DNA from: Desulfoglaeba alkanexedens ALDC
Lineage (GTDB): Bacteria; Desulfobacterota; Syntrophobacteria; Syntrophobacterales; DSM-9756
NCBI RefSeq assembly: GCF_005377625.1
Contig: NZ_CP040098.1
Coordinates: 620,001-684,000 of the forward strand
Direction: 5' to 3'
DNA length: 64,000 nt
Positions 1 to 64,000 of the stretch are shown here, one piece after another. The notes under the pieces are model-generated. The model saw only the letters and a program-made list of their open reading frames with translations. It made no database searches and was not told the DNA's origin. How positions within the stretch are numbered: the stretch's first letter is position 1; every line of letters begins with the position of its first letter. A program made the translations under genes and the position numbers.

Positions 1-247
1 CGCCAGGAAGTTGGGGGAAGCTCACGATTTGCTTGCGCGCAGGCGATAGCCTCCCTGCAGGACCTGCGGAACTACATGCAAGGGGGACGTGGGGAAAAGG
101 TCCCCGGGGGACCCAACCACCTCATGCAGGGAGCCCGACCGCAGGATGCAGCGGAGATTGACACCCGGTGGGCGGAACCATTAAACTCCGATCCTGTCGA
201 TTATGATCGTTTTGCACCGAATCCTCACAAGGCAAAGGGAAAGCGCC
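1..247. other. Left edge of window, no supportable gene
   Basis: No gene can be supported here. A short frame ends at a stop near position 48 and could be the tail of a gene lying mostly outside the window, but too little is present to say. The rest is the leader of gspG. Confidence 0.4.
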
Positions 248-682
248 ATGGCTCGCACGAAAGACCGAAGCAGACTCAGATGCCGAAAAGGCTTCACGCT
301 CATCGAACTGCTCATCGTCATGATCATCCTGGGACTTCTGGCTGCGCTGGTGGCTCCCAAGATGTTCCAGAAGGTCGGAAGTTCCAAGCAGAAGGCGGCG
401 AAGGCCCAGATTGCGCTTCTGGGAACCGCGCTCGACGCGTATCGCCTGGACATGGGGAAGTATCCGTCAACCGATCAAGGCCTGGACGCGCTGCGCACCA
501 ACCCCGGCCACGACAACTGGGACGGGCCCTATCTGCCCAAAGACGTCCCCAAGGATCCGTGGGGAAACGCGTATGTCTACCAGAGCCCGGGGGAGCACGG
601 AGACTATGATCTCTATTCTCTGGGCGCCGACGGTCAGGAAGGCGGCGACGACGAAAACGCGGACGTGGTCAGCTGGGAATGA
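248..682 (+). CDS. gspG: Type II secretion system major pseudopilin GspG
   Basis: GspG is the major pseudopilin of the type II secretion system; it assembles into the periplasmic pseudopilus that pushes folded proteins through the outer-membrane secretin. The 144-residue product has a short basic leader ending in KG followed by FTLIELLIVMIILGLLAALV, the prepilin peptidase site (cut between G and F) and hydrophobic helix. A GspG-type C-terminal half follows (YPSTDQGL, then PYLPKDVPKDPWG and YVYQSPGEHG). The start is the ATG at 248, preceded by AAAGGGAAAG; an upstream in-frame start at 203 would place extra residues before the leader. No other gsp gene lies to the right, so any cluster partners would be to the left, outside the window. 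Confidence 0.93.
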   Translation: MARTKDRSRLRCRKGFTLIELLIVMIILGLLAALVAPKMFQKVGSSKQKAAKAQIALLGTALDAYRLDMGKYPSTDQGLDALRTNPGHDNWDGPYLPKDVPKDPWGNAYVYQSPGEHGDYDLYSLGADGQEGGDDENADVVSWE

Positions 683-898
683 GAGGCTGTCTTCCGAACA
701 GGCTGAACCGATTCCCGGCGAGCGGGCGGAAACCGACAACCGCCGGCCCGCCCCTTTCAGGCGACTCCGGCCCCCCTTACCTCCGAGACCGACTTTCGTT
801 CCGGCCCGGCGGTGAGGGAAGCCCGGGAGTCTTGTTGAACCCCGCAATCGCTTGTTCGGTGACATAGAGAGGGCATTGAACGCCACACGCCATGGCCT

Positions 899-2290
899 TC
901 AACGCCGACAGTACGTTTCCACGGTTTCTTCCTGCCAGTCTTCCCACAGATAGGCCGCTTCGCGCCCCTGTGCGATCACTCGGAAAGCGTAGCGGACCTG
1001 TTCTTCGTAGAACTCGCAGTACGGGCTGGGGGCTTCCAGCGTGCCGGAAACCACCTTGACTTCCGCCGGACACGGGGCACCGCAGTAATGCCGGATCGCG
1101 CATCGGCCGCAAGGGACGATGCGTTCCACCCGGCGTTCGACCACGGAGGCAATAGGACGGCTCGCCAGGACAGCGCTCAAGTCGTCCCGGAAAAGGTTCC
1201 CCCCACAGAAGGCCGGAAACCCTATGAACTCGCTGCACGGGAAAACATCGCCCCGGGCGGACACGGCGAAAAAGCAGCGGCCGCCTCCGCAGGGGGAAAT
1301 GTCGCACATGAGGCGCCGCCCCGTGGGGCCCGCCACAGCCGCCAGCACGTTGGCGAAATTCGCCACGACCAGCTTGCGGCCCGTCTTTTCGTACAACTGC
1401 CAGGTACGGTCCAGAGCCCGGCAGAAGGCGTCAGCCAGTTCCGCGTTGTCAGGCTTCAGTTTCAGGCCGCCTTCTTGAGTGCATCGAACGGGATTGAACA
1501 TGACCACCCCGATCTCCCGTTCGTGGTAGAAATCCACCATGGCCGGAAGGACCGAGAGGTTCTCCCGGGTGACCGTGGTGATCACGTTGAAGGGCGGGTA
1601 GCCGGCCAGCTTCTCCATGACTCGGACCACGCGGTCGAAGGTGCCCGTTCCCCCCCAGGTCCTGCGCGACCGATCTGCCACTTCCGCAACCGGACCGTCC
1701 AGCGAGATCCCGATCCCCACGCCGTGTTCCATGAGGAAATTCATGGCCTCGTCGTCCAGGAGCGTCGCGTTGGTCTGGACTCCGAAGTCGAACCGGTCGC
1801 CGTATTTCTCGATCCCGGCGAAAACCGCATCCCGCGCCAGCATGGGCTCACTGCCATGAAAGATGATCTGCGGCTTGAACCCTTCCGGCGCGATGCCCTG
1901 GAACCAGACATGCAAACGTTCCAAGGCCCCGCACACCTCGTCGGCGGTCATGGTTTTCCCGCTTCGGCGCATGTCTTCGGGGAGATAGCAGTAGCTGCAG
2001 TTCAGGTTGCATCGCTCCGTCGGATTGAAATAAACGGCCGACGGCTTGAGTCCGAAACGCAGGTGATCCATCTCCCGTCGGAATCCTTCCGCCTCCCGTT
2101 GGAATTCCGCCACCAAGTCACCACTCAAGGCGGCTTCCAAATCGTGCCGTTCCACCAGAGCCCAAAAGGCCGTGTCCGGCTCCACCACCGCCACGCGATC
2201 GGGAAGGCCGATTTCTAGCACGGCGAACTGGGGACCATAGCCCGTGTTGGCATGCCGGGGCGTCTTGTTCAAAGCGTTTTCAGCATTCAT
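899..2290 (-). CDS. cbpB: Peptide-modifying radical SAM/SPASM enzyme (CbpB-like)
   Basis: A 463-residue radical SAM enzyme with a SPASM-type auxiliary Fe-S domain, the architecture of enzymes that modify ribosomal peptides. The radical SAM cluster motif CNLNCSYC lies near residue 93. The C-terminal part carries many cysteines in SPASM spacing (CDISPCGGGRCFF, FPCSE, PCGRCAIRHYCGAPC). The gene starts 9 bases after the stop of a 37-codon peptide gene and has no strong ribosome site of its own, so translation is probably coupled. Both genes lie behind a cobalamin riboswitch. I recognise this arrangement as the CbpA/CbpB pair; that match is from memory. The chemistry done on the peptide is not known to me. 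B12-repressed expression suggests a role linked to cobalt or corrinoid supply, which is inference. Confidence 0.85.
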   Translation of the reverse strand: MNAENALNKTPRHANTGYGPQFAVLEIGLPDRVAVVEPDTAFWALVERHDLEAALSGDLVAEFQREAEGFRREMDHLRFGLKPSAVYFNPTERCNLNCSYCYLPEDMRRSGKTMTADEVCGALERLHVWFQGIAPEGFKPQIIFHGSEPMLARDAVFAGIEKYGDRFDFGVQTNATLLDDEAMNFLMEHGVGIGISLDGPVAEVADRSRRTWGGTGTFDRVVRVMEKLAGYPPFNVITTVTRENLSVLPAMVDFYHEREIGVVMFNPVRCTQEGGLKLKPDNAELADAFCRALDRTWQLYEKTGRKLVVANFANVLAAVAGPTGRRLMCDISPCGGGRCFFAVSARGDVFPCSEFIGFPAFCGGNLFRDDLSAVLASRPIASVVERRVERIVPCGRCAIRHYCGAPCPAEVKVVSGTLEAPSPYCEFYEEQVRYAFRVIAQGREAAYLWEDWQEETVETYCRR

Positions 2291-2299
2291 GTGGCGGCC

Positions 2300-2413
2300 T
2301 CACTGCACTTTCTTCGCCTTGGGGGTGAGCAGGATGTAATGGGAAAGGCCCGTGTTGTTTCCCAACTGGCGGCAACGACGACGATAGGCGATGATCTTCG
2401 AATCCTTCTTCAT
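2300..2413 (-). CDS. cbpA: Short precursor peptide (CbpA-like), 37 aa
   Basis: A 37-residue basic peptide, beginning MKKDSKIIAYRRRCRQLGNN and ending in a Lys-rich tail, with one cysteine at position 14. A strong AGGAGG ribosome site lies 5 bases upstream of the ATG, which argues that it is translated. It sits directly between the riboswitch terminator and the radical SAM gene, 9 bases before the latter. In this family the peptide is the substrate of the adjacent SPASM enzyme; the central Cys and the GNNTGLSHY stretch are plausible modification sites (inference). No separate leader-peptide cleavage motif such as GG is obvious. Confidence 0.82.
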   Translation of the reverse strand: MKKDSKIIAYRRRCRQLGNNTGLSHYILLTPKAKKVQ

Positions 2414-2443
2414 GACATCCTCCTTTGTGCGGTTGCGGGGTCA

Positions 2444-2498
2444 CAAAAAAACCCGGGTCGAGCGCCCGCCCCCTCATGGGCGGGACCCGATCCGGGTT
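2444..2498 (-). terminator. Intrinsic terminator, expression platform of the cobalamin riboswitch
   Basis: On the minus strand a two-part GC-rich stem (AACCCGG paired with CCGGGTT outside, CCCGCCC with GGGCGGG inside) is followed by a run of seven T. It lies between the aptamer and the cbpA start, so B12 binding would be expected to stop transcription before cbpA. Confidence 0.82.
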
Positions 2499-2529
2499 CC
2501 TTTTACCATCGGGTTCCCGTAAAGAACGC

Positions 2530-2700
2530 TTGCCTGCAGGTCTTCTGGCTCTCGGATCAACTGAAAGGTCGCGGCCTTCCCCCCGGGGTAAACCCCGGAA
2601 GTGACCGAGCCGACGCTCTTTGCGACCCTTCATCCCCGATCACAGCGGCGGGACCGCCACGGATTCGCACCGTGTTCCGGGATGCAGGAAGCCTTCCATC
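2530..2700 (-). promoter_or_regulatory. Cobalamin riboswitch aptamer controlling cbpAB
   Basis: Read on the minus strand the segment has the landmarks of the adenosylcobalamin aptamer in order: GGTGCGAATCC, GCGGTCCCGCCGCTGTGA, a GTCACTTCCGGG element, GGGAAGGC, and GAGCCAGAAGACCTGC at the 3' end. It is followed by an intrinsic terminator and then cbpA, which fits a transcriptional OFF switch. Confidence 0.93.
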
Positions 2701-2714
2701 GTCAAACCGTTCTC

Positions 2715-2744
2715 TTCATACGCGAAAACGGACGCACGTGTCAA
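2715..2744 (-). promoter_or_regulatory. Sigma-70 promoter of the riboswitch-cbpAB transcript
   Basis: On the minus strand TTGACA (2739-2744) and TATGAA (2715-2720) are 18 bases apart, directly upstream of the aptamer. The same boxes are conserved in the second copy. Confidence 0.75.
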
Positions 2745-2841
2745 GGGTGTCAGACCCCGTTTTCGACTTTCCTGCATCCGGAAAGCCTCCGCGTCGTTGC
2801 TCCCGATCGGGGAACCCGCTGGCGGCCCGGTGCACACCCCC

Positions 2842-2873
2842 AAAAAAAAAGCGGGGCCGTCGCCCCGCTTTTT
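2842..2873 (-). terminator. Terminator after hsp20 (copy 1)
   Basis: AGCGGGGC, a short loop and GCCCCGCT form a perfect stem flanked by A and T runs; on the minus strand it is followed by nine T. The A run on the other side means it could work in both directions. Confidence 0.85.
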
Positions 2874-2927
2874 CCGGAAGCGCTTCAGCACCGCCCTTAC
2901 GCCGCTTCGGCGTTTTCCAGACCGGCA

Positions 2928-3371
2928 TCAGCGCTTGACCGGAATCTTCTTCGGCTTCGCGGATTCCACCTTGGGAATCTCAATCCGGAGTACACCGTCC
3001 TTATAGACCGCCTCCACTTCATCGGCCTTCACTTCCACCGGAAGGCGGATGGAACGACTGAAAGACCCGAAACGCCGCTCCAGCCAATGGTAGGACTCAT
3101 CCTTCTCTTCCCGCTCCTGCTTCTTTTCACCGCTGACAGTGAGGACGTTGCCCACGATCTGTATATCGAGATCCTTCGCGTCAACACCGGGAAGATCGGC
3201 CTTCACCACGATCTTGTCCTAGGTTTCGGACAGGTCGAAGGCCGGAACCATCGGGATTTCCTCCCTCCTTACCGAAGGCATCCACTCATCGAAGAAACGA
3301 TCGAAAAGGCTCCACTCCCTTGGAAAAGCCAACGCACGTTCCCTGCGTTCCCATGGAATCAGTCCGAACAT
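2928..3371 (-). pseudogene. Small heat-shock protein Hsp20, copy 1, nonsense-mutated
   Basis: This is the left copy of the Hsp20/alpha-crystallin gene at 18214-18657. Codon 51, GAG (Glu) in the intact copy, is TAG here (3219-3221), so translation from the natural ATG at 3371 stops before the alpha-crystallin domain. A GTG 11 bases after the stop codon (3209) could give a 93-residue piece lacking the N-terminal arm and the first part of the domain, but no good ribosome site precedes it. The copy has also lost the -35 box found upstream of the intact gene, so it is probably silent. A sequencing error at one base cannot be excluded. Confidence 0.88.
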
Positions 3372-3436
3372 ATCCACTACCTCCTATCTCACCGATTTCT
3401 CAAGCCTATCTGATAATTCCGTTCCAAAATTAATTA

Positions 3437-3540
3437 ATGGATTCCGGGTCAAGCCCGGAATGACGGAAAAAGGACCGGACGAATCCGGGTTCCTTCAGTG
3501 CCCGTCACCCCGGTCCCGGATCAAGTCCGGGATGACGGAC
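3437..3540. repeat. Two short inverted REP-like elements
   Basis: Two copies of an element of the form ATTCCGGGTCAAGCCCGGAAT followed by GACGG occur at 3440-3466 and 3513-3540, the second as CCCGGATCAAGTCCGGGATGAC. A related decayed element lies near 49440-49540. They mark the left edge of the island, just outside repeat copy 1. Confidence 0.7.
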
Positions 3541-3666
3541 CCGGGGTCCATGTCGAGGGGCTGAAGATTTCCGGAAGCAGAACGTGTTTCCGAAAATCTT
3601 TGACGACCCGCCGGTCCGTGTCTTCACGGGCGCACCAGCAGAAGTTCCACATCCACCGGCGCCTCA

Positions 3667-4053
3667 ATGAGCCCGTGGGCCATGGGCGCCTTCTTCACCG
3701 CCACCAGCATGATCGGGTTCATCGCCGGGGCCGGGATCGTGGTGCGAAACTCCATCATCCTGGTGGGTTTCATAGAGCTGCGCATCGCCGAGGGGATGGC
3801 CCTGGACTAGGCGGTCATCGACGCCGGGGCGGTGCGGTTCCGCCCCATGATGGTCACCGCCGCCGCCGTGGTGGTGGTGGGGGTCTCGGTGATCCTCTTC
3901 GATTCGATCTTCCAAGGGCTCGCCATCTCGCTGATGGCCGGCGAGGTCGCTTCCCTGGTCTTCTCGCGCATGACGGTGCCGATCCTCTACTACATGGACA
4001 AGCGCTGGGAGTTCGCCCACGGGCATCATCTGCATCGTTTGTTTTACGGCTAA
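3667..4053 (+). pseudogene. Fragment of RND heavy-metal efflux pump (CusA/CzcA type), C-terminal part
   Basis: The frame encodes the last membrane helices of a heavy-metal RND transporter, including [20 protein letters not shown] and [19 protein letters not shown], typical of the C-terminal third of CusA/CzcA-like pumps. The rest of a gene of about 1000 codons is missing, and a TAG stop interrupts the frame at 3808-3810. After DKRWEFAHG the frame runs into the truncated integrase gene. It is a dead remnant, probably brought in by the rearrangement that removed the end of intI. Confidence 0.85.
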
Positions 4054-4635
4054 AAATATCAGAAATTCCTTTACATCATCGGTTGAGAGAGACTCCGGGG
4101 GCTTGCTGTGTGTATAAGCTTGGAATGCTCGCACCCATCCTTGATAGCTCTTCAGAGTTTTGGGCGAATAATGTCGCAAATGGATTTCGTCCGCCAATCG
4201 CGCATATTCCGATTTCCAAGAAGCCCCGGATATCGGCTTTTCCCGAATAAACAAAGATTCTACTTTAACCCGCGTGCCCGGTCCTGCACCGATAGCACTC
4301 TGCTTCTTGTTGTCCAAAGGAGCGGTTTCCGGAGATACGGCGGTTCGCTGCAACGGTTGCTGGCAAGGAATCTTTCTTTCTTGAAAAAGCGCATAATACA
4401 GATTGATCGCCTTTACGGCCTGCTCCTGTTGCGCCTGTGATTGCTGTTTGTCCCGCAATTTTGCGATGAAAGGGTGCAGGCTCTGTAGATGATTGGGCTG
4501 AAAATGATATTTATGGCAGAAGTCCAGATAATAGCGGAGCCATTTTTGATACATCCCATGCAAGTTGTCCGGGATGGCCATATTCCGGAGATGTCCTTCG
4601 AATTTCAATTGTAATGCGGATGGAATTGCCAGCAT
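4036..4635 (-). pseudogene. intI: Integron integrase IntI, N-terminal half only
   Basis: Integron integrases are tyrosine recombinases that move cassettes between attC and attI. From the ATG at 4635 (GGAGG 7 bases upstream) the frame has an N-terminal extension of about 130 residues and then a core-binding domain including HYSPKTLKSYQGWVRAFQAY and [16 protein letters not shown], a good match to integron integrases. Homology stops near 4036 and the frame runs antisense into the RND fragment. The catalytic domain with the Arg, His-x-x-Arg and Tyr residues is therefore absent, so the integrase cannot be active. Its divergent position beside the cassettes is the normal integron layout. Confidence 0.85.
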
Positions 4636-4691
4636 CTGGAATCCTCCATTTTCCGGATAATTCTTATTTTGACATGATATACGGAAAGTCT

Positions 4692-4720
4692 GACATAAAC
4701 TATTGTCAAACACCTGTCAA
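4692..4720 (-). promoter_or_regulatory. Candidate promoter of intI
   Basis: On the minus strand TTGACA (4715-4720) and TATGTC (4692-4697) are 17 bases apart, about 57 bases upstream of the intI start. A second TTGACA overlaps it at 4704-4709. No clear LexA box was recognised. Confidence 0.4.
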
Positions 4721-4980
4721 GCCTTTTATGAATAATTTGTGGTCAGTTAAAGCTGACTCGTTCGTAAAAAATCGGAATTTTGATCTTTTAGCGTTGTAAC
4801 CTATTGACTTTATTAGGCCCGAAATTTGAAAAATAGCGTCTTTGGGCTTTTTTACGAAGGCATCAAAGCTGGAAAAGGGGAACTGGCGACCCCCGGCTTC
4901 AAGACCTGCATCAAAATGATTGTTACCGCCGGATCACAGGCCCTGGAGTTCACCGGAAACTGTACAATTACTTGTTAGCC
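4721..4980 (+). other. Candidate attI region with cassette-insertion core
   Basis: This AT-rich gap lies between intI and the first cassette, where attI is expected. It ends with GTTAGCC at 4974-4980, a core site whose complement GGCTAAC begins the attC of cassette 1. A stop-free stretch without a start codon runs up to this core and may be a remnant of an older cassette. The accessory integrase sites of attI cannot be identified by eye. Confidence 0.55.
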
Positions 4981-4986
4981 GGAAAA

Positions 4987-5733
4987 ATGAACGAGAAATC
5001 AATACGCGACAGACTGGTTGAACACGGGCAGACATTGTTCCGTGCGCCAAAGCAGCCGGTTTCTTTCACTAAGGAACCACAGGCCGATGCGTTGCTGAAT
5101 GACTTAGATAACCATCCGCATGCCTTTGTTTTAGCATGCGTCATGGATCGACAAGTCAAAGCGGAGAGAGCATGGCTGATTCCATATCGCATTTCGGAGA
5201 AAATCGGTGGCTTTTCAGTGCAGAAGCTGAGTGAACTATCGCAGCAGGAGGTAAATCGTCTCATGAGAGAACCGGAACCACTCCACCGGTTCGTTGACAC
5301 AATGGCCCATAACTTCCATTCAGCGGTGCAACGGATCAAGAACGACTATGGGGGCGATGCTGCACTTATTTGGAAAGGAGAGCCTTCCAGCGCGGAGGTT
5401 GTATATCGTTTCTTGGAATTCGACGGAGTCGGCCCAAAAATCGGTAGCATGGCCACCAACACTCTCGCACGAGATTTCAAAATTCCCTTTTCGGACTACT
5501 ACTCAATTGACATCTCAGCGGATGTTCATGTGCGGCGAGTCTTTTCCAGACTTGGTTTATGTGCTGCTGACGTTACTGTGGAACAAGTGATATACAAGGC
5601 ACGGTCGCTTTACCCAGAATTCCCTGGAATGATGGATTTGCCATGCTGGGAGATAGGGAGAAACTGGTGTAAATCGCGTGGACCGGTATGCCGCGACTGC
5701 TATATGAACGATGTATGCCCGACTGCAAGATAG
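4987..5733 (+). CDS. Endonuclease III-like HhH-GPD DNA glycosylase (cassette 1)
   Basis: A 248-residue DNA base-excision glycosylase of the HhH-GPD superfamily. The helix-hairpin-helix is FDGVGPKIGSMATN, keeping the lysine used for lyase activity in endonuclease III; the catalytic Asp region is ISADVHVRRVFSRLG. The C-terminus has a perfect endonuclease III Fe-S loop, with four cysteines spaced C-x6-C-x2-C-x5-C in CKSRGPVCRDCYMNDVC. It starts seven bases after the cassette core with only a weak ribosome site, as is common in cassettes. Its substrate is unknown; it may repair oxidised bases or act on modified foreign DNA, the second being speculation. The start could also be the TTG at 4972. 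Confidence 0.85.
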   Translation: MNEKSIRDRLVEHGQTLFRAPKQPVSFTKEPQADALLNDLDNHPHAFVLACVMDRQVKAERAWLIPYRISEKIGGFSVQKLSELSQQEVNRLMREPEPLHRFVDTMAHNFHSAVQRIKNDYGGDAALIWKGEPSSAEVVYRFLEFDGVGPKIGSMATNTLARDFKIPFSDYYSIDISADVHVRRVFSRLGLCAADVTVEQVIYKARSLYPEFPGMMDLPCWEIGRNWCKSRGPVCRDCYMNDVCPTAR

Positions 5734-5743
5734 AAATGAGAAC

Positions 5744-5980
5744 GGCTAACAACCGCATTAACTCGGACTGGCAATTCCGCTGCGCTCCATTGCCATCCGG
5801 TTATGCGGAGCGTTCCTCCGGACGCGCTTCGCGCGTCCGGAGGAACGCGGCGCTCACTTCGTTCGCAGCCTGGTTCCGAGGCGCGCGAAGCGCGCCTCGG
5901 AACCAGGCTGCTTCACCTGACGTGGTGTCCGTCAAGCCTCTGGCTTGCCGTCCACCCCGCAGGTGAGCGCCGCGTTATGT
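5744..5980 (+). repeat. attC site 1 (unusually long, 237 bp)
   Basis: The site begins with GGCTAAC and ends with GTTATGT. Inside are several nested hairpins, including TCCGGACGCGCTTCGCGCG with its partner and a long stem around GAGGCGCGCGAAGCGCGCCTC. It is much longer than the other six sites (57-81 bp) and may be two fused sites. Confidence 0.75.
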
Positions 5981-5997
5981 GCAAAAAGGAGGAAGTT

Positions 5998-7062
5998 ATG
6001 CTCAAAAAACTCATTCTAGTTTCAATTATTTTTCTTGTCAGTGTGTCCATGTTGTCATGCGATAAGCTATCAGGGCCGAGTCCGAGTGAAATCCTGAACA
6101 ATTATCTTGATGCCTCGTTGAAAGGAAGATTCGAGGAAGCATATTCATATGTTTCAGCTGAGGATAAAGCTATTAAGGATTTACACAGTTACCTGAAAGA
6201 AAATGAGAAAGAAGATAATCCATTTGCTCAAGCCCTAGTCAGTAAAGTGTCATATAAAATTCTGAAATTAGATAAGTCCGAAAAGAAGGCCTCAGCTGAT
6301 GTCGAGATAACTCTACCGGACCTTGGGTCAATGTTCACTGATGTTATGGGGGCCGCATTCAAATCCGCTTTTGGGGGCGGAGATGAAAAAGAAATGGAAA
6401 AAGAATTGGCACAAAAATTTGAAAGTGGCGAAGTTCCTCTGACAACCAAGAAAGAAACATTCCAATTGGTAAAAGAAAAAGATGGATGGAAAGTTTTTTT
6501 GGACTGGAAAACTGAAAAGGTTAAAAGAGAAAAGCAAACAAAGATTCAGACTCTCTTGGCTGAAGCTGAGGTACTAAAGGAATCAAAGAAACTTCATGGA
6601 GCTGCCCAAAAATATGAAGAGATCTTAGAGCTTGATTCAGAAATCGTTGACGCTAAAGAGGGGCTTCAGGAAACCCAAAAAGAGATAAAGTCATTTGAGG
6701 AAAAACAAGCATATATAGAGAATGTAGTGCTATATGACATAAAGGCAAAGTATCATAAAACATATTTAGAAGAAAGAGTCCCAGGTGTTGAATTTAAGCT
6801 AAAGAACAAAGGAAACAGGACACTCAATGAAGTAGAAGTTACTGTCTATTTCAAGGATGCTAATGGAACGATAATCGCAGAAGAAGACTACCATCCTGTA
6901 CTGGTTACCAAATATTCATTTAGTGGAGACAATAAACCACTTAAACCAAACTACATATGGCAAATGGAAGCAGATCATTTTTATAAGGCTGAAACAGTTC
7001 CGACTGAGTGGAAAGAGGGGGCCGTTTCTGCAAAAATTACCAACATAGAATTTGCAGAATAG
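5998..7062 (+). CDS. Lipoprotein of unknown function (cassette 2)
   Basis: A 354-residue lipoprotein. The signal peptide is hydrophobic and ends in a lipobox-like MLSC, so the mature protein would be lipid-anchored at Cys19 or nearby. The next 150 residues resemble DUF4878/NTF2-like lipoproteins (PSEILNNYLDASLKGRFEEA). A short helical, charged segment follows (about 180-240). The last 110 residues resemble a beta-sandwich domain seen in secreted proteins (ERVPGVEFKLKNKGNRTLNE). AAGGAGG lies 6 bases before the ATG at 5998. The codon use is AT-rich compared with the chromosome, indicating transfer. Function cannot be assigned. Confidence 0.75.
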   Translation: MLKKLILVSIIFLVSVSMLSCDKLSGPSPSEILNNYLDASLKGRFEEAYSYVSAEDKAIKDLHSYLKENEKEDNPFAQALVSKVSYKILKLDKSEKKASADVEITLPDLGSMFTDVMGAAFKSAFGGGDEKEMEKELAQKFESGEVPLTTKKETFQLVKEKDGWKVFLDWKTEKVKREKQTKIQTLLAEAEVLKESKKLHGAAQKYEEILELDSEIVDAKEGLQETQKEIKSFEEKQAYIENVVLYDIKAKYHKTYLEERVPGVEFKLKNKGNRTLNEVEVTVYFKDANGTIIAEEDYHPVLVTKYSFSGDNKPLKPNYIWQMEADHFYKAETVPTEWKEGAVSAKITNIEFAE

Positions 7063-7067
7063 TCTTT

Positions 7068-7130
7068 ACATAACAATGCTCTTGCAGCGGATCGCAAAAA
7101 AACCGCGCCCGCTGAAGCGCCGCGTTATTC
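7068..7130 (+). repeat. attC site 2
   Basis: It begins with ACATAAC, the complement of the cassette 2 leading core GTTATGT, and ends with the next core GTTATTC. The interior has an imperfect stem (GCGGATCGC with GCGCCCGCT). Confidence 0.8.
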
Positions 7131-7245
7131 CCCCGGTCGGAGTGAAGGGTAATTGATTCGCCTATGTTAGATATTTTTGGACAGGACTACAGCCAATACT
7201 GGGGCGGAATTTGGCGACAATTCCGACGAAATAAAGGACTATATT

Positions 7246-9483
7246 ATGGAAATTATCATAGGCCTAATCATTTTTTATGTGATTTATCAATTTATTAAAG
7301 GGTTTTCCGGAAAAGGCAAGGCTACAGATAAAAATGAGGTAACCCTGCGTGTGGAAGTTTCCGGGCCGGGTGATTATAGCAGTAGCTATAATCGTTCAAG
7401 TCGTCCGGGCGGCCCGCCAGCCAAATGGTACGGGCCATCCATGAGCGTAAAGGTAAAAGACTATGATATCCCAGGGGGACTTGTCTATGTCGGCTCAAAT
7501 TTGCCTGATAATTATGGTTATGAAAATGATGCGTGCCTGATTGATCCCAGCCTTAAAGTGTCTGCCGCTGAACCATGGGAAGCCGGGGACCAGATGGGGT
7601 ACTGGCCAAAATTTCATAACATTCCAGCCAAAAGCCGCGGCGCATATTTGAAATGGCTTGTCGGTGGACGCTCAGAACCAGAAGCCTATATCGGCTATGT
7701 GTTTTTATTTTTTTACGGCCTTGAACGGCGCTTGATTGTCGATGGTGCAAAAGGAAAAGTTTCTTCACAAGAGCGATCTGCAATCGTAAATGAGGTCAGG
7801 AGGCTATTGAAAATATACGGCGGCAATCGTTCTTTTAGTGGTTATGCCAACAATTTCCTTGCTATGGAATGGGCGCTATATCAAAGCGATAATCCCGCTC
7901 CTTCCTATATTGATTTCGATGACCGATATTGTACCGAACCTTTTCAGTTGGTACTGGCAAAACATGTCGCAGATGGGAAACCCATTCCGGCCGATATGGC
8001 GCTTCAATGGTATCGCCTTAATCCAAACATGAGCCTTCGTACGCCTGCTCGCCGCTGTGCGAAAGAATTTAAGTACCTGTTTACTCGTCGGTATCAGACA
8101 AAATTTGGTGAAGGGATCATTGTCAAGCCCAACAAAACCCGTCTTAAAATTGATTATCGCGCTGCCAGCCCGTCCATTCGGGGAGATATGAAGCTTAAAG
8201 TGCCGGATTTGCCCAATCCTTTCATTTTAACGGGGCCCATAAACAAAATTAACGAGATAATTGACGAATGCACACAGGAACTGGACCCGTATAGCCGTTT
8301 TCTCGGCCGCAAAGGAAGCGACCCTAAATCATTGACTGCGCTTTCGTTGATCCCAAAAGAGCTTATAGCCCAGTCATCAGGAGCAAAGACCATTAGGGAT
8401 CGACTATCTCGAATTTGCCAGGACGGCATTGGCTTTCTTCCACTGGAAACTCTTTACAAAACAATTGGCCAAAAACCCCCAGTAAAGCTTCTGAAGAAAG
8501 AACTTGAAAGCCTGGCTTCCTTTATCGACAGCATGGGCTACGGAATCGCACCCGATATTCGTTATCACAACATGAAGCCAACCATAGATGGCAGTGTCAC
8601 GGTTTTCCCAAAGGGTCATGGCATGGATTTTATGCCTTCGAAAGAATTTCGCACAGTTGCTACTATCTTGAGGTTGGGGGCTATGGTGAGCCAAATAGAC
8701 AAAGACCTTGCTCCCGAAGAAGAGACAATCCTTCAAAGTCTCATTTCAGACAACCGGGAACTTACATCCATTGAAAAGGATTCACTCACGGCGTTCTTGC
8801 ACTGGTGTATTCATACGCCGCAAAATGCAGTTGGTCTAAAATCGAGACTTTCTGAAGTAAGCGAGACAGAAAAATCGGCGATCAGCCACATCTTGATTAC
8901 AGTAGCTCATGCTGATGGTGAAATCAAACCTGAAGAGATTAAACAGCTTGAAAAGCTATATACAACCCTTGGGTTAGACAAAGAACAGGTGACCGGCGAT
9001 ATTCATGCACTTGCCGCAAACAGTGGACCTGTTACAGTTGGGCTTAAAGATGAAGACGCCTCTTACGCTATACCGCAACCGGCAAAGCCACTTGGAACGT
9101 CAATGGGTTTTGTCTTAAATGAGGAGCTTATTCGAATCCGCAAAGAAGAAACCAAGCAGGTAAAAAGTGTACTTGAAGATATTTTTGCAGAGCAAGAAGA
9201 AAAAGAAGCCGAAGAGCCCCTCGCGGGAGCCACCGTTTCAAGCAATCCATTGTCATTGCTTGATACTGCCCACCAGCGTCTTTTCAATAGCCTGCTTGAA
9301 AAGGAAACCTGGGAAAGAGCGGCTTTCCAGGAAACCTGCAAAAGCTTGGGCTTGATGGTTGACGGGGCAATGGAGGTTCTTAATGAATGGGCTTTTGAAA
9401 ATGCAAACGCACCCCTGATTGATGATGGGGAGCCAATATATGTGGATGTAAGCCTTGCAAAGGAGATTGTTGATGTCCAATAA
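7246..9483 (+). CDS. sngA: Shango-like SngA: TerB-domain protein
   Basis: A 745-residue protein with one N-terminal membrane helix (MEIIIGLIIFYVIYQFI). A TerB-N domain follows (about 100-320), with the signature WPKFHNIP, YLKWLVGGR and GYVFLFFYGLERRL. A TerB-like helical domain lies around 490-590 (AHADGEIKPEEIKQLEKLY). The C-terminal domain is TerB-C-like (about 640-745). In Shango systems the TerB-like protein is one of three essential parts; its role in sensing or membrane contact is not established here. The start at 7246 has AAGGA upstream and places the membrane helix first; a TTG at 7177 would add 23 unlikely residues. The gene is AT-rich relative to the chromosome. Confidence 0.85.
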   Translation: MEIIIGLIIFYVIYQFIKGFSGKGKATDKNEVTLRVEVSGPGDYSSSYNRSSRPGGPPAKWYGPSMSVKVKDYDIPGGLVYVGSNLPDNYGYENDACLIDPSLKVSAAEPWEAGDQMGYWPKFHNIPAKSRGAYLKWLVGGRSEPEAYIGYVFLFFYGLERRLIVDGAKGKVSSQERSAIVNEVRRLLKIYGGNRSFSGYANNFLAMEWALYQSDNPAPSYIDFDDRYCTEPFQLVLAKHVADGKPIPADMALQWYRLNPNMSLRTPARRCAKEFKYLFTRRYQTKFGEGIIVKPNKTRLKIDYRAASPSIRGDMKLKVPDLPNPFILTGPINKINEIIDECTQELDPYSRFLGRKGSDPKSLTALSLIPKELIAQSSGAKTIRDRLSRICQDGIGFLPLETLYKTIGQKPPVKLLKKELESLASFIDSMGYGIAPDIRYHNMKPTIDGSVTVFPKGHGMDFMPSKEFRTVATILRLGAMVSQIDKDLAPEEETILQSLISDNRELTSIEKDSLTAFLHWCIHTPQNAVGLKSRLSEVSETEKSAISHILITVAHADGEIKPEEIKQLEKLYTTLGLDKEQVTGDIHALAANSGPVTVGLKDEDASYAIPQPAKPLGTSMGFVLNEELIRIRKEETKQVKSVLEDIFAEQEEKEAEEPLAGATVSSNPLSLLDTAHQRLFNSLLEKETWERAAFQETCKSLGLMVDGAMEVLNEWAFENANAPLIDDGEPIYVDVSLAKEIVDVQ

Positions 9484-10792
9484 AAAACCCAAGCTTCGCC
9501 CAAGAGAACGTGACGCCATAATCCAATCGCTTCGTGCCGGGGTTACTCCACGAACGGGTTTACAACATATACAGGTCGGGCGCGTGAAAGAGGTTGAAGC
9601 GCTGCTTAAGGATATCGAACGAGTAGTAGACGGTGGTTCAGCGTTTCGCCTTATTATTGGAGATTTTGGTTCCGGCAAAAGCTTTTTTTTGCAGTTGATT
9701 CGAATTATTGCCCTTGAAAAAGGGCTTGTAACTATTCATGCCGATCTTGCACCCGATAGGCGTATCCACGCCACAGGGGGCCAGGCAAGGAATTTATATG
9801 CCGAATTGATGCGCAACCTTTCCACGCGAACCAAACCGGATGGAAATGCGATTACCAGCGTCGTTGAAAAATTCATCACCGAGGCCAGAAAAAGGGCCAA
9901 AGCTACGGACCAGAAAGTTAATGCCGTCATTGAATCAAGGCTCAACAGTTTAACGGAACTTGTCGGAGGTTACGATTTTGCCAAGGTAATTTCTGCTTAC
10001 TGGCAAGGACACAAAGAAGAAGACGAACAACTCAAGGTGGATGCAGTTCGTTGGCTCCGCGGTGAATTTTCGACCAAGACCGATGCCAGACAGGCTTTGG
10101 GCGTGAGGTCAATTGTTACCGATTCTAGTATATATGACCATTTGAAACTTGTCAGCTTATTTGTAAGGCAAGCTGGATATGGCGGGCTTTTGGTCATGCT
10201 TGATGAAATGGTAAATCTTTACAAGCTTTCCAGTAAAAAAGCCCGAGTATCGAATTACGAGCAGATTTTGCGAATGCTTAATGACTGTCTTCAGGGAAGC
10301 GCAGAACATATTGGATTTTTGTTCGGTGGAACACCTGATTTTCTGTACGATCCTCGAAAAGGACTATTTAGCTACGAGGCTCTGCAATCCAGACTTGCGG
10401 AAAACACTTTCGCCAAAGCAGCTGGCGTTATCGATTACACGTCTCCAATCCTCCACTTAGCAAGCCTTGCGCCTGAAGAGGTATATGTCCTGCTTGGAAA
10501 TTTACGCCACGTCTTTGCCTCCGGGGACCCTGAAAAATACCTGGTTCCAGATGAAGCTCTGGCATCGTTTTTGGAACACTGTTCCAAGAAAATCGGTGAT
10601 GCCTATTTCAGAACTCCGCGAAACACCATCAAGGCCTTTGTCGATATGCTGGCAGTTTTAGAGCAAAGCGAGACCTTAAAATGGCACCAGCTTATCGAGC
10701 GGGTGGATATTCAGCAAGAGATAAATACTGATATGCCCGATATTGAGACTGACGTTTCTGAAGATGATGAACTTGCAACATTTAGGTTATAA
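9473..10792 (+). CDS. sngB: Shango-like SngB: BrxD/DUF2791-type ATPase
   Basis: A 439-residue P-loop ATPase of the DUF2791 type, the family also found as BrxD in type 2 BREX systems. The Walker A motif is GDFGSGKSFFLQL (near residue 62) and the Walker B region is GGLLVMLDEMVNLY. Further family features are LFGGTPDFLYDPRKGL and SRLAENTFA. The ATG at 9473 overlaps the end of sngA by 11 bases and has AAGGAG upstream, so the two are translated together. It is thought to act with the neighbouring helicase on invading DNA; the mechanism is inference. Confidence 0.86.
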   Translation: MSNKKPKLRPRERDAIIQSLRAGVTPRTGLQHIQVGRVKEVEALLKDIERVVDGGSAFRLIIGDFGSGKSFFLQLIRIIALEKGLVTIHADLAPDRRIHATGGQARNLYAELMRNLSTRTKPDGNAITSVVEKFITEARKRAKATDQKVNAVIESRLNSLTELVGGYDFAKVISAYWQGHKEEDEQLKVDAVRWLRGEFSTKTDARQALGVRSIVTDSSIYDHLKLVSLFVRQAGYGGLLVMLDEMVNLYKLSSKKARVSNYEQILRMLNDCLQGSAEHIGFLFGGTPDFLYDPRKGLFSYEALQSRLAENTFAKAAGVIDYTSPILHLASLAPEEVYVLLGNLRHVFASGDPEKYLVPDEALASFLEHCSKKIGDAYFRTPRNTIKAFVDMLAVLEQSETLKWHQLIERVDIQQEINTDMPDIETDVSEDDELATFRL

Positions 10793-10801
10793 GTAGGCTT
10801 C

Positions 10802-13006
10802 ATGAGCGAATCTATCGGCTTTAATAAACTGCATAAAGGTGTTCAAAAATGGATTTGGAGCCAGAAATGGGCTTCGCTCAGGGACATTCAAGAAGAAGCC
10901 ATCGAACCTGTTTTAGATGCTGATTGCGATATTGTCATTAGCGCATCCACTGCTGCCGGCAAAACTGAAGCGGCCTTCCTTCCAGCTTGTTCTAAGCTAA
11001 TAGGGCAATCCCCTGATGGTGTCGGCATTTTATACATAAGCCCGCTTAAGGCCCTTATAAACGATCAATACCGAAGGCTCCAGGGCCTTTGCGAGATTCT
11101 GGGTATTTCAGTAACCCCGTGGCACGGTGATGTCCTGCGGTCAGTTAAAATAAAGCAGCGGAAAAACCCAAACGGCATTTTGCTTATAACGCCTGAATCG
11201 CTGGAATCACTATTATTAAACCAGGGCAGCTGGTGCTCAAAGGCATTCAAATCACTGTGCTATATTATCGTGGATGAATTTCATGCCTTTTTAGGCACCG
11301 AAAGGGGTTGTCAGCTCCAATCCCTTATGCATCGGCTTGAATTTCTGATTCAGCGAACGATCCCTAGAATTGCTTTAAGCGCTACCCTCGGCGATATGAA
11401 ACAGGTGGCCGATTCCCTGCGACCAAACAAGAGATTGCCCTGCAAAATTATTGAATCGACTGTCTCCCATTCTGATTTAAAGATACAGCTCAGAGGCTAT
11501 CTGACGCCGGCACAGCAAAACGAAGAAACAGAATCAACAATGGATGAGATCATCGGGGATCTTTACAAGATTTTGAGGGGCAAATCCCATTTGGTTTTTG
11601 CCAACAGCAGGGCGCGTACTGAGGAAATAGCAGCAAAGCTGTCCGACCTGTGTGTGCAGAGCTTGGTTCCCAATGAGTTTTTTCCTCACCATGGCAGCCT
11701 TTCCAAAGAAATCCGCGAAAGCTTAGAGGCACGGCTTCAAAAGGAAAAGCTGCCGACAACTGCAGTTTGCACAATGACCTTAGAGCTTGGGATTGATATC
11801 GGCAGCGTTGATTCTATCGCGCAGGTGACATCTCCCCATTCCGTTGCCAGCCTGAGGCAGCGACTTGGTCGTTCCGGAAGGCGTGGTGAGCCTTCTGTAT
11901 TAAGGCTTTTCATCCCAGAGGACGAAATAACGGTCAACAGCCATCTTCTTGATCGCTTGCGCGTACACACGGTTCAGTGCATTGCGATGATCAACTTGCT
12001 TTTGAAAAAATGGTATGAGCCTGCTTCTTTAAATCAATATCATTTCTCAACATTGGTACAGCAAACGCTTTCTGTGATCGGTCAGTATGGTGGCGTCCGT
12101 GCTCAGCAGCTATGGGCCCTGCTATGCGAAACAGGCCCATTTTCAGTCGTTGACCAGAGCTTGTTTGCAATATTTTTGCGTGGATTGGGTGAAAATGATT
12201 TAATCACACAAACCGCGGACGGGCAGCTTGTTTTAGGGTATAAAGGGGAAAAGATTGTCGAGCACTATACCTTTTACACGGCTTTTAACACTCCGGAGGA
12301 ATACAGACTTGAGTATAATGGAAAAGCCATCGGTACGGTTCCAATAGACAAGCCTCTGGTTCGCGAGCAACACATTATATTTGCCGGGAAACGTTGGGAG
12401 GTTTTATTCGTTGATGATGAAAACAAACTGATCGGACTAAAAACGGCCAAAGGCGGAAAACCCCCTAAATTTAGCGGTGATGGCCTTATGGTACACGATA
12501 TTGTACGGCAGGAAATGCGGCGGGTTTATAGCGAGAAAATTACTCCCGTCTATTTAAATGATGCCGCCAAATCGATCCTTAAAGAAGGAATAGACAACTA
12601 TCATGCATTAAATCTCGATAACAAGCAGATTATCCAGGCAGGCAGCACGGTTCATGCCCTTCCATGGCTTGGGGACCAGACAATCAACACGATAACTGTC
12701 CTTCTTCGAATGCACGGATTGTCGGCAGACTGCTTTGGCGGGATTATCGATATAAGAAATACCACCATTAACGATTTTTTTTCGGCAGTTAAACATATCC
12801 TAAGCAACACCAAGGTAAGCCCTACAGAGCTTGCAAGCCTTATTCCCAATACAATCATTGAGAAGCATGATCCTGTGATCCCAAAAGAATTGCGAGATAT
12901 CGGATATGGAGCCAGATCATTTAATGTGGATGCTGCCTACAGTTGGATTAACAGGCTGTGGCATAACCATAGCGTTCACAGGACGCTCGTGACCTCGCGC
13001 CTGTGA
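10802..13006 (+). CDS. sngC: Shango-like SngC: Lhr-like superfamily 2 helicase
   Basis: A 734-residue DEAD/DEAH helicase resembling Lhr and BrxHI. Visible motifs are ASTAAGKTEAAF (motif I), DEFHAFLGTERGCQ (motif II, DEFH), ALSATLGD (motif III), VFANSRARTEE (motif IV), TMTLELGIDIGSVD (motif V) and QRLGRSGRR (motif VI). An Lhr-type winged-helix and C-terminal region follows. The stop codon lies inside attC 3, so the last 15 or so residues (HNHSVHRTLVTSRL) are encoded by the attC itself. The natural C-terminus may therefore have been replaced when the cassette formed. No pglX, pglZ or brxC lies nearby, so this is not a BREX cluster. Confidence 0.87.
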   Translation: MSESIGFNKLHKGVQKWIWSQKWASLRDIQEEAIEPVLDADCDIVISASTAAGKTEAAFLPACSKLIGQSPDGVGILYISPLKALINDQYRRLQGLCEILGISVTPWHGDVLRSVKIKQRKNPNGILLITPESLESLLLNQGSWCSKAFKSLCYIIVDEFHAFLGTERGCQLQSLMHRLEFLIQRTIPRIALSATLGDMKQVADSLRPNKRLPCKIIESTVSHSDLKIQLRGYLTPAQQNEETESTMDEIIGDLYKILRGKSHLVFANSRARTEEIAAKLSDLCVQSLVPNEFFPHHGSLSKEIRESLEARLQKEKLPTTAVCTMTLELGIDIGSVDSIAQVTSPHSVASLRQRLGRSGRRGEPSVLRLFIPEDEITVNSHLLDRLRVHTVQCIAMINLLLKKWYEPASLNQYHFSTLVQQTLSVIGQYGGVRAQQLWALLCETGPFSVVDQSLFAIFLRGLGENDLITQTADGQLVLGYKGEKIVEHYTFYTAFNTPEEYRLEYNGKAIGTVPIDKPLVREQHIIFAGKRWEVLFVDDENKLIGLKTAKGGKPPKFSGDGLMVHDIVRQEMRRVYSEKITPVYLNDAAKSILKEGIDNYHALNLDNKQIIQAGSTVHALPWLGDQTINTITVLLRMHGLSADCFGGIIDIRNTTINDFFSAVKHILSNTKVSPTELASLIPNTIIEKHDPVIPKELRDIGYGARSFNVDAAYSWINRLWHNHSVHRTLVTSRL

Positions 13007-13021
13007 CGCTAACCGTTGGGC
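12961..13021 (+). repeat. attC site 3, overlapping the 3' end of sngC
   Basis: It begins with GCATAAC and ends with GTTGGGC. The stem pairs AGCGTTCACAGG with CCTGTGACGCT, leaving one bulged T, and the loop holds CGCTCGTGACCTCGCG. The sngC stop codon TGA (13004-13006) lies in the second arm of the stem. Confidence 0.82.
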
Positions 13022-13043
13022 ACGTAAAAGGAGGTAACATAAC

Positions 13044-13514
13044 ATGATTCCAGTTCAAGAAGCAATTACAGGCAAGGAAAACCAAGGACAATTATCGTCT
13101 CCATGTCAGGCACTTGTTCAGTTCTACCGCGCTTTCAATCGGGGTGATATGAAAATGATGTCAGAGAACTGGGCACAGTCTGACGAAATTGCAATGGACA
13201 ACCCACTTGGCGGTATCAAGCGCGGCTGGGCTGAAATTCAGCCAATTTACGAACGCATATTTAACGGCCCCGCCGAAGTGTACGTCGAGTATTTCGACTA
13301 CACCATCCACGAAACGACGGAAATGTTTTACACCGTAGGAAGGGAGCGAGGATATTTCCGCTTGGGTGGCGAGGAAATAACTCTTGCTATTCGCACGAGC
13401 CGAATTTTCCAGAAAATCGATGGTCACTGGAAACAAGTCCACCATCATGGCTCAATCGAAGACCCGCAGTTATTGGGTAGGTATCAATCGGCTGTTTTGG
13501 GTAAGAGATCGTAA
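13044..13514 (+). CDS. SnoaL/NTF2-like domain protein (cassette 4)
   Basis: A 156-residue protein of the NTF2/SnoaL-like fold (YybH-like). The pattern is ALVQFYRAFNRGDMKMMSEN, then a hydrophobic pocket half ending in WKQVHHHGSIEDP. Such single-domain proteins are frequent in integron cassettes; substrates vary and none can be named here. A strong AAGGAGG site lies 9 bases before the ATG. The cassette starts at the GTTGGGC core at 13015. Confidence 0.8.
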   Translation: MIPVQEAITGKENQGQLSSPCQALVQFYRAFNRGDMKMMSENWAQSDEIAMDNPLGGIKRGWAEIQPIYERIFNGPAEVYVEYFDYTIHETTEMFYTVGRERGYFRLGGEEITLAIRTSRIFQKIDGHWKQVHHHGSIEDPQLLGRYQSAVLGKRS

Positions 13515-13516
13515 AT

Positions 13517-13597
13517 GCCTAACAAGTCCATCAACTCGGGCAGCCAAAAGCGCCGCTTCGCCCTACTTTTGGCTGCCGGTTATGTCCAACGTTGGGC
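13517..13597 (+). repeat. attC site 4
   Basis: A textbook attC: GCCTAAC, then CAACTCGG, an imperfect stem of GGCAGCCAAAAG with CTTTTGGCTGCC, CCGGTTATG, and the core GTTGGGC. It begins 2 bases after the stop of the preceding gene. Confidence 0.92.
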
Positions 13598-13661
13598 GGA
13601 CAAAGCGCATATCCGCCGCGGATTCACTGGGCATTACATCTACGGTTGAGGAGGCAGCAAG

Positions 13662-15710
13662 ATGAGTAAAGATAACTACCACTATCATCACGAACACCAC
13701 GCAGCGCCTCGCGCAGGCGGTGCAACGGACCGTGCAGGCCACGACCAGCACGCAGGCCATAGCCCGAAGATGTTCCGTGACAAGTTCTGGCTCTCCTTGA
13801 TCCTGACCGTCCCCGTTGTCTTCTGGGCACCCCACATCCAGATGATTTTCGGTTACACGGCGCCCGAGTTCCCCGGCTCGGCAGGGATATTGCCTGTCCT
13901 CGGCACAGCCGTCTTTCTCTACGGGGGCTTGGTCTTCCTGCAAGGAGCATGGCGAGAACTGAGGGTGCGACTACCGGGGATGATGACCCTGATCTCCCTC
14001 GCCATCTCGGTGGCCTTCATTTTCTCGTGGGTGGTTCAGCTCGGGTTCATTCAGGCGGATGCCATCTGGTGGGAACTGGCCACTTTGGTAACCATCATGC
14101 TGCTGGGTCACTGGATCGAGATGCGCTCGATCTCGCAGGCGCAGGGTGCGCTCCAGGAACTCGCGAAACTACTTCCGGATACCGCGACCCGGGTCTCTGA
14201 GCAGGGCGAGGAGACAGTTTCGGTCAGCGAGCTGCGGGAGGGCGACATCGTGTTGGTCCGCCCCGGTGAGAGCGTGCCAGCGGACGGCGTGGTCCAGAAG
14301 GGCACGAGCGATCTCAACGAAGCCATGATTACCGGCGAGTCCAGGCCGGTAAAGAAGGCGGAAGGCGATGAGGTCATCGCTGCAACCATCAATGGTGAGG
14401 GTTCCCTGCGCATCCAGGTCACCGGCACAGGTGAAAAGACCAAGCTCTCAGGAATCATGCGGCTTGTGGCCGACGCGCAAACGTCCAAATCCCGGGCGCA
14501 ACATCTGGCTGACCGGGCGGCCCGGATCCTGACTGGAGTTGCGATCGTCGCCGGCGTGGTCACGCTGGTGGTGTGGCAACTCCTTGGCGCATCCATCGAC
14601 TTTTCCATTATTCGTGTGGTCACGGTTCTGGTTATCGCCTGCCCGCATGCTCTCGGCTTGGCCGTGCCGCTGGTTGTCGCTATATCGACGACCTTGGGTG
14701 CGCGCAACGGCCTGCTCGTGCGGGATCGCCGTGGGCTGGAGGAAGCCAGGAACCTAGATACCGTGATTTTCGACAAGACTGGGACACTCACATTGGGAGA
14801 GTTTCGGGTGGTGGAAATGTCGGTAGTCGAAGGGGAAGACGAAGAGAATTTGCTCCGGGTCGCGGCCGGGGTGCAAGCAGAGTCCGAACACCCGATTGCG
14901 CGTGGCATTGTAAAGACAGCGTTAGAGCGCAATCTTGAGGTGCCATCGGCGGATGGATTCCGGGCGCTTACCGGAATGGGGATCGCGGCATCAGTCGCGG
15001 GTAACGAGTACCGTATGGGTGGGCCCTTACTCCTGCAAATGGAAGATGCGCAGGTGTTGGACACGTTGCGCATCGCAGCAGAGGCAGCCGCTCATCGCGG
15101 CCAGGCCGCCATTTACCTGTTCAGGAACAGCCAAGCCCTGGCGGTCTTCGCAGTGGCCGATGCCATCCGCGAGGAGAGCAGGGAGGCCATCCGCGCGCTA
15201 CATGCCCGGGGCATCGAAGTGGCCATGCTCACCGGCGATGCGCAGGCGGTCGCGGATGCCGTCGCCGCCGAACTGGACATTGACACCGTGTTCGCGCAGG
15301 TGCTGCCGGAGGACAAGGCCGCCAAGGTCCGCGAACTGCAAGCGCAGGATAAGAAGGTCGCAATGGTCGGCGACGGTGTGAACGATGCCCCGGCTCTGGC
15401 CACGGCTGATATCGGAATTGCGATCGGCGCCGGCACCGATGTCGCAGTGGAGGCCGGCCATATCGTGCTGGTGCGGTCCGACCCGCGCGACATACCCAGG
15501 ATCATCACGCTGTCCGCAGCCACTTATCGCAAGATGCTCCAGAATCTATGGTGGGCAGCGGGCTACAACATCGTCGCGATTCCCCTAGCCGCAGGGGTGC
15601 TCGCCTCGTGGGGTGTGCTTCTAACCCCAGCCGTCGGTGCGGTCCTCATGTCGGTGAGCACAGTGGTGGTCGCGATAAACGCCCAGCTTCTGAAGCGGGT
15701 GCGACTATGA
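13662..15710 (+). CDS. copB: CopB-type copper-translocating P-type ATPase (cassette 5)
   Basis: A 682-residue P1B-type ATPase in the inner membrane that exports copper using ATP. The intramembrane metal motif is ACPHALGLAVPL (CPH), the form found in CopB-type (P1B-3) pumps. Other hallmarks are the His-rich N-terminus (HYHHEHHAAP), the TGES actuator loop, the phosphorylation motif DKTGTLTLGE, SEHPIARGI in the nucleotide-binding domain and GDGVNDAPAL. There is no N-terminal CxxC metal domain. GAGGAGGCAGCAAG precedes the ATG at 13662. The gene is GC-rich, unlike the Shango cassette, so the cassettes have different origins. A 2-kb ATPase is large for a cassette. Confidence 0.93.
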   Translation: MSKDNYHYHHEHHAAPRAGGATDRAGHDQHAGHSPKMFRDKFWLSLILTVPVVFWAPHIQMIFGYTAPEFPGSAGILPVLGTAVFLYGGLVFLQGAWRELRVRLPGMMTLISLAISVAFIFSWVVQLGFIQADAIWWELATLVTIMLLGHWIEMRSISQAQGALQELAKLLPDTATRVSEQGEETVSVSELREGDIVLVRPGESVPADGVVQKGTSDLNEAMITGESRPVKKAEGDEVIAATINGEGSLRIQVTGTGEKTKLSGIMRLVADAQTSKSRAQHLADRAARILTGVAIVAGVVTLVVWQLLGASIDFSIIRVVTVLVIACPHALGLAVPLVVAISTTLGARNGLLVRDRRGLEEARNLDTVIFDKTGTLTLGEFRVVEMSVVEGEDEENLLRVAAGVQAESEHPIARGIVKTALERNLEVPSADGFRALTGMGIAASVAGNEYRMGGPLLLQMEDAQVLDTLRIAAEAAAHRGQAAIYLFRNSQALAVFAVADAIREESREAIRALHARGIEVAMLTGDAQAVADAVAAELDIDTVFAQVLPEDKAAKVRELQAQDKKVAMVGDGVNDAPALATADIGIAIGAGTDVAVEAGHIVLVRSDPRDIPRIITLSAATYRKMLQNLWWAAGYNIVAIPLAAGVLASWGVLLTPAVGAVLMSVSTVVVAINAQLLKRVRL

Positions 15711-15725
15711 TGACTCTCGCATGCC

Positions 15726-15789
15726 GCCCAACAACCGATTGCAGCTGACGGTCCGCTACGCGGCCCAGCACTGAACCGGGACGTTAGCT
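15726..15789 (+). repeat. attC site 5
   Basis: It begins with GCCCAAC, the perfect complement of the cassette 5 core GTTGGGC, and ends with core GTTAGCT. The interior has an imperfect stem around GGTCCGCTACGCGGCC. Confidence 0.88.
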
Positions 15790-15800
15790 CTATCAATCCC

Positions 15801-16733
15801 ATGGATAACTCAACATATTCCACTTCCGAATCTGACAGCATGGTGAGTCGAGCTGACCTGCCCGGCGAAGACCGCGAAGTTCAGCTGGACGTAATGCGTA
15901 CATGGTTTTTCCAGAATTTTGAGGATCCTGCCGAACGAACTCCATATGAGTCTGCTGAGGGTGGCTACATATGGATCTGGGGCGGACCTTATGAAGCGCG
16001 AGAAGAGTTGGAGGACGAATTTGGTGGCGTTGTCCCAGACGAAGTTATTGAAGAGCTCTCAGAGGAGCTTGACGCCATTTGTTGGCAGTGGGCTCCAACC
16101 GAAACGCCCGGGGATTACGACGAATATCTTGCTGACGATATCGCGCAGATCACAGAATTCTACCATAACTTTTCTGGCGCGATATTGGACATCGAAAAGA
16201 TGCTAGAAGCGAAAATTGATAGCTCTGCAGAGGATTGCTTTTTCCGGCTCCTATACGTCAACGTAATTACGGCAATGGAAACCTACCTGTCAGATGCGTT
16301 CATGAATTCAGTAGTACCTGACAAGGAACTTATGCGCCGCTTTGTGGAGACAACGCCAGAATTTAAGGTAGAAACAATCTCCCTGTCTGAGGTGTACAAG
16401 GCTGCAGAAGAAATTGAACATAAAGCCAAGTCGTATCTGGTTGATGTAGTCTGGCACAACTTAGGTCGCGTAAAACCGATGTAAAAAGCTGTTCTCGGAA
16501 TTGAGTTCAACAACGAAATAGGCGATCTAGTGAAGGCGATTCTGAAGCGCCATGACATTGTTCATCGGAATGGAAAGACGAAATCTGGCGAAAACATTGT
16601 TCTGACCAAGAATGATGTAACGCAGCTTGTCTCTAAGGTCGAACACTTCATTCAAGACATTGATGTCAAAATGAGAGAAATAAGAGCTAACAAAGAAATG
16701 CAGCCGACCGCTGACACGGCGGCTGATTTCTGA
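15801..16733 (+). pseudogene. HEPN-type protein interrupted by an in-frame stop (cassette 6)
   Basis: The frame from the ATG at 15801 runs to TAA at 16482-16484 (227 residues). It continues in the same frame without a gap for 82 more codons to TGA at 16731. The distal part contains KRHDIVHRNGKTKSG, an R-x4-H arrangement typical of HEPN ribonuclease or abortive-infection domains. The proximal part is acidic with EDCFFRLLYVNVITAMETYL, the first helices of such a domain. A single nonsense mutation thus removes the presumed catalytic motif. The last codons overlap attC 6, as in sngC. If the stop is real the product is likely inactive; a sequencing error at one base is possible. Confidence 0.72.
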
Positions 16734-16741
16734 CGTTATGC
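16685..16741 (+). repeat. attC site 6
   Basis: It begins with AGCTAAC, the perfect complement of the cassette 6 core GTTAGCT, and ends with core GTTATGC. The stem is CAGCCGACCGC with its partner in GGCGGCTG. It overlaps the 3' end of the HEPN gene. Confidence 0.88.
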
Positions 16742-16780
16742 CTGTTGACACCCGTAACGGGACAGGTTACACCACGTCAC

Positions 16781-17059
16781 ATGATCCGGAGCTTCAAGCA
16801 CAAGGGACTGGCCTGTTTCTTTCAAACTGGTAGTACTGCTGGAATCCAATCAGCTTACGCAAAGAAGCTCCGTCTTATCCTCGGTCGGCTTCATGCCGCT
16901 TCCAGCCCTCAGGACATGAATTTGCCGGGGCTGCGGCTGCATGAGCTGAGCGGAAAGCGAGCAGGTACCTGGGCCGTGGACGTCAGTGGAAACTGGCGGA
17001 TTACATTTAAGTTCTCAGGCAATGACACCGAGTTTGTTAACTACGAGGACTATCACTGA
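16781..17059 (+). CDS. higB: HigB-type toxin, RelE/ParE superfamily (cassette 7)
   Basis: A 92-residue ribosome-dependent mRNA interferase-type toxin. The start [18 protein letters not shown] and the end [20 protein letters not shown] followed by RITFKF and VNYEDYH match the HigB branch of RelE-like toxins. The order toxin before antitoxin is typical of higBA. The gene lies close to the cassette start and no promoter of its own is obvious, though cassette toxin-antitoxin pairs normally carry one. Such pairs are thought to stabilise cassette arrays against loss. Confidence 0.92.
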
Positions 17060-17069
17060 GGTTTTTGCC

Positions 17070-17357
17070 ATGCTTATGCACAATCCTCCCCATCCCGGCG
17101 AAATCATTAGAGAGCTCTGCCTGGAGCCGCTGGGTATCTCCGTCACCGAAGCTGCCAAGGCTCTTGGGGTGAGCCGGAAGACCCTGAGTGCAATTCTAAA
17201 TGGTCGAGCAGGCATCAGCCCGGAGATGGCCGTACGACTTTCAATTGCCTTTGATACGTCGGCCGAAAGCTGGATGAACCAACAAGTCCAATTTGATCTA
17301 TGGAATGCAGAACAGCATCGGAAGGAACTGAAGGTCGAGCGAATTTCTGCTGCATAA
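17070..17357 (+). CDS. higA: HigA-type antitoxin, HTH_XRE (cassette 7)
   Basis: A 95-residue DNA-binding antitoxin that neutralises HigB and normally represses the pair. It has the classic opening [20 protein letters not shown], an HTH segment [20 protein letters not shown] and [21 protein letters not shown] followed by a helical tail. It starts 10 bases after the higB stop. The stop TAA falls inside a GCATAAC motif, 12 bases before the true attC 7, so the inverse core appears twice. Confidence 0.93.
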
Positions 17358-17369
17358 CCCGCCATTTTG

Positions 17370-17432
17370 GCATAACAACGGGTTCAACTCGGACGCGGGC
17401 AAAGCCCGCGCCGGTTAACCCGGCCGTTAGTC
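17370..17432 (+). repeat. attC site 7
   Basis: GCATAAC pairs with the cassette 7 core GTTATGC. A typical interior follows, with CAACTCGG, the stem GCGGGCAAAGCCCGC and CCGGTTAACC, ending with core GTTAGTC. This is the last attC of the array. Confidence 0.92.
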
Positions 17433-17455
17433 TAAATAAAAGAGGAGGTGATACT

Positions 17456-17641
17456 ATGTCTTCAGCGAAAGAACAGATGAGCAAGATCATTCGTGAACAG
17501 CCTGATGATAGCTCCTACGATGAAGTTCTTCGTGATTTAGCCTTTGCTCGAATGGTTGAGCGCGGCATAGAGAACTCCGATGCAAGGAGGACGACCAGCA
17601 ATGCCGAGATGAAACATAGAATTAGAACATGGGAGAAATAA
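17456..17641 (+). CDS. Antitoxin of a truncated RelE/ParE pair (cassette 8)
   Basis: A 61-residue protein preceded by GAGGAGGTG. It is mostly helical and charged (DEVLRDLAFARMVERGIENS) and overlaps the following toxin gene by 13 bases, the standard layout of an antitoxin-toxin pair. It resembles short antitoxins of ParE-type toxins; a precise family cannot be named. Since its toxin is cut, it is probably a free antitoxin. Confidence 0.7.
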   Translation: MSSAKEQMSKIIREQPDDSSYDEVLRDLAFARMVERGIENSDARRTTSNAEMKHRIRTWEK

Positions 17642-17853
17642 ACTGGACTGATGAAGCGGAACGATGGCTCAAGGATATTCACGACTACATAACTCAGGAT
17701 AGCCCAGAATCAGCAGTACGGGTAGTTGAAGCTATCTACGAAAAGGCACAATTGCTGGGTCGGTTTCCAGAAGTAGGCCATAGGTACGATAGAATCCCAG
17801 ATCGACATGAAAGAACGCTTGCCTGCAGGTCTTCTGGCTCTCGGATCAACTGA
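17629..17853 (+). pseudogene. RelE/ParE toxin truncated by repeat copy 2 (cassette 8)
   Basis: The first 60 residues are toxin-like (INWTDEAERWLKDIHDYI, SPESAVRVVEAIYEKAQLLG, FPEVGHRYDRIPD). At 17810 the frame enters the direct repeat, and the last 14 codons are antisense riboswitch sequence. The C-terminal strands that carry the active-site residues of this superfamily are missing, and so is the cassette's attC. This marks the right end of the island. Confidence 0.85.
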
Positions 17854-17989
17854 AAGGTCGCGGCCTTCCCCCCGGGGTGAACCCCGGAAGTGACCGAGCT
17901 GGCGCTCTTGGCGACCCTTCATCCCCGACTACAGCGGTGGGACCGCCACGGATTCGCACCGTGTTCCGGGATGCAGGAAGCCTTCCATC
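17819..17989 (-). promoter_or_regulatory. Orphan cobalamin riboswitch aptamer (copy 2)
   Basis: All aptamer landmarks of copy 1 are conserved, from GGTGCGAATCC to GAGCCAGAAGACCTGC. The expression-platform terminator at 2444-2498 is not part of the repeat, so here the aptamer is followed directly by sequence antisense to the truncated toxin and the higBA cassette. Confidence 0.9.
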
Positions 17990-18003
17990 GTTAAGTCGTT
18001 CTC

Positions 18004-18033
18004 TTCATACGCGAAAACGGACGCACGTGTCAA
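18004..18033 (-). promoter_or_regulatory. Promoter of the orphan riboswitch
   Basis: TTGACA (18028-18033) and TATGAA (18004-18009), 18 bases apart on the minus strand, are identical to copy 1. Transcription would run antisense into the right end of the cassette array. Confidence 0.7.
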
Positions 18034-18128
18034 GGGTGTCAGACCCCGTTTTTGACTTCCTTGCCTCCGGAAAGCCTCCGCGTCGTTGCTCCCGATCGGG
18101 GAACCCGCTGGCGGCCCGGTGGACACCT

Positions 18129-18159
18129 AAAAAAAAGCGGGGCAGTCGCCCCGCTTTTT
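18129..18159 (-). terminator. Terminator after hsp20 (copy 2)
   Basis: AAGCGGGGCGACTGCCCCGC followed by a run of T on the minus strand; the stem is conserved against copy 1 with one compensated difference in the loop region. Confidence 0.85.
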
Positions 18160-18213
18160 CCGGAAGCGCTTCAGCACCGCCCTTACGCCGCTTCGGCGTT
18201 TTCCAGACCGGCA

Positions 18214-18657
18214 TCAGCGCTTGACCGGAATCTTCTTCGGCTTCGCGGATTCCACCTTGGGAATCTCAATCCGGAGTACACCGTCCTTATAGACCGCCTC
18301 CACTTCATCGGCCTTCACTTCCACCGGAAGGCGGATGGAACGACTGAAAGACCCGAAACGCCGCTCCACCCAATGGTAGGACTCGTCCTTCTCCTCCCGC
18401 TCCTGCTTCTTTTCACCGCTGACCGTGAGGACGTTGCCCACGATCTGTATATCGAGATCCTTCGCGTCAACACCGGGAAGATCGGCCTTCACCACGATCT
18501 TGTCCTCGGTTTCGGACAGGTCGAAGGCCGGCACCACCGGGATTTCCTCCCGCCTTACCGAAGGCATCCACTCATCGAAGAAACGATCGAAAAGGCTCCA
18601 CTCCCTTGGAAAAGCCAACGCACGTTCCCTGCGTTCCCATGGAATCAGTCCGAACAT
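18214..18657 (-). CDS. Small heat-shock protein Hsp20 (intact copy)
   Basis: A 147-residue small heat-shock chaperone that holds unfolding cytoplasmic proteins. The N-terminal arm (MFGLIPWERRERALAF) is followed by the alpha-crystallin domain from about residue 42 (DLSETEDKIVVKADLPGVDA) to VYKDGVLRIEIPKVE, with the conserved GVL pattern, and a tail ending KKIPVKR that holds an I-x-V motif. The start is the ATG at 18657, 8 bases after AGGAGG; in-frame GTG codons just upstream overlap the ribosome site. It has its own promoter at 18713-18740 and a terminator downstream. Confidence 0.95.
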   Translation of the reverse strand: MFGLIPWERRERALAFPREWSLFDRFFDEWMPSVRREEIPVVPAFDLSETEDKIVVKADLPGVDAKDLDIQIVGNVLTVSGEKKQEREEKDESYHWVERRFGSFSRSIRLPVEVKADEVEAVYKDGVLRIEIPKVESAKPKKIPVKR

Positions 18658-18712
18658 ATCCACCACCTCCTATCTCACCGATTTCTCACGCCTATCTGAT
18701 AATTCCGTCTCA

Positions 18713-18740
18713 AAATTAATTCCGCTTGAACACTTGTCAA
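18713..18740 (-). promoter_or_regulatory. Promoter of intact hsp20
   Basis: On the minus strand TTGACA (18735-18740) and TAATTT (18713-18718) are 16 bases apart. The -35 box lies outside the direct repeat, so copy 1 lacks it. Confidence 0.6.
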
Positions 18741-18996
18741 GAGGGGGCGAAACAGGCCTGCGCCCACGGTTCCCGCACCCCCCTTCACCCATCCGCAGGG
18801 CCACACGGCCGTCACGGGTGCCTTGCGGCTCCTCCAAGAAAAACCGGCACTGGAAAGATCCCCTGTGATAGAAGGCTTCAAAATGAGCCCTCGATTTGCT
18901 AGGCTGTTTTGAGTCCGAAAGCGTTCCGGGCGTCATGGCGCAACGCAGCGACGAAGCCGGAACCTTCCCGAAGGAAGAACGCAAGCCCCTCAAACC

Positions 18997-19662
18997 ATGG
19001 AGCCGGATATGGAACGACCTACAGAAAACTACTGGCAGTTGCGACTCGAAAAAACGCGGAAGGCGCTGGAGGCCAACAATTTTCAGGTCTACACCGCCGA
19101 GGACGGTTCGGCGGCCGCTCGGATCGTCATGGATCAGATCCTGCCGGAGACCGGAGCCCGGAGCGTCTCCTGGGGTGGATCCGGAACGTTCACGTCCACG
19201 GGGCTCTATGACACTCTCCGCCGGCGTTCCGACCTGGAAATCATCGATACTTTCGAAAAGGATCTTTCCGACACGGAAAGAATCGAAAGGCGGCGGCGGG
19301 CTCTGCTCGTCGATCTTTTTGTCACGGGAACCAACGCGGTCACCGAGACCGGGCTGCTGGTCAATCTGGACATGATTGGAAACCGGGTGGCGGCCATCAC
19401 CTTCGGCCCTAAAAACGTCGCAATCCTCGTCGGGCGCAACAAAATCGTCCCGGACTTGGAAGAGGCCATGATGCGGGTTAAGGGCTATGCCGCCCCGGTC
19501 AACGCCATGCGACTTGACAAGAAGACCCCGTGCGCCAAAACGTCCTACTGCGAAGACTGCAACAGCCCGGATCGGATTTGCAACCATTGGACCATCACCG
19601 AGAAGGCCTTTCCCAAGGGCCGCATCAAGGTGGTGCTCATCAACGAATCCCTGGGAATCTGA
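18997..19662 (+). CDS. LUD domain protein (LutC/DUF162-like)
   Basis: A 221-residue LUD-domain protein. Features are ALEANNFQVYTAEDGSAAAR, VSWGGSGTFTSTGLYDTL, LFVTGTNAVTETGLLVNLD and VAILVGRNKIVPD, typical of the single-domain LUD family. A cysteine cluster (PCAKTSYCEDCNSPDRICN) near the C-terminus is often present in this subgroup and may bind metal. LUD proteins occur in lactate-utilisation operons, but no lutA or lutB lies here, so the substrate is unknown. An alternative start is the ATG at 19009. It probably forms an operon with the next two genes. Confidence 0.85.
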   Translation: MEPDMERPTENYWQLRLEKTRKALEANNFQVYTAEDGSAAARIVMDQILPETGARSVSWGGSGTFTSTGLYDTLRRRSDLEIIDTFEKDLSDTERIERRRRALLVDLFVTGTNAVTETGLLVNLDMIGNRVAAITFGPKNVAILVGRNKIVPDLEEAMMRVKGYAAPVNAMRLDKKTPCAKTSYCEDCNSPDRICNHWTITEKAFPKGRIKVVLINESLGI

Positions 19663-19690
19663 AGCCGCTTCCCGGTTCAGGAGGAGCCCG

Positions 19691-20608
19691 ATGGCGGAAA
19701 GGATTCAATGCGACGTAGCGGTTCTCGGTACGGGTCCGGCGGGACTCCAGGCCGCCATCCACGCGGCGAGAAGAAAGGCGGACGTGCTCGTTCTGGGAAA
19801 GATCGTGAAAAGCAGCGCCTATCAGACGCACGTCGAAAACTACTGCTGCATCGACGGCACGACCGGTGAAGCCCTGCTCGAAGAAGGCCGCCGTCAGGCG
19901 GAACGCATGGGGGCCCGTTTCTTAGACGAAGACGCCGTGTCCATCCGGAAAACGCACCCGGGTTTTGAAATCACGACGGAAGGCGGCTCGATCGTAAGCT
20001 GCAAGGCGGTGGTCCTCGCCATGGGGATCTCCCGGAAAACCTTGAAGGTTCCCGGCGAAAAGGAATTCCTGGGCCGCGGCGTCAGCTATTGCGTGGAATG
20101 TGACGCCCACTTCTTCAAGGACAAGGTGGTGGCGGTCGTCGGCTGTGAAAGCGCGGCGGTCTCGGGAGCCCTGACGCTGCTGTTCTACGCCCGGGAAGTT
20201 CACCTGGTCTGCCGGAAACTTCTGGTCGCGGAAAACCTGGCGGAGCGCCTGAGAGAAACCCCCGTAGTTCTTCACGAAGGACGTTGGGTCGAAGCCATCG
20301 AAGGGACCACGGAAGTGGAAAGCCTTCTTCTCGACGATGGAACCCGGCTCCCTGTACAAGGGGTGTTCATAGAACTGGGCGCCAAAGGCGCCGTCGAACT
20401 GGCGGCCGAGCTCGGCGTGGCGCTGGATCCGGAGACCATGGAGTACGTATCGGTAAACCGCAGGCAGGAAACCAACGTAGCGGGTATCTATGCAGCCGGG
20501 GACATCTGCGGTCCGCCCTGGCAGATCGCCAAGGCGGTGGGAGAAGGCTGCGTAGCCGGGCTGGAAGCCGCGGCATACGCCAAGAAACCGGCCAAGGAAA
20601 CGTCATGA
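19691..20608 (+). CDS. Thioredoxin reductase-like FAD/NAD(P) oxidoreductase
   Basis: A 305-residue flavoprotein of the thioredoxin reductase family. The FAD-binding start is VAVLGTGPAGLQAAIHAA, the redox-active pair is CVEC (in YCVECDAHFFKDK), the pyridine-nucleotide segment is VVAVVGCESAAVSGAL and the C-terminal FAD motif is VAGIYAAGDICGPP. The NAD(P) motif has GCESAA rather than the usual GGGDSA, so coenzyme preference is uncertain. AGGAGGAGCCCG precedes the ATG at 19691. It overlaps the following HAD gene by 4 bases. Partner thioredoxin is not nearby. Confidence 0.87.
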   Translation: MAERIQCDVAVLGTGPAGLQAAIHAARRKADVLVLGKIVKSSAYQTHVENYCCIDGTTGEALLEEGRRQAERMGARFLDEDAVSIRKTHPGFEITTEGGSIVSCKAVVLAMGISRKTLKVPGEKEFLGRGVSYCVECDAHFFKDKVVAVVGCESAAVSGALTLLFYAREVHLVCRKLLVAENLAERLRETPVVLHEGRWVEAIEGTTEVESLLLDDGTRLPVQGVFIELGAKGAVELAAELGVALDPETMEYVSVNRRQETNVAGIYAAGDICGPPWQIAKAVGEGCVAGLEAAAYAKKPAKETS

Positions 20609-21354
20609 ATCACCTCAAAGCTATCGGATTCGATCTCTTCAACACGCTCATCACCGTGGAACCTCACGCGCTGGACGAAGCGCTGTCGCGCCTCACGGAG
20701 CACCTGGGTCGGTGCGGCTTGGATGTGGGATTCGAAGCCTTTCGCGCGGTTCATCGCGAGGAGGCCCTGCGCTTCATCCGGGAGGCAAAAAAAGACGGAC
20801 GCGAGACCCACAACCGGTTCTGGATCAGCGCCGCCCTCCACCGCATGGAATATGACGTCCCCCCGGACGACCCCGTGATTTCCGGAGCCGTCGACGCTTA
20901 TTTCAGCGCTTTCCTGGAGCTGGCCCGGCCGATCCCCGGAACCAAGGAAATGCTGGGCACCCTGAAAGGCCGCTATCGGATCGGCCTGCTTTCCAACTTC
21001 ACCCACGCACCGGCCGCCGAATACATCCTGGACCGGCTTGATCTTTTCCCGTTCTTCGATACCGTCGTCATCTCTGGAGCGATCGGTTACCGCAAACCTC
21101 ATCCGGTCGTGTTTCGACGGCTGTCCGAAGGCCTGAAGACACCGCCGGATCAAATCGGTTATGTGGGAGACGATCCGGAGTGCGACGTGGTGGGAGCTCG
21201 GCAGGCGGGTCTTCAGCCCATTTGGACCACATACGTGAAAGACCGTAACATTCCGTTCGCCCCCGGACTCTCCGCGGCACCCATTCCCGATCCGGACGGC
21301 GGAGTGCCCCGCATTTCCAGCTGGGAGGACCTCGCGGCTTTGTTGGAAAGGTGA
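20605..21354 (+). CDS. HAD superfamily hydrolase
   Basis: A 249-residue HAD phosphatase-like enzyme. Motif I is FDLFNTLITVE, where the second Asp of the usual DxDxT is replaced (DLFNT), as in several haloacid dehalogenase-like members. Motif II is LLSNFTHA, motif III includes YRKPHPVVF and motif IV is YVGDDPECDVVGARQAG. The substrate is unknown. The ATG overlaps the stop of the preceding gene (ATGA), indicating coupled translation. Confidence 0.85.
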   Translation: MNHLKAIGFDLFNTLITVEPHALDEALSRLTEHLGRCGLDVGFEAFRAVHREEALRFIREAKKDGRETHNRFWISAALHRMEYDVPPDDPVISGAVDAYFSAFLELARPIPGTKEMLGTLKGRYRIGLLSNFTHAPAAEYILDRLDLFPFFDTVVISGAIGYRKPHPVVFRRLSEGLKTPPDQIGYVGDDPECDVVGARQAGLQPIWTTYVKDRNIPFAPGLSAAPIPDPDGGVPRISSWEDLAALLER

Positions 21355-21387
21355 AGGCACGCTCCCGCGCGACGCGAGTCCCCCTTA

Positions 21388-22245
21388 TCAGGACAGGAAG
21401 AAGCCCGCACCGCCCGCCGCCCACGCTCGAAACCGACCGTTTTCCCTGGCGACTTCAATGGAGATTCCGAAGGCCCGACTCAGGACCGGCGAAGTGAGCA
21501 CTTCATCCTTGGGTCCCTGTGCCAGGACCCGCCCGTCTTTCAAGACAAGGACGTGGGAAATGACCGGAATGATCTCTTCCAGATGATGCGTCACGAAGAC
21601 GAAGGTGGGGCAGTCGGGGGCGCGGCCGAGCCGTTCAAGGGATCGAAGGAGCTTTTCCCGCGCCACCAGGTCCAGCCCGGCGCAGGGTTCATCCAAGATC
21701 AGGAGCCTGGGGCGGGCCATCAGGGCTCGGGCGATCAGCAAGCGCTGCTTTTCCCCCTGGGAGAGCACCCCGTAGGAAGACCCCAGGATATTGGAACATT
21801 CCAGGCACTCGGCCAGATTCCCAGCCAGTTCACGGTCCTCCGCCGTGGGTTGCTGAAAGATGCGGCCGACGGCGGCATATCTGCCGCTCACAATGAGATC
21901 CAGTGGTTTCTGGTTGGAAGGAATCTGGGCCTGCAGGAATGAACCGACCCACCCGATGTCTTTCCGGAGTTCGCGCAGGTCGATTTCACCAAAGCGCCGT
22001 CCCAGAACCGTGACGCGCCCACGGGTCGGCCAATGATAGCCCGCCAAGACCATAAGGAGCGTGGTCTTTCCGGAACCGTTGGCTCCGAGGACCACCCAGT
22101 GCGTCCCCGGCGCGATCGACCAATGGATCCCGTCCAGAATGAGCCGGCGGGACCGCACCAAAGAAACGTCTTCGAGAGCGATCCAGCGCTCCGGGGGGCC
22201 TGGAGTCTCGGAAGTCTCCAAAGGGTGAAGGGTATTCTCGGACAA
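21388..22245 (-). CDS. ABC transporter ATP-binding protein (YlmA/ModF-like)
   Basis: A single ABC ATPase domain of about 285 residues. Walker A is GANGSGKTT, the signature is LSQGEKQRLLIARAL, Walker B is RLLILDEPCAGLD and the switch is VTHHLEEI. No permease or binding protein gene is adjacent. It resembles stand-alone ABC proteins of the YlmA group, whose substrates are poorly known. The start is uncertain: TTG at 22245, just after the stop of the upstream gene, is the best placed; no ATG precedes the domain without deep overlap. Confidence 0.82.
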   Translation of the reverse strand: MSENTLHPLETSETPGPPERWIALEDVSLVRSRRLILDGIHWSIAPGTHWVVLGANGSGKTTLLMVLAGYHWPTRGRVTVLGRRFGEIDLRELRKDIGWVGSFLQAQIPSNQKPLDLIVSGRYAAVGRIFQQPTAEDRELAGNLAECLECSNILGSSYGVLSQGEKQRLLIARALMARPRLLILDEPCAGLDLVAREKLLRSLERLGRAPDCPTFVFVTHHLEEIIPVISHVLVLKDGRVLAQGPKDEVLTSPVLSRAFGISIEVARENGRFRAWAAGGAGFFLS

Positions 22246-22249
22246 GCTC

Positions 22250-23257
22250 CTAGTCCGACCACGTGAGGACAATCTTTCCAAAATGGCCGCCCTCCTGCAT
22301 CCGCTGATGGGCCGTTTCGACCTCTTCAGCATTGAAGACGGAATCCACCACGGGCTTCACGCTACCGGAAGCCAGCAGCGGAAGCACCTGACTCCGGAAT
22401 CGGCGGACCAGCTCCGCCTTTTCTTCCCGGCTGCGGCTTCTGAGTACGGACCCGATGATCTTGAGCCGCTTCGTAAGGAGGGGAGCAAGCGTTATTTCCC
22501 CCGTATGTCCGCCCATGAGCCCGATGATGACCAGCCGGCCGCCGGGTTTCAAGATGTCCAGATGCTTTCCGAGATACGGCGCGCCGATCCAGTCGAGAAC
22601 CACGTCGACCCCGCGGCCGTCCGTCAGCTCCCGCACCCTCCTGGCGAAATCTTCGGTCTTGTAGTTGATGCCGGCCCAAGCGCCCAGCTGCAGGCAGCGT
22701 TCAATTTTTTCCGCCGTCGCCGCAGTCACGATGACGCACGCTCCTGATTCCCGAGCCAGTTGAACGGCGGCGGTCCCGACGCCGCTTCCTCCACCGTGGA
22801 GGAGCAACGTCTCGCCTTTTTGAAGCCCCGCCTCCAGAAACAGGTTCAGGAACGCCACCAGAAAAACCTCCGCAGCGGCGGCGGCCTCGGTGAAGGACAG
22901 GTTTTCCGGAATGGGGATCAGGTGGTCTTCCGGGATCACCACGTAGCGGCCGTAGCCTCCACCCGCGACCACGGCGAAAACACGGTCGCCCACGTGCCAT
23001 CGGCTCACACCGGCACCCAGCTCAACCACGTAGCCGGCGCAGTCCAAGCCGAGAATCGGCGAGGCCCCCGGAGGCGGCGGATAGAGACCGCGCCGCTGCA
23101 GAAGATCGGCTCGGTTAACCGAAAAGGCTTCGACCTGCACCAGAACTTCGCCTTCGGCGGGTTCGGGGCGCGGAACCTCGGCCACAACCAGCTTGTTCCA
23201 GTCACCCGGCTTTCCGGTTTCCTCAACCCGGATGGCCCGCATGGTCGCTCGGTTCAT
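22250..23257 (-). CDS. NAD(P)H:quinone oxidoreductase, zinc-free MDR family
   Basis: A 335-residue medium-chain dehydrogenase/reductase of the quinone oxidoreductase (QOR/PIG3) branch. The opening MRAIRVEETGKPGDWNKLVV, FSVNRADLLQRRGLYPPPPG, the nucleotide motif HGGGSGVGTAAVQLA and the long hydrophobic DWIGAPYLGKHLDILKPGGR are family features. Zinc-ligand cysteines are missing, as expected. It overlaps radC by 4 bases and lies in the rlmI-mlaC-radC operon. The physiological substrate is unknown. Confidence 0.9.
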   Translation of the reverse strand: MNRATMRAIRVEETGKPGDWNKLVVAEVPRPEPAEGEVLVQVEAFSVNRADLLQRRGLYPPPPGASPILGLDCAGYVVELGAGVSRWHVGDRVFAVVAGGGYGRYVVIPEDHLIPIPENLSFTEAAAAAEVFLVAFLNLFLEAGLQKGETLLLHGGGSGVGTAAVQLARESGACVIVTAATAEKIERCLQLGAWAGINYKTEDFARRVRELTDGRGVDVVLDWIGAPYLGKHLDILKPGGRLVIIGLMGGHTGEITLAPLLTKRLKIIGSVLRSRSREEKAELVRRFRSQVLPLLASGSVKPVVDSVFNAEEVETAHQRMQEGGHFGKIVLTWSD

Positions 23258-23949
23258 CTCATTTCCCCGTTTTCAGCAAAGGAATAGTAATCGAGACCCG
23301 CGATGATGATGTGGTCGTGCACCGCGATGTCGAGATCTTTCAAAATGCCGCAGAGCTTTCTCGTGAGCTGGCGGTCGGCCTCGGATGGCCGCGGGTCTCC
23401 ACCCGGATGGTTGTGGGCGAAAATGACCGCGGTGGCCCGATGCTTCAACACCGCTTCCACCACCAGCCGGGGAAAGACGGCCGTGCGGTTGACCGTCCCC
23501 CGCTGAATTTCTTCAGCCGCGATGAGCCCGTTTTGGCTGTTGAGGGCCAGAACGTAGAAGACCTCGTTGCGTTCGCTCGCCAAAAGGGATTGCAGATACC
23601 CCACCGCATCCCGGGTGGATTGGAGGCAGTTCACCCGCTTCCACCGGTCCTTTTGATAGCGGTCGAGGAGCTTGGACGTCAGAGAAATGAGGGCCGCAGC
23701 CTGGGGTCCGATCCCTTTCACTCGACACAACCCGGCCAAGGGCGCGTCCAAAACGGCCGAAAGGGACTTGAATTCATCGAGCAGTCGCCGTGCCTCGGGC
23801 TTCACGTCCCGCCGCGGAATGGCGAAGGTCAGCAGCAGTTCCAGCACCTCGTGATCGTGGAAACCTTCCAGGCCACCCCGCTCGAATCGTTCCCGAAGCC
23901 GTTTTCGGTGTCCATCGGGGCCCAGCGTCATGGGATCCAACCACTTCAC
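23254..23949 (-). CDS. radC: RadC family JAB/MPN protein
   Basis: A 231-residue RadC-like protein. An N-terminal helix-hairpin-helix region (LLTFAIPRRDVKPEARRLL, LCRVKGIGPQAAALI) precedes the JAMM domain with a full metal motif HNHPGGDPRPSEAD. The family was once linked to DNA repair, but its function remains unsettled. It is encoded chromosomally in an operon with mlaC and rlmI genes rather than on a mobile element. Confidence 0.93.
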   Translation of the reverse strand: MKWLDPMTLGPDGHRKRLRERFERGGLEGFHDHEVLELLLTFAIPRRDVKPEARRLLDEFKSLSAVLDAPLAGLCRVKGIGPQAAALISLTSKLLDRYQKDRWKRVNCLQSTRDAVGYLQSLLASERNEVFYVLALNSQNGLIAAEEIQRGTVNRTAVFPRLVVEAVLKHRATAVIFAHNHPGGDPRPSEADRQLTRKLCGILKDLDIAVHDHIIIAGLDYYSFAENGEMR

Positions 23950-24028
23950 TCACACGGTATTCGGAAGGACTCCTGGAGGCACGGCGGGCGACGCTCCGTG
24001 CCGGCCGGCGCGTTACGCCCGCGGACAA

Positions 24029-24667
24029 TCAGCTCTTTTCCAACTGGGCGATCTTGTCACGCAGCACACTCAGCAGATGATCGAAACTCCGGTTGGTCAG
24101 CACCTCGTCGAACTGCTTGCGGTAGTTGTTCACGAAGCTCACCCCCTCAATGACCACATCGTAGACCATCCACTTCCCGTTTGTGCGCACCATGCGGTAT
24201 TCTACGGGTATTTCCGATTCCTTGTAGCTGATCCGTGTCTTGATCTGCGCGTAATCGCCCTCCACCCGTTCCTGATCGTAGTAGATTTTTTCTTCGCCGC
24301 CGGTGTACGTGTCCACCCGATCGATATAGGTGTTGTACAGCAGCTTTTGAAAGAGTTCCACAAATTCATCGCGTTCCTGGGGCGAGAGCTTCTTCCAGTG
24401 CCGCCCCAAGGCCCGCTTGGACATCTCCTCGAAGCTGACGTAATCATAGGCGATTTCCCTGATTTCTTCCCGCCGTTGCTTTATCCTCTCAGGCGTGGGT
24501 TCAGCGCCGCCCAGGTTGAGCACCTCCAGCACCCGGTCCGTCCCCGCGCGGATGACTTCCATCGGCCCGGGCTCGGAGGCGGCCCTAACCCAGGTGGCAC
24601 CCGACATCGTGACCACGGCAACCAGAAAAGCCAACCATCTCGACTTCGAACGGCAACCCCATTTCAT
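24029..24667 (-). CDS. mlaC: MlaC-type phospholipid-binding periplasmic protein
   Basis: A 212-residue secreted protein of the MlaC/Ttg2D family, which shuttles phospholipids between outer and inner membranes. The N-terminal signal peptide ends near ATWVRAA. Mature features are RREEIREIAYDYVSFEEMSK, ALGRHWKKLSPQERDEFVEL and TNGKWMVYDVVIEGVSFVNN, the family signature. Other mla genes (mlaDEF) are not adjacent. It overlaps the end of the upstream methyltransferase gene by 4 bases. Confidence 0.93.
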   Translation of the reverse strand: MKWGCRSKSRWLAFLVAVVTMSGATWVRAASEPGPMEVIRAGTDRVLEVLNLGGAEPTPERIKQRREEIREIAYDYVSFEEMSKRALGRHWKKLSPQERDEFVELFQKLLYNTYIDRVDTYTGGEEKIYYDQERVEGDYAQIKTRISYKESEIPVEYRMVRTNGKWMVYDVVIEGVSFVNNYRKQFDEVLTNRSFDHLLSVLRDKIAQLEKS

Positions 24668-25938
24668 GATTCTTCCCCTCCTTTAAACGTATCAGAAGCA
24701 GAAAAAGGCCTCGAAAACTCGGGAACATCCTGGACGAAAAAGCACTTGAGATAGCGTGTTTCCGGCATGGCGAGCACCGGAGGATGATCCAGTGCCTGAC
24801 CGCCCGCCTGGAGCAGCCTGAGTCGCCGGCCGGCCGCGAGCGCCGCCTTGAGGAGTATGCCCTGAAAGTCCTGTTCGCTCACGTGATACGAACACGACGA
24901 GGTTACAAGGATACCCTCGGGTTTGAGCGCCAGCAAGGCCCGCCGATTCAAATCCGTGTAGCCCTTGAGGGCCTGCTTCAGGACCGATTTCGTCTTGGCG
25001 AAGGCCGGCGGGTCCGCAACAATCACGTCGAAAGCCCCGCGCGGCGTTCGCTTCAGGTAATCAAGCGCCTCAGTCCTCACGAAAGAGACGTCCTGCGACA
25101 AACCGTTCAGGCGGGCGTTTTCCCGGGCCCGTTCGACGGCGGCTTCCGAAGAGTCGACGCCCGTCACTTCGGCCGCTCCCGCCGCCGCAGCCACAAGGCT
25201 CCAACCTCCTTCATAGCAGAAGAGGTCCAGAACCCGCTTTCCTTGAACCCATCGCCGAAGCGCCTCCCGGTTGTCCCGCTGGTCCAGGTAGAGCCCGGTC
25301 TTCTGGCCGTCCAGGGGATCGACGGACCAACGCAGCCCGTGACAGTCCACCTCCAGCGGCCCGGAAAGACTCCCATAGGCCACGCCCTTTTCCAGGGGGA
25401 GTCCTTCCAGTTGCCGCGCGCCGGTATCGTTCCGGAAGACGATCGCCCGCGGATTCAACCTTTCCGCAAGAACCGCATGGAGGTCCTCTTCCACCGCCGC
25501 CATGCCCGCCGTGGTGACCTGTGTGACCAAAACGTCGCCGTAACGGTCCACCACCAGTCCTGGAAGACCGTCTGATTCTCCAAAAATCAGGCGGCACACC
25601 GAAGCCCCCGGGTAACACGCCGCCCGATAACGGACCGCCGCTTCCACGCGGTCCCGAAAAAAAGCCCTCGTCGGTTCCTGCCCGGGTGCCCCGACCAACC
25701 TCACGGCGATGAGCGAACGGGGATTGATGTACCCCACACCCAGCGCCCTGCCGCTCCCGGAAACCACCGTCACCCACTCCCCGGGGAGGAACTCCTTGAG
25801 TCTTTCCTCGACCTCGTTGCTGAAAATCCAGCGATGACCCCTGAGGATCCGCTTCTCACAAGCCGAGCTAACCCTGACCGTCCGTGCCAATGCTTTGCCT
25901 TTCTCCAAGGGACTCCACGATCCTTGACTTCCCGGCAT
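24664..25938 (-). CDS. rlmI: Class I SAM-dependent 23S rRNA methyltransferase (RlmI-like)
   Basis: A 424-residue RNA methyltransferase with an N-terminal PUA-like region (EKRILRGHRWIFSNEVEERL), an EEHEE-type middle domain and a C-terminal Rossmann methyltransferase (RVLDLFCYEGGWSLVAAAA, VTGVDSSEAAVERARENA, DVIVADPPAFAKTK). RlmI methylates C1962 of 23S rRNA in E. coli; related RlmK/RlmI-like proteins differ in target. The final SSCSYHVSEQDF carries the catalytic Cys region. The first 16-20 residues are not family-like, so a TTG at 25890 is a possible true start. It is the first gene of the rlmI-mlaC-radC operon. Confidence 0.88.
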   Translation of the reverse strand: MPGSQGSWSPLEKGKALARTVRVSSACEKRILRGHRWIFSNEVEERLKEFLPGEWVTVVSGSGRALGVGYINPRSLIAVRLVGAPGQEPTRAFFRDRVEAAVRYRAACYPGASVCRLIFGESDGLPGLVVDRYGDVLVTQVTTAGMAAVEEDLHAVLAERLNPRAIVFRNDTGARQLEGLPLEKGVAYGSLSGPLEVDCHGLRWSVDPLDGQKTGLYLDQRDNREALRRWVQGKRVLDLFCYEGGWSLVAAAAGAAEVTGVDSSEAAVERARENARLNGLSQDVSFVRTEALDYLKRTPRGAFDVIVADPPAFAKTKSVLKQALKGYTDLNRRALLALKPEGILVTSSCSYHVSEQDFQGILLKAALAAGRRLRLLQAGGQALDHPPVLAMPETRYLKCFFVQDVPEFSRPFSASDTFKGGEES

Positions 25939-26321
25939 CGCCCCGGGCGTCTTCGTTTCCCGGGGATTCCCCTGTCGACGTCCTAGAGAATCCCCCTTGG
26001 AGCGGCGTCACGAAACCGTCCCAGGAGGCTTTCCGAGACTGAAAAGACGGCCATCCGGATCCCTTGGTAGAAGCGCGGCCTTGGCCGCGACCGGCGGTTT
26101 TGAAGGAGCGGCCTTGGCCGCGATTCGCGTCGCCTGCCTGCCGGCAGGTCGGCAAGCCGCCTCCTGCCCTGGCGCGCAGGTTAAGCACCCCCTCATACGT
26201 TCGGCGGGCGAAAGCGCCCTGAACGCCTAGACGTTCCACTATCTTTTCCGGAAATCCCACCCCCGAGGCCGGGGACCGTCACCGAAAGCTTGTCCTCAAG
26301 CTATCGGCCGGCCGGCAAAAT
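25939..26321. other. Intergenic region with short GGCCTTGGCCGCGA repeats
   Basis: No gene is supported. Two copies of GCGGCCTTGGCCGCGA (near 26079 and 26110) and a palindrome around CTGCCTGCCGGCAGGTCGGC (26133) are the only structure seen; they resemble dispersed repeats rather than regulation. Confidence 0.6.
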
Positions 26322-26350
26322 AAAAAAAAAGCGCTCCCCAAAGAGCGCTC
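26322..26350 (-). terminator. Terminator after the small acidic protein gene
   Basis: On the minus strand GAGCGCTCTTTGGGGAGCGC followed by eight or more T: a perfect 7-base stem with a short loop. Confidence 0.9.
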
Positions 26351-26374
26351 CCCTCGTGGCAACCCGCCTCGTTT

Positions 26375-26644
26375 TCAGTCTTCCGCCGTACGAATCGATT
26401 CCAGCAGAATCTGGTAATCTTCATACATGTCCGCATAGCTTTCGATGATCTCATAAAGATCGTCCAGATCCAGGCGGATCACCGCGTCCTTGTCGGGAGC
26501 TTCCTCCTTGAGTTCGATCCAGATCCAATCCAGAAGCATTTCTTCCGGATCGGCGTAGCCTTGCTCGTTTCTGTCCAGCGAACCGTCAGCCACCTTGCGA
26601 CTCACGTTCTTGATGGCGGTCTTTACGAAATCTTTGAGCTCCAT
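26375..26644 (-). CDS. Small acidic protein of unknown function, 89 aa
   Basis: An 89-residue acidic protein (MELKDFVKTAIKNVSRKVAD, then DPEEMLLDWIWIELKEEAPD and many Asp/Glu). It looks fully helical with no membrane segment or cysteine. It is flanked by a perfect terminator and stands alone. A clean Shine-Dalgarno, GGGAGGCCGTCCCAT before the ATG, supports expression. I do not recognise the family. Confidence 0.72.
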   Translation of the reverse strand: MELKDFVKTAIKNVSRKVADGSLDRNEQGYADPEEMLLDWIWIELKEEAPDKDAVIRLDLDDLYEIIESYADMYEDYQILLESIRTAED

Positions 26645-27062
26645 ATGGGACGGCCTCCCTCGCCTATGCAGTCGGTACGATCATGCGGGTCGAATCTTCA
26701 ACGTACAAGGCTCCATAGCCGATTTCCGCCGACGATTCAATCACTTTGTAACAAAACTTTGTAACAAAACCTCCCGCCGGGCCGATCTTTATGATAATTC
26801 CCACCGGCTCCGCGCCCCGTCCCACGGGGGACAGAAAGAACAAAGGCGGTCGGGGATCGTGCGACCAATGGACACCTTAAGCAAAAAGGATAACGAAGGT
26901 CAAAAGATCCCCCTCCCCCCTCCCCTTAATCCCCTCCCACAAGGGGAGGGGAAATAGAATTTTCCCCTCGTTCCCAAGCTGGAGCTTGGGAACAAGAAGG
27001 TGGATGCTGGAGCTTGGGAACAAGGTGGATGGTGAAGCTTGGGAACAAGATGGAGCGCTTCG
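26645..27062. repeat. Intergenic block with palindromic repeat families
   Basis: The right half holds a C/G-rich element (CCCCTCCCCTTAATCCCCTC then its complement) at 26900-26956, followed by the palindrome GTTCCCAAGCTGGAGCTTGG GAAC at 26970-26993 and two half copies to 27047. The left part holds TTTGTAACAAAACTTTGTAA repeats near 26740-26770. No gene is seen. Confidence 0.8.
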
Positions 27063-28544
27063 TCATTGTGTGGCGCAGGGAACCAGCTCCACCTGGCCTT
27101 CGTGAGGCAGCAGGTGCGGAACGCCTTCGATGATGATTTCCTTGCCGTAATGCTCTTCGAGGGACGCGATGTCTTTGCGCTTCTGGTTGAGCAGGTAGTT
27201 GGCCACATCCAGGGACAGGGTGGCCCGGACCGACGCCACGGACTCGCGCAGCACACCGTTCCAGATCTTTCTTAGATACCACAGAGCGTTGGTTTCGGTG
27301 GATCGCACGAGGCCCGTCCCCTCGCAGAAGGGACAGTCACGGTAGGAACCCAGCTGGATGTTGAGCCCCAGATGCTGGCGGGATATTTCGAGCAGGCCGA
27401 ACTGGGAGATCCGCCCGACCTTGATTTTCGCCTTGTCGCACTTCACCTCTTCACGCAGCCTCTTCTCCACCTCGCGGATGTGCTGGGAACTCCGCATGTC
27501 GATGAAGTCCACTACGATCAGCCCTCCCAGGTCCCTCAGCCGGAGCTGGCGCGGGACTTCCGCCGCGGCCTCCATGTTCACCTTGAAGCACATCTCTTCC
27601 AGCTTGCCTTCTCGGCTGGTGGTTCTGCCGGAATTCACGTCGATGGCCACCAGGGCCTCGGTGGGGTCGATGATGAGGTAGCCGCCCGACTTCAAAGGGA
27701 CGCGCTTCTGAAAAAGCTGGTCGATCTGGTCTTCCAGCTTGTATTTGTTGAAGATGGGTCCTTCGCCCTTGTAGAGTTTGACGATCCGCTGGTGGCGGGG
27801 GCTGACGATCCGGAGGAAATCCTTGACCATCTTGTATACTTCTTTGTCGTCCACCAGGATCGTCTTCACGCTCGGGTTGAAATAGTCGCGGATCACCCGG
27901 GTCGCCAAGTCCCGCTCCTTGTAGATGAGGGCGGGCGCCGGGGTTTCCTGGGCCCTTTTCTTGATTTCGTCCCAGATGCGGAGCAGATACTTAAGGTCCT
28001 TGTTGATCTCACGCTTGGTCCGGTTTTCGGCCACGGTCCTCAAGATGATTCCAATATCCGGGGGAACTTCCAGTTCCTGGGCCATTTCCTTGAGGCGCGC
28101 CCGCCCGGCTTCGTCCTCTATTTTCCGCGAAACGCCGCGCTGGTTCTGGCCGGGCGCCAGAACCACATAACGGCCCGCAATGGAAATGTAGGTGGTGAGC
28201 GCCGCGCCCTTGTTCCCGATTTCCTCCTTAACCACCTGCACCAGAACTTCCTGGCCGGGTTCGATGACGTCCTGGATTTTCGCCTGCTCCCCCGCGTCCC
28301 GCTTGTAATATTCCGGGTGGATTTCGGAAAACGGCAGAAAGCCGTGCCGTTCGACGCCGTAATTGACGAAAGCCGCCTGCAGCCCGGCAAGGGCATTCAC
28401 GATGATGCCCTTATAGATGTTGCCCACGTATTTTCCGCGGGTCGCCGTTTCGATGAAGAATCCCTGAAGGGACTGCCCCTCCACAAGGGCCACCCGAAAC
28501 TCTTCCGGGTGGACCGCGTTGATCAAAAGATGCTGTGCGCTCAT
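27063..28544 (-). CDS. rng: Ribonuclease E/G (RNase G type)
   Basis: A 493-residue endoribonuclease that processes rRNA and starts mRNA decay. The N-terminal S1 domain (GNIYKGIIVNALAGLQAAFV, HGFLPFSEI, VQVVKEEIGNKGAALT) precedes the RNase E/G catalytic domain with DPTEALVAIDVNSGRTT, VVDFIDM and the zinc-link CPFCEGTG. Length and lack of a C-terminal scaffold fit RNase G. The ATG at 28544 overlaps the stop of the upstream dehydratase-like gene by 4 bases; a longer frame would start inside that gene. Confidence 0.93.
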   Translation of the reverse strand: MSAQHLLINAVHPEEFRVALVEGQSLQGFFIETATRGKYVGNIYKGIIVNALAGLQAAFVNYGVERHGFLPFSEIHPEYYKRDAGEQAKIQDVIEPGQEVLVQVVKEEIGNKGAALTTYISIAGRYVVLAPGQNQRGVSRKIEDEAGRARLKEMAQELEVPPDIGIILRTVAENRTKREINKDLKYLLRIWDEIKKRAQETPAPALIYKERDLATRVIRDYFNPSVKTILVDDKEVYKMVKDFLRIVSPRHQRIVKLYKGEGPIFNKYKLEDQIDQLFQKRVPLKSGGYLIIDPTEALVAIDVNSGRTTSREGKLEEMCFKVNMEAAAEVPRQLRLRDLGGLIVVDFIDMRSSQHIREVEKRLREEVKCDKAKIKVGRISQFGLLEISRQHLGLNIQLGSYRDCPFCEGTGLVRSTETNALWYLRKIWNGVLRESVASVRATLSLDVANYLLNQKRKDIASLEEHYGKEIIIEGVPHLLPHEGQVELVPCATQ

Positions 28545-29905
28545 GGAGTATGTCTGCCGTTTCCTTGTGCAGCCTGATGCTGGCGGGCCTGGTAGATGAA
28601 GGTGCGGAGGGCGGCCTCCCGGTTGGGCTGGTATGAACCGTCGTAGGGGGCGTCCAGGTAAGGAACGCGTTTCTCGTGCAATATGGGCTTCAAAACGGCG
28701 GAGCACATGGTGCTGGGCATACAGGTAAAGGGAAAAACATTGATGATGCCGTTGAAACCTTCATGGAGGTACGACAGCGCCCCCCCGATGCTCAAGGCCG
28801 CCTCGGTGCCCACATCGAAGTTGAAGTGGCGCCCTTGATCCAGAAACCGTTCTATGGACCGGATCGAATGGTCGGGCTCGATGTCGAGCCGGCGGCGCAC
28901 TACGCGGTAGACTTCGTTCTGCCGCCATCTCTGCCAGGCGTTTTCCACTTCCTGAACCACGAGTTTTTGGAGCGCCTCTCGGAATACCTTCCGATCCCCG
29001 CGGCGCCGGGCCAGGCGGCACTGCCGCTTGAGTTTTCGCGAATGTTCGTAGCTGACAAAATTGATCCATTCCCCGATGGACGCATCCACGACTTCCCCCC
29101 CCAAGTCTTCCACGCGGCGGATGATGTCCTGGTTGGAATCGGGGTGGGTCCGGAGATAGATCTCGCCGACAATTCCGATCCTGGGGCGCCTGGGTTTTCG
29201 AGGATCGATGAAGGTCCGGGCGGTGGACGCCACATCCTCCAACAGCCGGTAAAGGGCCCGGAAATCCCGGCGGCCCCCCACCTCTTCGATCAACCGTTCC
29301 ATGGCACAGGCCGACACTTCCATGAACGCATCCGTCATGCCCCGCCGCCGTTCGTAGGGGCGCACCCGCCAGACGATCCGGTCCATGACGTCGCTGATGA
29401 TCGTGGCAACATAAGCCAAGCGCCGGAAATAACGGGCCCGGTGGGCCGGCAGCAGGCCGGCGACCGCGTACGCGTCCTGCGTGGACAGGTAAGCGATGGG
29501 AATGTCCCGGTATTCCGGGAAGCGATCCAGGATCAGTCGCTGATACTTGTTGTACATGCCGAACCGGCATGGCCCGTCCGACTCAGGAAGAAAGTACACG
29601 TATCGATCCGCGGAGAACGCGCTTCCGAGCCGTTCCTTTTCCTTTTCCAGGTGGTAGAGGATATCGCCCAGCGTCACCTGGCAGGGAAAGCATTCCTTGC
29701 CCGACGTGAATTCCCTGCCGTAGGCGAGGCCCTTGTAGGTCTCCATGACCTCGGCGGAGACGCCGAAAGCCCGGAAAGCGGCCGCCAGAAACCGGGTACC
29801 CAAGGGCGTCATGAGAGGAAGGAGCAGCTTGCGGCCCGTAACGTCGAAACGCGCGATTCCCGTACATATGCTCCCGGGCGTTTGCGATGCTTCCAGTACC
29901 GTCAT
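28541..29905 (-). CDS. 2-hydroxyacyl-CoA dehydratase-like subunit
   Basis: A 454-residue protein of the 2-hydroxyglutaryl-CoA dehydratase-like superfamily. Cysteines that may hold an Fe-S cluster are in GKECFPCQVTLGD, DGPCRFGMYNKYQRL and VFPFTCMPSTMC. It contains IGIVGEIYLRTHPDSNQDII. The gene starts 16 bases after the large activase gene and shares an operon with it, so the two probably interact as activator and dehydratase-like partner. The substrate is unknown; benzoyl-CoA reductase-type or other acyl-CoA chemistry cannot be told apart here. The ATG at 29905 is chosen because it follows the activase stop. Confidence 0.82.
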   Translation of the reverse strand: MTVLEASQTPGSICTGIARFDVTGRKLLLPLMTPLGTRFLAAAFRAFGVSAEVMETYKGLAYGREFTSGKECFPCQVTLGDILYHLEKEKERLGSAFSADRYVYFLPESDGPCRFGMYNKYQRLILDRFPEYRDIPIAYLSTQDAYAVAGLLPAHRARYFRRLAYVATIISDVMDRIVWRVRPYERRRGMTDAFMEVSACAMERLIEEVGGRRDFRALYRLLEDVASTARTFIDPRKPRRPRIGIVGEIYLRTHPDSNQDIIRRVEDLGGEVVDASIGEWINFVSYEHSRKLKRQCRLARRRGDRKVFREALQKLVVQEVENAWQRWRQNEVYRVVRRRLDIEPDHSIRSIERFLDQGRHFNFDVGTEAALSIGGALSYLHEGFNGIINVFPFTCMPSTMCSAVLKPILHEKRVPYLDAPYDGSYQPNREAALRTFIYQARQHQAAQGNGRHTP

Positions 29906-29921
29906 CTGTGGACTCGTCCTT

Positions 29922-32900
29922 TCATCTGAGGCACGAAAACGCCGGGGCCGGTTCCGCGGGTTCCACCCGGCCCCCGAACCGTTTCGCATGAACGGTTTTC
30001 ACCACGTTTCGGTAGGCCTCGATGCGGGTGAGAAGCCCCGCCACCGCACTGTGCTCATCCAGTTCCAAGATGAGATACGGCTTTTCGCCCATCACGTGCC
30101 GGTAAAAATGCTCGATGAAGGAATCCGCCCCGCAGCTGAAATTCGTCAGATGCACCCCGTACCAGTTGGGAGTCCGAGCGATCCGCTTGGCCACCCGAAG
30201 GATTCGCGCTCCGAGACCCCAATACATGCGGGGAAAATCAGAGAGGTCCTCGCCGTCCACATCCAGGTAATCCATGGGAAGGGCCTGGATGCCGAGTTTC
30301 GCCAGATGGCGCCCCAACTGGAGGTTGAGCCGCTCATCGTAAAGGTTGTAGGGCCGGCCCGTCACCACCCACAGTGGTTCCGATTCCGGAAGTTCCGAGA
30401 GAACGCTGCGGCCGCGTTCCTGCAGCTCGCTGCGGAACGCCTCCGCCGCCGCCCACGCCGCCTCCACGGCCTTCTCAGCCGGGAGGCGCCGCGGCTGAAA
30501 ACCGGCGGGAAGCGAACGCCGCACGGCATCCGCGATGCTTTCCACCCCTTCGCGAAGATGGATGGTCGGCCGGATAAGGCGCTGATCGGGGATCCTGAGC
30601 GCCGCGCGCACCATGAACTGGGACCCTGCTACCATCGGGCAGAGCATGCCGGGTTCCGCCGGGCCGGGCGTGGGCATGTCGATCACGTTGGGCAAAAACA
30701 GGTAGTCGACCCGGTCCAGGAGATATCTCACGTGGCCGTGAAACACCTTCACGGGAAAGCACGTCTCCGCCGTCATGGATTTGAGCCCCGCCGATACGAT
30801 CCGTTCGTCCGTCCGAGGACTCAAACACACCCGAAAGCCCAGTTCCGAAAGAAGCCGCACCCAGAAGATCCCCCACTCCACAGCATGCAGGGCCAATGGA
30901 ATTCCCACCACCGGCCGGCCGGGATCGACCCCCTCGGTCGCCTCTTCCAGACTCCCCGCCTTTCCCGCCAGCGCCTTTTCGAAAAGCCGCCGTCGTTCTT
31001 CAAAAAGGTTGGCGGCTGCGGCGCCCTTGTAATGGGTGACCTCGTAGCGCCCGCACTCGCCCCCCCAAATGCTTTTTCGGCCTCCAAAATCGTAGACCTT
31101 CAACTTGCATTCGTTGTGGCACTTTGGATCGGCCCGACAGATGGTCTCCTTGAAAGTCACCTTCATGGCCGCCATGGCCTCCAGGTTCCGCTGCCTGGGG
31201 ACCACCTCCCCCTTGTGGAACTTCTCCCGAACAGCCAAGGCCGCACCATAGGCCCCCATCACTTCCCGATGCCGGGGAACCACCAACGGCCGTTTCAGCA
31301 CCCGTTCAAAGGCGGCGACGATCCCCTGGTTGAGCGACGGGCCTCCGAGAAACATGATCCGGCCGCCGATGTGGCGCCTTCCCACCACGCGGTTGAGGTA
31401 ATTATGGACAATGGCGTAGCACAGCCCTGCGATGAGATCCTCACGCCGCGCACCTTTCTGCGCGTAGCTGACGAGATCGGATTCCATGAAGACCGTGCAG
31501 CGTTCCGCCAGGTGGATGGGGTTTTCCGCCGAAAGAGCCAGTTCCTGGAATTCGCCCACGATGTTGATCTTGAGCTTGCTGGCCAGTTCGTGAAGGAAGC
31601 TCCCGGTGCCGGCGGCGCACACCTTGTTCATGTCAAAATCCCGGGGATGACCCCGTTCGATCCGGATGTATTTGGAATCCTGCCCCCCGATTTCGAAAAT
31701 GGTGTCCACGTCCGCGTCCACGGCCACGGCCCCCAGTGCGTGGGCCGTGATTTCATCGATGACCAGATCCGCTTCCAGGAAATCACCCACCACGTTCCGT
31801 CCCGAACCCGTGGTCGCCACCGCGCGGATTTGGATCCGGTCGCCCACCTCGGAACACAGGGACCTGAGCAACCGCTGCGTCACTTCGATGGGCTTCCCCT
31901 GAGTCGGAACGTAACACTTGTGGCGAATCACCCCCTGCTCGTCGATCAAGGCATACTTGGTCGTGGTGGAACCGATATCCACGCCCAGAAACGTGGGCAG
32001 AGGATTCTTCGGCACCACCGGCCAGGGATCCAGGCTGTTTTCCGAGCTGAAGCGGGTCCATTCCAGGCGGAGTCTTTCGCCGCGGGGAAAAGACGAGTTT
32101 TGGGGTTTTTCTTCCGAGGTGAGCACCGCAGGGTCGACCCGGTTCCTCCACCCGTGCTTCACGGCCAGGAGCGCCACGCCCAGGGCCCCTAGGGCCGTGT
32201 GGTGTTTCGGCACCTGGATTTCCGGATAATAGTGGCGGAAGGCCTTCACCTGGAGTGGATTGGAAGCCATGCCTCCAATGAAAACTATGGGCGGATGGAG
32301 CTCGCGGTTGGCCACCAGGGTGCTCACATAATTGGCTGCGTTTCCGAAATGAAGACCCGCAATGATGTTCGGCAGCGGTTCTCCCTTGTTCTGAAGATGG
32401 ATCATGTCGGACTTGGTAAAGACCGTGCACCGGCAGGCCACCGGTGCAGGATGGGTGTGCTCGAGACCCAGGCGGATGAAATCTTCCAGGGTCTTCTGAA
32501 GCCTTTCGGCGTTCATTTCGAAATCAGCGCCGTAAAGCGACGACGCCAGCCGCTCCGCCTGCTGGTCTATGAAGGACCCCGTTCCGGAAGCGCACGGCCC
32601 GTTCATGTTGAAGGCTTCCAGGTACCACTGGCTTCCGTTCTGGCTCAATTGGAAGAGGCATGCCTCGTGGCCGCCCATGCTGATGATGGTGCGGACCCCC
32701 GGCACCAGGTGTGCGGCCCCCTCCACCTGGGCGATGGTATCCACCTCGTAAGGCGCACCCAGAAGCTCCGCCAGCCGCTGCCCATGCGCGCCCGTAAAGG
32801 AAACGGACCGCACGTTCTCGGCACCGAACCGGTCATGAATTTGCTGCAGCACACCGACCACTTCTTCCCGCACCAGCCCGAAATGGCGGATGTAGGGTGC

Positions 32901-32984
32901 TTCCCAGACGATATCGCCGCTTTCGACGATGACCACCGCCTTGACACTCACGGAACCCACGTCGATGCCAACGTCATAAACCAT
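29922..32984 (-). CDS. CoA-dehydratase activase, two ASKHA domains plus DUF2229
   Basis: A 1020-residue protein with two BadF/BadG-type ATPase domains. The first begins VGIDVGSVSVKAVVI and contains GPCASGTGSFIDQQA; the second begins FLGVDIGSTTTKYALIDEQG, with FEIGGQDSKYIR and KVCAAGTGSFLHELA. A DUF2229-like C-terminal part follows from about residue 620. Such proteins couple ATP hydrolysis to injecting an electron into a dehydratase Fe-S cluster. GAGGAT lies 7 bases before the ATG at 32984. Its partner is likely the next gene. The upstream frame is open into a broken toxin gene but that is not part of it. Confidence 0.9.
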   Translation of the reverse strand: MVYDVGIDVGSVSVKAVVIVESGDIVWEAPYIRHFGLVREEVVGVLQQIHDRFGAENVRSVSFTGAHGQRLAELLGAPYEVDTIAQVEGAAHLVPGVRTIISMGGHEACLFQLSQNGSQWYLEAFNMNGPCASGTGSFIDQQAERLASSLYGADFEMNAERLQKTLEDFIRLGLEHTHPAPVACRCTVFTKSDMIHLQNKGEPLPNIIAGLHFGNAANYVSTLVANRELHPPIVFIGGMASNPLQVKAFRHYYPEIQVPKHHTALGALGVALLAVKHGWRNRVDPAVLTSEEKPQNSSFPRGERLRLEWTRFSSENSLDPWPVVPKNPLPTFLGVDIGSTTTKYALIDEQGVIRHKCYVPTQGKPIEVTQRLLRSLCSEVGDRIQIRAVATTGSGRNVVGDFLEADLVIDEITAHALGAVAVDADVDTIFEIGGQDSKYIRIERGHPRDFDMNKVCAAGTGSFLHELASKLKINIVGEFQELALSAENPIHLAERCTVFMESDLVSYAQKGARREDLIAGLCYAIVHNYLNRVVGRRHIGGRIMFLGGPSLNQGIVAAFERVLKRPLVVPRHREVMGAYGAALAVREKFHKGEVVPRQRNLEAMAAMKVTFKETICRADPKCHNECKLKVYDFGGRKSIWGGECGRYEVTHYKGAAAANLFEERRRLFEKALAGKAGSLEEATEGVDPGRPVVGIPLALHAVEWGIFWVRLLSELGFRVCLSPRTDERIVSAGLKSMTAETCFPVKVFHGHVRYLLDRVDYLFLPNVIDMPTPGPAEPGMLCPMVAGSQFMVRAALRIPDQRLIRPTIHLREGVESIADAVRRSLPAGFQPRRLPAEKAVEAAWAAAEAFRSELQERGRSVLSELPESEPLWVVTGRPYNLYDERLNLQLGRHLAKLGIQALPMDYLDVDGEDLSDFPRMYWGLGARILRVAKRIARTPNWYGVHLTNFSCGADSFIEHFYRHVMGEKPYLILELDEHSAVAGLLTRIEAYRNVVKTVHAKRFGGRVEPAEPAPAFSCLR

Positions 32985-33101
32985 GCTGTCATCCTCGCAG
33001 GAGGAATCAAAATGCACGGGCAGCGTGCCGCGTCCGCCCCCTGACCCACTCAACGGGAACCGATCGCATAAACACGCGGCCTGCGAAGGTCCACCGGGAG
33101 C

Positions 33102-33305
33102 TTCGATGCGCAAAAGTATACGGTTCTCTCCGTGAAGAATCAACCCAATGCATCGACTAGGGTACCCTTTCATTTGCTCAAGATAGCCGAGATCAAAGGG
33201 GTTGTCACATATAAGATCATCAAAGACAACTTTCTCCGCCTGAGTCTGGACATCTTCAGGAAGCTTGGAAAGCTCCTTTAAAAAGTGCTTTCTGTATTCA
33301 ACTTT
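33102..33305 (-). pseudogene. RelE-type toxin remnant
   Basis: Directly after the antitoxin, minus-strand codons read KVEYRKHFLKELSKLPEDVQ, then ENPF-like DNPFDLGYLEQMKGY and a short IGLILHGENRILLRIE, an evident RelE/ParE-like toxin. There is no start codon (a TGA precedes AAA-GTT-GAA). About eight residues are missing between MKGY and IGLIL, where the catalytic Arg region should be, and the C-terminus is lost. The remnant runs in frame towards the CoA activase gene. The toxin is dead. Confidence 0.72.
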
Positions 33306-33507
33306 TCACATCTCGTTTCAAAGACCCATAGAAATGCTTAGCCTCCTGTACAGAGACCGGTTCATCATCGGCGACTTCATCCATTAGTTTTGCCAAGCCG
33401 TAGTTCTCAATGACCTCCTCCATACGTTCGAATTCCTTGATCGGAATCTGCACAGCTATAGGTTTCTGATTTTCATCAACAACGATGCTTTTATGTATCT
33501 CAAGCAT
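33298..33507 (-). CDS. Antitoxin of a decayed RelE-type pair
   Basis: A 69-residue protein, MLEIHKSIVVDENQKPIAVQ then IPIKEFERMEEVIENYGL, resembling Phd/YefM-like or DUF-type antitoxins that accompany RelE toxins. GGGAGG lies 6 bases before the ATG at 33507. Its toxin, which would overlap its stop, is a remnant. A longer in-frame start at 33690 lies within repeats and is rejected. Confidence 0.72.
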   Translation of the reverse strand: MLEIHKSIVVDENQKPIAVQIPIKEFERMEEVIENYGLAKLMDEVADDEPVSVQEAKHFYGSLKRDVKS

Positions 33508-34036
33508 ATTAAGCCTCCCAGTTGCGTATTTATTATCTTTGAGGGTATCTACATTACTCAAATTATCCGCCCCTAACATACTGGATTTCCCCTCGTTCCC
33601 AAGCTCCAGCTTGGGAACAAGGTCGAAAAATCCCCCTCTCCCTTGATGGGAGAGGGTTGGGGTGAGGGTGAGAAAATTAACGTATGTCAATCAGTTACAT
33701 TCCCCTCCCCTTAATCCCCTCCCACAAGGGGAGGGGAAATAGAATTTCCCTCGTTCCCAAGCTATGGCTTGGGAACGGACTCATGGAAATCGAAGCTGGA
33801 GCTTCTGCACAGTTGTGTTCCCAAGCTGGAGCTTGGGAACAAGAAGTTGAAGTCGCACGTTTACAAGGGATTCACCTCGGGTTGTGTTCCCAAGCTGGAG
33901 CTTGGGAACAAGAAGCAAAAGATCTGCACCCTTCTATGCACTGGAACACTGCGTCGGCCCGAGCCGCGTAGAAGTCCCAGAAGCGGTCTGCACGAAGATC
34001 GTCCGCAGACCACTTTCCCTGGATCTCCCCGACATC
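33508..34036. repeat. Cluster of palindromic repeats
   Basis: Between 33590 and 33915 lie at least four copies of the GTTCCCAAGCTnnAGCTTGGGAAC palindrome (33595, 33755, 33818, 33887 approximately). Two C/G-rich elements of the CCCCTTAATCCCCTCCCACAAGG type and a TCCCTTGATGGGAGAGGG element lie between them. Spacing is irregular. 33916-34036 is unremarkable. Confidence 0.82.
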
Positions 34037-34474
34037 TCAGGACGCTTCTTTCTTACCATTCCAGCAGCGCTGCATCATCACGTGGTTCTTCTTCTTGAGA
34101 TAGACTTCGCATTCGGCACAGACCCGTCCCTTCTCCTGGCAGATTCGAGGCTTCAGATCCCAGCAAGGTACCGGGAAATTGAGAATCGCCGGGCAGTTCT
34201 TTCGGACTTCTTCCGAACAGCCCCGGATTTCCCAGCAGGGCGCCACGGTGAGAAGCTTTTTCACGCCCGCGATGTTGAGTCCGTCCTCGGTGAGGAGCCG
34301 GCGGAGGCACTTCAGCCATTGAAGGTCGTTGTTGGAATAGAAACGCTTGCCGCCGCGCCGGGAAGGCTTCACGAGACCCTCCTGCTCGTAGATGCGGAGC
34401 GTGCGCGGGTGAACATTGAGGAGTTCCGCGACAATGCCGATGGGATACAGGGCTTTGCCACTTTCGATGTCCAT
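34037..34474 (-). CDS. MerR family regulator with Cys-rich two-CW-like tail
   Basis: A 145-residue regulator. The N-terminal half is a MerR-type HTH (LYPIGIVAELLNVHPRTLRI, YEQEGLVKPSRRGGKRFYS) most like HspR/GlnR-type members. The C-terminal half is rich in cysteines and two CW pairs (APCWEIRGCSEEVRKNC, PVPCWDLKPRICQEKG, VCAECEVYL, QRCW), probably a metal or Fe-S sensing part. It is divergent from ilvD and has its own promoter at 34526-34555. What it senses is unknown; redox, metal or stress are options. Confidence 0.85.
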   Translation of the reverse strand: MDIESGKALYPIGIVAELLNVHPRTLRIYEQEGLVKPSRRGGKRFYSNNDLQWLKCLRRLLTEDGLNIAGVKKLLTVAPCWEIRGCSEEVRKNCPAILNFPVPCWDLKPRICQEKGRVCAECEVYLKKKNHVMMQRCWNGKKEAS

Positions 34475-34525
34475 GAGCTCCGTCTCCTTCGTAAGATAGC
34501 ATTACAAGGTCATTTGACGAATTAA

Positions 34526-34555
34526 AATATACAGAGTTAAATGCAACATTGTCAA
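34526..34555 (-). promoter_or_regulatory. Promoter of the MerR-type regulator
   Basis: TTGACA (34550-34555) and TATATT (34526-34531) on the minus strand, 18 bases apart, about 52 bases upstream of the regulator start. An 18-19-base spacer is common for MerR-controlled promoters, so it may regulate itself. Confidence 0.6.
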
Positions 34556-34713
34556 CCCACGAATCAAGCGGGGATGCTTTCCAGGCGGAACGCCTTTTCC
34601 CTTGCCAGGGTACTTGGCGATAACGTAATTTGAACGCAAGGGAAGAGCACCGTCCGGAAGCGCTTCCCAGACCCTTCGAACCCACACCTTCTCAGCCAAC
34701 CCGGAGACCGACC

Positions 34714-36375
34714 ATGCGAAGCGACCTCATGAAAAAGGGAATCGAAAAGGCTCCCCACCGATCGCTCTTCAAGGCCATGGGCTACACCCGCCAGGAACTG
34801 GAGCGGCCGCTCATCGGAGTCGTCAATGCCGCCAACGAAATCATTCCGGGGCACATCCACCTGGACACCATCGCCGATGCCGTGAAAGCCGGTATCCGCC
34901 ACGCCGGGGGCACACCCATCGAATTCAGCACCATCGGGGTGTGCGACGGCATTGCCATGAACCATGAAGGGATGCGCTACAGCCTGGCGAGCCGGGAGCT
35001 GATCGCCGACTCGGTGGAAATCATGGCTATGGCGCACCCGTTCGACGGCCTGGTTCTCATCCCCAACTGCGACAAGATCGTTCCGGGCATGCTCATGGCG
35101 GCGCTACGGCTCAACATCCCCGCCATTGTGGTGAGCGGCGGCCCCATGCTGGCCGGTCGCGTAGGGAAAACGCCGGTGGATCTCATTTCCGTGTTCGAAG
35201 GTGTGGGGGCGTTCAGGGCCGGCCGCATGTCCGCCGAGGAACTGGAAATGCTGGAAGAATGCGCCTGCCCGGGGTGCGGATCCTGCGCCGGGATGTTCAC
35301 CGCCAATTCCATGAACTGCTTGAGTGAGGCTCTGGGTCTGGCGCTGCCGGGAAACGGAACCATCCCCGCCGTGGCGGCCGCCCGGGTCCGCCTGGCCAAG
35401 CAGGCCGGCATGCAGATCATGGAACTCGTGCGACGAGGCATTCTTCCTCGTGACATAGCCACCTTGGAGGCCTTTCGGAACGCCGTCGCCGTGGACATGG
35501 CTCTGGGCTGCTCCACCAACACGGTGCTGCACGTCCCGGCCATCGCTCATGAAGCGGGGATCGATCTGCCCCTGGATCTTTTCAATGCATTGAGCGCCAG
35601 GACGCCTCATTTGTGTTCGCTTCGGCCCGGCGGCTCGCACTTCCTGGAAGACCTGGATGCCGCGGGGGGCGTCCAGGCGGTCCTCAAGGAACTCTCCCGA
35701 AATCAGCTCATTTCCGGCGACGTACTCACGGTGACCGGGAAAACCGTAGCCGAAAACCTGCAAACGGCTGCGGTTCAGGACCCGACCGTCATCCGCCCCC
35801 TGGAGAATCCCTATCACGCCCAGGGCGGCATCGCCGTTCTCTACGGCAACCTGGCTCCTGAAGGCGCCGTGGTGAAGCAATCGGCCGTCGCTCCGGAAAT
35901 GCTTCAGCGCACCGGGCGGGCCCGGGTCTTCGAGAGCGAATCGGACGCCGCCGGCGCCATCCTCGACGGCGCCATCGAGCCGGGCGATGTTGTGGTCATC
36001 CGCTACGAAGGCCCGAAAGGGGGCCCCGGCATGCAGGAGATGCTCACGCCGACAGCCGCCATCATGGGCCGGGGTCTGGGAAAAGACGTGGCCCTCATCA
36101 CGGATGGAAGGTTCAGCGGCGGCACCCAGGGCGCCGCCATCGGGCACATTTCCCCGGAAGCCGCCGCCGGCGGCCCCATCGCCCTGATCCAAGAAGGCGA
36201 CGAAATCGCCATCGACATCCCCAACAAGAAGCTGGAACTCCGGGTCGACGACGCCACGCTGAAGGAGCGCCGTTCGCGCTGGCAGCCGCCGCCGCCCCGG
36301 ATTCGAACGGGTTACCTCGCCCGCTACGCCCGCCTGGTCACCTCCGGGGCCAAAGGCGCCGTTTTCAGCGAATGA
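34714..36375 (+). CDS. ilvD: Dihydroxy-acid dehydratase IlvD
   Basis: A 553-residue dehydratase acting in valine, leucine and isoleucine biosynthesis; it converts 2,3-dihydroxy acids to 2-oxo acids. Fe-S ligand regions are [23 protein letters not shown] and [18 protein letters not shown]. The C-terminal signature is [24 protein letters not shown] lies 8 bases before the ATG at 34714. Other ilv genes are not nearby. The methyltransferase gene begins 19 bases downstream. Confidence 0.97.
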
Positions 36376-36394
36376 AGGCTCAGGACTCCACACC

Positions 36395-37261
36395 ATGGGA
36401 TACGTCTTTCGCCTGGAAGATGCCGACCGACTGGACCGGTGGTTCGAACGGGAACCCGGCCGAACGGTTTTCGCCCTGGAGACGGAACTGCTCCAACGGG
36501 TGTGGTCACCGAGCCGCCCTCAGAGGGTGCTTGAAGTGGGTTGCGGCACCGGCCGGTTTCTCCGCTGGTTCGCCGAACAGGGTCACCTGGTCACGGGCAT
36601 CGAACCTTCCTGGGAATTGGTTCAGCGTACTCGCTGGGCGCTTCCACAGACCATCACCGTGGATCAAGGGTTCGCCGAGGACCTCCCCTACGAAGACGGA
36701 GAATTCGATACAGTCGCTCTGATCACGACCTTGGAATTCGTGAACAATCCCAAACAGGCGCTGAGCGAAGCTTTCCGAGTGGCCCGCCGACACGTGCTGG
36801 TAGGCTTTCTCAACAAGTATTCCCTCACCGCTATAGCCCGCCGGCTGGAGGGGTTCTGGCGGCCGACCGTGTATCGGGAAGCGACCTTCTTCAGCGTGGG
36901 CGAACTGAGACGCCTGGCCGGAGACCTCCTTTGCGGCGCTCCCGCCGACGTCTGGCGGAGCTGCCTCACGCTTCCCCTTTCCCTCTTCCGCTATGCCCAT
37001 CCCTTGGAACGGTGCCGCTTTTTTCAGGTGCATCCCTTCGGCCATTTCGTAGCCATGCGGCTCGACATCCGCTACACCTGCAAGACCATCCAAGACCCAC
37101 TCCGGGGCTCACTCCCCCGCGGCGCCGCCCCGGTAAGGCTTCACCCGTCCTGCCGGCGCTTTCCGGCATCGGAAAGGAACCAGCCCATAAAACTGCGGCC
37201 GCCCGCCGCCGCCCTTGAATCTTCCCACGCAGTGGGTTCTCATCATCCGGAACCGGTATGA
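36395..37261 (+). CDS. Class I SAM-dependent methyltransferase
   Basis: A 288-residue methyltransferase. The SAM motif is VLEVGCGTGRFLRWFAEQG, followed by TGIEPSWELV and the post-motif DTVALITTLEFVNNPKQAL, with RVARRHVLVGFLNKYS. It resembles UbiE/Methyltransf_11 enzymes acting on small molecules. The C-terminal 60 residues are Pro/Arg-rich and probably disordered. The substrate is unknown. It lies between ilvD and the AmmeMemoRadiSam gene. Confidence 0.85.
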   Translation: MGYVFRLEDADRLDRWFEREPGRTVFALETELLQRVWSPSRPQRVLEVGCGTGRFLRWFAEQGHLVTGIEPSWELVQRTRWALPQTITVDQGFAEDLPYEDGEFDTVALITTLEFVNNPKQALSEAFRVARRHVLVGFLNKYSLTAIARRLEGFWRPTVYREATFFSVGELRRLAGDLLCGAPADVWRSCLTLPLSLFRYAHPLERCRFFQVHPFGHFVAMRLDIRYTCKTIQDPLRGSLPRGAAPVRLHPSCRRFPASERNQPIKLRPPAAALESSHAVGSHHPEPV

Positions 37262-37361
37262 GGGGCTGTTTCAAGAAACGTACGAAGCAACGTCGCCCGC
37301 GCACCACAAGCGCGGCGGCCGGGAAGTTTTCCACCGGAGTCCATCGAAGGGGGGCCGCACC

Positions 37362-38375
37362 ATGAAAGAAGCCGGATTTTACGAGAAGCTGAAAGACCTG
37401 GACGTCCAGTGCCATCTTTGCGCCCACAGGTGCCGGATCCCCCCGGGAAAGCGCGGCATCTGCGGCGTCCGGGAAAATCGGGACGGAACCCTCTACTCTC
37501 TGGTCTACGGGCGCCTCATCGCCGCCAATGTAGACCCCATCGAAAAGAAACCCTTGTTTCATTTCCTGCCCGGAAGCCGGAGTTATTCCATTGCGACCGT
37601 CGGGTGCAATTTCCAATGTCTCTTCTGTCAAAACGCCGATATCTCTCAGGCACCGAGAGAACACGGGCGCATCGTGGGCGAGACGGTGGCTCCTGAAAAG
37701 GTGGTGGAGGACGCCCGCCGCACGGGTTCGGCCACCATCGCCTACACGTACACCGAACCCACCATTTTCATGGAATACGCCCTGGACGTCGCCGAAAAGG
37801 CCCGTGCCGAAGGGCTTCGGAACGTCTTCGTGACCAACGGCTACATGACAGCCGAAGCACTCCGTCAGGCGGATGGGCTGATCGACGCCGCCAACGTGGA
37901 CCTCAAGGCCTTCACCGACACCTTCTACCGGAAGCAATGCGGCGCCAGGCTTCAGCCGGTTCTGGACACCTTGCACCTCATGAAATCCATGGGGATTTGG
38001 CTTGAAGTGACCACCCTGGTGATTCCCGGCCTGAACGACGACCCCGCCGAATTGCGCGAAATCGCCCGATTCCTGGTGACGTTGGGTCCGGAAACCCCTT
38101 GGCACGTAAGCCGTTTCCACCCCACCTACCGGCTGACCGACCGGCCCCCCACCCCCGTGGAGACCGTCCGCAAAGCCCGGGACATCGGGCTCGAAGCCGG
38201 GCTTCACTACGTCTACACTGGAAACGTCTTCGGTGACCGGGGCGAGAGCACGTTCTGCCACCAATGTGGTGAGATCCTTTTGGAGCGGACGGGATTCTCC
38301 GTGCATCAAAGGGGAATAAAGCAGGGGGCCTGCCTCAAGTGCGGCGCCCGGGTGGCGGGAGTCGGTCTGCCATGA
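37362..38375 (+). CDS. AmmeMemoRadiSam system radical SAM enzyme
   Basis: A 337-residue radical SAM protein. A Cys-rich N-terminus (CHLCAHRCRIPPGKRGICGV) precedes the cluster motif CNFQCLFCQNADISQ. It also has YTYTEPTIFMEYALDVAEKA and LKAFTDTFYRKQCG, and ends with CHQCGEILLERTG and CLKCG, a rubredoxin-like zinc-knuckle pair. This fits the AmmeMemoRadiSam (AmrS) family, whose partners AMMECR1 and Memo are not in this window. The function of the system is not established. The ATG at 37362 is preceded by AAGGGGGG. Confidence 0.92.
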   Translation: MKEAGFYEKLKDLDVQCHLCAHRCRIPPGKRGICGVRENRDGTLYSLVYGRLIAANVDPIEKKPLFHFLPGSRSYSIATVGCNFQCLFCQNADISQAPREHGRIVGETVAPEKVVEDARRTGSATIAYTYTEPTIFMEYALDVAEKARAEGLRNVFVTNGYMTAEALRQADGLIDAANVDLKAFTDTFYRKQCGARLQPVLDTLHLMKSMGIWLEVTTLVIPGLNDDPAELREIARFLVTLGPETPWHVSRFHPTYRLTDRPPTPVETVRKARDIGLEAGLHYVYTGNVFGDRGESTFCHQCGEILLERTGFSVHQRGIKQGACLKCGARVAGVGLP

Positions 38376-39049
38376 CCCTGTCCGAACGGCGCGGACTCAT
38401 CGAGCGCCTCTTCCGGCGGCTCCTCCGGGCCTTCGGCCCTCAGTCCTGGTGGCCGGCCGACAGCCCCTTCGAGGTTGTGGTCGGGGCCATACTTACTCAG
38501 AACACCGCCTGGAAAAACGTCAGCACAGCCATCGCGCGCCTGAAAGAGGCGGAACTGCTCGACCCGGAAGCCATGCATCGGGTGGAAGAAGAGCGACTGG
38601 CGGAAATCATCCGGCCTTCCGGTTACTTCAACCAGAAGGCCCGGCGCCTCAAGGCCTTTTGCCGCAACCTTTCCGAACGCTGGGACGGCAACCTGGACCG
38701 CTTCCTTTCCCGCGACATGGAGGAACTCCGCGCCGACTGCCTCACCCTTCACGGAATCGGCCCGGAAACCGCCGACAGCATCGTCCTCTATGCGGCACAA
38801 AAGCCTTCTTTCGTGGTGGACGCCTACACCCGAAGGATCTTTTCCCGACACGGCTGGGTCCCCGACGACATCCGCTACGACGCGCTTCGCGATTATTTTA
38901 TGGACTGCCTGGAAAGGGACGTGTACTTTTTCCAGGAATACCATGCCCTTCTGGTCCGGCTGGGCCATCGTCACTGCCGGCGGAAGCCGTCGTGTTCGGG
39001 GTGCCCGCTGGAGGGATTCCCTCCTGGAGGTCCGGCCCTTGCCCCTTGA
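38372..39049 (+). CDS. MagIII-like HhH-GPD DNA glycosylase
   Basis: A 225-residue HhH-GPD enzyme annotated in many genomes as endonuclease III-like. The hairpin is LHGIGPETADSIVLYAA, where the catalytic lysine of endonuclease III is replaced by Glu. The Asp region is VVDAYTRRIFSRHG. This pattern resembles MagIII, a monofunctional 3-methyladenine glycosylase. The C-terminal cysteines (HCRRKPSCSGCPLEG) number three, so the usual four-Cys Fe-S loop is incomplete. It overlaps the preceding gene by 4 bases. Confidence 0.85.
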   Translation: MTLSERRGLIERLFRRLLRAFGPQSWWPADSPFEVVVGAILTQNTAWKNVSTAIARLKEAELLDPEAMHRVEEERLAEIIRPSGYFNQKARRLKAFCRNLSERWDGNLDRFLSRDMEELRADCLTLHGIGPETADSIVLYAAQKPSFVVDAYTRRIFSRHGWVPDDIRYDALRDYFMDCLERDVYFFQEYHALLVRLGHRHCRRKPSCSGCPLEGFPPGGPALAP

Positions 39050-39131
39050 CGGCGTCATCGTGAAACCGAAAAGATCCCGGCGGCAACGGTTGCAACAGCG
39101 GACGGAGGAAAGCAGGCTCTGCGCGAAGCCC

Positions 39132-39632
39132 ATGGACAATGAGTCCTGGCGCCGCGTTCTCGGCCGACTGAACCGCCGCCTGCAAGTGTTCCCCCGCGAT
39201 GCGATCCTTCAGCCCGTCAGGGTCATCGAAGCGGGAATCGGGATCCTCAACGCACCAATGGAAGCCTATTGCAGGGCCACCTGCGGGGATTGCCTCGACC
39301 CCTGCTGCACCGGCCGCAAGGTGTTCTACAACCGTGCGGATCTCCTGTACCTGGTCGCACTCCGGAAAGCCTGGCCGCTTGGGCAGACTCGCGTTCGCCC
39401 CGAAGACCCCTGCCGTTTTCTGGGACCTAGAGGCTGCCTGCTGCCGCGATACCTTCGCCCCTATGTCTGCGTGTGGTTTCTCTGTGAGGCGCATATGGAG
39501 CTTTTCCAGGCGGAACCACCCACCGTCCAGCGGCGGTGGATCCAAACGCTGCTCGACATTCGAAACGCGAGACTTCGGCTGGAAAACCTGTTCGAGTCCA
39601 GGTTTCCCGGCGACACGTGCGATGAGGCATGA
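39132..39632 (+). CDS. Cys-rich YkgJ-like protein
   Basis: A 166-residue protein with many cysteines (YCRATCGDCLDPCCTGRKV, DPCRFLGPRGCLLPRYLRPY, VCVWFLC), a pattern of the YkgJ/zinc-iron chelating type. The pattern suggests an Fe-S or zinc site. It lies between a glycosylase and aroK, with no clear functional link. The start is uncertain: the ATG at 39132 has only weak upstream signals, and GTG at 39060 is an alternative. Confidence 0.72.
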   Translation: MDNESWRRVLGRLNRRLQVFPRDAILQPVRVIEAGIGILNAPMEAYCRATCGDCLDPCCTGRKVFYNRADLLYLVALRKAWPLGQTRVRPEDPCRFLGPRGCLLPRYLRPYVCVWFLCEAHMELFQAEPPTVQRRWIQTLLDIRNARLRLENLFESRFPGDTCDEA

Positions 39633-39706
39633 TCGTTTCCTTCTTTCAGCGACCACCGTCACCATAAGCCAACTGCAGCAGGAACTCGACAGGGGATCTT
39701 GGAATC

Positions 39707-40237
39707 ATGACCCCCCGCCGTTCACCGCGCAACGTGATCCTCATCGGCATGCCCGGGTCGGGCAAGAGCACGCTCGGGGTGCTCCTGGCCAAGCGCCTGG
39801 GCTACACCTTTCTGGATACCGATATCCTCATCCAGGTCCAATACGGCCGGCGCCTGGAAGAACTGATCGCCGCCCACGGCATCGAACGTTTCAAGCGGAT
39901 CGAAGAAGCGGCCGTCCTCTCCCTGCAACTTGATGGGTCCGTGGTCGCCACGGGCGGGAGCGTCGTCTACAGCCCCGCCGCCATGGCTCACCTCAAGGCT
40001 TCCGGAACCGTGGCGTGGTTGCATCTTTCGTGCGAGGCGCTGGAGCGCCGTCTGGGCGACCTGGATGCCCGAGGCGTCGTTCGAAGCCCCGGCCAGAGCC
40101 TTCGAGACCTCTACAACGAACGATGCCCTCTTTACCGCCGCTACGCCCACGTCACAGTCCGCTGCGACGGCCTGGATCATGAAGCCGCCCTGGAAGCCTT
40201 GTGCGCCGCCATCGAAGCAGCGTCTTCACGTGAGTGA
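39707..40237 (+). CDS. aroK: Shikimate kinase AroK
   Basis: A 176-residue kinase that phosphorylates shikimate at O3 in the aromatic amino acid pathway. Visible are Walker A GMPGSGKSTLGVLLAKRLGY, the DTD motif in FLDTDILIQ, VATGGSVVYSPAAM (substrate loop) and a lid region with ARGVVRSPGQSLRDLYNERCP. It is followed by a bidirectional terminator facing qmoC. Confidence 0.94.
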   Translation: MTPRRSPRNVILIGMPGSGKSTLGVLLAKRLGYTFLDTDILIQVQYGRRLEELIAAHGIERFKRIEEAAVLSLQLDGSVVATGGSVVYSPAAMAHLKASGTVAWLHLSCEALERRLGDLDARGVVRSPGQSLRDLYNERCPLYRRYAHVTVRCDGLDHEAALEALCAAIEAASSRE

Positions 40238-40246
40238 ATGAAAAAA

Positions 40247-40293
40247 ACCCGCCGCGCTCCCTCTTCGCAGGGAACACGGTGGGTCCTTGTCCT
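40247..40293 (-). terminator. Terminator at the end of qmoABC
   Basis: On the minus strand an imperfect stem (ACCCACCG ... CGGCGGGT with TCCCTG ... CAGGGA inside) is followed by TTTTTTT. It sits between convergent aroK and qmoC. Confidence 0.65.
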
Positions 40294-40325
40294 CCGATGA
40301 ACCGGAACGAAAGGCGGTTCCAAGC

Positions 40326-41510
40326 TTATCCTTCCGTCGCCGCCACGCCTTGGACCGCAGCAGCCGCACCTTGACTCAGCAAATACCTTTCCTTCACGCG
40401 AATCAGATAGACAACCACCGGCCGATAGGCCAGGTGCGCCCACTTGGCAAAGGGCACTTCGAGAACCAGCATGGGAACGGCCACCATCATGTGGATGATA
40501 TAGATCGAGTACGCGAAGATCGGTAGGCCGAAATGTACGGCGCAATGCAGGCCGATACCCGTGAGCGTCGTGAGAGCCAGAAGAACCAGGAAAACCCAGT
40601 CCGTGGGGTGGGAATTCTTGTACGGAGGCTTGGCTTTCCGCATTCGGCCGATGATGGCGTACCCTACACCGAGGAGAATGGCGATGGTCGCGTAATAGCC
40701 CAGGAGCCGCACCGGATGCCAGAACGGATACGGTTCGCTCCGCTGAAAGGCGATGCTTTCCGCATAGATCCCTAGCGTTTTCAATCCACCGGCCAGGAAG
40801 ATCACCACCAGGAGGAACACCGTGGTGTATCCGGTCATGATCAGCAGGTGAATGAACCACTGGGTCCGATCACTGCACTGCCCGAAGCGCTTCTGGGTAA
40901 GGAAGTGGATCACCAGTTCCTTGGCTTCACTCACGTAGATCTTCAACGGGATCTTGGTCAGCATATCCCCCATGATGAGCTTCACGCACCGCCACACGTT
41001 GCTCAACAGCAGAAACGTCAGCGTAGCCCCCAAGATCATGTCGAAGATTTCCATGCCTTCCACCGGCCAGGCCGCTTCCAGGTCCACTCTGGACGTATTG
41101 AATTCTCCGGCGAACAAGAGCATGCCGAGCCCCACCAAGAATCCCACCACGGCGATGGCCGTCAACTCGAATTTTTCCGAAAGGTAGAATCTCCGGGAAA
41201 ATCCCGTCCAATCGTAAACCGAGGTCAGGTACCGGCGCATGACCATCATGGTTTCGCCGGGGTCGGCCCCGCGCGGGCAATGGACGGAACACTCGCCGCA
41301 GTAGTAGCAGAGCCACGGTTCGGGCGACTTCAAGATCTTGTCTTTCAACCCCATCTGGGCGTATTTTATGAGCTTTCTCGGGAAGGGGTTTTCCTTGGTG
41401 GAAAGTGGGCAGATGGCCGTGCAGTTCCCGCAATGAAAGCACTTGTCGGCGTCTTTGAGCCCAAACGCCCTGAGATCTTTCATCAGGTTCGGATCAACTT
41501 TCACACTCAT
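40326..41510 (-). CDS. qmoC: QmoC, membrane subunit of the Qmo complex
   Basis: QmoC carries two [4Fe-4S] clusters and b-type haems and accepts electrons from menaquinol for APS reductase. The 394-residue product has an N-terminal HdrC-like part with CFHCGNCTAICP and CYYCGECSVHCPRGADP, then an HdrE-like membrane domain of five or so helices (AIAVVGFLVGLGMLLFAG, HLLIMTGYTTVFLLVVIFLA and others). It is the last gene of qmoABC. No aprBA genes are adjacent. Confidence 0.96.
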   Translation of the reverse strand: MSVKVDPNLMKDLRAFGLKDADKCFHCGNCTAICPLSTKENPFPRKLIKYAQMGLKDKILKSPEPWLCYYCGECSVHCPRGADPGETMMVMRRYLTSVYDWTGFSRRFYLSEKFELTAIAVVGFLVGLGMLLFAGEFNTSRVDLEAAWPVEGMEIFDMILGATLTFLLLSNVWRCVKLIMGDMLTKIPLKIYVSEAKELVIHFLTQKRFGQCSDRTQWFIHLLIMTGYTTVFLLVVIFLAGGLKTLGIYAESIAFQRSEPYPFWHPVRLLGYYATIAILLGVGYAIIGRMRKAKPPYKNSHPTDWVFLVLLALTTLTGIGLHCAVHFGLPIFAYSIYIIHMMVAVPMLVLEVPFAKWAHLAYRPVVVYLIRVKERYLLSQGAAAAVQGVAATEG

Positions 41511-41627
41511 CCTCAGGCCTCCTAGGTTTTAAATTGGTCCTATGAACCAGATCCTTTCCGTCGGTTCCGGGTGCCGATCGATCTGAAAGGCCGACAGCGC
41601 ACCCTCCACCGTGTGCCGTCTTGTGAT

Positions 41628-43865
41628 CTAGAAGCCCTTGTAGGGGTTCGGGCCGACTTCTTCGAGCCTTGCGGCGAACTCGTCCAGAAGCTTGGGCAGG
41701 TTGGCGTAATCGATGATCGAACAGGTTTCGAACCGCACCCGATCCGATTCCAGCACGAGCCGGTCCAGCGTTTCCTTGACCTTGCTGAGCCGGATATTGG
41801 CCAGCTCGCTGCCCTTGATGAAGTGGCACTGGTAGTTTTCCCCGTGCTGGCAGCCCAGCAACAGCACCCCGTCGATCCCCTTGGACAGTGCGTCGGCGAC
41901 CCAGATGAGGTTCATGGAGCCCAGGCACCGGAGCGGAATGACGCGGACCCACGGATTGTAGGTCATCTTGCGGAGTCCTGCCATGTCCAGCGCCGGGTAG
42001 GCGTCGTTTTCGCAAGCCAGCACCAGGATGCGCGGCTTTTCCTCGTCTTCTTCCGGAACTTCTATGGACTTGATCATGTCGCCGATCATGCCCACCGAAT
42101 AGTTTTTGAAGGAAATGATGCGTTCCGGACACGCCCCCATGCACACACCGCACCGCCGGCAACGGGTCGGATGGGGAATCGGATTCCCTTTTTCGTCTTC
42201 GTTGATGGCGCCGAAGGGACACTCTTCCGTGCAACGCTTGCACTGCGTGCAACGCTGCATGAAAAATTCAGGAAAGCTGAGGTCCCCAGTCCGCGGATGG
42301 ACGGCTTTCCCCTGGGAAACCAGCTCCACGCACTGGATGGCCTTCATGGCCGCACCCGCACCGTCCTCGGCGGCTGCTGCCACTCCCATGGAACGGCGGA
42401 CGCAACCCGCTGCGTAGATACCGGTCCGCCGAGTTTCGTAGGGAAAGCAGATGAAGTTAGAATCCGGGAATCCGTAGCGCAGCGCGGGAAGTTCCGGGCC
42501 CTGGCGGTAATCCAGGTTGAGGAGATCCGAAACGCGGATCACGTCCAGCGGCACATCCAGGTCTTCTTCCGTCTTGGCCTCGCCTTCCTGCTTTTCCAGG
42601 CGAGCCTTCATTTTCGCGTAATCTTCACCGAAGGCCGTTACGGGCACCATGCCGGTCGCCAGGACCACCATATCCAGGTTCTCGAGAACCACCGTTTCGC
42701 CGAGCAGTTCGTCCAGAGCTTCCACCGTGATCCCGGCTCCGTCGGTCTTGACTTCGGGATCCTGGCACCGGATGAAGATCACCCCTTCCTGTTGCGCCTT
42801 CCGGTAGAAGTCTTCGGCCTGCCCCGGCGTCCTCATTTCCTTGTAGACCATGAACACGTTGGCCTCGGGGTTGTACTCCTTGATGGTACAGGCCTGTTTC
42901 AGAGCCGTCAGACAACACACACTGGAGCAGTAGGGCAAGTGTTTGGGGTCTCTCTGGCCGGCGCACTGGAGAAACGCCACGTTCTTCACTTCCGCTCCGT
43001 CGCTCGGCCGGCGTATTTCGCACTTCTGCTGCATTTCTTCAAACATGGTGTTGGTGATCACATCGGGGGACCGGCCGAATCCGAGCTTCGGGTCGAGCTT
43101 ATTCGGATCGTACGGCTTCCAGCCCGCGGCGAGAACCACGGCGCCCACCCGATGTTCAGCGGTGCCGCCGTTGGTCTTTACGGTCACCTTGAACACCCCG
43201 GGGCCGCCCACGGTCTTTTCCACCTTGGCGCCAGTGTAGACGGTGATGTTCTTATCGTCTTTGACAGCCTGGATAAGTTCCTGGATGTTGTTGGCCGTTA
43301 CGTCTTTGTAGGGGAAAGTAACCTGTTTCGCCACCTTCTTCTGGAAACCGCCCAGTTCGTTTTCCTTTTCCAGCAGGATCGCCTTGAACCCGGCTCTACT
43401 GGTTTCCAGGGCCGCGGAAAGCCCGCTGATGCCGCCGCCCACCACCAGAATGTCCTTCGAGATTTCTTCTTCGGGCATGAAAGGCTCAGGAAGCTCCATC
43501 TTGTTGATCTTGGCAGAGGCCATGCGGATATAGTCTTCCGCCATCATCTGAGTGTCTTCGTCGCCGGGCTTCTGGCTCCAGGCCACCTGCTCCCGAAGGT
43601 TCACCCGCTCCACGATACAACCGGGGAACGAAAAGACATCGGTCATGACCCGGGACGAACACGCCGCAATCATCACCGTGTTCACGCCCTCGCCCTCGAT
43701 GTCGGCCTTGATGAGCGCCGCGCCTTCCCGGCTGCACAGGTTGGGGTGGTTCTTGCAAAGAGGGATCTTGCATTCCTTGGTCACCACACCCGCGAGCTGC
43801 TCCACGTCGAGGGCTTCTCCGATGCCACATCCCGTACAAATATAGGCTGCAATCTTTTTTTCCAT
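41628..43865 (-). CDS. qmoB: QmoB, HdrA/MvhD-like subunit of the Qmo complex
   Basis: A 745-residue flavin/Fe-S protein. FAD binding is in ILVVGGGISGLSAALETSRA near residue 140. The ferredoxin domain has CTQCKRCTEECPFGAI and CRRCGVCMGACPERII near 540-590. The last 130 residues are an MvhD-like domain (RILVLACENDAYPALDMAGL, VLLLGCQHGENYQC). QmoB sits between quinone-side QmoC and QmoA. It starts 4 bases after the qmoA stop. Confidence 0.96.
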   Translation of the reverse strand: MEKKIAAYICTGCGIGEALDVEQLAGVVTKECKIPLCKNHPNLCSREGAALIKADIEGEGVNTVMIAACSSRVMTDVFSFPGCIVERVNLREQVAWSQKPGDEDTQMMAEDYIRMASAKINKMELPEPFMPEEEISKDILVVGGGISGLSAALETSRAGFKAILLEKENELGGFQKKVAKQVTFPYKDVTANNIQELIQAVKDDKNITVYTGAKVEKTVGGPGVFKVTVKTNGGTAEHRVGAVVLAAGWKPYDPNKLDPKLGFGRSPDVITNTMFEEMQQKCEIRRPSDGAEVKNVAFLQCAGQRDPKHLPYCSSVCCLTALKQACTIKEYNPEANVFMVYKEMRTPGQAEDFYRKAQQEGVIFIRCQDPEVKTDGAGITVEALDELLGETVVLENLDMVVLATGMVPVTAFGEDYAKMKARLEKQEGEAKTEEDLDVPLDVIRVSDLLNLDYRQGPELPALRYGFPDSNFICFPYETRRTGIYAAGCVRRSMGVAAAAEDGAGAAMKAIQCVELVSQGKAVHPRTGDLSFPEFFMQRCTQCKRCTEECPFGAINEDEKGNPIPHPTRCRRCGVCMGACPERIISFKNYSVGMIGDMIKSIEVPEEDEEKPRILVLACENDAYPALDMAGLRKMTYNPWVRVIPLRCLGSMNLIWVADALSKGIDGVLLLGCQHGENYQCHFIKGSELANIRLSKVKETLDRLVLESDRVRFETCSIIDYANLPKLLDEFAARLEEVGPNPYKGF

Positions 43866-43869
43866 TGAG

Positions 43870-45132
43870 TTACCTCCTCGCGATGGACTGGATGGCTTTC
43901 AGTGCGGCAGCCGTGCCGTCGGCGACGGATTCCGCAACACCAACCGGAGTCCGCGTACAACCTGCGGCGTATATTCCGGGCATGGCGTTCATGGCGGCCA
44001 CAAAACCATAATCGTCGTAAGGAACCGGCGTCGGAACGCGTTCCGAAGCCGTGTTGGGCACCATGCCGGTGGCAAGCACCACCAGATCCACCGGAATCTC
44101 CTGCAGCTCTTCGGTCATGGTGTTTTCCACTCGACAGACCAGGCTCTTCGTAGCGCCGTCCTCTTCAATCTTCGCAACCTTCCCCTTGAAGAAGACCACC
44201 CCGGCGTCTTCCTTCACCTTCGCGTAGAAGTCTTCCAGCCGGTCAGTGGCGCGGATGTCGATGTAGAAGAAGTAAATCCTGGCATCCGGATACTGCTCCC
44301 GCACGTAGGTCACCTGCTTGAGGGACGCAAGGCAGCAAATACCAGAACAGTACGGCAGGTGGTTTTCGTCCCGCGAACCGGCACACTGGATGAAAGCCAC
44401 CGACTCGGGCGGCTTGCCGTCCGACGGGCGAAGGATCTTCCCCTGGGTGGGTCCGTTCCAGGACGCCAATCGCTCCATCATCACATTGGTGATGACGTTC
44501 GGATATCGACCGGCTCCATAGTTGGTGAGCTTGCTCGAATCATACGGCTTCCAGCCGGTCGCCCACACGATGCTTCCAACCTTGAGGTCCACCGATCTGG
44601 GCTGCATGTCGAGATCGATCGCGTCGTACGGACAGGCTTCCTTCACCTTCTGCGCTTCGGGGCTCTTCACCAGAGACGGATCGAGGACATAACGCATGGG
44701 GAAGGCCAGATCGTGGGGAAGATACGCGGCCTTGATCGTGTCCATGCCGTAGTTGAAAGGATTCGGGATCTCAAGGCTGCAGGCTTCGGCGCATTTGCCG
44801 CAGGCCGTGCATTTCTCATTGACGTAACGGGGATTGATCTTCACCGTCACATCGAAATCCCCGGCGGCCCCGGTCACCCTTTCCACCTCCGCCAGAGTGA
44901 AAAACCGCACCCGCGGATTATCCTTGATGCGGCGGAAGTTGATTTCAAGCCCGCAGTAGGGCGGACACAACTTGGGGAAGTAGTGGTGGAACTGCGCGAC
45001 CCGGCCCCCGAGGTAGGGATTCCGTTCCACTAGGATAACGTCGTAGCCCGCTTCGGCTGCTTCGATCGCGGCCGTGAGCCCGCTCATGCCACCCCCGACC
45101 ACCAGAATGCTTTGAGTCACCGTGTTCGCCAT
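43870..45132 (-). CDS. qmoA: QmoA, HdrA-like flavoprotein of the Qmo complex
   Basis: A 420-residue HdrA-like flavoprotein. It starts with SILVVGGGMSGLTAAIEAAE, has LCPPYCGLEINFRRIK, one cluster motif CTACGKCAEAC and ends with GIYAAGCTRTPVGVAESVAD, the FAD-binding tail. GAGGAGG lies 7 bases before the ATG at 45132; a longer frame to 45267 would add 45 unrelated residues. It is the first gene of the operon that links the quinone pool to sulfate reduction. Confidence 0.96.
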   Translation of the reverse strand: MANTVTQSILVVGGGMSGLTAAIEAAEAGYDVILVERNPYLGGRVAQFHHYFPKLCPPYCGLEINFRRIKDNPRVRFFTLAEVERVTGAAGDFDVTVKINPRYVNEKCTACGKCAEACSLEIPNPFNYGMDTIKAAYLPHDLAFPMRYVLDPSLVKSPEAQKVKEACPYDAIDLDMQPRSVDLKVGSIVWATGWKPYDSSKLTNYGAGRYPNVITNVMMERLASWNGPTQGKILRPSDGKPPESVAFIQCAGSRDENHLPYCSGICCLASLKQVTYVREQYPDARIYFFYIDIRATDRLEDFYAKVKEDAGVVFFKGKVAKIEEDGATKSLVCRVENTMTEELQEIPVDLVVLATGMVPNTASERVPTPVPYDDYGFVAAMNAMPGIYAAGCTRTPVGVAESVADGTAAALKAIQSIARR

Positions 45133-45638
45133 GCTCGTCCTCCTCAATATATGCTGAAGTGTCCTTGAACCCGCCAGAGCGTAGGCAAGGCTTGCCATCA
45201 TGCGTAAACCATGAGATGGGCGCAGGAGTTGACAGGCACTTTCCGGGTGGTTTGTGCTCATGTGCATCTATACACAAACAGACCCGCTCACGCAAACAAA
45301 AAGATGGCGGAAACCCTATGACGGCAAAGACCGATCCCAAAATCCATGCAAGCCTCCTTCCGGTCCTCCGGGCCGTTCAGGCAGGAGGGGTTGTGAAAAA
45401 AAGATCAGTCCAACCCTCTTCCCTCTTGCAAAAAAGGCGAGCGTCACTTAATGGTAACATCCGCAAGCCTTGGCCCATCCCCGCTCCATGCCGGCGGAGA
45501 CAGCGAGCCGGGCTTCCGGGGCCGGAAGGACTCCAATACAGGCGGGGTCGCGACCGGCCGCCATCGGTTTATGCCGCGTCTCGAAGAACGCGACCTTTTC
45601 CGCGTAATCCCTGGAACACGAACGACAGATGGAGTGCC
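45133..45638. other. Region upstream of qmoA, no gene seen
   Basis: The half next to qmoA must hold its promoter, but no convincing -35/-10 pair stands out. The middle is AT-rich with short A runs (near 45390-45435). No CDS is supported. Confidence 0.5.
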
Positions 45639-45836
45639 ATGATGGACGAAAAGCAAGAAAAGAAATGGTTGGGCCCGCTCATCAAGATGATGCTCTCGCT
45701 GGCTATACTTTTTCCACTCTACGCTCTGCTCTACATCACGTTCCCGGCTTCAGTGGTGGCCTTTTACGTCATCGCGGCCGCCCTCTTCGCCGCCTTCGCT
45801 CCCTGGGACGAACTGAAGCGCAGGTTTCTTTCGTGA
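45639..45836 (+). CDS. Small two-helix membrane protein, 65 aa
   Basis: A 65-residue protein with a charged start (MMDEKQEKKWLGP) and two predicted membrane helices (LIKMMLSLAILFPLYALLY and ASVVAFYVIAAALFAAFA), ending in a basic tail (DELKRRFLS). GGAG lies 5 bases before the ATG. Family unknown. The second ATG at 45642 is an alternative start. Confidence 0.65.
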   Translation: MMDEKQEKKWLGPLIKMMLSLAILFPLYALLYITFPASVVAFYVIAAALFAAFAPWDELKRRFLS

Positions 45837-46362
45837 ACGGCGGCCCTTTGAGAAGGACAACGAGGTATTGCCTGTTTCCACCCTGTTCCCAAGCTTCACC
45901 ATCCACCTTGTTCCCAAGCTCCAGCTTGGGAACACAACTGTGCTGAAGCTCCAGCTTCGATTCCCATGAGGCCGTACCCAAGCCAGAGCTTGGTAACGAG
46001 GGGAAAATGGGGCACCTGTAGGAGGCCCGCCCTCGGGCCGATGAGGCGGGGCATAGGGGTTTGTTCATCGCGGCTGAGGCGCCGCTCCTGCAACGGCTCA
46101 TGCCCTGTAGGAGCCGGCTTGCCGGCGACCAGCGTCAACGGGGCATTACCGGTTTTACGGGTCGCGGGCAAGCCCGCTCCTACAAGAACAAGGATCCTCA
46201 GGTCCTGACTAGCATGAACTTGTTTTTGGACACGCTCTTTCCGTTTTCCCGAAACCATCGGACCGACCGCAGGGAGGCCCAAGCGCGCGGCATGTCTCAT
46301 GGAGCAGGCATGCGCCGTGACGGCACTTCCTCCGGCCTGTAGACACAGAGGTTGAACTCATC
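45837..46362. repeat. Intergenic repeats: CCAAGCT palindromes and TAGGAGC elements
   Basis: Copies of the GTTCCCAAGCTCCAGCTTGGGAAC palindrome lie near 45888-45935. A second family, of the form TGTAGGAGCCGGCTTGCCGG then CGACC, lies at 46016-46195 in inverted pairs around GGTTTTACGGGTCGCGGGCA. No gene is seen before the start of the baeRF gene. Confidence 0.8.
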
Positions 46363-47523
46363 ATGAAGATCATAGACCCGTCCCTTTTCGAGAATCTGTC
46401 CCAGAGAAGAGCCCCCGAAGACTCGTGGATCCTCAGCGTTTACGTGAACCTGGATCCCGCACTCCGAGGGAACCGTCGGGGAGGCTACAAACTCGTCGTC
46501 GAGAGACTCCTCAAGGACCTCGAAAACCAGATAGACGACGAAGCAAAGCGGGAACACTTCCGCGAAGACGCGGAATGGGTCCGCCGCCAGGTGAACCTCC
46601 ACATCCCCGGCGGGAAGAGCTTTGTGCTCTTCTGCGACGTTTCCGACGGCTTCACCTTCGTGGAAGACCTTCCCGTGAGGGTCGCCAGCGGCGCCTGGTA
46701 CGGGAAGACCCCTTACGTCCGCCCGCTCCTCGAGGCCTGGCGGGAATACGAGCGCTACGGTGTGGTTCTCGTGGACCGGGAAAAGGCTCGCCTCCTGGTG
46801 CTTTCCGTGGGCCAGGTGGAAGAAGTGGATGAAGCCTTCCAGACGCCCGCGGTCAAGCACCGGCGCACCTCGGGCTCCGATCACATGCGCTCCCAGATGG
46901 TGTTCCAGAGGCGTGCGGCCACATGGAGCAACTGGTTTCTCAAGGAGGTTGGAGATAAGGTCCACGACATGCTGGCCGTCCACGATATCGACCGCATCCT
47001 GCTTGCCGGCCCTGAAGAAATCACCGCCGAACTGGAACGCCTCCTGCCCAAGGCCGTAGCCTCCCGCGTCGTGGGACGCCTCCGGCTGCCCATTTCGGCG
47101 AAGCCCGACGAAGTGCTGGAAGCCGCGCTGCCGGTCATTCAGGAACTGGAAGAACAGGAATCGCTGCTGTTGGTGGAAGACCTGGTCACCGTGGCGCGAA
47201 AGACGGAGAATGCCCCCAAGGCCGTGACGGGCCTCAACTCCACCCTGAACGCCGTAAACCAGGGGCGGGTCTTTCAACTGGTCATCCTCCCTGAACATCG
47301 CATGCCCGGTTTCCATTGCCCCGGCTGCGGCGTGCTCCTGGATCACGCCCCACCGGAAGGCGCGTGCCCCTACTGCTCCAAGCCCCTTGAACCCACCGAC
47401 GACATCATCTGGCTGGCTTCCGAGCGGGTCTTGAGCATGGGAGGAAAAGTCGAAGAGGTGCGTGGCGAGGAAGCCCGCGCGGCGCTCCAATCCGCAGGGG
47501 GCATCGGAGCGTATTTGCGTTGA
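46363..47523 (+). CDS. baeRF-type protein (bacterial archaeo-eukaryotic release factor-like)
   Basis: A 386-residue protein resembling the family of bacterial homologues of eRF1/Vms1 (baeRF, family 10-like). It opens with SILSVYVNLDP-like ILSVYVNLDPALRGNRRGG, has RYGVVLVDREKARLLVLSVG in the middle and ends with a zinc knuckle (CPGCGVLLDHAPPEGACPYC). Such proteins are thought to act on stalled ribosomes, by analogy with peptidyl-tRNA hydrolases; proof is lacking here. The start has only weak GAGG upstream. Confidence 0.8.
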   Translation: MKIIDPSLFENLSQRRAPEDSWILSVYVNLDPALRGNRRGGYKLVVERLLKDLENQIDDEAKREHFREDAEWVRRQVNLHIPGGKSFVLFCDVSDGFTFVEDLPVRVASGAWYGKTPYVRPLLEAWREYERYGVVLVDREKARLLVLSVGQVEEVDEAFQTPAVKHRRTSGSDHMRSQMVFQRRAATWSNWFLKEVGDKVHDMLAVHDIDRILLAGPEEITAELERLLPKAVASRVVGRLRLPISAKPDEVLEAALPVIQELEEQESLLLVEDLVTVARKTENAPKAVTGLNSTLNAVNQGRVFQLVILPEHRMPGFHCPGCGVLLDHAPPEGACPYCSKPLEPTDDIIWLASERVLSMGGKVEEVRGEEARAALQSAGGIGAYLR

Positions 47524-47754
47524 AGCGCTTCGGCAAAAAAACGAAGGTCGAAAAATCCCCCTCTCCCCCTCTCCCCCTCCCCTTAATCCCCTCCCACAAG
47601 GGGAGGGGAAACAGAACTTGGCATCAAATATTACGTCTATTCCCCTCGTTCCCAAGCTCCAGCTTGGGAACGCCCTCACCGAAGCTGGAGCTTCTGCACG
47701 GTTGTGTTCCCAAGCTGGAGCTTGGGAACAAGAAGAAAACTTCCGTGAAAAAGC
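47524..47754. repeat. Intergenic palindromic repeats
   Basis: Contains the C/G-rich element with TTAATCCCCTCCCACAAGGG at 47560-47607 and two CCAAGCTnnAGCTTGG palindromes (near 47649 and 47706). No gene is seen. Confidence 0.8.
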
Positions 47755-47784
47755 AAAGCCCGGGTCGAAAGACCCGGGCTTTTT
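47755..47784. terminator. Bidirectional terminator after the porin gene
   Basis: AAAGCCCGGGTC, loop GAAA, GACCCGGGCTTTTT: a perfect 12-base stem flanked by A and T runs on either side. Confidence 0.92.
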
Positions 47785-47813
47785 ACGTTCAGACGGTCAG
47801 GTTAAGCGCCGGC

Positions 47814-49190
47814 CTAGAATTTCCACTGCAGCCGCGCACCCAGTTCGTAGGCGTCATCGTCGTCATTGTTGGTCTTGTAGGCGTCATCAGCAAAGAGATA
47901 CGCACCCACGAGGCGCAGTTCCAAGCCGTCCACCACGCCTTGATCAAGGAAGAAGTTCACTTCGTGACCCACCGTATCATCCTTGTCGCCGTTCTCATCG
48001 GACACGACGTCTTCGGAGGTCATCACATAGTAGTAATTAAAGGTCAGCTTGGTTTCTTCCAGGGCCTGCCAGGACGTACCGGCCGTGAGCACAAACAGGT
48101 TGGTCGGATGGTCGGCGGCATAGTAGGCGCCCTGATCGATGGACTGTTCGGCGTCGAAACCAACTTCGGTGTCCACGTCCAGCGTACCATCTAAGCCGAG
48201 AATCACCGACCAAGCGCCGTCATAGCCATCCGGGTAGACGAAATAGTCGATATCGTCGTCGTTATCGTCGTCACCGGAGGTGTAGAAGCCGCCGAGAGTG
48301 AACGTGAAAGCCTCCCAATAGAATTCACCCATGGCTTCCACCATCCAGCCCTTGTAGTCACCGGAGCCGCTATCGGTACCTAACTCGTAATCGTAGCTTC
48401 CGAAGTTCTTGATGAAGTTGACGTAGGCGTTCATCCAGTCGGTTTTGTAGCCGATGTTGGCACCCAGGTTGAACAGGTCATTGTCTGTCACATCACCGGC
48501 ATCATTGAGGTCGAACACCCCGTCCAACATCGCGCCTTCCTCCGCAAAGTGCTCGACACCCGCGTTGTCGCGCGCATGCTGCCAGAAGCCGGTGAGCGAT
48601 CCGTAAATCGGTCCGCCGCCCTCGTACTTCAGTTCCAGGAAGAAATCGTCCATGTCTTCCGATTCGTCGTAGGCATCTTCGTTGATAGCGGCGATGTAGC
48701 CCAGAGTCACCCCGATGGGATCGAAGTTGGTGCGGAAAACCGCGCCCGAGGCGTCATCGTCGAACACCCAGCCTTCCATGAGGGCGATGCCCTGCACACC
48801 GATCGAAGCGCGAACCTCCGTGTTCGGAATGTTGAAGTCCAGGTAGACGTTCTTCATTTCCAGGTTCGTGGCGTCTGCGCCGATATCGCCGCCGCCGTGA
48901 CGGCCGTACTTGTCGCTTTCATCACCCCACGCCGTGTCCGCCTCCCACTTGGTCACGAGCTGCAGGTTTTCGCTTCCCACAAAGGTGAAGTAAATGCGGA
49001 GGCGTTGATCGAACCAGTTGCCCTTGTCGTCCGTATCGCCGTAACCGTCATCGTTGCCGTCGACCAAGTTCTCGTTGTGCACCCAGCGCGCCCGGTACAT
49101 ACCGCCGTACTTGAAGTCCACAGCGAAGGCCGGCGCCGCCACGGCCACCGCCGCACACAACGCCACCAGGACCACCAGAAATCGCTTCAT
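47814..49190 (-). CDS. Outer-membrane porin-like beta-barrel protein
   Basis: A 458-residue secreted protein with a signal peptide (MKRFLVVLVALCAAVAVAAP then AFA). The mature protein is rich in alternating strands with Tyr, Trp and acidic loops (FKYGGMYRARWVHNENLVDG, many Asp-rich loops such as SGDDDNDDDIDYF). It ends in a C-terminal phenylalanine (ARLQWKF), a barrel-insertion signal. It resembles the porins of sulfate-reducing Desulfobacterota; substrate unknown. The ATG at 49190 follows GGAGGAGAGAG. The Asp-rich loops may bind calcium. Confidence 0.86.
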   Translation of the reverse strand: MKRFLVVLVALCAAVAVAAPAFAVDFKYGGMYRARWVHNENLVDGNDDGYGDTDDKGNWFDQRLRIYFTFVGSENLQLVTKWEADTAWGDESDKYGRHGGGDIGADATNLEMKNVYLDFNIPNTEVRASIGVQGIALMEGWVFDDDASGAVFRTNFDPIGVTLGYIAAINEDAYDESEDMDDFFLELKYEGGGPIYGSLTGFWQHARDNAGVEHFAEEGAMLDGVFDLNDAGDVTDNDLFNLGANIGYKTDWMNAYVNFIKNFGSYDYELGTDSGSGDYKGWMVEAMGEFYWEAFTFTLGGFYTSGDDDNDDDIDYFVYPDGYDGAWSVILGLDGTLDVDTEVGFDAEQSIDQGAYYAADHPTNLFVLTAGTSWQALEETKLTFNYYYVMTSEDVVSDENGDKDDTVGHEVNFFLDQGVVDGLELRLVGAYLFADDAYKTNNDDDDAYELGARLQWKF

Positions 49191-49804
49191 CTCTCTCCTC
49201 CATTGGTGATGCGTTGAAATCATGGTGTCGATTCGTTGCAAGCCCCTCTAGCCGAACGTTCCCTCATCTCTCCGCTACCGACGCCTCTCACCCCCTTTCG
49301 GCCGCTTGAACCCCCCGGGTCTTGGGACAGGTCTACGGACACACACCCCAACCCATTGTAGTTACGCTGCACCCCTAACCCAAAAGATGCGCCTATGTCA
49401 ACAGAAAAACCATAACATCTCAATAACTGAAGATAAACCGTCTGGATTCGGCCTTTCGCCGGAATGACGAAACAACCCAATCCCCCCCGTCATTTCAGTA
49501 AAACCTGTCCCGGACCCGAGCCGGGAGCCGGAATCCATTACCTTGCTGCAGAAATTGGTCACCCCCACTCGTGAAAATCATCCCCTCTCCACCCAGTGGG
49601 GGGAGAGGGTCAGGGTGAGGGGGGTGTATTTTCACGGTAAAAGACACCTGCGCTTTTGGCTTGCCATAAATTCCTACTTACGGCTAGTCTTCTTTGGAAA
49701 CCCCAACGCGGCGCCGGCGACATCCCGCGCCTCCTACCGCGAGGCCAACGCGGACGGCGCCCCGGACCTATGGACAAGGCCATTTCGAGGGAGGCAGACA
49801 GCTC
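49191..49804. other. Intergenic region with dispersed repeats
   Basis: The porin promoter should be next to 49190, but no clear boxes are seen. A REP-like pair with GCCGGAATGACG lies near 49455-49535. A third family (CCCCACTCGTGAAAATCATC, then CCACCCAGTGGGGGGAGAGG and GTGTATTTTCACGG) lies at 49560-49641, with a second copy near 63010. No gene is supported. Confidence 0.7.
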
Positions 49805-51550
49805 ATGCGTAACAACCATGGTTTCATCCCTTTCCTTTTTCTGGCAATGCTGGTCCTCTTCGGATCCTTCCGCCAGGCTCCGCACGTGCAAGCGGCCGAA
49901 CCGGAAGACCCTGTGCGCGTGGCGATCCTTCCGTTTTCCATGCACACCCCGCCGGATCTCTCGTATCTGCAAGACGGCATCTGGGAAATGCTGGCTTCCA
50001 GGCTGGCCTGGGAAGGCAAGGTCCAGGTCGTGCCGAAGTCTCAGATCCAGAACACCCTGGGAAGCCTAAGCGGCGACCTGTCGCAGGACGCGGCCTTGAA
50101 CATCGGCCGGTCGCTGGAGGCCGATTACGTTCTCTTCGGCAGCGTGACGGCTCTCGGCCAGGCGGTGAGCCTGGACGCCAAGATGGCCGGTACGGAGCCC
50201 GGGGCGGAGCCCTTGAGTTTCCACACTCAGAGCGGAACGCTCGACCAGCTTATCCCGGCGGTCAGCAACTTCGCCCAGGACATCAACCGCAAGCTTTTCG
50301 GGCGAGCACCCGCCGCCGTAGCCGCCGCAACCGTTGACACCTCGCCGTCCAATGTCAACCCGGAATCCCTGATTCCGGACATGATGCTCCAGGGCGCTTC
50401 CATTTCCTATCTCAACCCCAACTTCGTCGAAGTGAATCCCGATGAAGCCCTGACCGGCCAGGGGCTCTGGCGAAGCCAGACCTTCAAAGAAACGATCATC
50501 TCCATCGATGTGGGAGACCTGGACGGCGACGGTTCGCAGGAACTGGTGACCGCCTCACCGGACCGGCTGGCCGTCTACCGGCGGGTGGCCCAGGGACTTC
50601 AACTCGTCCTGGAACATCGGGCCGACAAGATGGAACGTTTCGTGTGGGTCTCGACGGTGGACCTGGACGGCGACGGCAGGGACGAGGTGGTCCTCACGAA
50701 CATGCGGACCGTCAACAGCCCGCAGGCATCTTCGGAAAAGGTCAGCGGAAGACAGCACACCGAGGAGTTCCCCGCCTCCAAGGTCTTTTCGCTGCAAGGA
50801 ACGGCGCTCAAAACCCTGGCGGACCGGCAGCCATTCTACCTCAACGCCGTGCACATCCCCAAGCGGGGTAAGATCCTTCTCGGCCAGAAACCCGGCCCCA
50901 ATACCGAATTGTTCGATCCCGAAATATACCACATACAACTCAGAGGCTCCGAACTGGTCCCCATTGCGCCGTTTCACCTCCCGCAGCACTGCAACGTCTT
51001 CAACTTCGTCGTAGCGGACATCAACGGAGACGGCTCCGATGAGACGGCGTTCATCTCTTCGGACAACCGACTCGTTCTCCTGGATTCGGCGGGAAGCCCC
51101 ATCTGGCGGAGCCGCCAGCGGTTCGGCGCCACAACCAACGTGCTGGCAGGCAAGGTCACGGACCTGCGTTACAACCAAATCGATTACTTCTACGTTCCGA
51201 CGAGAATCCTCGTGACCGATCTCAATCGAGACGCCATCCCCGAACTGGTGGTCAACCGGAGTCCGGACTACAGCGCGTTCCTTCCCCAGGGCTTCAAGTA
51301 CTTCGAAGCGGGTGAAATCGTCTCTTACAGCTGGGATCAGCTGGGCATGGTGGAAAACTGGAAAACCCGCGAAATGCAGGGGATGCTGACGAGCCTGGCG
51401 CTAGGAGACCTCAACGATGACGGGACGCCCGAACTCATTGCAAGCCTCGTGACCGGCCAGGATCTCACGAAGCTTTGGGAATCCAAGAGCACCATTTTCA
51501 GCTACGACCTCAACGTGAAAAGGGCCGAAAAGACTGCACAGAAGCCCTGA
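49805..51550 (+). CDS. FG-GAP/VCBS repeat propeller protein
   Basis: A 581-residue secreted protein. After a signal peptide (FIPFLFLAMLVLFGSF) comes a domain like the periplasmic N-terminus of CsgG/TolB-type proteins (VRVAILPFSMHTPPDLSYLQ, QDGIWEMLASRLAWEG). Five propeller repeats with calcium-binding loops follow (DLDGDGSQELVT, DLDGDGRDEVVLT, DINGDGSDETAFI, DLNRDAIPELVVN, DLNDDGTPELIAS). Such proteins are extracellular or outer-membrane associated; the role is unknown. The ATG at 49805 has GGGAGG about 12 bases upstream. Confidence 0.8.
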   Translation: MRNNHGFIPFLFLAMLVLFGSFRQAPHVQAAEPEDPVRVAILPFSMHTPPDLSYLQDGIWEMLASRLAWEGKVQVVPKSQIQNTLGSLSGDLSQDAALNIGRSLEADYVLFGSVTALGQAVSLDAKMAGTEPGAEPLSFHTQSGTLDQLIPAVSNFAQDINRKLFGRAPAAVAAATVDTSPSNVNPESLIPDMMLQGASISYLNPNFVEVNPDEALTGQGLWRSQTFKETIISIDVGDLDGDGSQELVTASPDRLAVYRRVAQGLQLVLEHRADKMERFVWVSTVDLDGDGRDEVVLTNMRTVNSPQASSEKVSGRQHTEEFPASKVFSLQGTALKTLADRQPFYLNAVHIPKRGKILLGQKPGPNTELFDPEIYHIQLRGSELVPIAPFHLPQHCNVFNFVVADINGDGSDETAFISSDNRLVLLDSAGSPIWRSRQRFGATTNVLAGKVTDLRYNQIDYFYVPTRILVTDLNRDAIPELVVNRSPDYSAFLPQGFKYFEAGEIVSYSWDQLGMVENWKTREMQGMLTSLALGDLNDDGTPELIASLVTGQDLTKLWESKSTIFSYDLNVKRAEKTAQKP

Positions 51551-52146
51551 CGCCGCTCTTACAACGACTCATACCCTTCCACCTTGTTCCCAAGCTCCAG
51601 CTTGGGAACACAACTGTGCAGAAGCTTCAGCTTCGATTGAGGCCGTTCCCAAGCCATAACTCCCGAACGAGGGGAAAATTCTATTTCCCCTCCCCTTGTG
51701 GGAGGGGATTAAGGGGAGGGGGAAGAGGGGGATTTTCCACCTTGTTCCCAAATTCTATTTCCCCTCCCCTTGACGAGGGGAAAATTCTATTTCCCCTCCC
51801 CTTGTGGGAGGGGATTAAGGGGAGGGGGAACAAGGGGAAGGCCCTGGAAATACTCGAAGATTCTTTCGACGGACTGGTCTTGAAGGCCCCGACGGACCGG
51901 ATGAAAAGGGCGTACTCCGTGCGGTGAAGCAATCTTCAGGACTAGTGCTTGCTGTCGAAGTTTTTTTCATTATAATTAATAAAGTTTGTTGCAACTGACC
52001 TGGCCCGACGGTCGTCTTCTTCCCGACCCGACGGCGGCATACGGCCTGCAGTGGTCCCTGCGAAGATCAGCCCGATCGTTCGGGTTCGGAAGGAACCCAA
52101 CGAGCCTGCATTCTCGGCTCCGGGATCGCTTTGAAGGAGGGCCCCC
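51551..52146. repeat. Intergenic palindromic repeats and promoter region
   Basis: 51585-51835 holds the GTTCCCAAGCTCCAGCTTGG palindrome and two or three tandem copies of the C/G-rich CCCCTTGTGGGAGGGGATTA element, arranged nearly head to tail. 51949-51976 holds a promoter for the U32 gene. No gene is seen. Confidence 0.8.
51949..51976 (+). promoter_or_regulatory. Promoter of the U32 family gene
   Basis: TTGCTG (51949-51954) and TATAAT (51971-51976), 16 bases apart, about 170 bases upstream of the start at 52147. Confidence 0.6.
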
Positions 52147-53178
52147 ATGAATGAACTTTTAGCTCCCGGTGGAACCCTGGCCATGGTGGATGCGGTATTC
52201 ACCCATGGCACCGACGCGGTCTATGTCGGCTGCAAAGGATTCAGCCGCCGCAAGTGCGCATGGGAACTGGAAGATTCCCAAATCCGCGAAGCCATTGACA
52301 TCGCACGCCGCCACGGCGGAAAAGTCCGAGTGGCGGTCAACGCGGACGTCCCCGAGGACAAGTGGTTGGTGGTCTTGGGAAAGATCGCCAAGTACGCGGC
52401 ATGGGGTGCGGAGGGCGTCATCGTGAAGACGCCTTCGGTGATGACCATGGTGCGCGACAACTTCCCGGAATTGGTGATCCACGCGAGTGTCGGGTGCAAC
52501 ATCCAGACACCGGCCCAGATCGCCCAATACAAGGCTTACGGAGCCACCCAGGTGGTGGCGAGCACTGAAATCGATACCGTGGAGAAGCTGCGAACCTTCA
52601 AGGCGGCGGCTGATGCCGTCGGCGTGGCGACTGAACTGCTGGTGCACGGCAACCGCTGTGTGGGGGGTGTCGGCAACTGCAGCTTTCATGAACTGATCAG
52701 CGATTCCTATATCAAACGGACGTACCGGGACGAAGACGGAAACGAAATCGTCGAATACGAAGGCTGGCCGGATCGGAGCGGGAGTTGCTTTCGGTTGTGC
52801 CTGCTGACCGAGGCGCAGCGCGAGAAAGTCTTAAAGCAGCGGGGCCGTTCCGAAAAGGAAATCCGTGACATCAACGAGCGGATTCGTCGGCGTCCCAACG
52901 TGGCGTTCGCCATCAACGGGAAGGAACTCTGGGACATCATGGACCTGGGGATCGCCACCCTCAAGGTCCAGGGTCGCGAATACGCGGTCTCCCTCATCAG
53001 CCGGATGATCGCCCTGTACCGGGCCATGATCCAGGCCCACGCCCGTGGCCAGTCTCATGACGATCCGAACCTTCTGGCGCTCCAGGCGGAACTGGACGCC
53101 ATCGCGAGAGACCGGGACCGGGCGCGCATGGAAAAGACACGGGAACTGCACCGGAACATCAAGGGACTTTACGCTTGA
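52147..53178 (+). CDS. Peptidase U32 family protein
   Basis: A 343-residue U32 family protein; relatives such as TrhP and UbiU/UbiV take part in RNA hydroxylation or oxygen-independent quinone hydroxylation rather than proteolysis. It opens with [20 protein letters not shown], has [20 protein letters not shown] and cysteines in [18 protein letters not shown] and [10 protein letters not shown] that could hold an Fe-S cluster. The C-terminus is [27 protein letters not shown] precedes the ATG. The substrate is not known. Confidence 0.85.
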
Positions 53179-53279
53179 GCACGACCCGCCCGGGGCCCTT
53201 CGCGCCGGCGTTCTCGCTCGAACGCCGGCAACGGTGGGAACTTTCCTGTACTTCAAGGCGGTGATCCCGGCGCAAGCCA

Positions 53280-53849
53280 TCACAACCGCTTGAGGAGCGG
53301 GAGCGCCTGCCGGAACTCGGGTGTGCCCGCCCGGTTCAGCAACTCATAAATGATCATCTCTGTTGAACTCACCACCGCTCCGGCATGTTCCAGCCGGCGC
53401 AGCCCTGTTTCCCAGTTATACGTACTGCGTGAAGACACCGCATCGCCCGCCACGTGCACCCGATAGCCCAGCCTCGCAGCGTGAGCCCCCGTGTGGAAGA
53501 TGCACACGTGGGTTTCCATCCCGCAAAGCAAGAGAGTCCGGCGCCCCAAGGACTCCAGCCGCCGGGCCATGGCTTCGTTTTCGAGACAGCTGAATTCCAG
53601 CTTGTCCATGACGATCGGCTCAGGAGACATCGCGACGAGTTCAGGCAGAAAGCCGCCGAGTTTTTCCGGGTTGTGCTGTGAAAAGACCATGGGGATCTGG
53701 AAGATGGAGGCGATTTCAATGAGTGCCGCGCAGTGCTTGCGAAGCCTGGCCGGTTCCACGCATAGGTCCAGGATGGCTTTCTGAACATCGACCAAGAGCA
53801 GCACACAGTCGTTTCGGTCCAGAAACTCGCCGTAAATGTTTTCCGTCAT
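53280..53849 (-). CDS. Isochorismatase-like cysteine hydrolase
   Basis: A 189-residue hydrolase. The triad regions are LLLVDVQKAILD (Asp), VMDKLEFSC (Lys) and LLCGMETHVCIFHTGAHA (nucleophilic Cys). This is the YcaC/isochorismatase-like fold. AAGGAG precedes the ATG at 53849. The substrate cannot be named from sequence alone. Confidence 0.9.
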   Translation of the reverse strand: MTENIYGEFLDRNDCVLLLVDVQKAILDLCVEPARLRKHCAALIEIASIFQIPMVFSQHNPEKLGGFLPELVAMSPEPIVMDKLEFSCLENEAMARRLESLGRRTLLLCGMETHVCIFHTGAHAARLGYRVHVAGDAVSSRSTYNWETGLRRLEHAGAVVSSTEMIIYELLNRAGTPEFRQALPLLKRL

Positions 53850-54114
53850 GGGGCGACTCCTTTCTGCTTGGAAAGCGCTTCGATCCGAAAACCGGCACCG
53901 TATCGGCGGGCCGCAACCCCGGGTCTCATCGTGCCACCCATTCCCCGGATTCCTCTTTCTCTTCAGTCCCGGGCCGTCTGTCAAGGCACGAAAAGGATTC
54001 GCTCTGTGGATTTGTGCCGAAGCGAGGGAGAACGCCACGAAGCCGGTTGCACGCACCGCCCCCTTGTGTTAAAAATCAGCCTTGTGAAAATCAGCGTAAA
54101 CAGGAGGATGGATC

Positions 54115-54303
54115 ATGGAGTGGGCCTGGCGGTTGGGGATTTTGGTTCTGGGCGGCGTTCCGGCCATCATCGGTGGAGGCCTTTTCTGGCATTTTTTCGA
54201 AAACTGGACGTCCGTGGTCGTCTGGGAAATCGTCCTGCTGTTTCTGTTGAGCCTCATCATCTCCAAAGGCGACAAGAAGGCGAAAAACGAAGCCCACGGC
54301 TGA
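54115..54303 (+). CDS. Small membrane protein, 62 aa
   Basis: A 62-residue protein with two membrane segments (RLGILVLGGVPAIIGGGLFW and VVVWEIVLLFLLSLIISKG) and a basic tail (KGDKKAKNEAHG). AGGAGG lies 7 bases before the ATG. Family unknown; the strong ribosome site supports translation. Confidence 0.68.
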   Translation: MEWAWRLGILVLGGVPAIIGGGLFWHFFENWTSVVVWEIVLLFLLSLIISKGDKKAKNEAHG

Positions 54304-54474
54304 TGCGGAACGCGCTGGAGTGGGCATGAAGCGCAGGAGGGGCACTCGGCCATGTAGGGCCGGGGCGTGGGAACACCCGGCGCGCCTCGCCTGGGCCCGG
54401 CGGGACTTGCCGCGACCGGAAGCGCCGCACCACGCGTACGAGCATGTAGAAGCAACCGAGGGGAGATCGACCTC

Positions 54475-54678
54475 ATGGAATGCAAGAAAGATCAGAACCT
54501 GCAGCGCTGCAACTGCACCTACGACCCCTGCCCCAGGAAGGGGATATGTTGTGAGTGCCTTCAATATCACCTGAAAAGCCGGGAGCTTCCCGCATGCTGT
54601 TTCCCGGCGGATGCCGAACGGACCTACGACCGGTCCTTTGAACACTTTGCCCGGCTGGTTTCACAGAAAAAGGTCTGA
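54475..54678 (+). CDS. Cys-rich DUF6485-like protein
   Basis: A 67-residue protein, MECKKDQNLQRCNCTYDPCP then GICCECLQYHLKSRELPACC, followed by a helical tail. The six or more cysteines suggest a metal-binding or disulfide-rich fold; it fits the small DUF6485 family. GGGGAG lies 9 bases before the ATG at 54475. Function unknown. Confidence 0.8.
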   Translation: MECKKDQNLQRCNCTYDPCPRKGICCECLQYHLKSRELPACCFPADAERTYDRSFEHFARLVSQKKV

Positions 54679-54887
54679 TGGACCGGCAGCCCGGCCCGTT
54701 TCTTGACGCCAAGCAGCCCCGGACTCCGGTGAAAGTAGAGATGCGGCGAATCGGCGCCGCGCAGCATGAAAAACGTTTCTAGTTCATCGAACAGCACCGG
54801 TTTTGAAGGCCAGGTGTACTCCTTTTCTTCTCTGCGGAAGGACTCCCACTCGCGCAGGGCTTCCGGACCCTGAGCTTCCTTGTTCCT
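54624..54887 (-). pseudogene. Gene remnant without start codon
   Basis: Eighty-eight codons on the minus strand read like a real protein (EALREWESFRREEKEYTWPS, then PVLFDELETFFMLRGADSPH and LYFHRSPGLLGVKKRAGLPV). A stop lies just upstream and there is no start codon before the coding-like stretch. It is cut on its 5' side by the repeat block at 54890-55085. The family is not recognised. It overlaps the DUF6485 gene at its 3' end. Confidence 0.4.
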
Positions 54888-55213
54888 CTAGGATCTGGCT
54901 TGCCCGCGATGCAAACCATCTGTAGGAGCGGCAGATTGTGGGACCGCCGCCCACCCCCCGCGATGAACCAACCCCAATGCCCCGGCCCGGTTTTCCGTTA
55001 TCGGTAGGAGCGGGTTTGCCCGCGACCCGTAAAACCGGCTATGCCCCGTTGACCCTGATCGCCGGCAAGCCGGCTCCTACAGGGCATAAATCGCTCCTTA
55101 AATGCCGTTCGCGAACCGCCCCTACGCGAAGAAATGGACCCTCAATCCCCACAAGGGTGACGGGTATGCTCAGACAGCCTCTCACCGAAGCATCGATCAT
55201 GGAGGTGAACATC
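54888..55213. repeat. TAGGAGC dispersed repeats upstream of cutA
   Basis: Two inverted pairs of the TGTAGGAGC...TTGCCGGCGA type (54905-54990 and 55003-55085) match the family at 46016-46195. The rest is the leader of cutA; no clear promoter. Confidence 0.75.
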
Positions 55214-55555
55214 ATGAGGGATGAAGCCCTGGTCGTCTTGGTCACGGCCGGTAATCGTGACGAAGCCGCCCGCATCGCGAAAGCGCTCGTCGAAGACAGA
55301 CTCGCCGCCTGCGTCAACATCGTTCCGTCCATCCGGTCCATCTACACGTGGCAAGGCGAAGTATGCGACGACGAAGAGCTGCTCCTCATCATCAAGACCC
55401 GCAAAGGCGTCATGGACGGCCTGAAAGTGCGTGTCCGCGAACTCCACAGCTATGAAGTCCCCGAAGTCATCGCGTTCAGTATCTGTGACGGATCCATCGA
55501 CTACCTGGCATGGATCGAGGAAAGCACCCGGAATCCGAGGACGGCGCCTCGATAA
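55214..55555 (+). CDS. cutA: Divalent-cation tolerance protein CutA
   Basis: A 113-residue CutA, a small trimeric protein of the PII-like fold that is linked to copper tolerance. It shows LVTAGNRDEAARIAKALVED, LAACVNIVPSIRSIYTWQGE and HSYEVPEVIAF. The ATG at 55214 has GGAGGTG upstream; an ATG at 55199 overlaps that site. It ends 2 bases from the convergent hisD stop. Confidence 0.95.
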   Translation: MRDEALVVLVTAGNRDEAARIAKALVEDRLAACVNIVPSIRSIYTWQGEVCDDEELLLIIKTRKGVMDGLKVRVRELHSYEVPEVIAFSICDGSIDYLAWIEESTRNPRTAPR

Positions 55556-55557
55556 CG

Positions 55558-56871
55558 CTATCGCTGATCGGCTTCCATTCGGGCTCGAATGGAGGCGGCG
55601 TGGGCGTCGAGTCCTTCCAGCCGCGCAAGTTGCATGACGGCCTCGGCGTCCCTTGCGAAGGCTTCCTGTGAATAGGCGACGATACTGGTCTTTTTGACAA
55701 AATGGTCCACGCTGAGTGCGGAGGCGAAGCGGGCGGTTCCGGCGGTCGGGAGCACGTGGTTGGGTCCGGCGAAATAATCCCCGATCGGCTCCGGCGTGTG
55801 AGTGCCGATGAAGACGGCACCGGCATTGTGGATCTTGCCCAGGCATGCCCAGGGGTCCCGAACCTGGATTTCCAGGTGTTCGGGCGCCAGGCGGTTGGCC
55901 AGGCCCACGGCTTGCTCCAGGTTCTGAACCCGAAAGATCGCCCCGTAGCGGTTCAGGGCCTCCCGGATCACGTCCCGGCGAGGCAGTTCCCCCAGCCGGC
56001 GTTCGAGCCCGACGGCCGCGGCGCGGGCGAGCGAAGGATCCGTGGTGACCAGCACGGCACTGGCCAGGGGGTCGTGTTCGGCCTGGCTCAAAAGGTCAGC
56101 CGCCACGTGTTCCGGGCTTGCCGTTTCGTCCGCCAGAACCAGGATTTCACTGGGGCCGGCCAACAGGTCGATCCCGACTTCGCCTGAAACCAGCTTCTTG
56201 GCCAGCGTGACATAGATGTTGCCCGGGCCGACGATCACGTCCACCGGGCGCACCGACGGCGTCCCGAAGGCCAGCGCAGCCACGGCCCACGCGCTTCCGA
56301 TCCGGTGGATGCGGCGGACGCCGACCTCTTTGGCCGTGACGAGAAGGTACGGATTCACCGTTCCATCCCGACGGGGCGGCGTCACCATGGCGATATCGGA
56401 AACCCCCGCCACCCGCGCCGGGACGGCGGTCATGAGGACGGTGGAAATGAGCGGGGTTTCCCCGCCTTTTCCACCGGGAATGTAAAGGCCCGCCGAGGCC
56501 ACCGGCCGGAGGATCTGGCCGAGAAACGTTCCATCGTCCCGGGTCATGAACCAGGAAGAGCGGAGCTGCCACCGGTGAAAGGCTTCGATGTGAGCGCGGG
56601 CCCGTTCCAGGGTGTCGAAGAACGAACGGTCCACGCGGTCGTAAGCCGCCTGGACTTCCCGTTCCGAAACCAGGAGCTGCTCCTCGCGGAATTCGGGGGC
56701 GTCGAACCGGCGGGTGAAACCGACCAGCGCTGCATCGCCTTCACGCCTCACCGCGGAAAGGATTTCAGAAACCCGGGATTCCAGCTCCGGGTCCGCCCCC
56801 GGTCGGCGCCGTTCGATCCGCAGAAGCCTTTCTTCGGCGGCACTGGAAGGATAGTCGAGGACAGGCAGCAC
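55558..56871 (-). CDS. hisD: Histidinol dehydrogenase HisD
   Basis: HisD makes the last two oxidation steps of histidine biosynthesis. The 437-residue enzyme shows [53 protein letters not shown] and [19 protein letters not shown]. The zinc and active-site His pair is in [14 protein letters not shown]. The start is the GTG at 56871 with AAAGGAG upstream, giving MLPVLDYPS; a GTG at 56919 overlaps the rlpA stop and would add 16 residues. It ends the hisS-aspS operon. Confidence 0.95.
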
Positions 56872-56915
56872 GGCTCTCTCCTTTGAACGTTTCCCAAAGC
56901 CGATCGGCGCCGTTG

Positions 56916-57755
56916 TCACGTCTCTTCAAGGGCCACCACGAAGGCGTCCGAAAACCCTCGCTCCCTCAGGCGATCGAGAGCCTCCAGGGCACGGTCCAAG
57001 TCCCCGAAGCGGCCGATCTGAACGCGGTAGTACAGGGATCCTTCGTGACGAAACGGCGTGAGGCGCACCGGTTGATACTCGGGCGCCATCCGGGCTTGAA
57101 GGCGCTGCGCGTTTTCGGGTTCTCGAAAGGCCCCGACCTGCACGGTGAACGGTCCGGCACGATACGCACGGATCGGTTCAACCTGCCAGACGGTGGTTCC
57201 CGCCACCACCTGCGGCGAAGCCACCTGCACGGCGGCCACATGCACCGGCGCGACACCTTCCCCCGCCATGCCGAGCGCCTTGGCGGCTTCGTAAGAAAGG
57301 TCGATGATTCGCCCGGAGACAAAAGGCCCGCGATCGTTGATCCTTACCAGAATACTCCGCCCGGTGACCTGGTGGGTGACCTTCACATGGGTGCCCAGGG
57401 GAAGGATCTTGTGAGCGGCGGTCATGGCGTACATATTGTAAGGTTCGCCGCTGGCCGTCGGCCTGCCGTGCCAGTCCCGCCCGTACCAGCTGGCCAGCCC
57501 CTCTTCTTCATACCCTTCCGCCGAAGGAAGGGGATAATACCAGGTGCCGTTGATCTGGTAAGGCCTCTGCCCGCGGAGCGGGGGCGGCGTCGGCACGGCG
57601 AGCATGGAAACGGAAGGCTCGGGAGCCGGCTTCCGCCCCCCGCAGCCCGACATCGAAAGCGCGGCAACAGCCAGCCACACACAGATCTTCAGCCACCCCG
57701 CAACCCTCAAGCGCTTGCCACCCGCCGTCGTCCGTATTTCGTTTCCCCCCGGCAT
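56916..57755 (-). CDS. rlpA: RlpA-type septal lytic transglycosylase
   Basis: A 279-residue lipoprotein. The signal sequence ends in SMSGC, so Cys38 is lipidated. The DPBB domain ([53 protein letters not shown]) is followed by a C-terminal SPOR domain ([20 protein letters not shown]). It cleaves peptidoglycan strands lacking stem peptides at the septum. Its start lies 2 bases after the stop of the DRE-TIM gene; the stop overlaps the alternative hisD start. Confidence 0.93.
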
Positions 57756-57757
57756 GG

Positions 57758-59596
57758 CTAACCCCGTCCCGCTTTTTCCATCTCCTCCATCTTGGCCAGG
57801 TCTTCAAAACGAATGTCGATCCCCAAGACCCCCACAATCTCTTCCATCTCGTTGCGGATGGGGGCCGACACTGTGATGCACAGCGCCGACGTATATCGGG
57901 ATGTGTAAAAATCGGTCACGTGGACCTTTCCGTCCTTCATGGGGCCGACGAACCAGGGCCGGTCGGAGAGGTCTTCGCCCACCTTGGCGGATTCGTACTT
58001 GGCCTTGTCCACGATGTGGGTGATGTTTCGCGTGATCTTCCGACCTTCGCTGTCGGTGATATAGATGTACTGGATGAACGGGTTGAGGTCCACAAGGGTC
58101 TGGAGCACGGGTTCCTGCAGCTCGGGATCCATGCTCTTGATGGCTTCATTTTCCACGACCTCAGCCACCAGATGGGCGGCCAGCGAATGGGCTCTCGCTT
58201 TCAACCGGTCGAATTCGCTCACGAAGTATTCGGGCAGATAGCGCCTGGACCAGCGTTCCAGTTCCTCGTTGGAAATGGAGGTATTTCGCCCCTTGGCGTA
58301 TTCTTCCATGATCCGCTTGTGGATTTTGACGATCCCGGGGTGACGCTTGTCGAGCCGCGATTCGGGGGGGAGGCGCAGGCGGCTGTTCACCCAATAGGCG
58401 ACACTCGCCACGCCCGACTTGTCCGTGATGATGATGCTGATCGGTCGTTTGAGGATCTTCTGGGTATTGAAGACATTGTAGATTTCTTCGTCTTTCACTA
58501 AGCCGTCCGCATGTATCCCGGCGCGCGTGGCGTTGAAATCTTCGCCGACGAAGGGATAATTGGGAGGAATGCGGTAGCCGAGTTCCTTTTGGAAATACTC
58601 CGCCACGTCCGTGATGGCCGTGGTGTCAATGCCGGCCGAATCCCCACGAAGGGCCAGGTATTCGATGATGAGCCCTTCGATGGGGGCGTTCCCGGTGCGT
58701 TCACCGAATCCGAGCAAGGTTCCGTTGGCGCCGCTGCAGCCGTAGAGCCAGGCGGTGGAGGCATTCACCAGCACCTTGTGAAAATCGTTGTGGCCGTGCC
58801 ATTCCAGAAGGTGCCCCGGAACGCCAGCTTCGTCGATGAAGGCTCGCACCAGCTTGGGGACGCTCCGCGGAAGCGCTGCACCGGGATAGGTCACGCCGAA
58901 GCCCATGGTGTCGCAGAGCCGGATCTTGATGTCCACGCCGCTTTCTTCCCGGAGTTTCATGAGTTCGATGGCGAGGGGGATACAGAATTCGTAGATGTCG
59001 GCACGGGTTATGTCCTCGAAATGGCAACGGGGCTTGATACCCTTTTCCAGCGCCGCCTTGGCGATGCCCAGGTATCTGTCGAGCGCTTCCTTGCGGCTCC
59101 ATTTGAGCTTCAAGAAAATGTGGTAGTCCGAAACGGACGACAGGATACCTGTTTCCTGGAGGCCCATATCCACCACCAGCTGCATGTCCGCTTCCACGGC
59201 CCGGATCCAGCCTGTGATTTCCGGGTATCGATAGCCTCGAGCCAGGCACCGCTCCAGCGCCTCCCGGTCCTTGTCCGTGTACAGGAAGAACTCAGCCTGG
59301 CGAATGACGCCGTTGGGTCCGGAGAGGCGGTGAAGGAAATCGAAGATGGTTTCGATCTGCTTGACGGTATACGGCGGCCTGGCCTGCTGGCCGTCGCGGA
59401 AGGTGGTGTCCGTGATGAAGATGTCTTCCGCCGGATCGATGGGCAGCAGCTTGTGATCGAAATCGACCTTTGGGACTTCTTCGTAGGGAAAGACGGAGCG
59501 CATCAGGTTGGGTTCCGCCACGTCCACCAACCGGTGCCGCCAGAATTGAGAATGCTCGTGTTCCAACACCCGCTTTTGGGCGTTCCAACGGGCCAT
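57758..59596 (-). CDS. DRE-TIM (HMGL-like) enzyme with C-terminal Cache/PDC-like domain
   Basis: A 612-residue protein. Residues about 45-440 are a DRE-TIM metallolyase barrel: [20 protein letters not shown] opens it, with [60 protein letters not shown] and AGIHADG. This family includes homocitrate, isopropylmalate and (Re)-citrate synthases; the last is used by several Desulfobacterota, so it is the best guess. About 450-612 form an unusual tail with [60 protein letters not shown] and [13 protein letters not shown], like an extracellular-type PAS/Cache sensor. No membrane helix precedes it. GGGAGGT precedes the ATG at 59596. Confidence 0.82.
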
Positions 59597-59601
59597 GGGG
59601 G

Positions 59602-61470
59602 TTACCTCCCTGCTTTTTCGATCTTCACGCACAGCTCCAGGAGCTGGTTGATGTCCGGCTCGGACGGCGCTCCACTCATGAGGCACGTGGCCTTCTGTGT
59701 CTTAGGAAAGGCGATCACGTCGCGGATGGAAGACGACCCGCTCATGAGCATGATCAGCCGGTCGAAACCGAAAGCTATGCCGCCGTGGGGGGGCGCCCCA
59801 TATTGAAGGGCTTCCAAGAGGAATCCGAACTTCTCCTCGGCTTCCTCCGCGCCGATGCCCAGGGCCGCAAACAGCCGCTGCTGAACGTCATGCCGGTGAA
59901 TCCGGATGCTCCCTCCGCCCAGCTCCGTTCCGTTCAACACGAGGTCGTAGGCGCGGCTCCTCACCGCTTCCGGCTGGGTTTCCAGCCTGTCCAGGTCTTC
60001 TTCCATGGGCGCGGTGAACGGGTGGTGCACGGCGGTGAACCGCTTTTCATCCGCATCCCATTCAAGGAGCGGAAACTGGGTGACCCAAGTGAATTTGTAA
60101 ACGGAAGTGTCCATAAGAGCAAGCTGTTGAGCGAGGCGGACCCGGAGGTTCCCCAAGGCGTCGTGAACGATGCCGGGCTGGTCGGCCACGAAAAAGAGGA
60201 TGTCGCCTTGCCGGGCTTGAAGCCTTTGGCCGAGCGCCTCCCGGACCGGATCCCCCAGGAACTTGGCAATGGGCGACTGCCACCCGTCCGGCTGAAGCTT
60301 GATCCAGGCCATGCCCTTGGCTCCGAAGATTTTCACATATTCTATCAGCTCGTCCAGTTCCTTGCGGGAGAGGCGGCCGCCCTCCGGAAGGCGGATGGCT
60401 TTCACCACGCCGCCCCGCTCCACCGCCTGCTGGAAGACTCGAACGTCGGACCGCCGCGCAATATCGGTCACGTCCACCAGTTCCAGACCGTACCGGATGT
60501 CCGGCCGGTCTGTCCCGTAGCGATCCACCGCTTCGGCATAGGTGATGCGGGGAAACGGGGTCTCCAGGGAAACCCCTGCAAGTTCCCGGAAGAGCGCCTC
60601 GATCCACCCTTCGATCAGCTCGTAGATCTGTTCTTCGGTGATGAAAGACATTTCCAGGTCGAGCTGCGTGAACTCGGGCTGCCGGTCCGCCCGCAGATCC
60701 TCGTCCCGAAAGCACTTGACGAGCTGCATGTACCGTTCGAAGCCGGCCACCATGAGGAGCTGCTTGAAGATCTGGGGCGACTGGGGCAATGCGTAAAAAT
60801 TCCCCGGACTCACACGGCTCGGCACCAGGTAGTCCCGGGCCCCTTCGGGGGTGCTGCGTGTTAGAATTGGGGTTTCCACTTCGAGAAACCCACGTTGGGC
60901 GAAATAGTTCCGCGTCAGCACGGCCGCTTGGTGCCGCAGCTTGAGATTGCGCATCATCGAGGGACGGCGAAGATCCAGATACCGGTAACGAAGGCGGATG
61001 CTTTCGTTGGCGTCGGTGTCGTCCTCAATGGGAAAGGGAGGCGTTCGGGAGGTATTGAGAATACGAAGCTCGTGCACCAGGACCTCGATTCCTCCGGTGA
61101 CCAACCTGGGATTGGCCATCCCTTCCGGCCGCAGGCGCACCGTGCCTTCGACCGCAATGACGTATTCGCTCCGAAGCGCATGGGCCCTTCGGTGCGACGT
61201 CTCGTCGGCCTGCGGATCGAACACCACCTGGGTGACGCCTTCGCGGTCCCTCAGATCGATGAAGATGAGCCCCCCGTGATCTCTTCGCCGATCCACCCAT
61301 CCCATGAGCCTCACCCGGGCCCCCACGTTCCCGGTTCCAAGGCTGTTGCAATCGTGCGTCTTGACCCAATCCCCCAGGCTGTCCAGCGTGACCTTCTGGG
61401 CTTCCAGTTCCTTGGCTTCCGGATCGTCTTTGAATCGCTCCCCGGGGAGCGTGGCATCATGAGTCATCAT
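59602..61470 (-). CDS. aspS: Aspartyl-tRNA synthetase AspS
   Basis: A 622-residue class II synthetase that charges tRNA-Asp (the bacterial type, possibly also tRNA-Asn in this lineage). The OB-fold anticodon domain contains [19 protein letters not shown]. Class II motifs are [15 protein letters not shown], then [20 protein letters not shown] and [20 protein letters not shown]. The GAD insertion lies in the middle. The start overlaps the hisS stop by 4 bases. Confidence 0.95.
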
Positions 61471-62747
61471 CGATTCCTTGTCGAATGCTTCCGGATAAAC
61501 TCCGTCAGAAAATCCACCGCGGTCGCCAGCGGCACCTCCACCTGGTTCTTTTCGATCATATCACGAAGCGGCGCGGCGTTTCGTTGGATTTCATCCTGGC
61601 CCAGGATGAGAACATAACGGGCGCCCAGCTTGTCCGCACGCCTCATCTGACTCTTGAGACCCGCGTTTCCGTATTCCATCTCCGCGGCCACACCTCGATC
61701 ACGGAGCCTCTGAACCATCAGGAAACACCGGTCGCGCGCGTCATCTCCCACTGAGGCGAGAAAGATCTCCGGGGTTTTCAAGGTGCCGTCCTGGGATTGT
61801 TGGAGCAGCAGAATGAGCCGTTCCATGCCGATGGCGAAACCGATGCCCGGAAGGTCCGGGCCGCCCAGGTCCTTCATGAGCCCGTCGTAGCGCCCTCCGC
61901 CCCCCACGGCGTTTTGGGCCCCCAGCTGATCCGTGATCACTTCAAAGGTCGTCCGCATGTAATAGTCGAGTCCTCGGACCATGCGGGGGTCGATCCGGTA
62001 CGGGGTCTCCAGCCGGTCCAGGTGGCGCTTTACCGCCTCAAAATGTTCCGCGCAGTCCCGGCACAGAAAGTCGAGAAGAGCCGGCGCCTCCTCCATCTGC
62101 TCCCGGCACTGCTCCACTTTACAGTCGAAGGCCCGCAGCGGGTTCACCCGGCTCCTCCGGGCGCAGTCCGGGCAGAGAGCGGCGATTCTTTCTTCCAGGA
62201 ATGCCTGGAGACTTTCCCGGAAGGGCTTCCGGCACTCGCGGCAACCCAGGGAGTTGATGTGCAGTTTCACGCCGCCGATACCCAGTTTTTCAAGGAAGCA
62301 GCGCAGCATGAACATGATCTCGGCGTCCAGCATGGGATCGTCGATGCCGAAGGCTTCGGCGTCGATCTGGTGGAACTGGCGGTACCGCCCCTTTTGAGGC
62401 CGCTCGTGGCGGAACATGGGCCCCAAGGTATAAAACTTTCGGGCCAGAGGATCCGACTGGAGATTGCGTTCGATGAAGGCCCGCACGATGGACGCGGTGG
62501 CTTCCGGGCGAAGCGTCAGCCACCGTCCCTTGCGGTCGGGAAACGCGTACATTTCCTTTTCCACGATGTCTGTGCTCTCACCGATGCTTCGAGCGAAAAG
62601 TTCCAGCTTCTCGACCAACGGCGTTCGAATCTCCCGGTAACCGAAGGTTTCCAACACTTCCCGGGCCGTCGCCTCCACCTTCTGCCACCAGCCGATGTCG
62701 TGGGGTAAAATATCGTTCATGCCTTTGACGGCTTGAATGTATTCCAT
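61467..62747 (-). CDS. hisS: Histidyl-tRNA synthetase HisS
   Basis: A 426-residue class II synthetase that charges tRNA-His. It shows [47 protein letters not shown] (motif 2), [14 protein letters not shown] (histidine-binding loop) and [13 protein letters not shown]. The C-terminal anticodon domain ends in [20 protein letters not shown] precedes the ATG at 62747. It is the first gene of the operon hisS-aspS-DRE-TIM-rlpA-hisD. Confidence 0.95.
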
Positions 62748-62848
62748 TTGAATCCTCGCAGGCGCACCCCGGCCGGCCGCCGGGGATTCCATCAACGGCC
62801 CCATCCACCTCAAATCCGCTTCTTCAAGTACCGAATCGTAAAAGAGAT

Positions 62849-62878
62849 TTACTAGGTAACCGTGCCCACCGTTGTCAA
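62849..62878 (-). promoter_or_regulatory. Candidate promoter of the hisS operon
   Basis: TTGACA (62873-62878) and TAGTAA (62849-62854) on the minus strand, 18 bases apart, about 100 bases upstream of hisS. Confidence 0.5.
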
Positions 62879-63009
62879 GGAAAACCTCGACCCCCGACGC
62901 GGGCGGCCGGAAGGCGTCTCCATGCACCAGGATACGTCAACCCCTTGACGCTTTTCTTCTCGCATTTTCCGACGAAATATGGTTTACAAACTACCATAAC
63001 CGGGATTTG

Positions 63010-63097
63010 CTCACCCCCACTCATGAAAATCATCCCCTCTCCACCCAGTGGTGGGAGAGGGTCAGGGTGAGGGGGGGTGTATTTTCACGGTAAAAAA
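63010..63097. repeat. Dispersed repeat, second copy of the 49560 element
   Basis: CCCCACTCATGAAAATCATC, then a hairpin (TCTCCACCCAGTGGTGGGAG) and GTGTATTTTCACGG nearly match 49560-49641. It lies between hisS and the response regulator. Confidence 0.8.
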
Positions 63098-63156
63098 TCA
63101 GATACGCTTGACGCTGCGCGGGCATTCAGTCTTTCATCCGCAATGGGACAATCGCT

Positions 63157-64000
63157 ATGACGGCTCCGTTACCCCCTTGCAGCATCCTTGTAGTAGACGA
63201 CGACCCGACGACACTGGATCTGATCGTTGAGAGCCTGACGGAGGAAGGCTACGACGTGGCCAAGGCTGCCGACGGACGGGAAGCCGCGGCCATGGCAGAC
63301 CGGCGTTCTTTTGACATAGTGCTCACCGACCTGGTCATGCCGGGAATGAGCGGGTTGGAAGTGCTCGCCCATTTCACGGAACACCACCCGGAAGCCACGG
63401 TGATCGTGCTCACGGGCTACGCCACCATCGAAACCGCCGTGGAAGCGATGAAGCGCGGCGCCTTCGATTATCTGAGTAAGCCGGCCAAACTGGACGAGAT
63501 CCTCATGGTGTTGCGCCGCGCCCAGGAACTGAAGGCCCTTCGCTCCGAAAACATCCTACTGAAATCGCAGCTTCAGGACCGGTATGGTTTCGATAAGATC
63601 ATCGGGGAAAGCACCGCCATGCAGGCCGTCTACCACATGATCCACAGGGTCGCCAACACCGACAGTACGGTTCTCATCACCGGCGAGAGCGGAACGGGGA
63701 AGGAACTGATCGCCAACGCCATTCATTTCAACAGTGAGCGGCGCGACAGGCCCATCGTGCCCATCAACTGCGGCGCCATTCCCGAAGAGCTTCTCGAAAG
63801 TGAGTTGTTCGGCCATGAGAAGGGATCGTTCACGGGGGCGTTGAAAGAGCGCAAGGGGCGGTTCGAACTGGCCCACCAAGGAACGGTGTTCCTGGACGAG
63901 ATCGGGGACATGAGCCCCAAACTGCAGGTGAAGCTCCTCCGCTTCCTGCAGGAACGACAATTCGAACGGGTGGGCGGCTCGCGCACCATCCAAGTGGACG
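63157..64000 (+). CDS. NtrC-type sigma-54-dependent response regulator (partial)
   Basis: The gene runs off the right edge after 281 codons. The receiver domain is complete ([19 protein letters not shown], phospho-acceptor Asp in [12 protein letters not shown], and [20 protein letters not shown] with DYLSKPAK). A sigma-54 AAA domain follows ([20 protein letters not shown] as Walker A, and the GAFTGA-like [16 protein letters not shown], with VFLDEIGDM as Walker B). The loop reads GSFTGA, a standard variant. A C-terminal Fis-type HTH is expected beyond the window. Its sensor kinase partner is not in view. Confidence 0.95.

Follow-up and report, generated by a model that had tools for sequence, protein, structure and literature searches.

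On the minus strand of the window, by which we mean the whole 64,000-nucleotide stretch of Desulfoglaeba alkanexedens ALDC DNA analyzed here, a cobalamin riboswitch aptamer is followed in turn by an intrinsic transcription terminator, a 37-codon peptide gene of the cbpA type, and cbpB, a gene for a predicted radical SAM/SPASM peptide maturase. All four elements stand in the order given by the original prediction, which had read them as a single transcript; the range that it assigned, 2300-2700, spans riboswitch to peptide, but the enzyme gene falls outside it (2290-899). The peptide gene occupies 2300-2413, starts with ATG, and is preceded by a Shine-Dalgarno sequence, AGGAGG, at 2419-2424 (CCTCCT on the plus strand). 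Its stop codon is separated by only 9 nt from the start of cbpB, which extends over 899-2290 and encodes 463 amino acids. Beyond cbpB, a gene for a GspG-like pseudopilin, named from its sequence rather than by a family scan, converges from the plus strand, and the operon therefore apparently ends at cbpB.

A cobalamin riboswitch and terminator precede cbpA

The aptamer core (2540-2678, minus strand) was recovered by a covariance-model scan (cmscan) with the Rfam cobalamin riboswitch model RF00174, which scored 69.5 bits (E=4.4e-15) against a gathering score of 31.5 bits, so a recognized cobalamin riboswitch model does score where the original prediction placed an aptamer. This local match, read from 2678 to 2540, spans model positions 47-167 of 189, with the complete aptamer probably occupying about 2522-2700. 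The terminator, at 2444-2500 on the same strand, consists of a GC-rich hairpin and a run of seven T residues behind it, identified by folding, comparison with shuffled sequences, and a pattern scan; the region has a minimum free energy of -49 kcal/mol over a 101-nt stretch, and none of 200 shuffles was equally stable. Among relatives, a terminator lies between aptamer and cbpA in 85 of the 86 loci where the end of the aptamer could be located, and its stem sequences vary from lineage to lineage.

The interval between aptamer and terminator holds the element GAUGGUAAA (2502-2510, minus strand). The motif (G)ATGG(T/C)AAA or a close variant occurs at this position in 68 of 86 riboswitch-bearing loci, and AUGGAAA is present in several loci outside those 68 with (G)AUGG(U/C)AAA. 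This element is likely to be L13 of an L5-L13 kissing loop.

Of 38 cobalamin riboswitches that proved functional in one study, 37 have a predicted terminator, and addition of corrinoid leads to repression (PMC9600662). If the present riboswitch behaves like those of the terminator type, cobamide would repress cbpAB, and the pair would be expected to be on when cobamide is scarce. The locus resembles the known terminator-type cobalamin riboswitch regulons of btuB, cbi and cob genes in aptamer family and platform type, but differs from them in its target, which is a peptide precursor and its maturase rather than a known enzyme or transporter. The other riboswitches of the same genome that have recognizable neighbors lie at BtuB-type receptors, a CbiK-type gene, CbiC/CbiF and CobT. 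Two tandem cobalamin riboswitch pairs, at 3077499-3077982 and 3089130-3089612 of this genome (L004/L008 and L005/L007), precede two BtuB-type receptor genes. At another locus, L019, four cobalamin riboswitches are found within 9 kb, around cbpAB, cbiA, cbiC and a cbiF/L-type gene.

The peptide core is nearly fixed and under protein-level selection

The 37-residue window peptide, MKKDSKIIAYRRRCRQLGNNTGLSHYILLTPKAKKVQ, carries the conserved residues R11, C14, and G22, L23, S24, H25 and Y26. It shares with the NCBIfam family TIGR04164 (CbpA, cobo_pep) the R, C and GLSHY core, and with TIGR04164 and TIGR04163 (CbpB, rSAM_cobopep) the adjacency of peptide and enzyme genes. The names CbpA and CbpB, which the original prediction had given, thus refer to the right families, although the window peptide itself scores below the curated CbpA cut-off (23.6 bits, E=2.6e-5, versus 35 bits); because position and motif support the assignment, we call it CbpA-type. 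Its identity to relatives reaches 76%.

Across 87 distinct peptides, the Cys, Gly-Leu and His of the motif R-x-x-C...G-L-S-H-Y are invariant, while Arg is kept in 99%, Ser in 98% and Tyr in 95%; R, C and GLSH(Y/F) as a whole are thus nearly fixed. AGGAG or GGAGG lies ahead of 93 of 106 cbpA genes. Codon differences among cbpA genes fall mostly at the third position (992, versus 343 and 222 at the first and second), and many synonymous codons are in use at the invariant residues. This third-position excess, together with the free synonymous variation, indicates that selection on cbpA acts at the level of the protein.

CbpB resembles the SPASM maturase CteB

The window enzyme matches TIGR04163 at 700.5 bits, well past the cut-off of 375, and both PF04055 and PF13186 score above their cut-offs. 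Invariant across 83 CbpB sequences are the radical SAM CxxxCxxC cysteines (C94, C98 and C101) and eight C-terminal cysteines (C329, C334, C352, C394, C397, C403, C407 and C425). In its predicted structure (mean pLDDT 91), CbpB is closest in the PDB to CteB, the SCIFF (ranthipeptide) maturase that acts on CteA (PDB 5WGG/5WHY), with Z 34.9 and rmsd 3.1 over 374 residues (residues 20-441 of CbpB); a sulfatase maturase (Z 31.7), ChlB (Z 31.3) and TigE (Z 28.2) follow. A search of the PDB with the CbpB sequence profile likewise returned CteB first (E=6e-36). The whole-enzyme model aligns to CteB starting at residue 20; the N-terminal domain of about 80 residues, a candidate PqqD-like peptide-recognition (RRE) domain modeled as three strands and two helices, had no significant fold match when searched alone (top Foldseek match TbiB1, E=0.41; CteB, Z 2.2).

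CteB links a Cys of its peptide into a thioether (PMC8326336). Given a CteB-like maturase and an invariant Cys in CbpA that is available for such a bond, a Cys crosslink, for example a thioether, is a fair guess for the modification, with a link through His or Tyr as the alternative. The two systems differ in that identity between the enzymes is only about 22%, that CbpAB is found in B12 operons, and that SCIFF precursors have six cysteines, whereas in CbpA a single Cys is conserved alongside the GLSHY core, which places the peptide outside the SCIFF definition.

Relatives retain the riboswitch, terminator, peptide and enzyme as a set

We collected 110 cbpB loci, 80 from named genomes and 30 from a Desulfobacterota sample in which 36 of 395 genomes encode CbpB; 97 distinct loci were left once duplicates had been dropped. 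A cbpA gene is recognized in 106 of the 110, and it adjoins cbpB in 93 of the 97 distinct loci, drawn from several phyla. Among the four exceptions, the upstream DNA available for L029 and L054 is too short, and the genomes of L041 and L046, both Thermodesulfobacteria, carry cbpA at another site. We accordingly rejected the idea that Thermodesulfobacteria had lost cbpA; in both genomes the two genes are separated, and neither site showed a riboswitch. A peptide profile search detected CbpA in 9 of 9 genomes with CbpB and in 0 of 15 without it, as expected if the peptide is conserved alongside its enzyme. The separate cbpA genes of the Thermodesulfobacteria have other neighbors: that of L130 (1498-1593, plus strand) comes after another SPASM-type radical SAM gene (179-1375), and that of L129 (1498-1593, minus strand) after a metK-like gene.

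A riboswitch lies directly upstream of the pair in 76 of the 97 distinct loci. In 13 more, cobamide genes on the same strand stand beside the pair in place of the riboswitch; three loci have neither (L041, L046 and L082), and five have too little upstream DNA to be classed. Among 29 further phylum loci, Rfam placed a riboswitch ahead of cbpA in 27, the two without one (L096, L097) sitting within cob operons, and a riboswitch model built from the phylum loci gave an upstream match in most of L013-L092. The survey of other genomes that the original prediction had called for thus finds riboswitch, terminator, peptide and enzyme conserved together, and its central claim, that an enzyme-modified peptide is under B12 control, is well supported by comparison (riboswitch 76/97, terminator 85/86, adjacent cbpA 93/97).

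Cobamide genes surround cbpAB in several phyla and co-occur with it

Clustering of flanking ORFs, combined with NCBIfam scans of representatives, showed that 23 of the 80 named loci have cobamide genes in the vicinity of cbpAB. The neighbors named in this way include ring-building and late genes (a CobD-CobQ fusion, CbiB, CobA, CbiA, CbiC, CbiD, CbiE/T, CbiF, CobT, CobS, CobU and a CobC-like protein) as well as a CbiX-like chelatase, CbiM, CbiQ, CbiO, and BtuF-, BtuC- and BtuB-like proteins. The order in L058 is cobD-cobQ, cobA, cbiA, cbiC, cbpA, cbpB, cbiX-like, cbiM, cbiQ, cbiO, cbiD, which L068 and L090 resemble, and in L043 cbpAB is followed by cobT, cobS, cobD and cbiB. In L089 and L091, cobS with cbiB-cobD, or cobU-cobT-cobS, precedes cbpAB, after which come btuF-like, btuC-like, ABC ATPase and btuB-like genes. 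The organisms in which cbpAB lies in cobamide operons include some labeled Desulfobacterota, Chloroflexi, Verrucomicrobia, Planctomycetota and Omnitrophota.

Genome content follows the same association. Among sampled Desulfobacterota, CbiD is present in 34 of 34 genomes with CbpB versus 15 of 36 without it (Fisher p=1.7e-8, with kinship ignored), and in a mixed set it is present in 24 of 32 genomes with CbpB. A corrinoid-related role gains support from this co-occurrence and from the cobamide operons that surround the pair in many genomes; the product itself may, as the original prediction suggested, be cobalt- or corrinoid-related. Other B12 genes discriminate poorly: CobS occurs in 31 of 32 genomes with CbpB and 12 of 15 without, CobA/BtuR in 29 of 34 and 33 of 36, respectively, and CbiK in most genomes of either kind. 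Of the eight CbpB-encoding genomes of the mixed set that lack CbiD, four have CbiC (L041, L043, L046 and L071). The remaining four, metagenome bins L049, L060, L089 and L091, had no match to CbiD, CbiC or CbiF above cut-off; these organisms may depend on cobamide salvage, or genes may be missing from incomplete bins. Because CbpB occurs in such genomes, its role fits general cobamide metabolism better than a single ring-building step.

One candidate step could be rejected. Replacement of CbiJ, the precorrin-6A reductase, by CbpAB would require an exchange of one for the other, but among the sampled CbiD-bearing Desulfobacterota CbiJ is absent both from 31 of 34 genomes with CbpB and from 15 of 15 without it. 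That cobalt-precorrin-6A reductase (PF02571) is missing in 46 of 49 such genomes overall suggests that another reductase probably takes this step in Desulfobacterota.

A proposed role for modified CbpA in cobamide metabolism

With a riboswitch and terminator upstream at this locus, and the same pair inside the B12 operons of other phyla, the modified peptide probably serves B12 metabolism. We propose that cbpA and cbpB form a ribosomal-peptide system of the B12 regulon, in which CbpB-modified CbpA acts in the producer's own cobamide biosynthesis or salvage and not as an antibiotic, a reading to which we assign a probability of roughly 60%. Both the chemistry of the modification and the B12 step that the product would serve are inferred, and the cycle might run as follows. 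With cobamide plentiful, the riboswitch would allow the terminator to form and transcription would stop ahead of cbpA; with cobamide scarce, the riboswitch would be unbound, the terminator would be absent, and CbpA and CbpB would be made. CbpB would then modify the conserved C-terminal core of CbpA, where the Cys and GLSHY lie, probably through a crosslink, for example a Cys thioether. Modified CbpA would work in cobamide synthesis or salvage, for instance as a corrinoid- or cobalt-handling peptide or as a peptide-derived cofactor, until a rise in cobamide ended cbpAB transcription.

In one special case of this proposal, CbpA would give rise to a small redox cofactor needed by a reductive reaction of cobamide synthesis, such as Co(II) to Co(I). 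A short peptide with a conserved His-Tyr in its core, a SPASM maturase, and a position beside ring-building as well as late cobamide genes are all in keeping with this idea. PqqA is the precursor of PQQ and MftA that of mycofactocin, and in both of these systems (PqqA/PqqE and MftA/MftC) a small peptide and a SPASM radical SAM enzyme serve the producer's own cofactor. The CbpA core, however, is unlike that of PqqA or MftA, and flanking-ORF clusters reveal no recurrent dehydrogenase partner, cleavage enzyme or protease, or PqqD/MftB-like partner beside cbpAB, so we do not file cbpAB among the PQQ/mycofactocin systems. Nor does CbpAB replace CbiJ, which almost every sampled producer lacks whether CbpB is present or not. 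We regard the redox-cofactor version as unlikely.

Outside the producer's own metabolism, the peptide could instead be a signal or growth inhibitor that is released at B12 scarcity and aimed at neighbors, scarcity being a mere cue. Many SPASM-modified peptides are antimicrobial or signaling molecules, and the SCIFF peptides, which the enzyme nearest to CbpB in structure makes, appear under quorum sensing in PMC8326336. Three observations make such a function distinctly improbable for CbpA: the neighbor clusters inspected show no exporter, peptidase or immunity gene that accompanies cbpAB repeatedly across lineages, the core is near-invariant across phyla, in contrast to most antimicrobials, and cbpAB is embedded within cobamide operons.

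We think it quite doubtful, too, that the modified peptide is a corrinophore, secreted or held at the surface to capture corrinoids or cobalt, even though cbpAB shares its B12 control with BtuB-type genes of the same genome, has BtuF-, BtuC- and BtuB-like neighbors in L089 and L091 and CbiX-like and CbiM neighbors in L058 and L068, and encodes a peptide with invariant Cys and His. Inspection of CbpA by eye revealed no apparent signal peptide, no dedicated exporter was seen, and the pair also occurs in bins labeled Chloroflexi. Chloroflexi are usually thought to be without outer-membrane B12 receptors. Finally, a reading of the small ORF as a leader peptide that serves riboswitch regulation and is no enzyme substrate, as its shortness and its place between terminator and enzyme gene might suggest, is highly improbable and was rejected, because selection acts on the protein and because the peptide is retained in cobamide operons with no riboswitch directly ahead and can be distant from the enzyme gene within one genome.

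The cbpAB locus is thus of a known but uncharacterized kind. The NCBIfam short names cobo_pep and rSAM_cobopep suggest that curators were already aware of a cobalamin link, and our search of the open-access literature found no paper on the function of cbpA or cbpB; what is added here is the operon context and the co-occurrence. B12 biosynthesis is among the best-mapped pathways in biology. Against that background, a near-fixed peptide core and its radical SAM maturase lie within cob/cbi operons of several phyla and elsewhere under a B12 riboswitch; a place for this peptide in cobamide metabolism, if true, would extend ribosomal modified peptides to a new role and supply a piece that the pathway has lacked. 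More tentatively, the radical-SAM-modified peptide could be a working B12-pathway part across many anaerobic phyla, whether as a chaperone for corrinoids or cobalt or as a novel cofactor derived from a peptide, of a kind undescribed in the literature searched.

A second copy of the riboswitch region

A second, near-identical cobalamin aptamer, absent from the original prediction, lies at 17993-17807 on the minus strand (63.1 bits; RF00174 model positions 1-189). It belongs to a duplicated block of about 900 bases, comprising the aptamer and an upstream Hsp20-like gene, that spans about 2522-3440 and recurs at about 17810-18730; over two 300-base stretches compared, the copies are 95-98% identical. 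The second aptamer (17807-17993) has no terminator, cbpA or cbpB, and because homology ends just past it, it resembles an orphan riboswitch; it leads into a ParE-like toxin gene encoded by the opposite strand. The Hsp20-like gene at 2928-3377 (minus strand), a name read from the sequence without a family scan, is interrupted by a TAG in frame at around 3219-3221, while its copy at about 18200-18670 is free of this stop.

Follow-up and report, generated by a model that had tools for sequence, protein, structure and literature searches.

The helicase gene sngC of Desulfoglaeba alkanexedens ALDC runs into an integron recombination site (attC 3) and stops inside it. This locus raises the question of whether cassette formation replaced the original 3' end of the gene, or whether the site arose within the coding sequence. 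The window analysed is the whole stretch of 64,000 nucleotides, and positions refer to it. The gene and the parts of the site are as follows:

10802-13006, + strand: sngC, helicase gene, 734 aa (PADLOC SngC 6.9e-273, and alignment)
13004-13006, + strand: sngC stop codon TGA, inside the L' arm of attC 3
12961-13021, + strand: attC 3 (sequence reading, two scanners, and folding)
12961-12967: R'' box of attC 3, GCATAAC
12971-12982: L'' arm of attC 3, AGCGTTCACAGG
13000-13010: L' arm of attC 3, CCTGTGACGCT
13015-13021: R' box of attC 3, GTTGGGC

The overlap covers 46 nt of the 61-nt site, and codes for H721-L734 (tail region HNHSVHRTLVTSRL). Codon 720 is TGG, with two bases before attC 3 and the third base being the first of R''. 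The TAA of R'' is out of frame for sngC, and 14 residues are added before the next stop. The first-pass annotation had placed this stop in the second stem arm, and had assigned the last 15 or so residues to attC. Both statements are borne out by the coordinates of the ORF and the site, with 14 residues being attC-coded. The PADLOC SngC profile match covers residues 6-718 of the protein, up to profile position 719 of 720.

The attC 3 site and its cassette array

The core boxes of attC 3 have the sequences of an attC site, with R' fitting GTTRRRY and R'' ending in AAC. R'' and R' form Watson-Crick pairs at five of seven positions, plus one G-T pair. Like other attC sites, attC 3 has an L''/L' stem in which L'' carries one extra, extrahelical base. 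Single-stranded DNA folding of the 73 nt around the site gave z = -2.9 for the bottom strand and -2.5 for the top strand. Two scanners were applied, each with 20 shuffles as the control. The first scanner, which is too permissive for long sites, scored attC 3 at 16.5. It was replaced by a home-made, structure-based scanner, which scored attC 3 at 14.5, the maximum of the window; the best site per shuffle of the 64 kb (first-order Markov, + strand only) scored 11.0-14.1, below attC 3 in all cases.

The cassette array spans about 4,900 to about 17,440 of the window. It is a same-orientation array, with five + strand sites found by scanner and two more recognised by eye (attC 1 and attC 5, both missed by the second scanner). 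The features of the array and its surroundings are as follows:

3664-4713, - strand: integron integrase remnant (Pfam Phage_int_SAM matches only; catalytic domain missing)
5744-5980 (approximate): attC 1, by eye, about 237 bp, unusually long with large palindromes
7068-7130, + strand: attC 2, upstream border of the Shango cassette (scanner)
7124-13015, + strand: cassette with sngA-sngB-sngC and attC 3, 5,891 bp from the R' box of attC 2 to that of attC 3
7177-9483, + strand: sngA, TerB-domain protein, start codon uncertain (PADLOC SngA 2.5e-83; Pfam TerB_N/TerB/TerB_C)
9470-10792, + strand: sngB, BrxC/D-like ATPase (PADLOC SngB 1.3e-185)
13517-13597, + strand: attC 4, after the SnoaL-like gene at 13044-13514 (scanner)
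about 15726-15789: attC 5, by eye
16685-16741, + strand: attC 6 (scanner)
17370-17432, + strand: further array site (scanner)

A genuine attC lies at 12961-13021; it is accepted as such because of its context in the same-orientation array. That the symmetry is a chance palindrome is hardly conceivable: the best of 20 shuffles did equal the first-scanner score of attC 3, but the second scanner ranked the site above 20 of 20 shuffles, both R boxes and the extra base in L'' are present, and the site stands in an array with unrelated genes on either side. In function, as a substrate for recombination by an integron integrase, attC 3 is putative.

The SngA, SngB, and SngC genes identified by PADLOC are consecutive on the + strand, in one operon. 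All three proteins are in the same order as in the PADLOC models of the Shango system, and the cassette is predicted to carry an anti-phage defence function. Unlike the Shango models, the system here forms one 5.9-kb integron cassette, and its SngC has a foreign tail. A three-gene system in a single cassette of 5.9 kb is far above the usual cassette size. The median CDS length given in PMC5371416 is 575 bp in mobile integrons, and 362 bp in sedentary integrons.

The integrase remnant has two SAM-like stretches, the second of which is a partial repeat of the N-terminal part of the profile. The frame of this ORF continues into sequence that looks like an RND efflux gene on the other strand. No integrase gene over the TIGR02249 cut-off (265 bits) was found in the genome, and the best match reached 85 bits; the region thus lacks the intact integrase gene of a complete integron. 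Since the resident integrase has no catalytic domain and the genome holds none over the cut-off, the array is probably not mobile by its own means, and attC 3 is probably frozen here. A foreign integrase could act on the array. A 915-bp direct repeat (2521-3435 and 17810-18721, 96.5% identical) flanks the whole integron region, and carries a cobalamin riboswitch and, by sequence reading, an hsp20-like sequence. This repeat could be a mark of how the island was inserted or duplicated. The Rfam scan identified two cobalamin riboswitches, and gave no attC match. Short dispersed repeats (72-100% identical, both strands) were also observed at 26881-27054, 33594-33919, 45877-46008, 47533-47739, and 51583-51838.

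The C-terminus of SngC and its homologues

Homologues of SngC were collected from 80 kept genome-contig loci, one related genome, and one plasmid (82 in all). The alignment took in the 81 with a complete 3' end; one locus (L013) is incomplete and was left out. W715 is common to 72 of the 81 homologues, and the alignment columns through 719 are filled in all 81. Residue 720 of SngC is matched in none of 80 homologues, and residues 721-734 show no conservation among the 81. The conserved SngC therefore ends at the attC border, with homology to residue 719, as conservation in the alignment stops there. Past the column of residue 718, the median length among the homologues is 3 residues, versus 16 in the present SngC. 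In 79 of the 81 there are 14 or fewer, and the remaining two have 19 and 23, so that a long end alone is not abnormal; this counts against reading the SngC end as a replaced one. Among the nearest homologues (72-75% identity), the final residues are ...SCLNDIAK, ...QWFSELSG, ...EWMERLTL, and ...QWMERLTLNRQS, while the present SngC ends in ...SWINRLWHNHSVHRTLVTSRL.

This alignment had been proposed in the first-pass annotation, to see if the native C-terminus might be longer, or might diverge past residue 715 or so. The native end is usually shorter, and the divergence begins after 719 rather than near 715. Homologues sharing the same C-terminal residues would have made the attC-like symmetry coincidental; the tail occurs in 0 of the 81. 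Apparent matches past 719 in two loci (L034 and L047) were rejected, as the match continues past the stop of the reading frame. Another, in the plasmid hit (H1), was also rejected, the annotated gene ending at locus position 7193 and the match extending to 7220.

The AlphaFold2 model of SngC (40-sequence alignment) has a mean pLDDT of 83.7. The terminal helix, from 709 onward, is well determined to residue 720 (pLDDT 94 for 711-720), and is followed by a poorly determined tail (67 for 721-730 and 43 for 731-734).

Origin of the SngC tail

The best explanation, held with high confidence, is that an attC was attached to the 3' end of sngC, and that the native end was lost or overrun, leaving an attC-coded tail. 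An ordinary integron site, attC 3, would have been joined straight onto the 3' end of the Shango sngC gene, presumably as part of cassette formation. With the native last codons and stop absent or overrun, ribosomes would run on into attC 3. They would cross R'' with its TAA unread in frame, pass through L'' and the loop, and halt at the TGA in L'. The protein would thus receive 14 residues without ancestral meaning after the conserved part. The tail, presumably translated and harmless, is probably tolerated in SngC, because the C-terminal end varies among homologues. Read-in of this kind is also seen in other integrons, where six of 144 surveyed cassette ORFs (described below) stop more than 20 nt inside attC.

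Replacement of the original 3' end is the better of the two readings offered in the first-pass annotation. It holds in essence, as attC starts at the end of homology and the tail is attC-coded. The native stop may have been removed by the joining of attC at codon 719 or directly behind it, or a border stop may have disappeared only later. No near-identical cassette copy, and no SngC above 75% identity, was found in the genomes, plasmids, viral contigs, and genome-contig loci searched. Among 97 genomes (the own genome and relatives), the two matches at E 1e-50 were the own copy and one at 49%. In 706 plasmid records, all matches to the SngC cassette were below 60%; the best match was 51% in viral contigs (five), and 75% in the 80 kept loci. 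This counts against the best explanation, as it leaves the precise junction and the ancestral stop hidden from view.

A narrower version of this explanation, with chances somewhat short of even, is that sngC once ended at a stop of its own, on the attC border or directly ahead of it, until a point mutation or indel opened the way for translation into attC 3. The border-spanning codon 720 is one change from TGA or TAG, and an end 1-3 residues past 718 would be within the normal range of the homologues. Stops just before R'' are also common elsewhere, with 82 of the 144 surveyed ORFs ending before R''. However, only two of the 144 end at +1 to +5, which would make an original stop at codon 720 (+1) unusual in turn, and the ancestral copy was not found in the genomes, plasmids, viral contigs, and loci searched.

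The overlap might also be kept for expression, with ribosomes that enter the stem melting the attC hairpin in the mRNA and helping the next cassette. The next gene starts at 13044, 37 nt from the sngC stop, and has a strong Shine-Dalgarno-like sequence (AAGGAGGT). A review (PMC8876359) describes attC hairpins in mRNA as impeding ribosomes, and a short ORF inside attC as able to relieve this. The L stem is present in the RNA fold of 12940-13075, but this fold is no stronger than that of shuffles (z = -0.27), and most surveyed cassettes are without such read-in. This effect is considered unlikely.

Evolution of the attC within the sngC coding sequence, the other reading of the first-pass annotation, is very improbable. 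In its favour, the sngC frame continues into the site, and PMC8618304 describes attC sites as tolerating sequence change; against it, the site begins where homology ends, and belongs to a same-strand array. This reading is not supported, because none of the 81 homologues has the tail residues.

Read-in and reading frames in other integrons

Overlap of a gene with its attC is already known in integron cassettes, where the frame likewise enters attC and the cassette is compact; the depth of the sngC overlap is uncommon. The ACID annotation rule, as given in PMC2674596, allows an overlap of at most 15 bp, whereas the sngC overlap takes in 46 of the 61 nt and reaches the L' arm. In the accounts of dfrA7 (PMC4353713) and ddl (PMC7691350), the stop is in the R'' box, and attC similarly supplies the stop. 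Unlike these two genes, sngC passes the R'' TAA out of frame, and a 14-residue tail is added. Synthetic attC sites inside protein genes (Nivina et al., as described in PMC8618304) are also read as protein. According to that description they were engineered, and chosen to keep the protein, whereas the sngC case is natural and terminal, and changes the protein end.

Stop positions were surveyed in stretches adjoining integron integrase genes (TIGR02249 hits), of which 121 were longer than 500 bases; the expected strand was scanned. A home-made attC finder was used at a cut-off of 12, which gave 0 arrays in shuffled copies of 86 loci, although single sites can be false. The yield was 52 arrays, 211 attC sites, and 144 distinct cassette ORFs; 66 of the 211 sites had no qualifying ORF. 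The ORFs counted were at least 100 aa long and ended between 100 nt before attC and its end, with duplicates removed by their last 60 bases. Besides the ORFs ending before R'' or at +1 to +5, the stop lies exactly at +6 (the TAA of R'') in 49 of the 144, at 7-20 nt in five, and beyond 20 nt in the six deep cases. Raising the cut-off to 13 leaves 2 deep cases among 79. On the same scale, the sngC stop is at +46. Pfam recognised one clear family among seven read-in ORFs (DUF1643, with the match reaching residue 142 of 159); two others had weak matches below the cut-off, and four had none. Some read-in ORFs may not be genes, as Pfam is clear in only one of the seven.

The first-pass annotation also noted a similar overlap between the HEPN gene and attC 6. 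The frame (15801-16733) does reach a TGA at 16731-16733, 49 nt inside attC 6 (+49 on the survey scale), but an in-frame TAA (16482-16484) interrupts the gene ahead of an RxxxxH-like stretch (RHDIVH). If the interrupted HEPN is counted, two of seven cassettes of the present window are read into deeply, the other stops being judged by eye. Against an earlier stage of the survey, this gives p = 0.03 (Fisher) versus 3 deep ORFs of 110, and p = 0.09 versus 7 of 110 ORFs past R''. Deep attC-coded tails resembling one another were observed in L179:1554-2195, L253:1127-1894, L255:7929-8567, and the HEPN frame of the window; examples are ANKPIQQMPKNGAADG, NKANAADAKSRAAD, PNKVLHRIADKSGSR, and ANKEMQPTADTAADF.

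The ORFs that stop before attC are about equally distributed among frames 0, 1, and 2 (31, 23, and 28). The counts for ORFs that enter attC are 49, 12, and 1. The excess of frame 0, which meets the R'' TAA, over one third has p = 2.6e-13, and frame 1 exceeds frame 2 with p = 0.013; these values assume independent ORFs, an assumption that cassettes of one array may violate. The requirement that ORFs stop by the attC end lowers the frame 2 count, as fewer sites hold its stop (120 of 211, versus 159 of 211 for frame 1). When 200 nt past attC were allowed, the counts were 50, 12, and 2. Both sngC and the HEPN frame are in frame 1. The likeliest source of the bias is selection against long foreign tails, together with frame 1 more often meeting a stop inside attC.

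A wider proposal is that attC is a recurrent donor of protein C-termini under a frame rule. Genes joined to attC with no stop of their own would nearly always enter in frame 0, ending at the R'' TAA, or in the frame 1 of sngC and HEPN, with frame 2 hardly ever used; the tails would begin with xN and have about 14 residues, and read-in may be selected through melting of the mRNA hairpin. As a whole this proposal is unlikely. No description of attC-coded tails so deep, or of the frame rule, was found in the literature searched, in which subscription papers are thinly covered; older work on the 59-base element may well contain such descriptions. It is the frame rule that merits testing on a larger scale. 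If the proposal is true, part of the cassette proteomes would bear a recognisable attC-coded tail.

A C-terminal tail on a cassette protein should be taken as functional only after a test. The sngC locus provides a clear natural example of a protein end rewritten by a recombination site, and dozens of native homologues mark the old end. Many cassettes take their stop from attC, which fits with attC having been joined very close to, or inside, the gene end. Together with the survey of stop positions, the sngC locus offers a way into the question of cassette formation.
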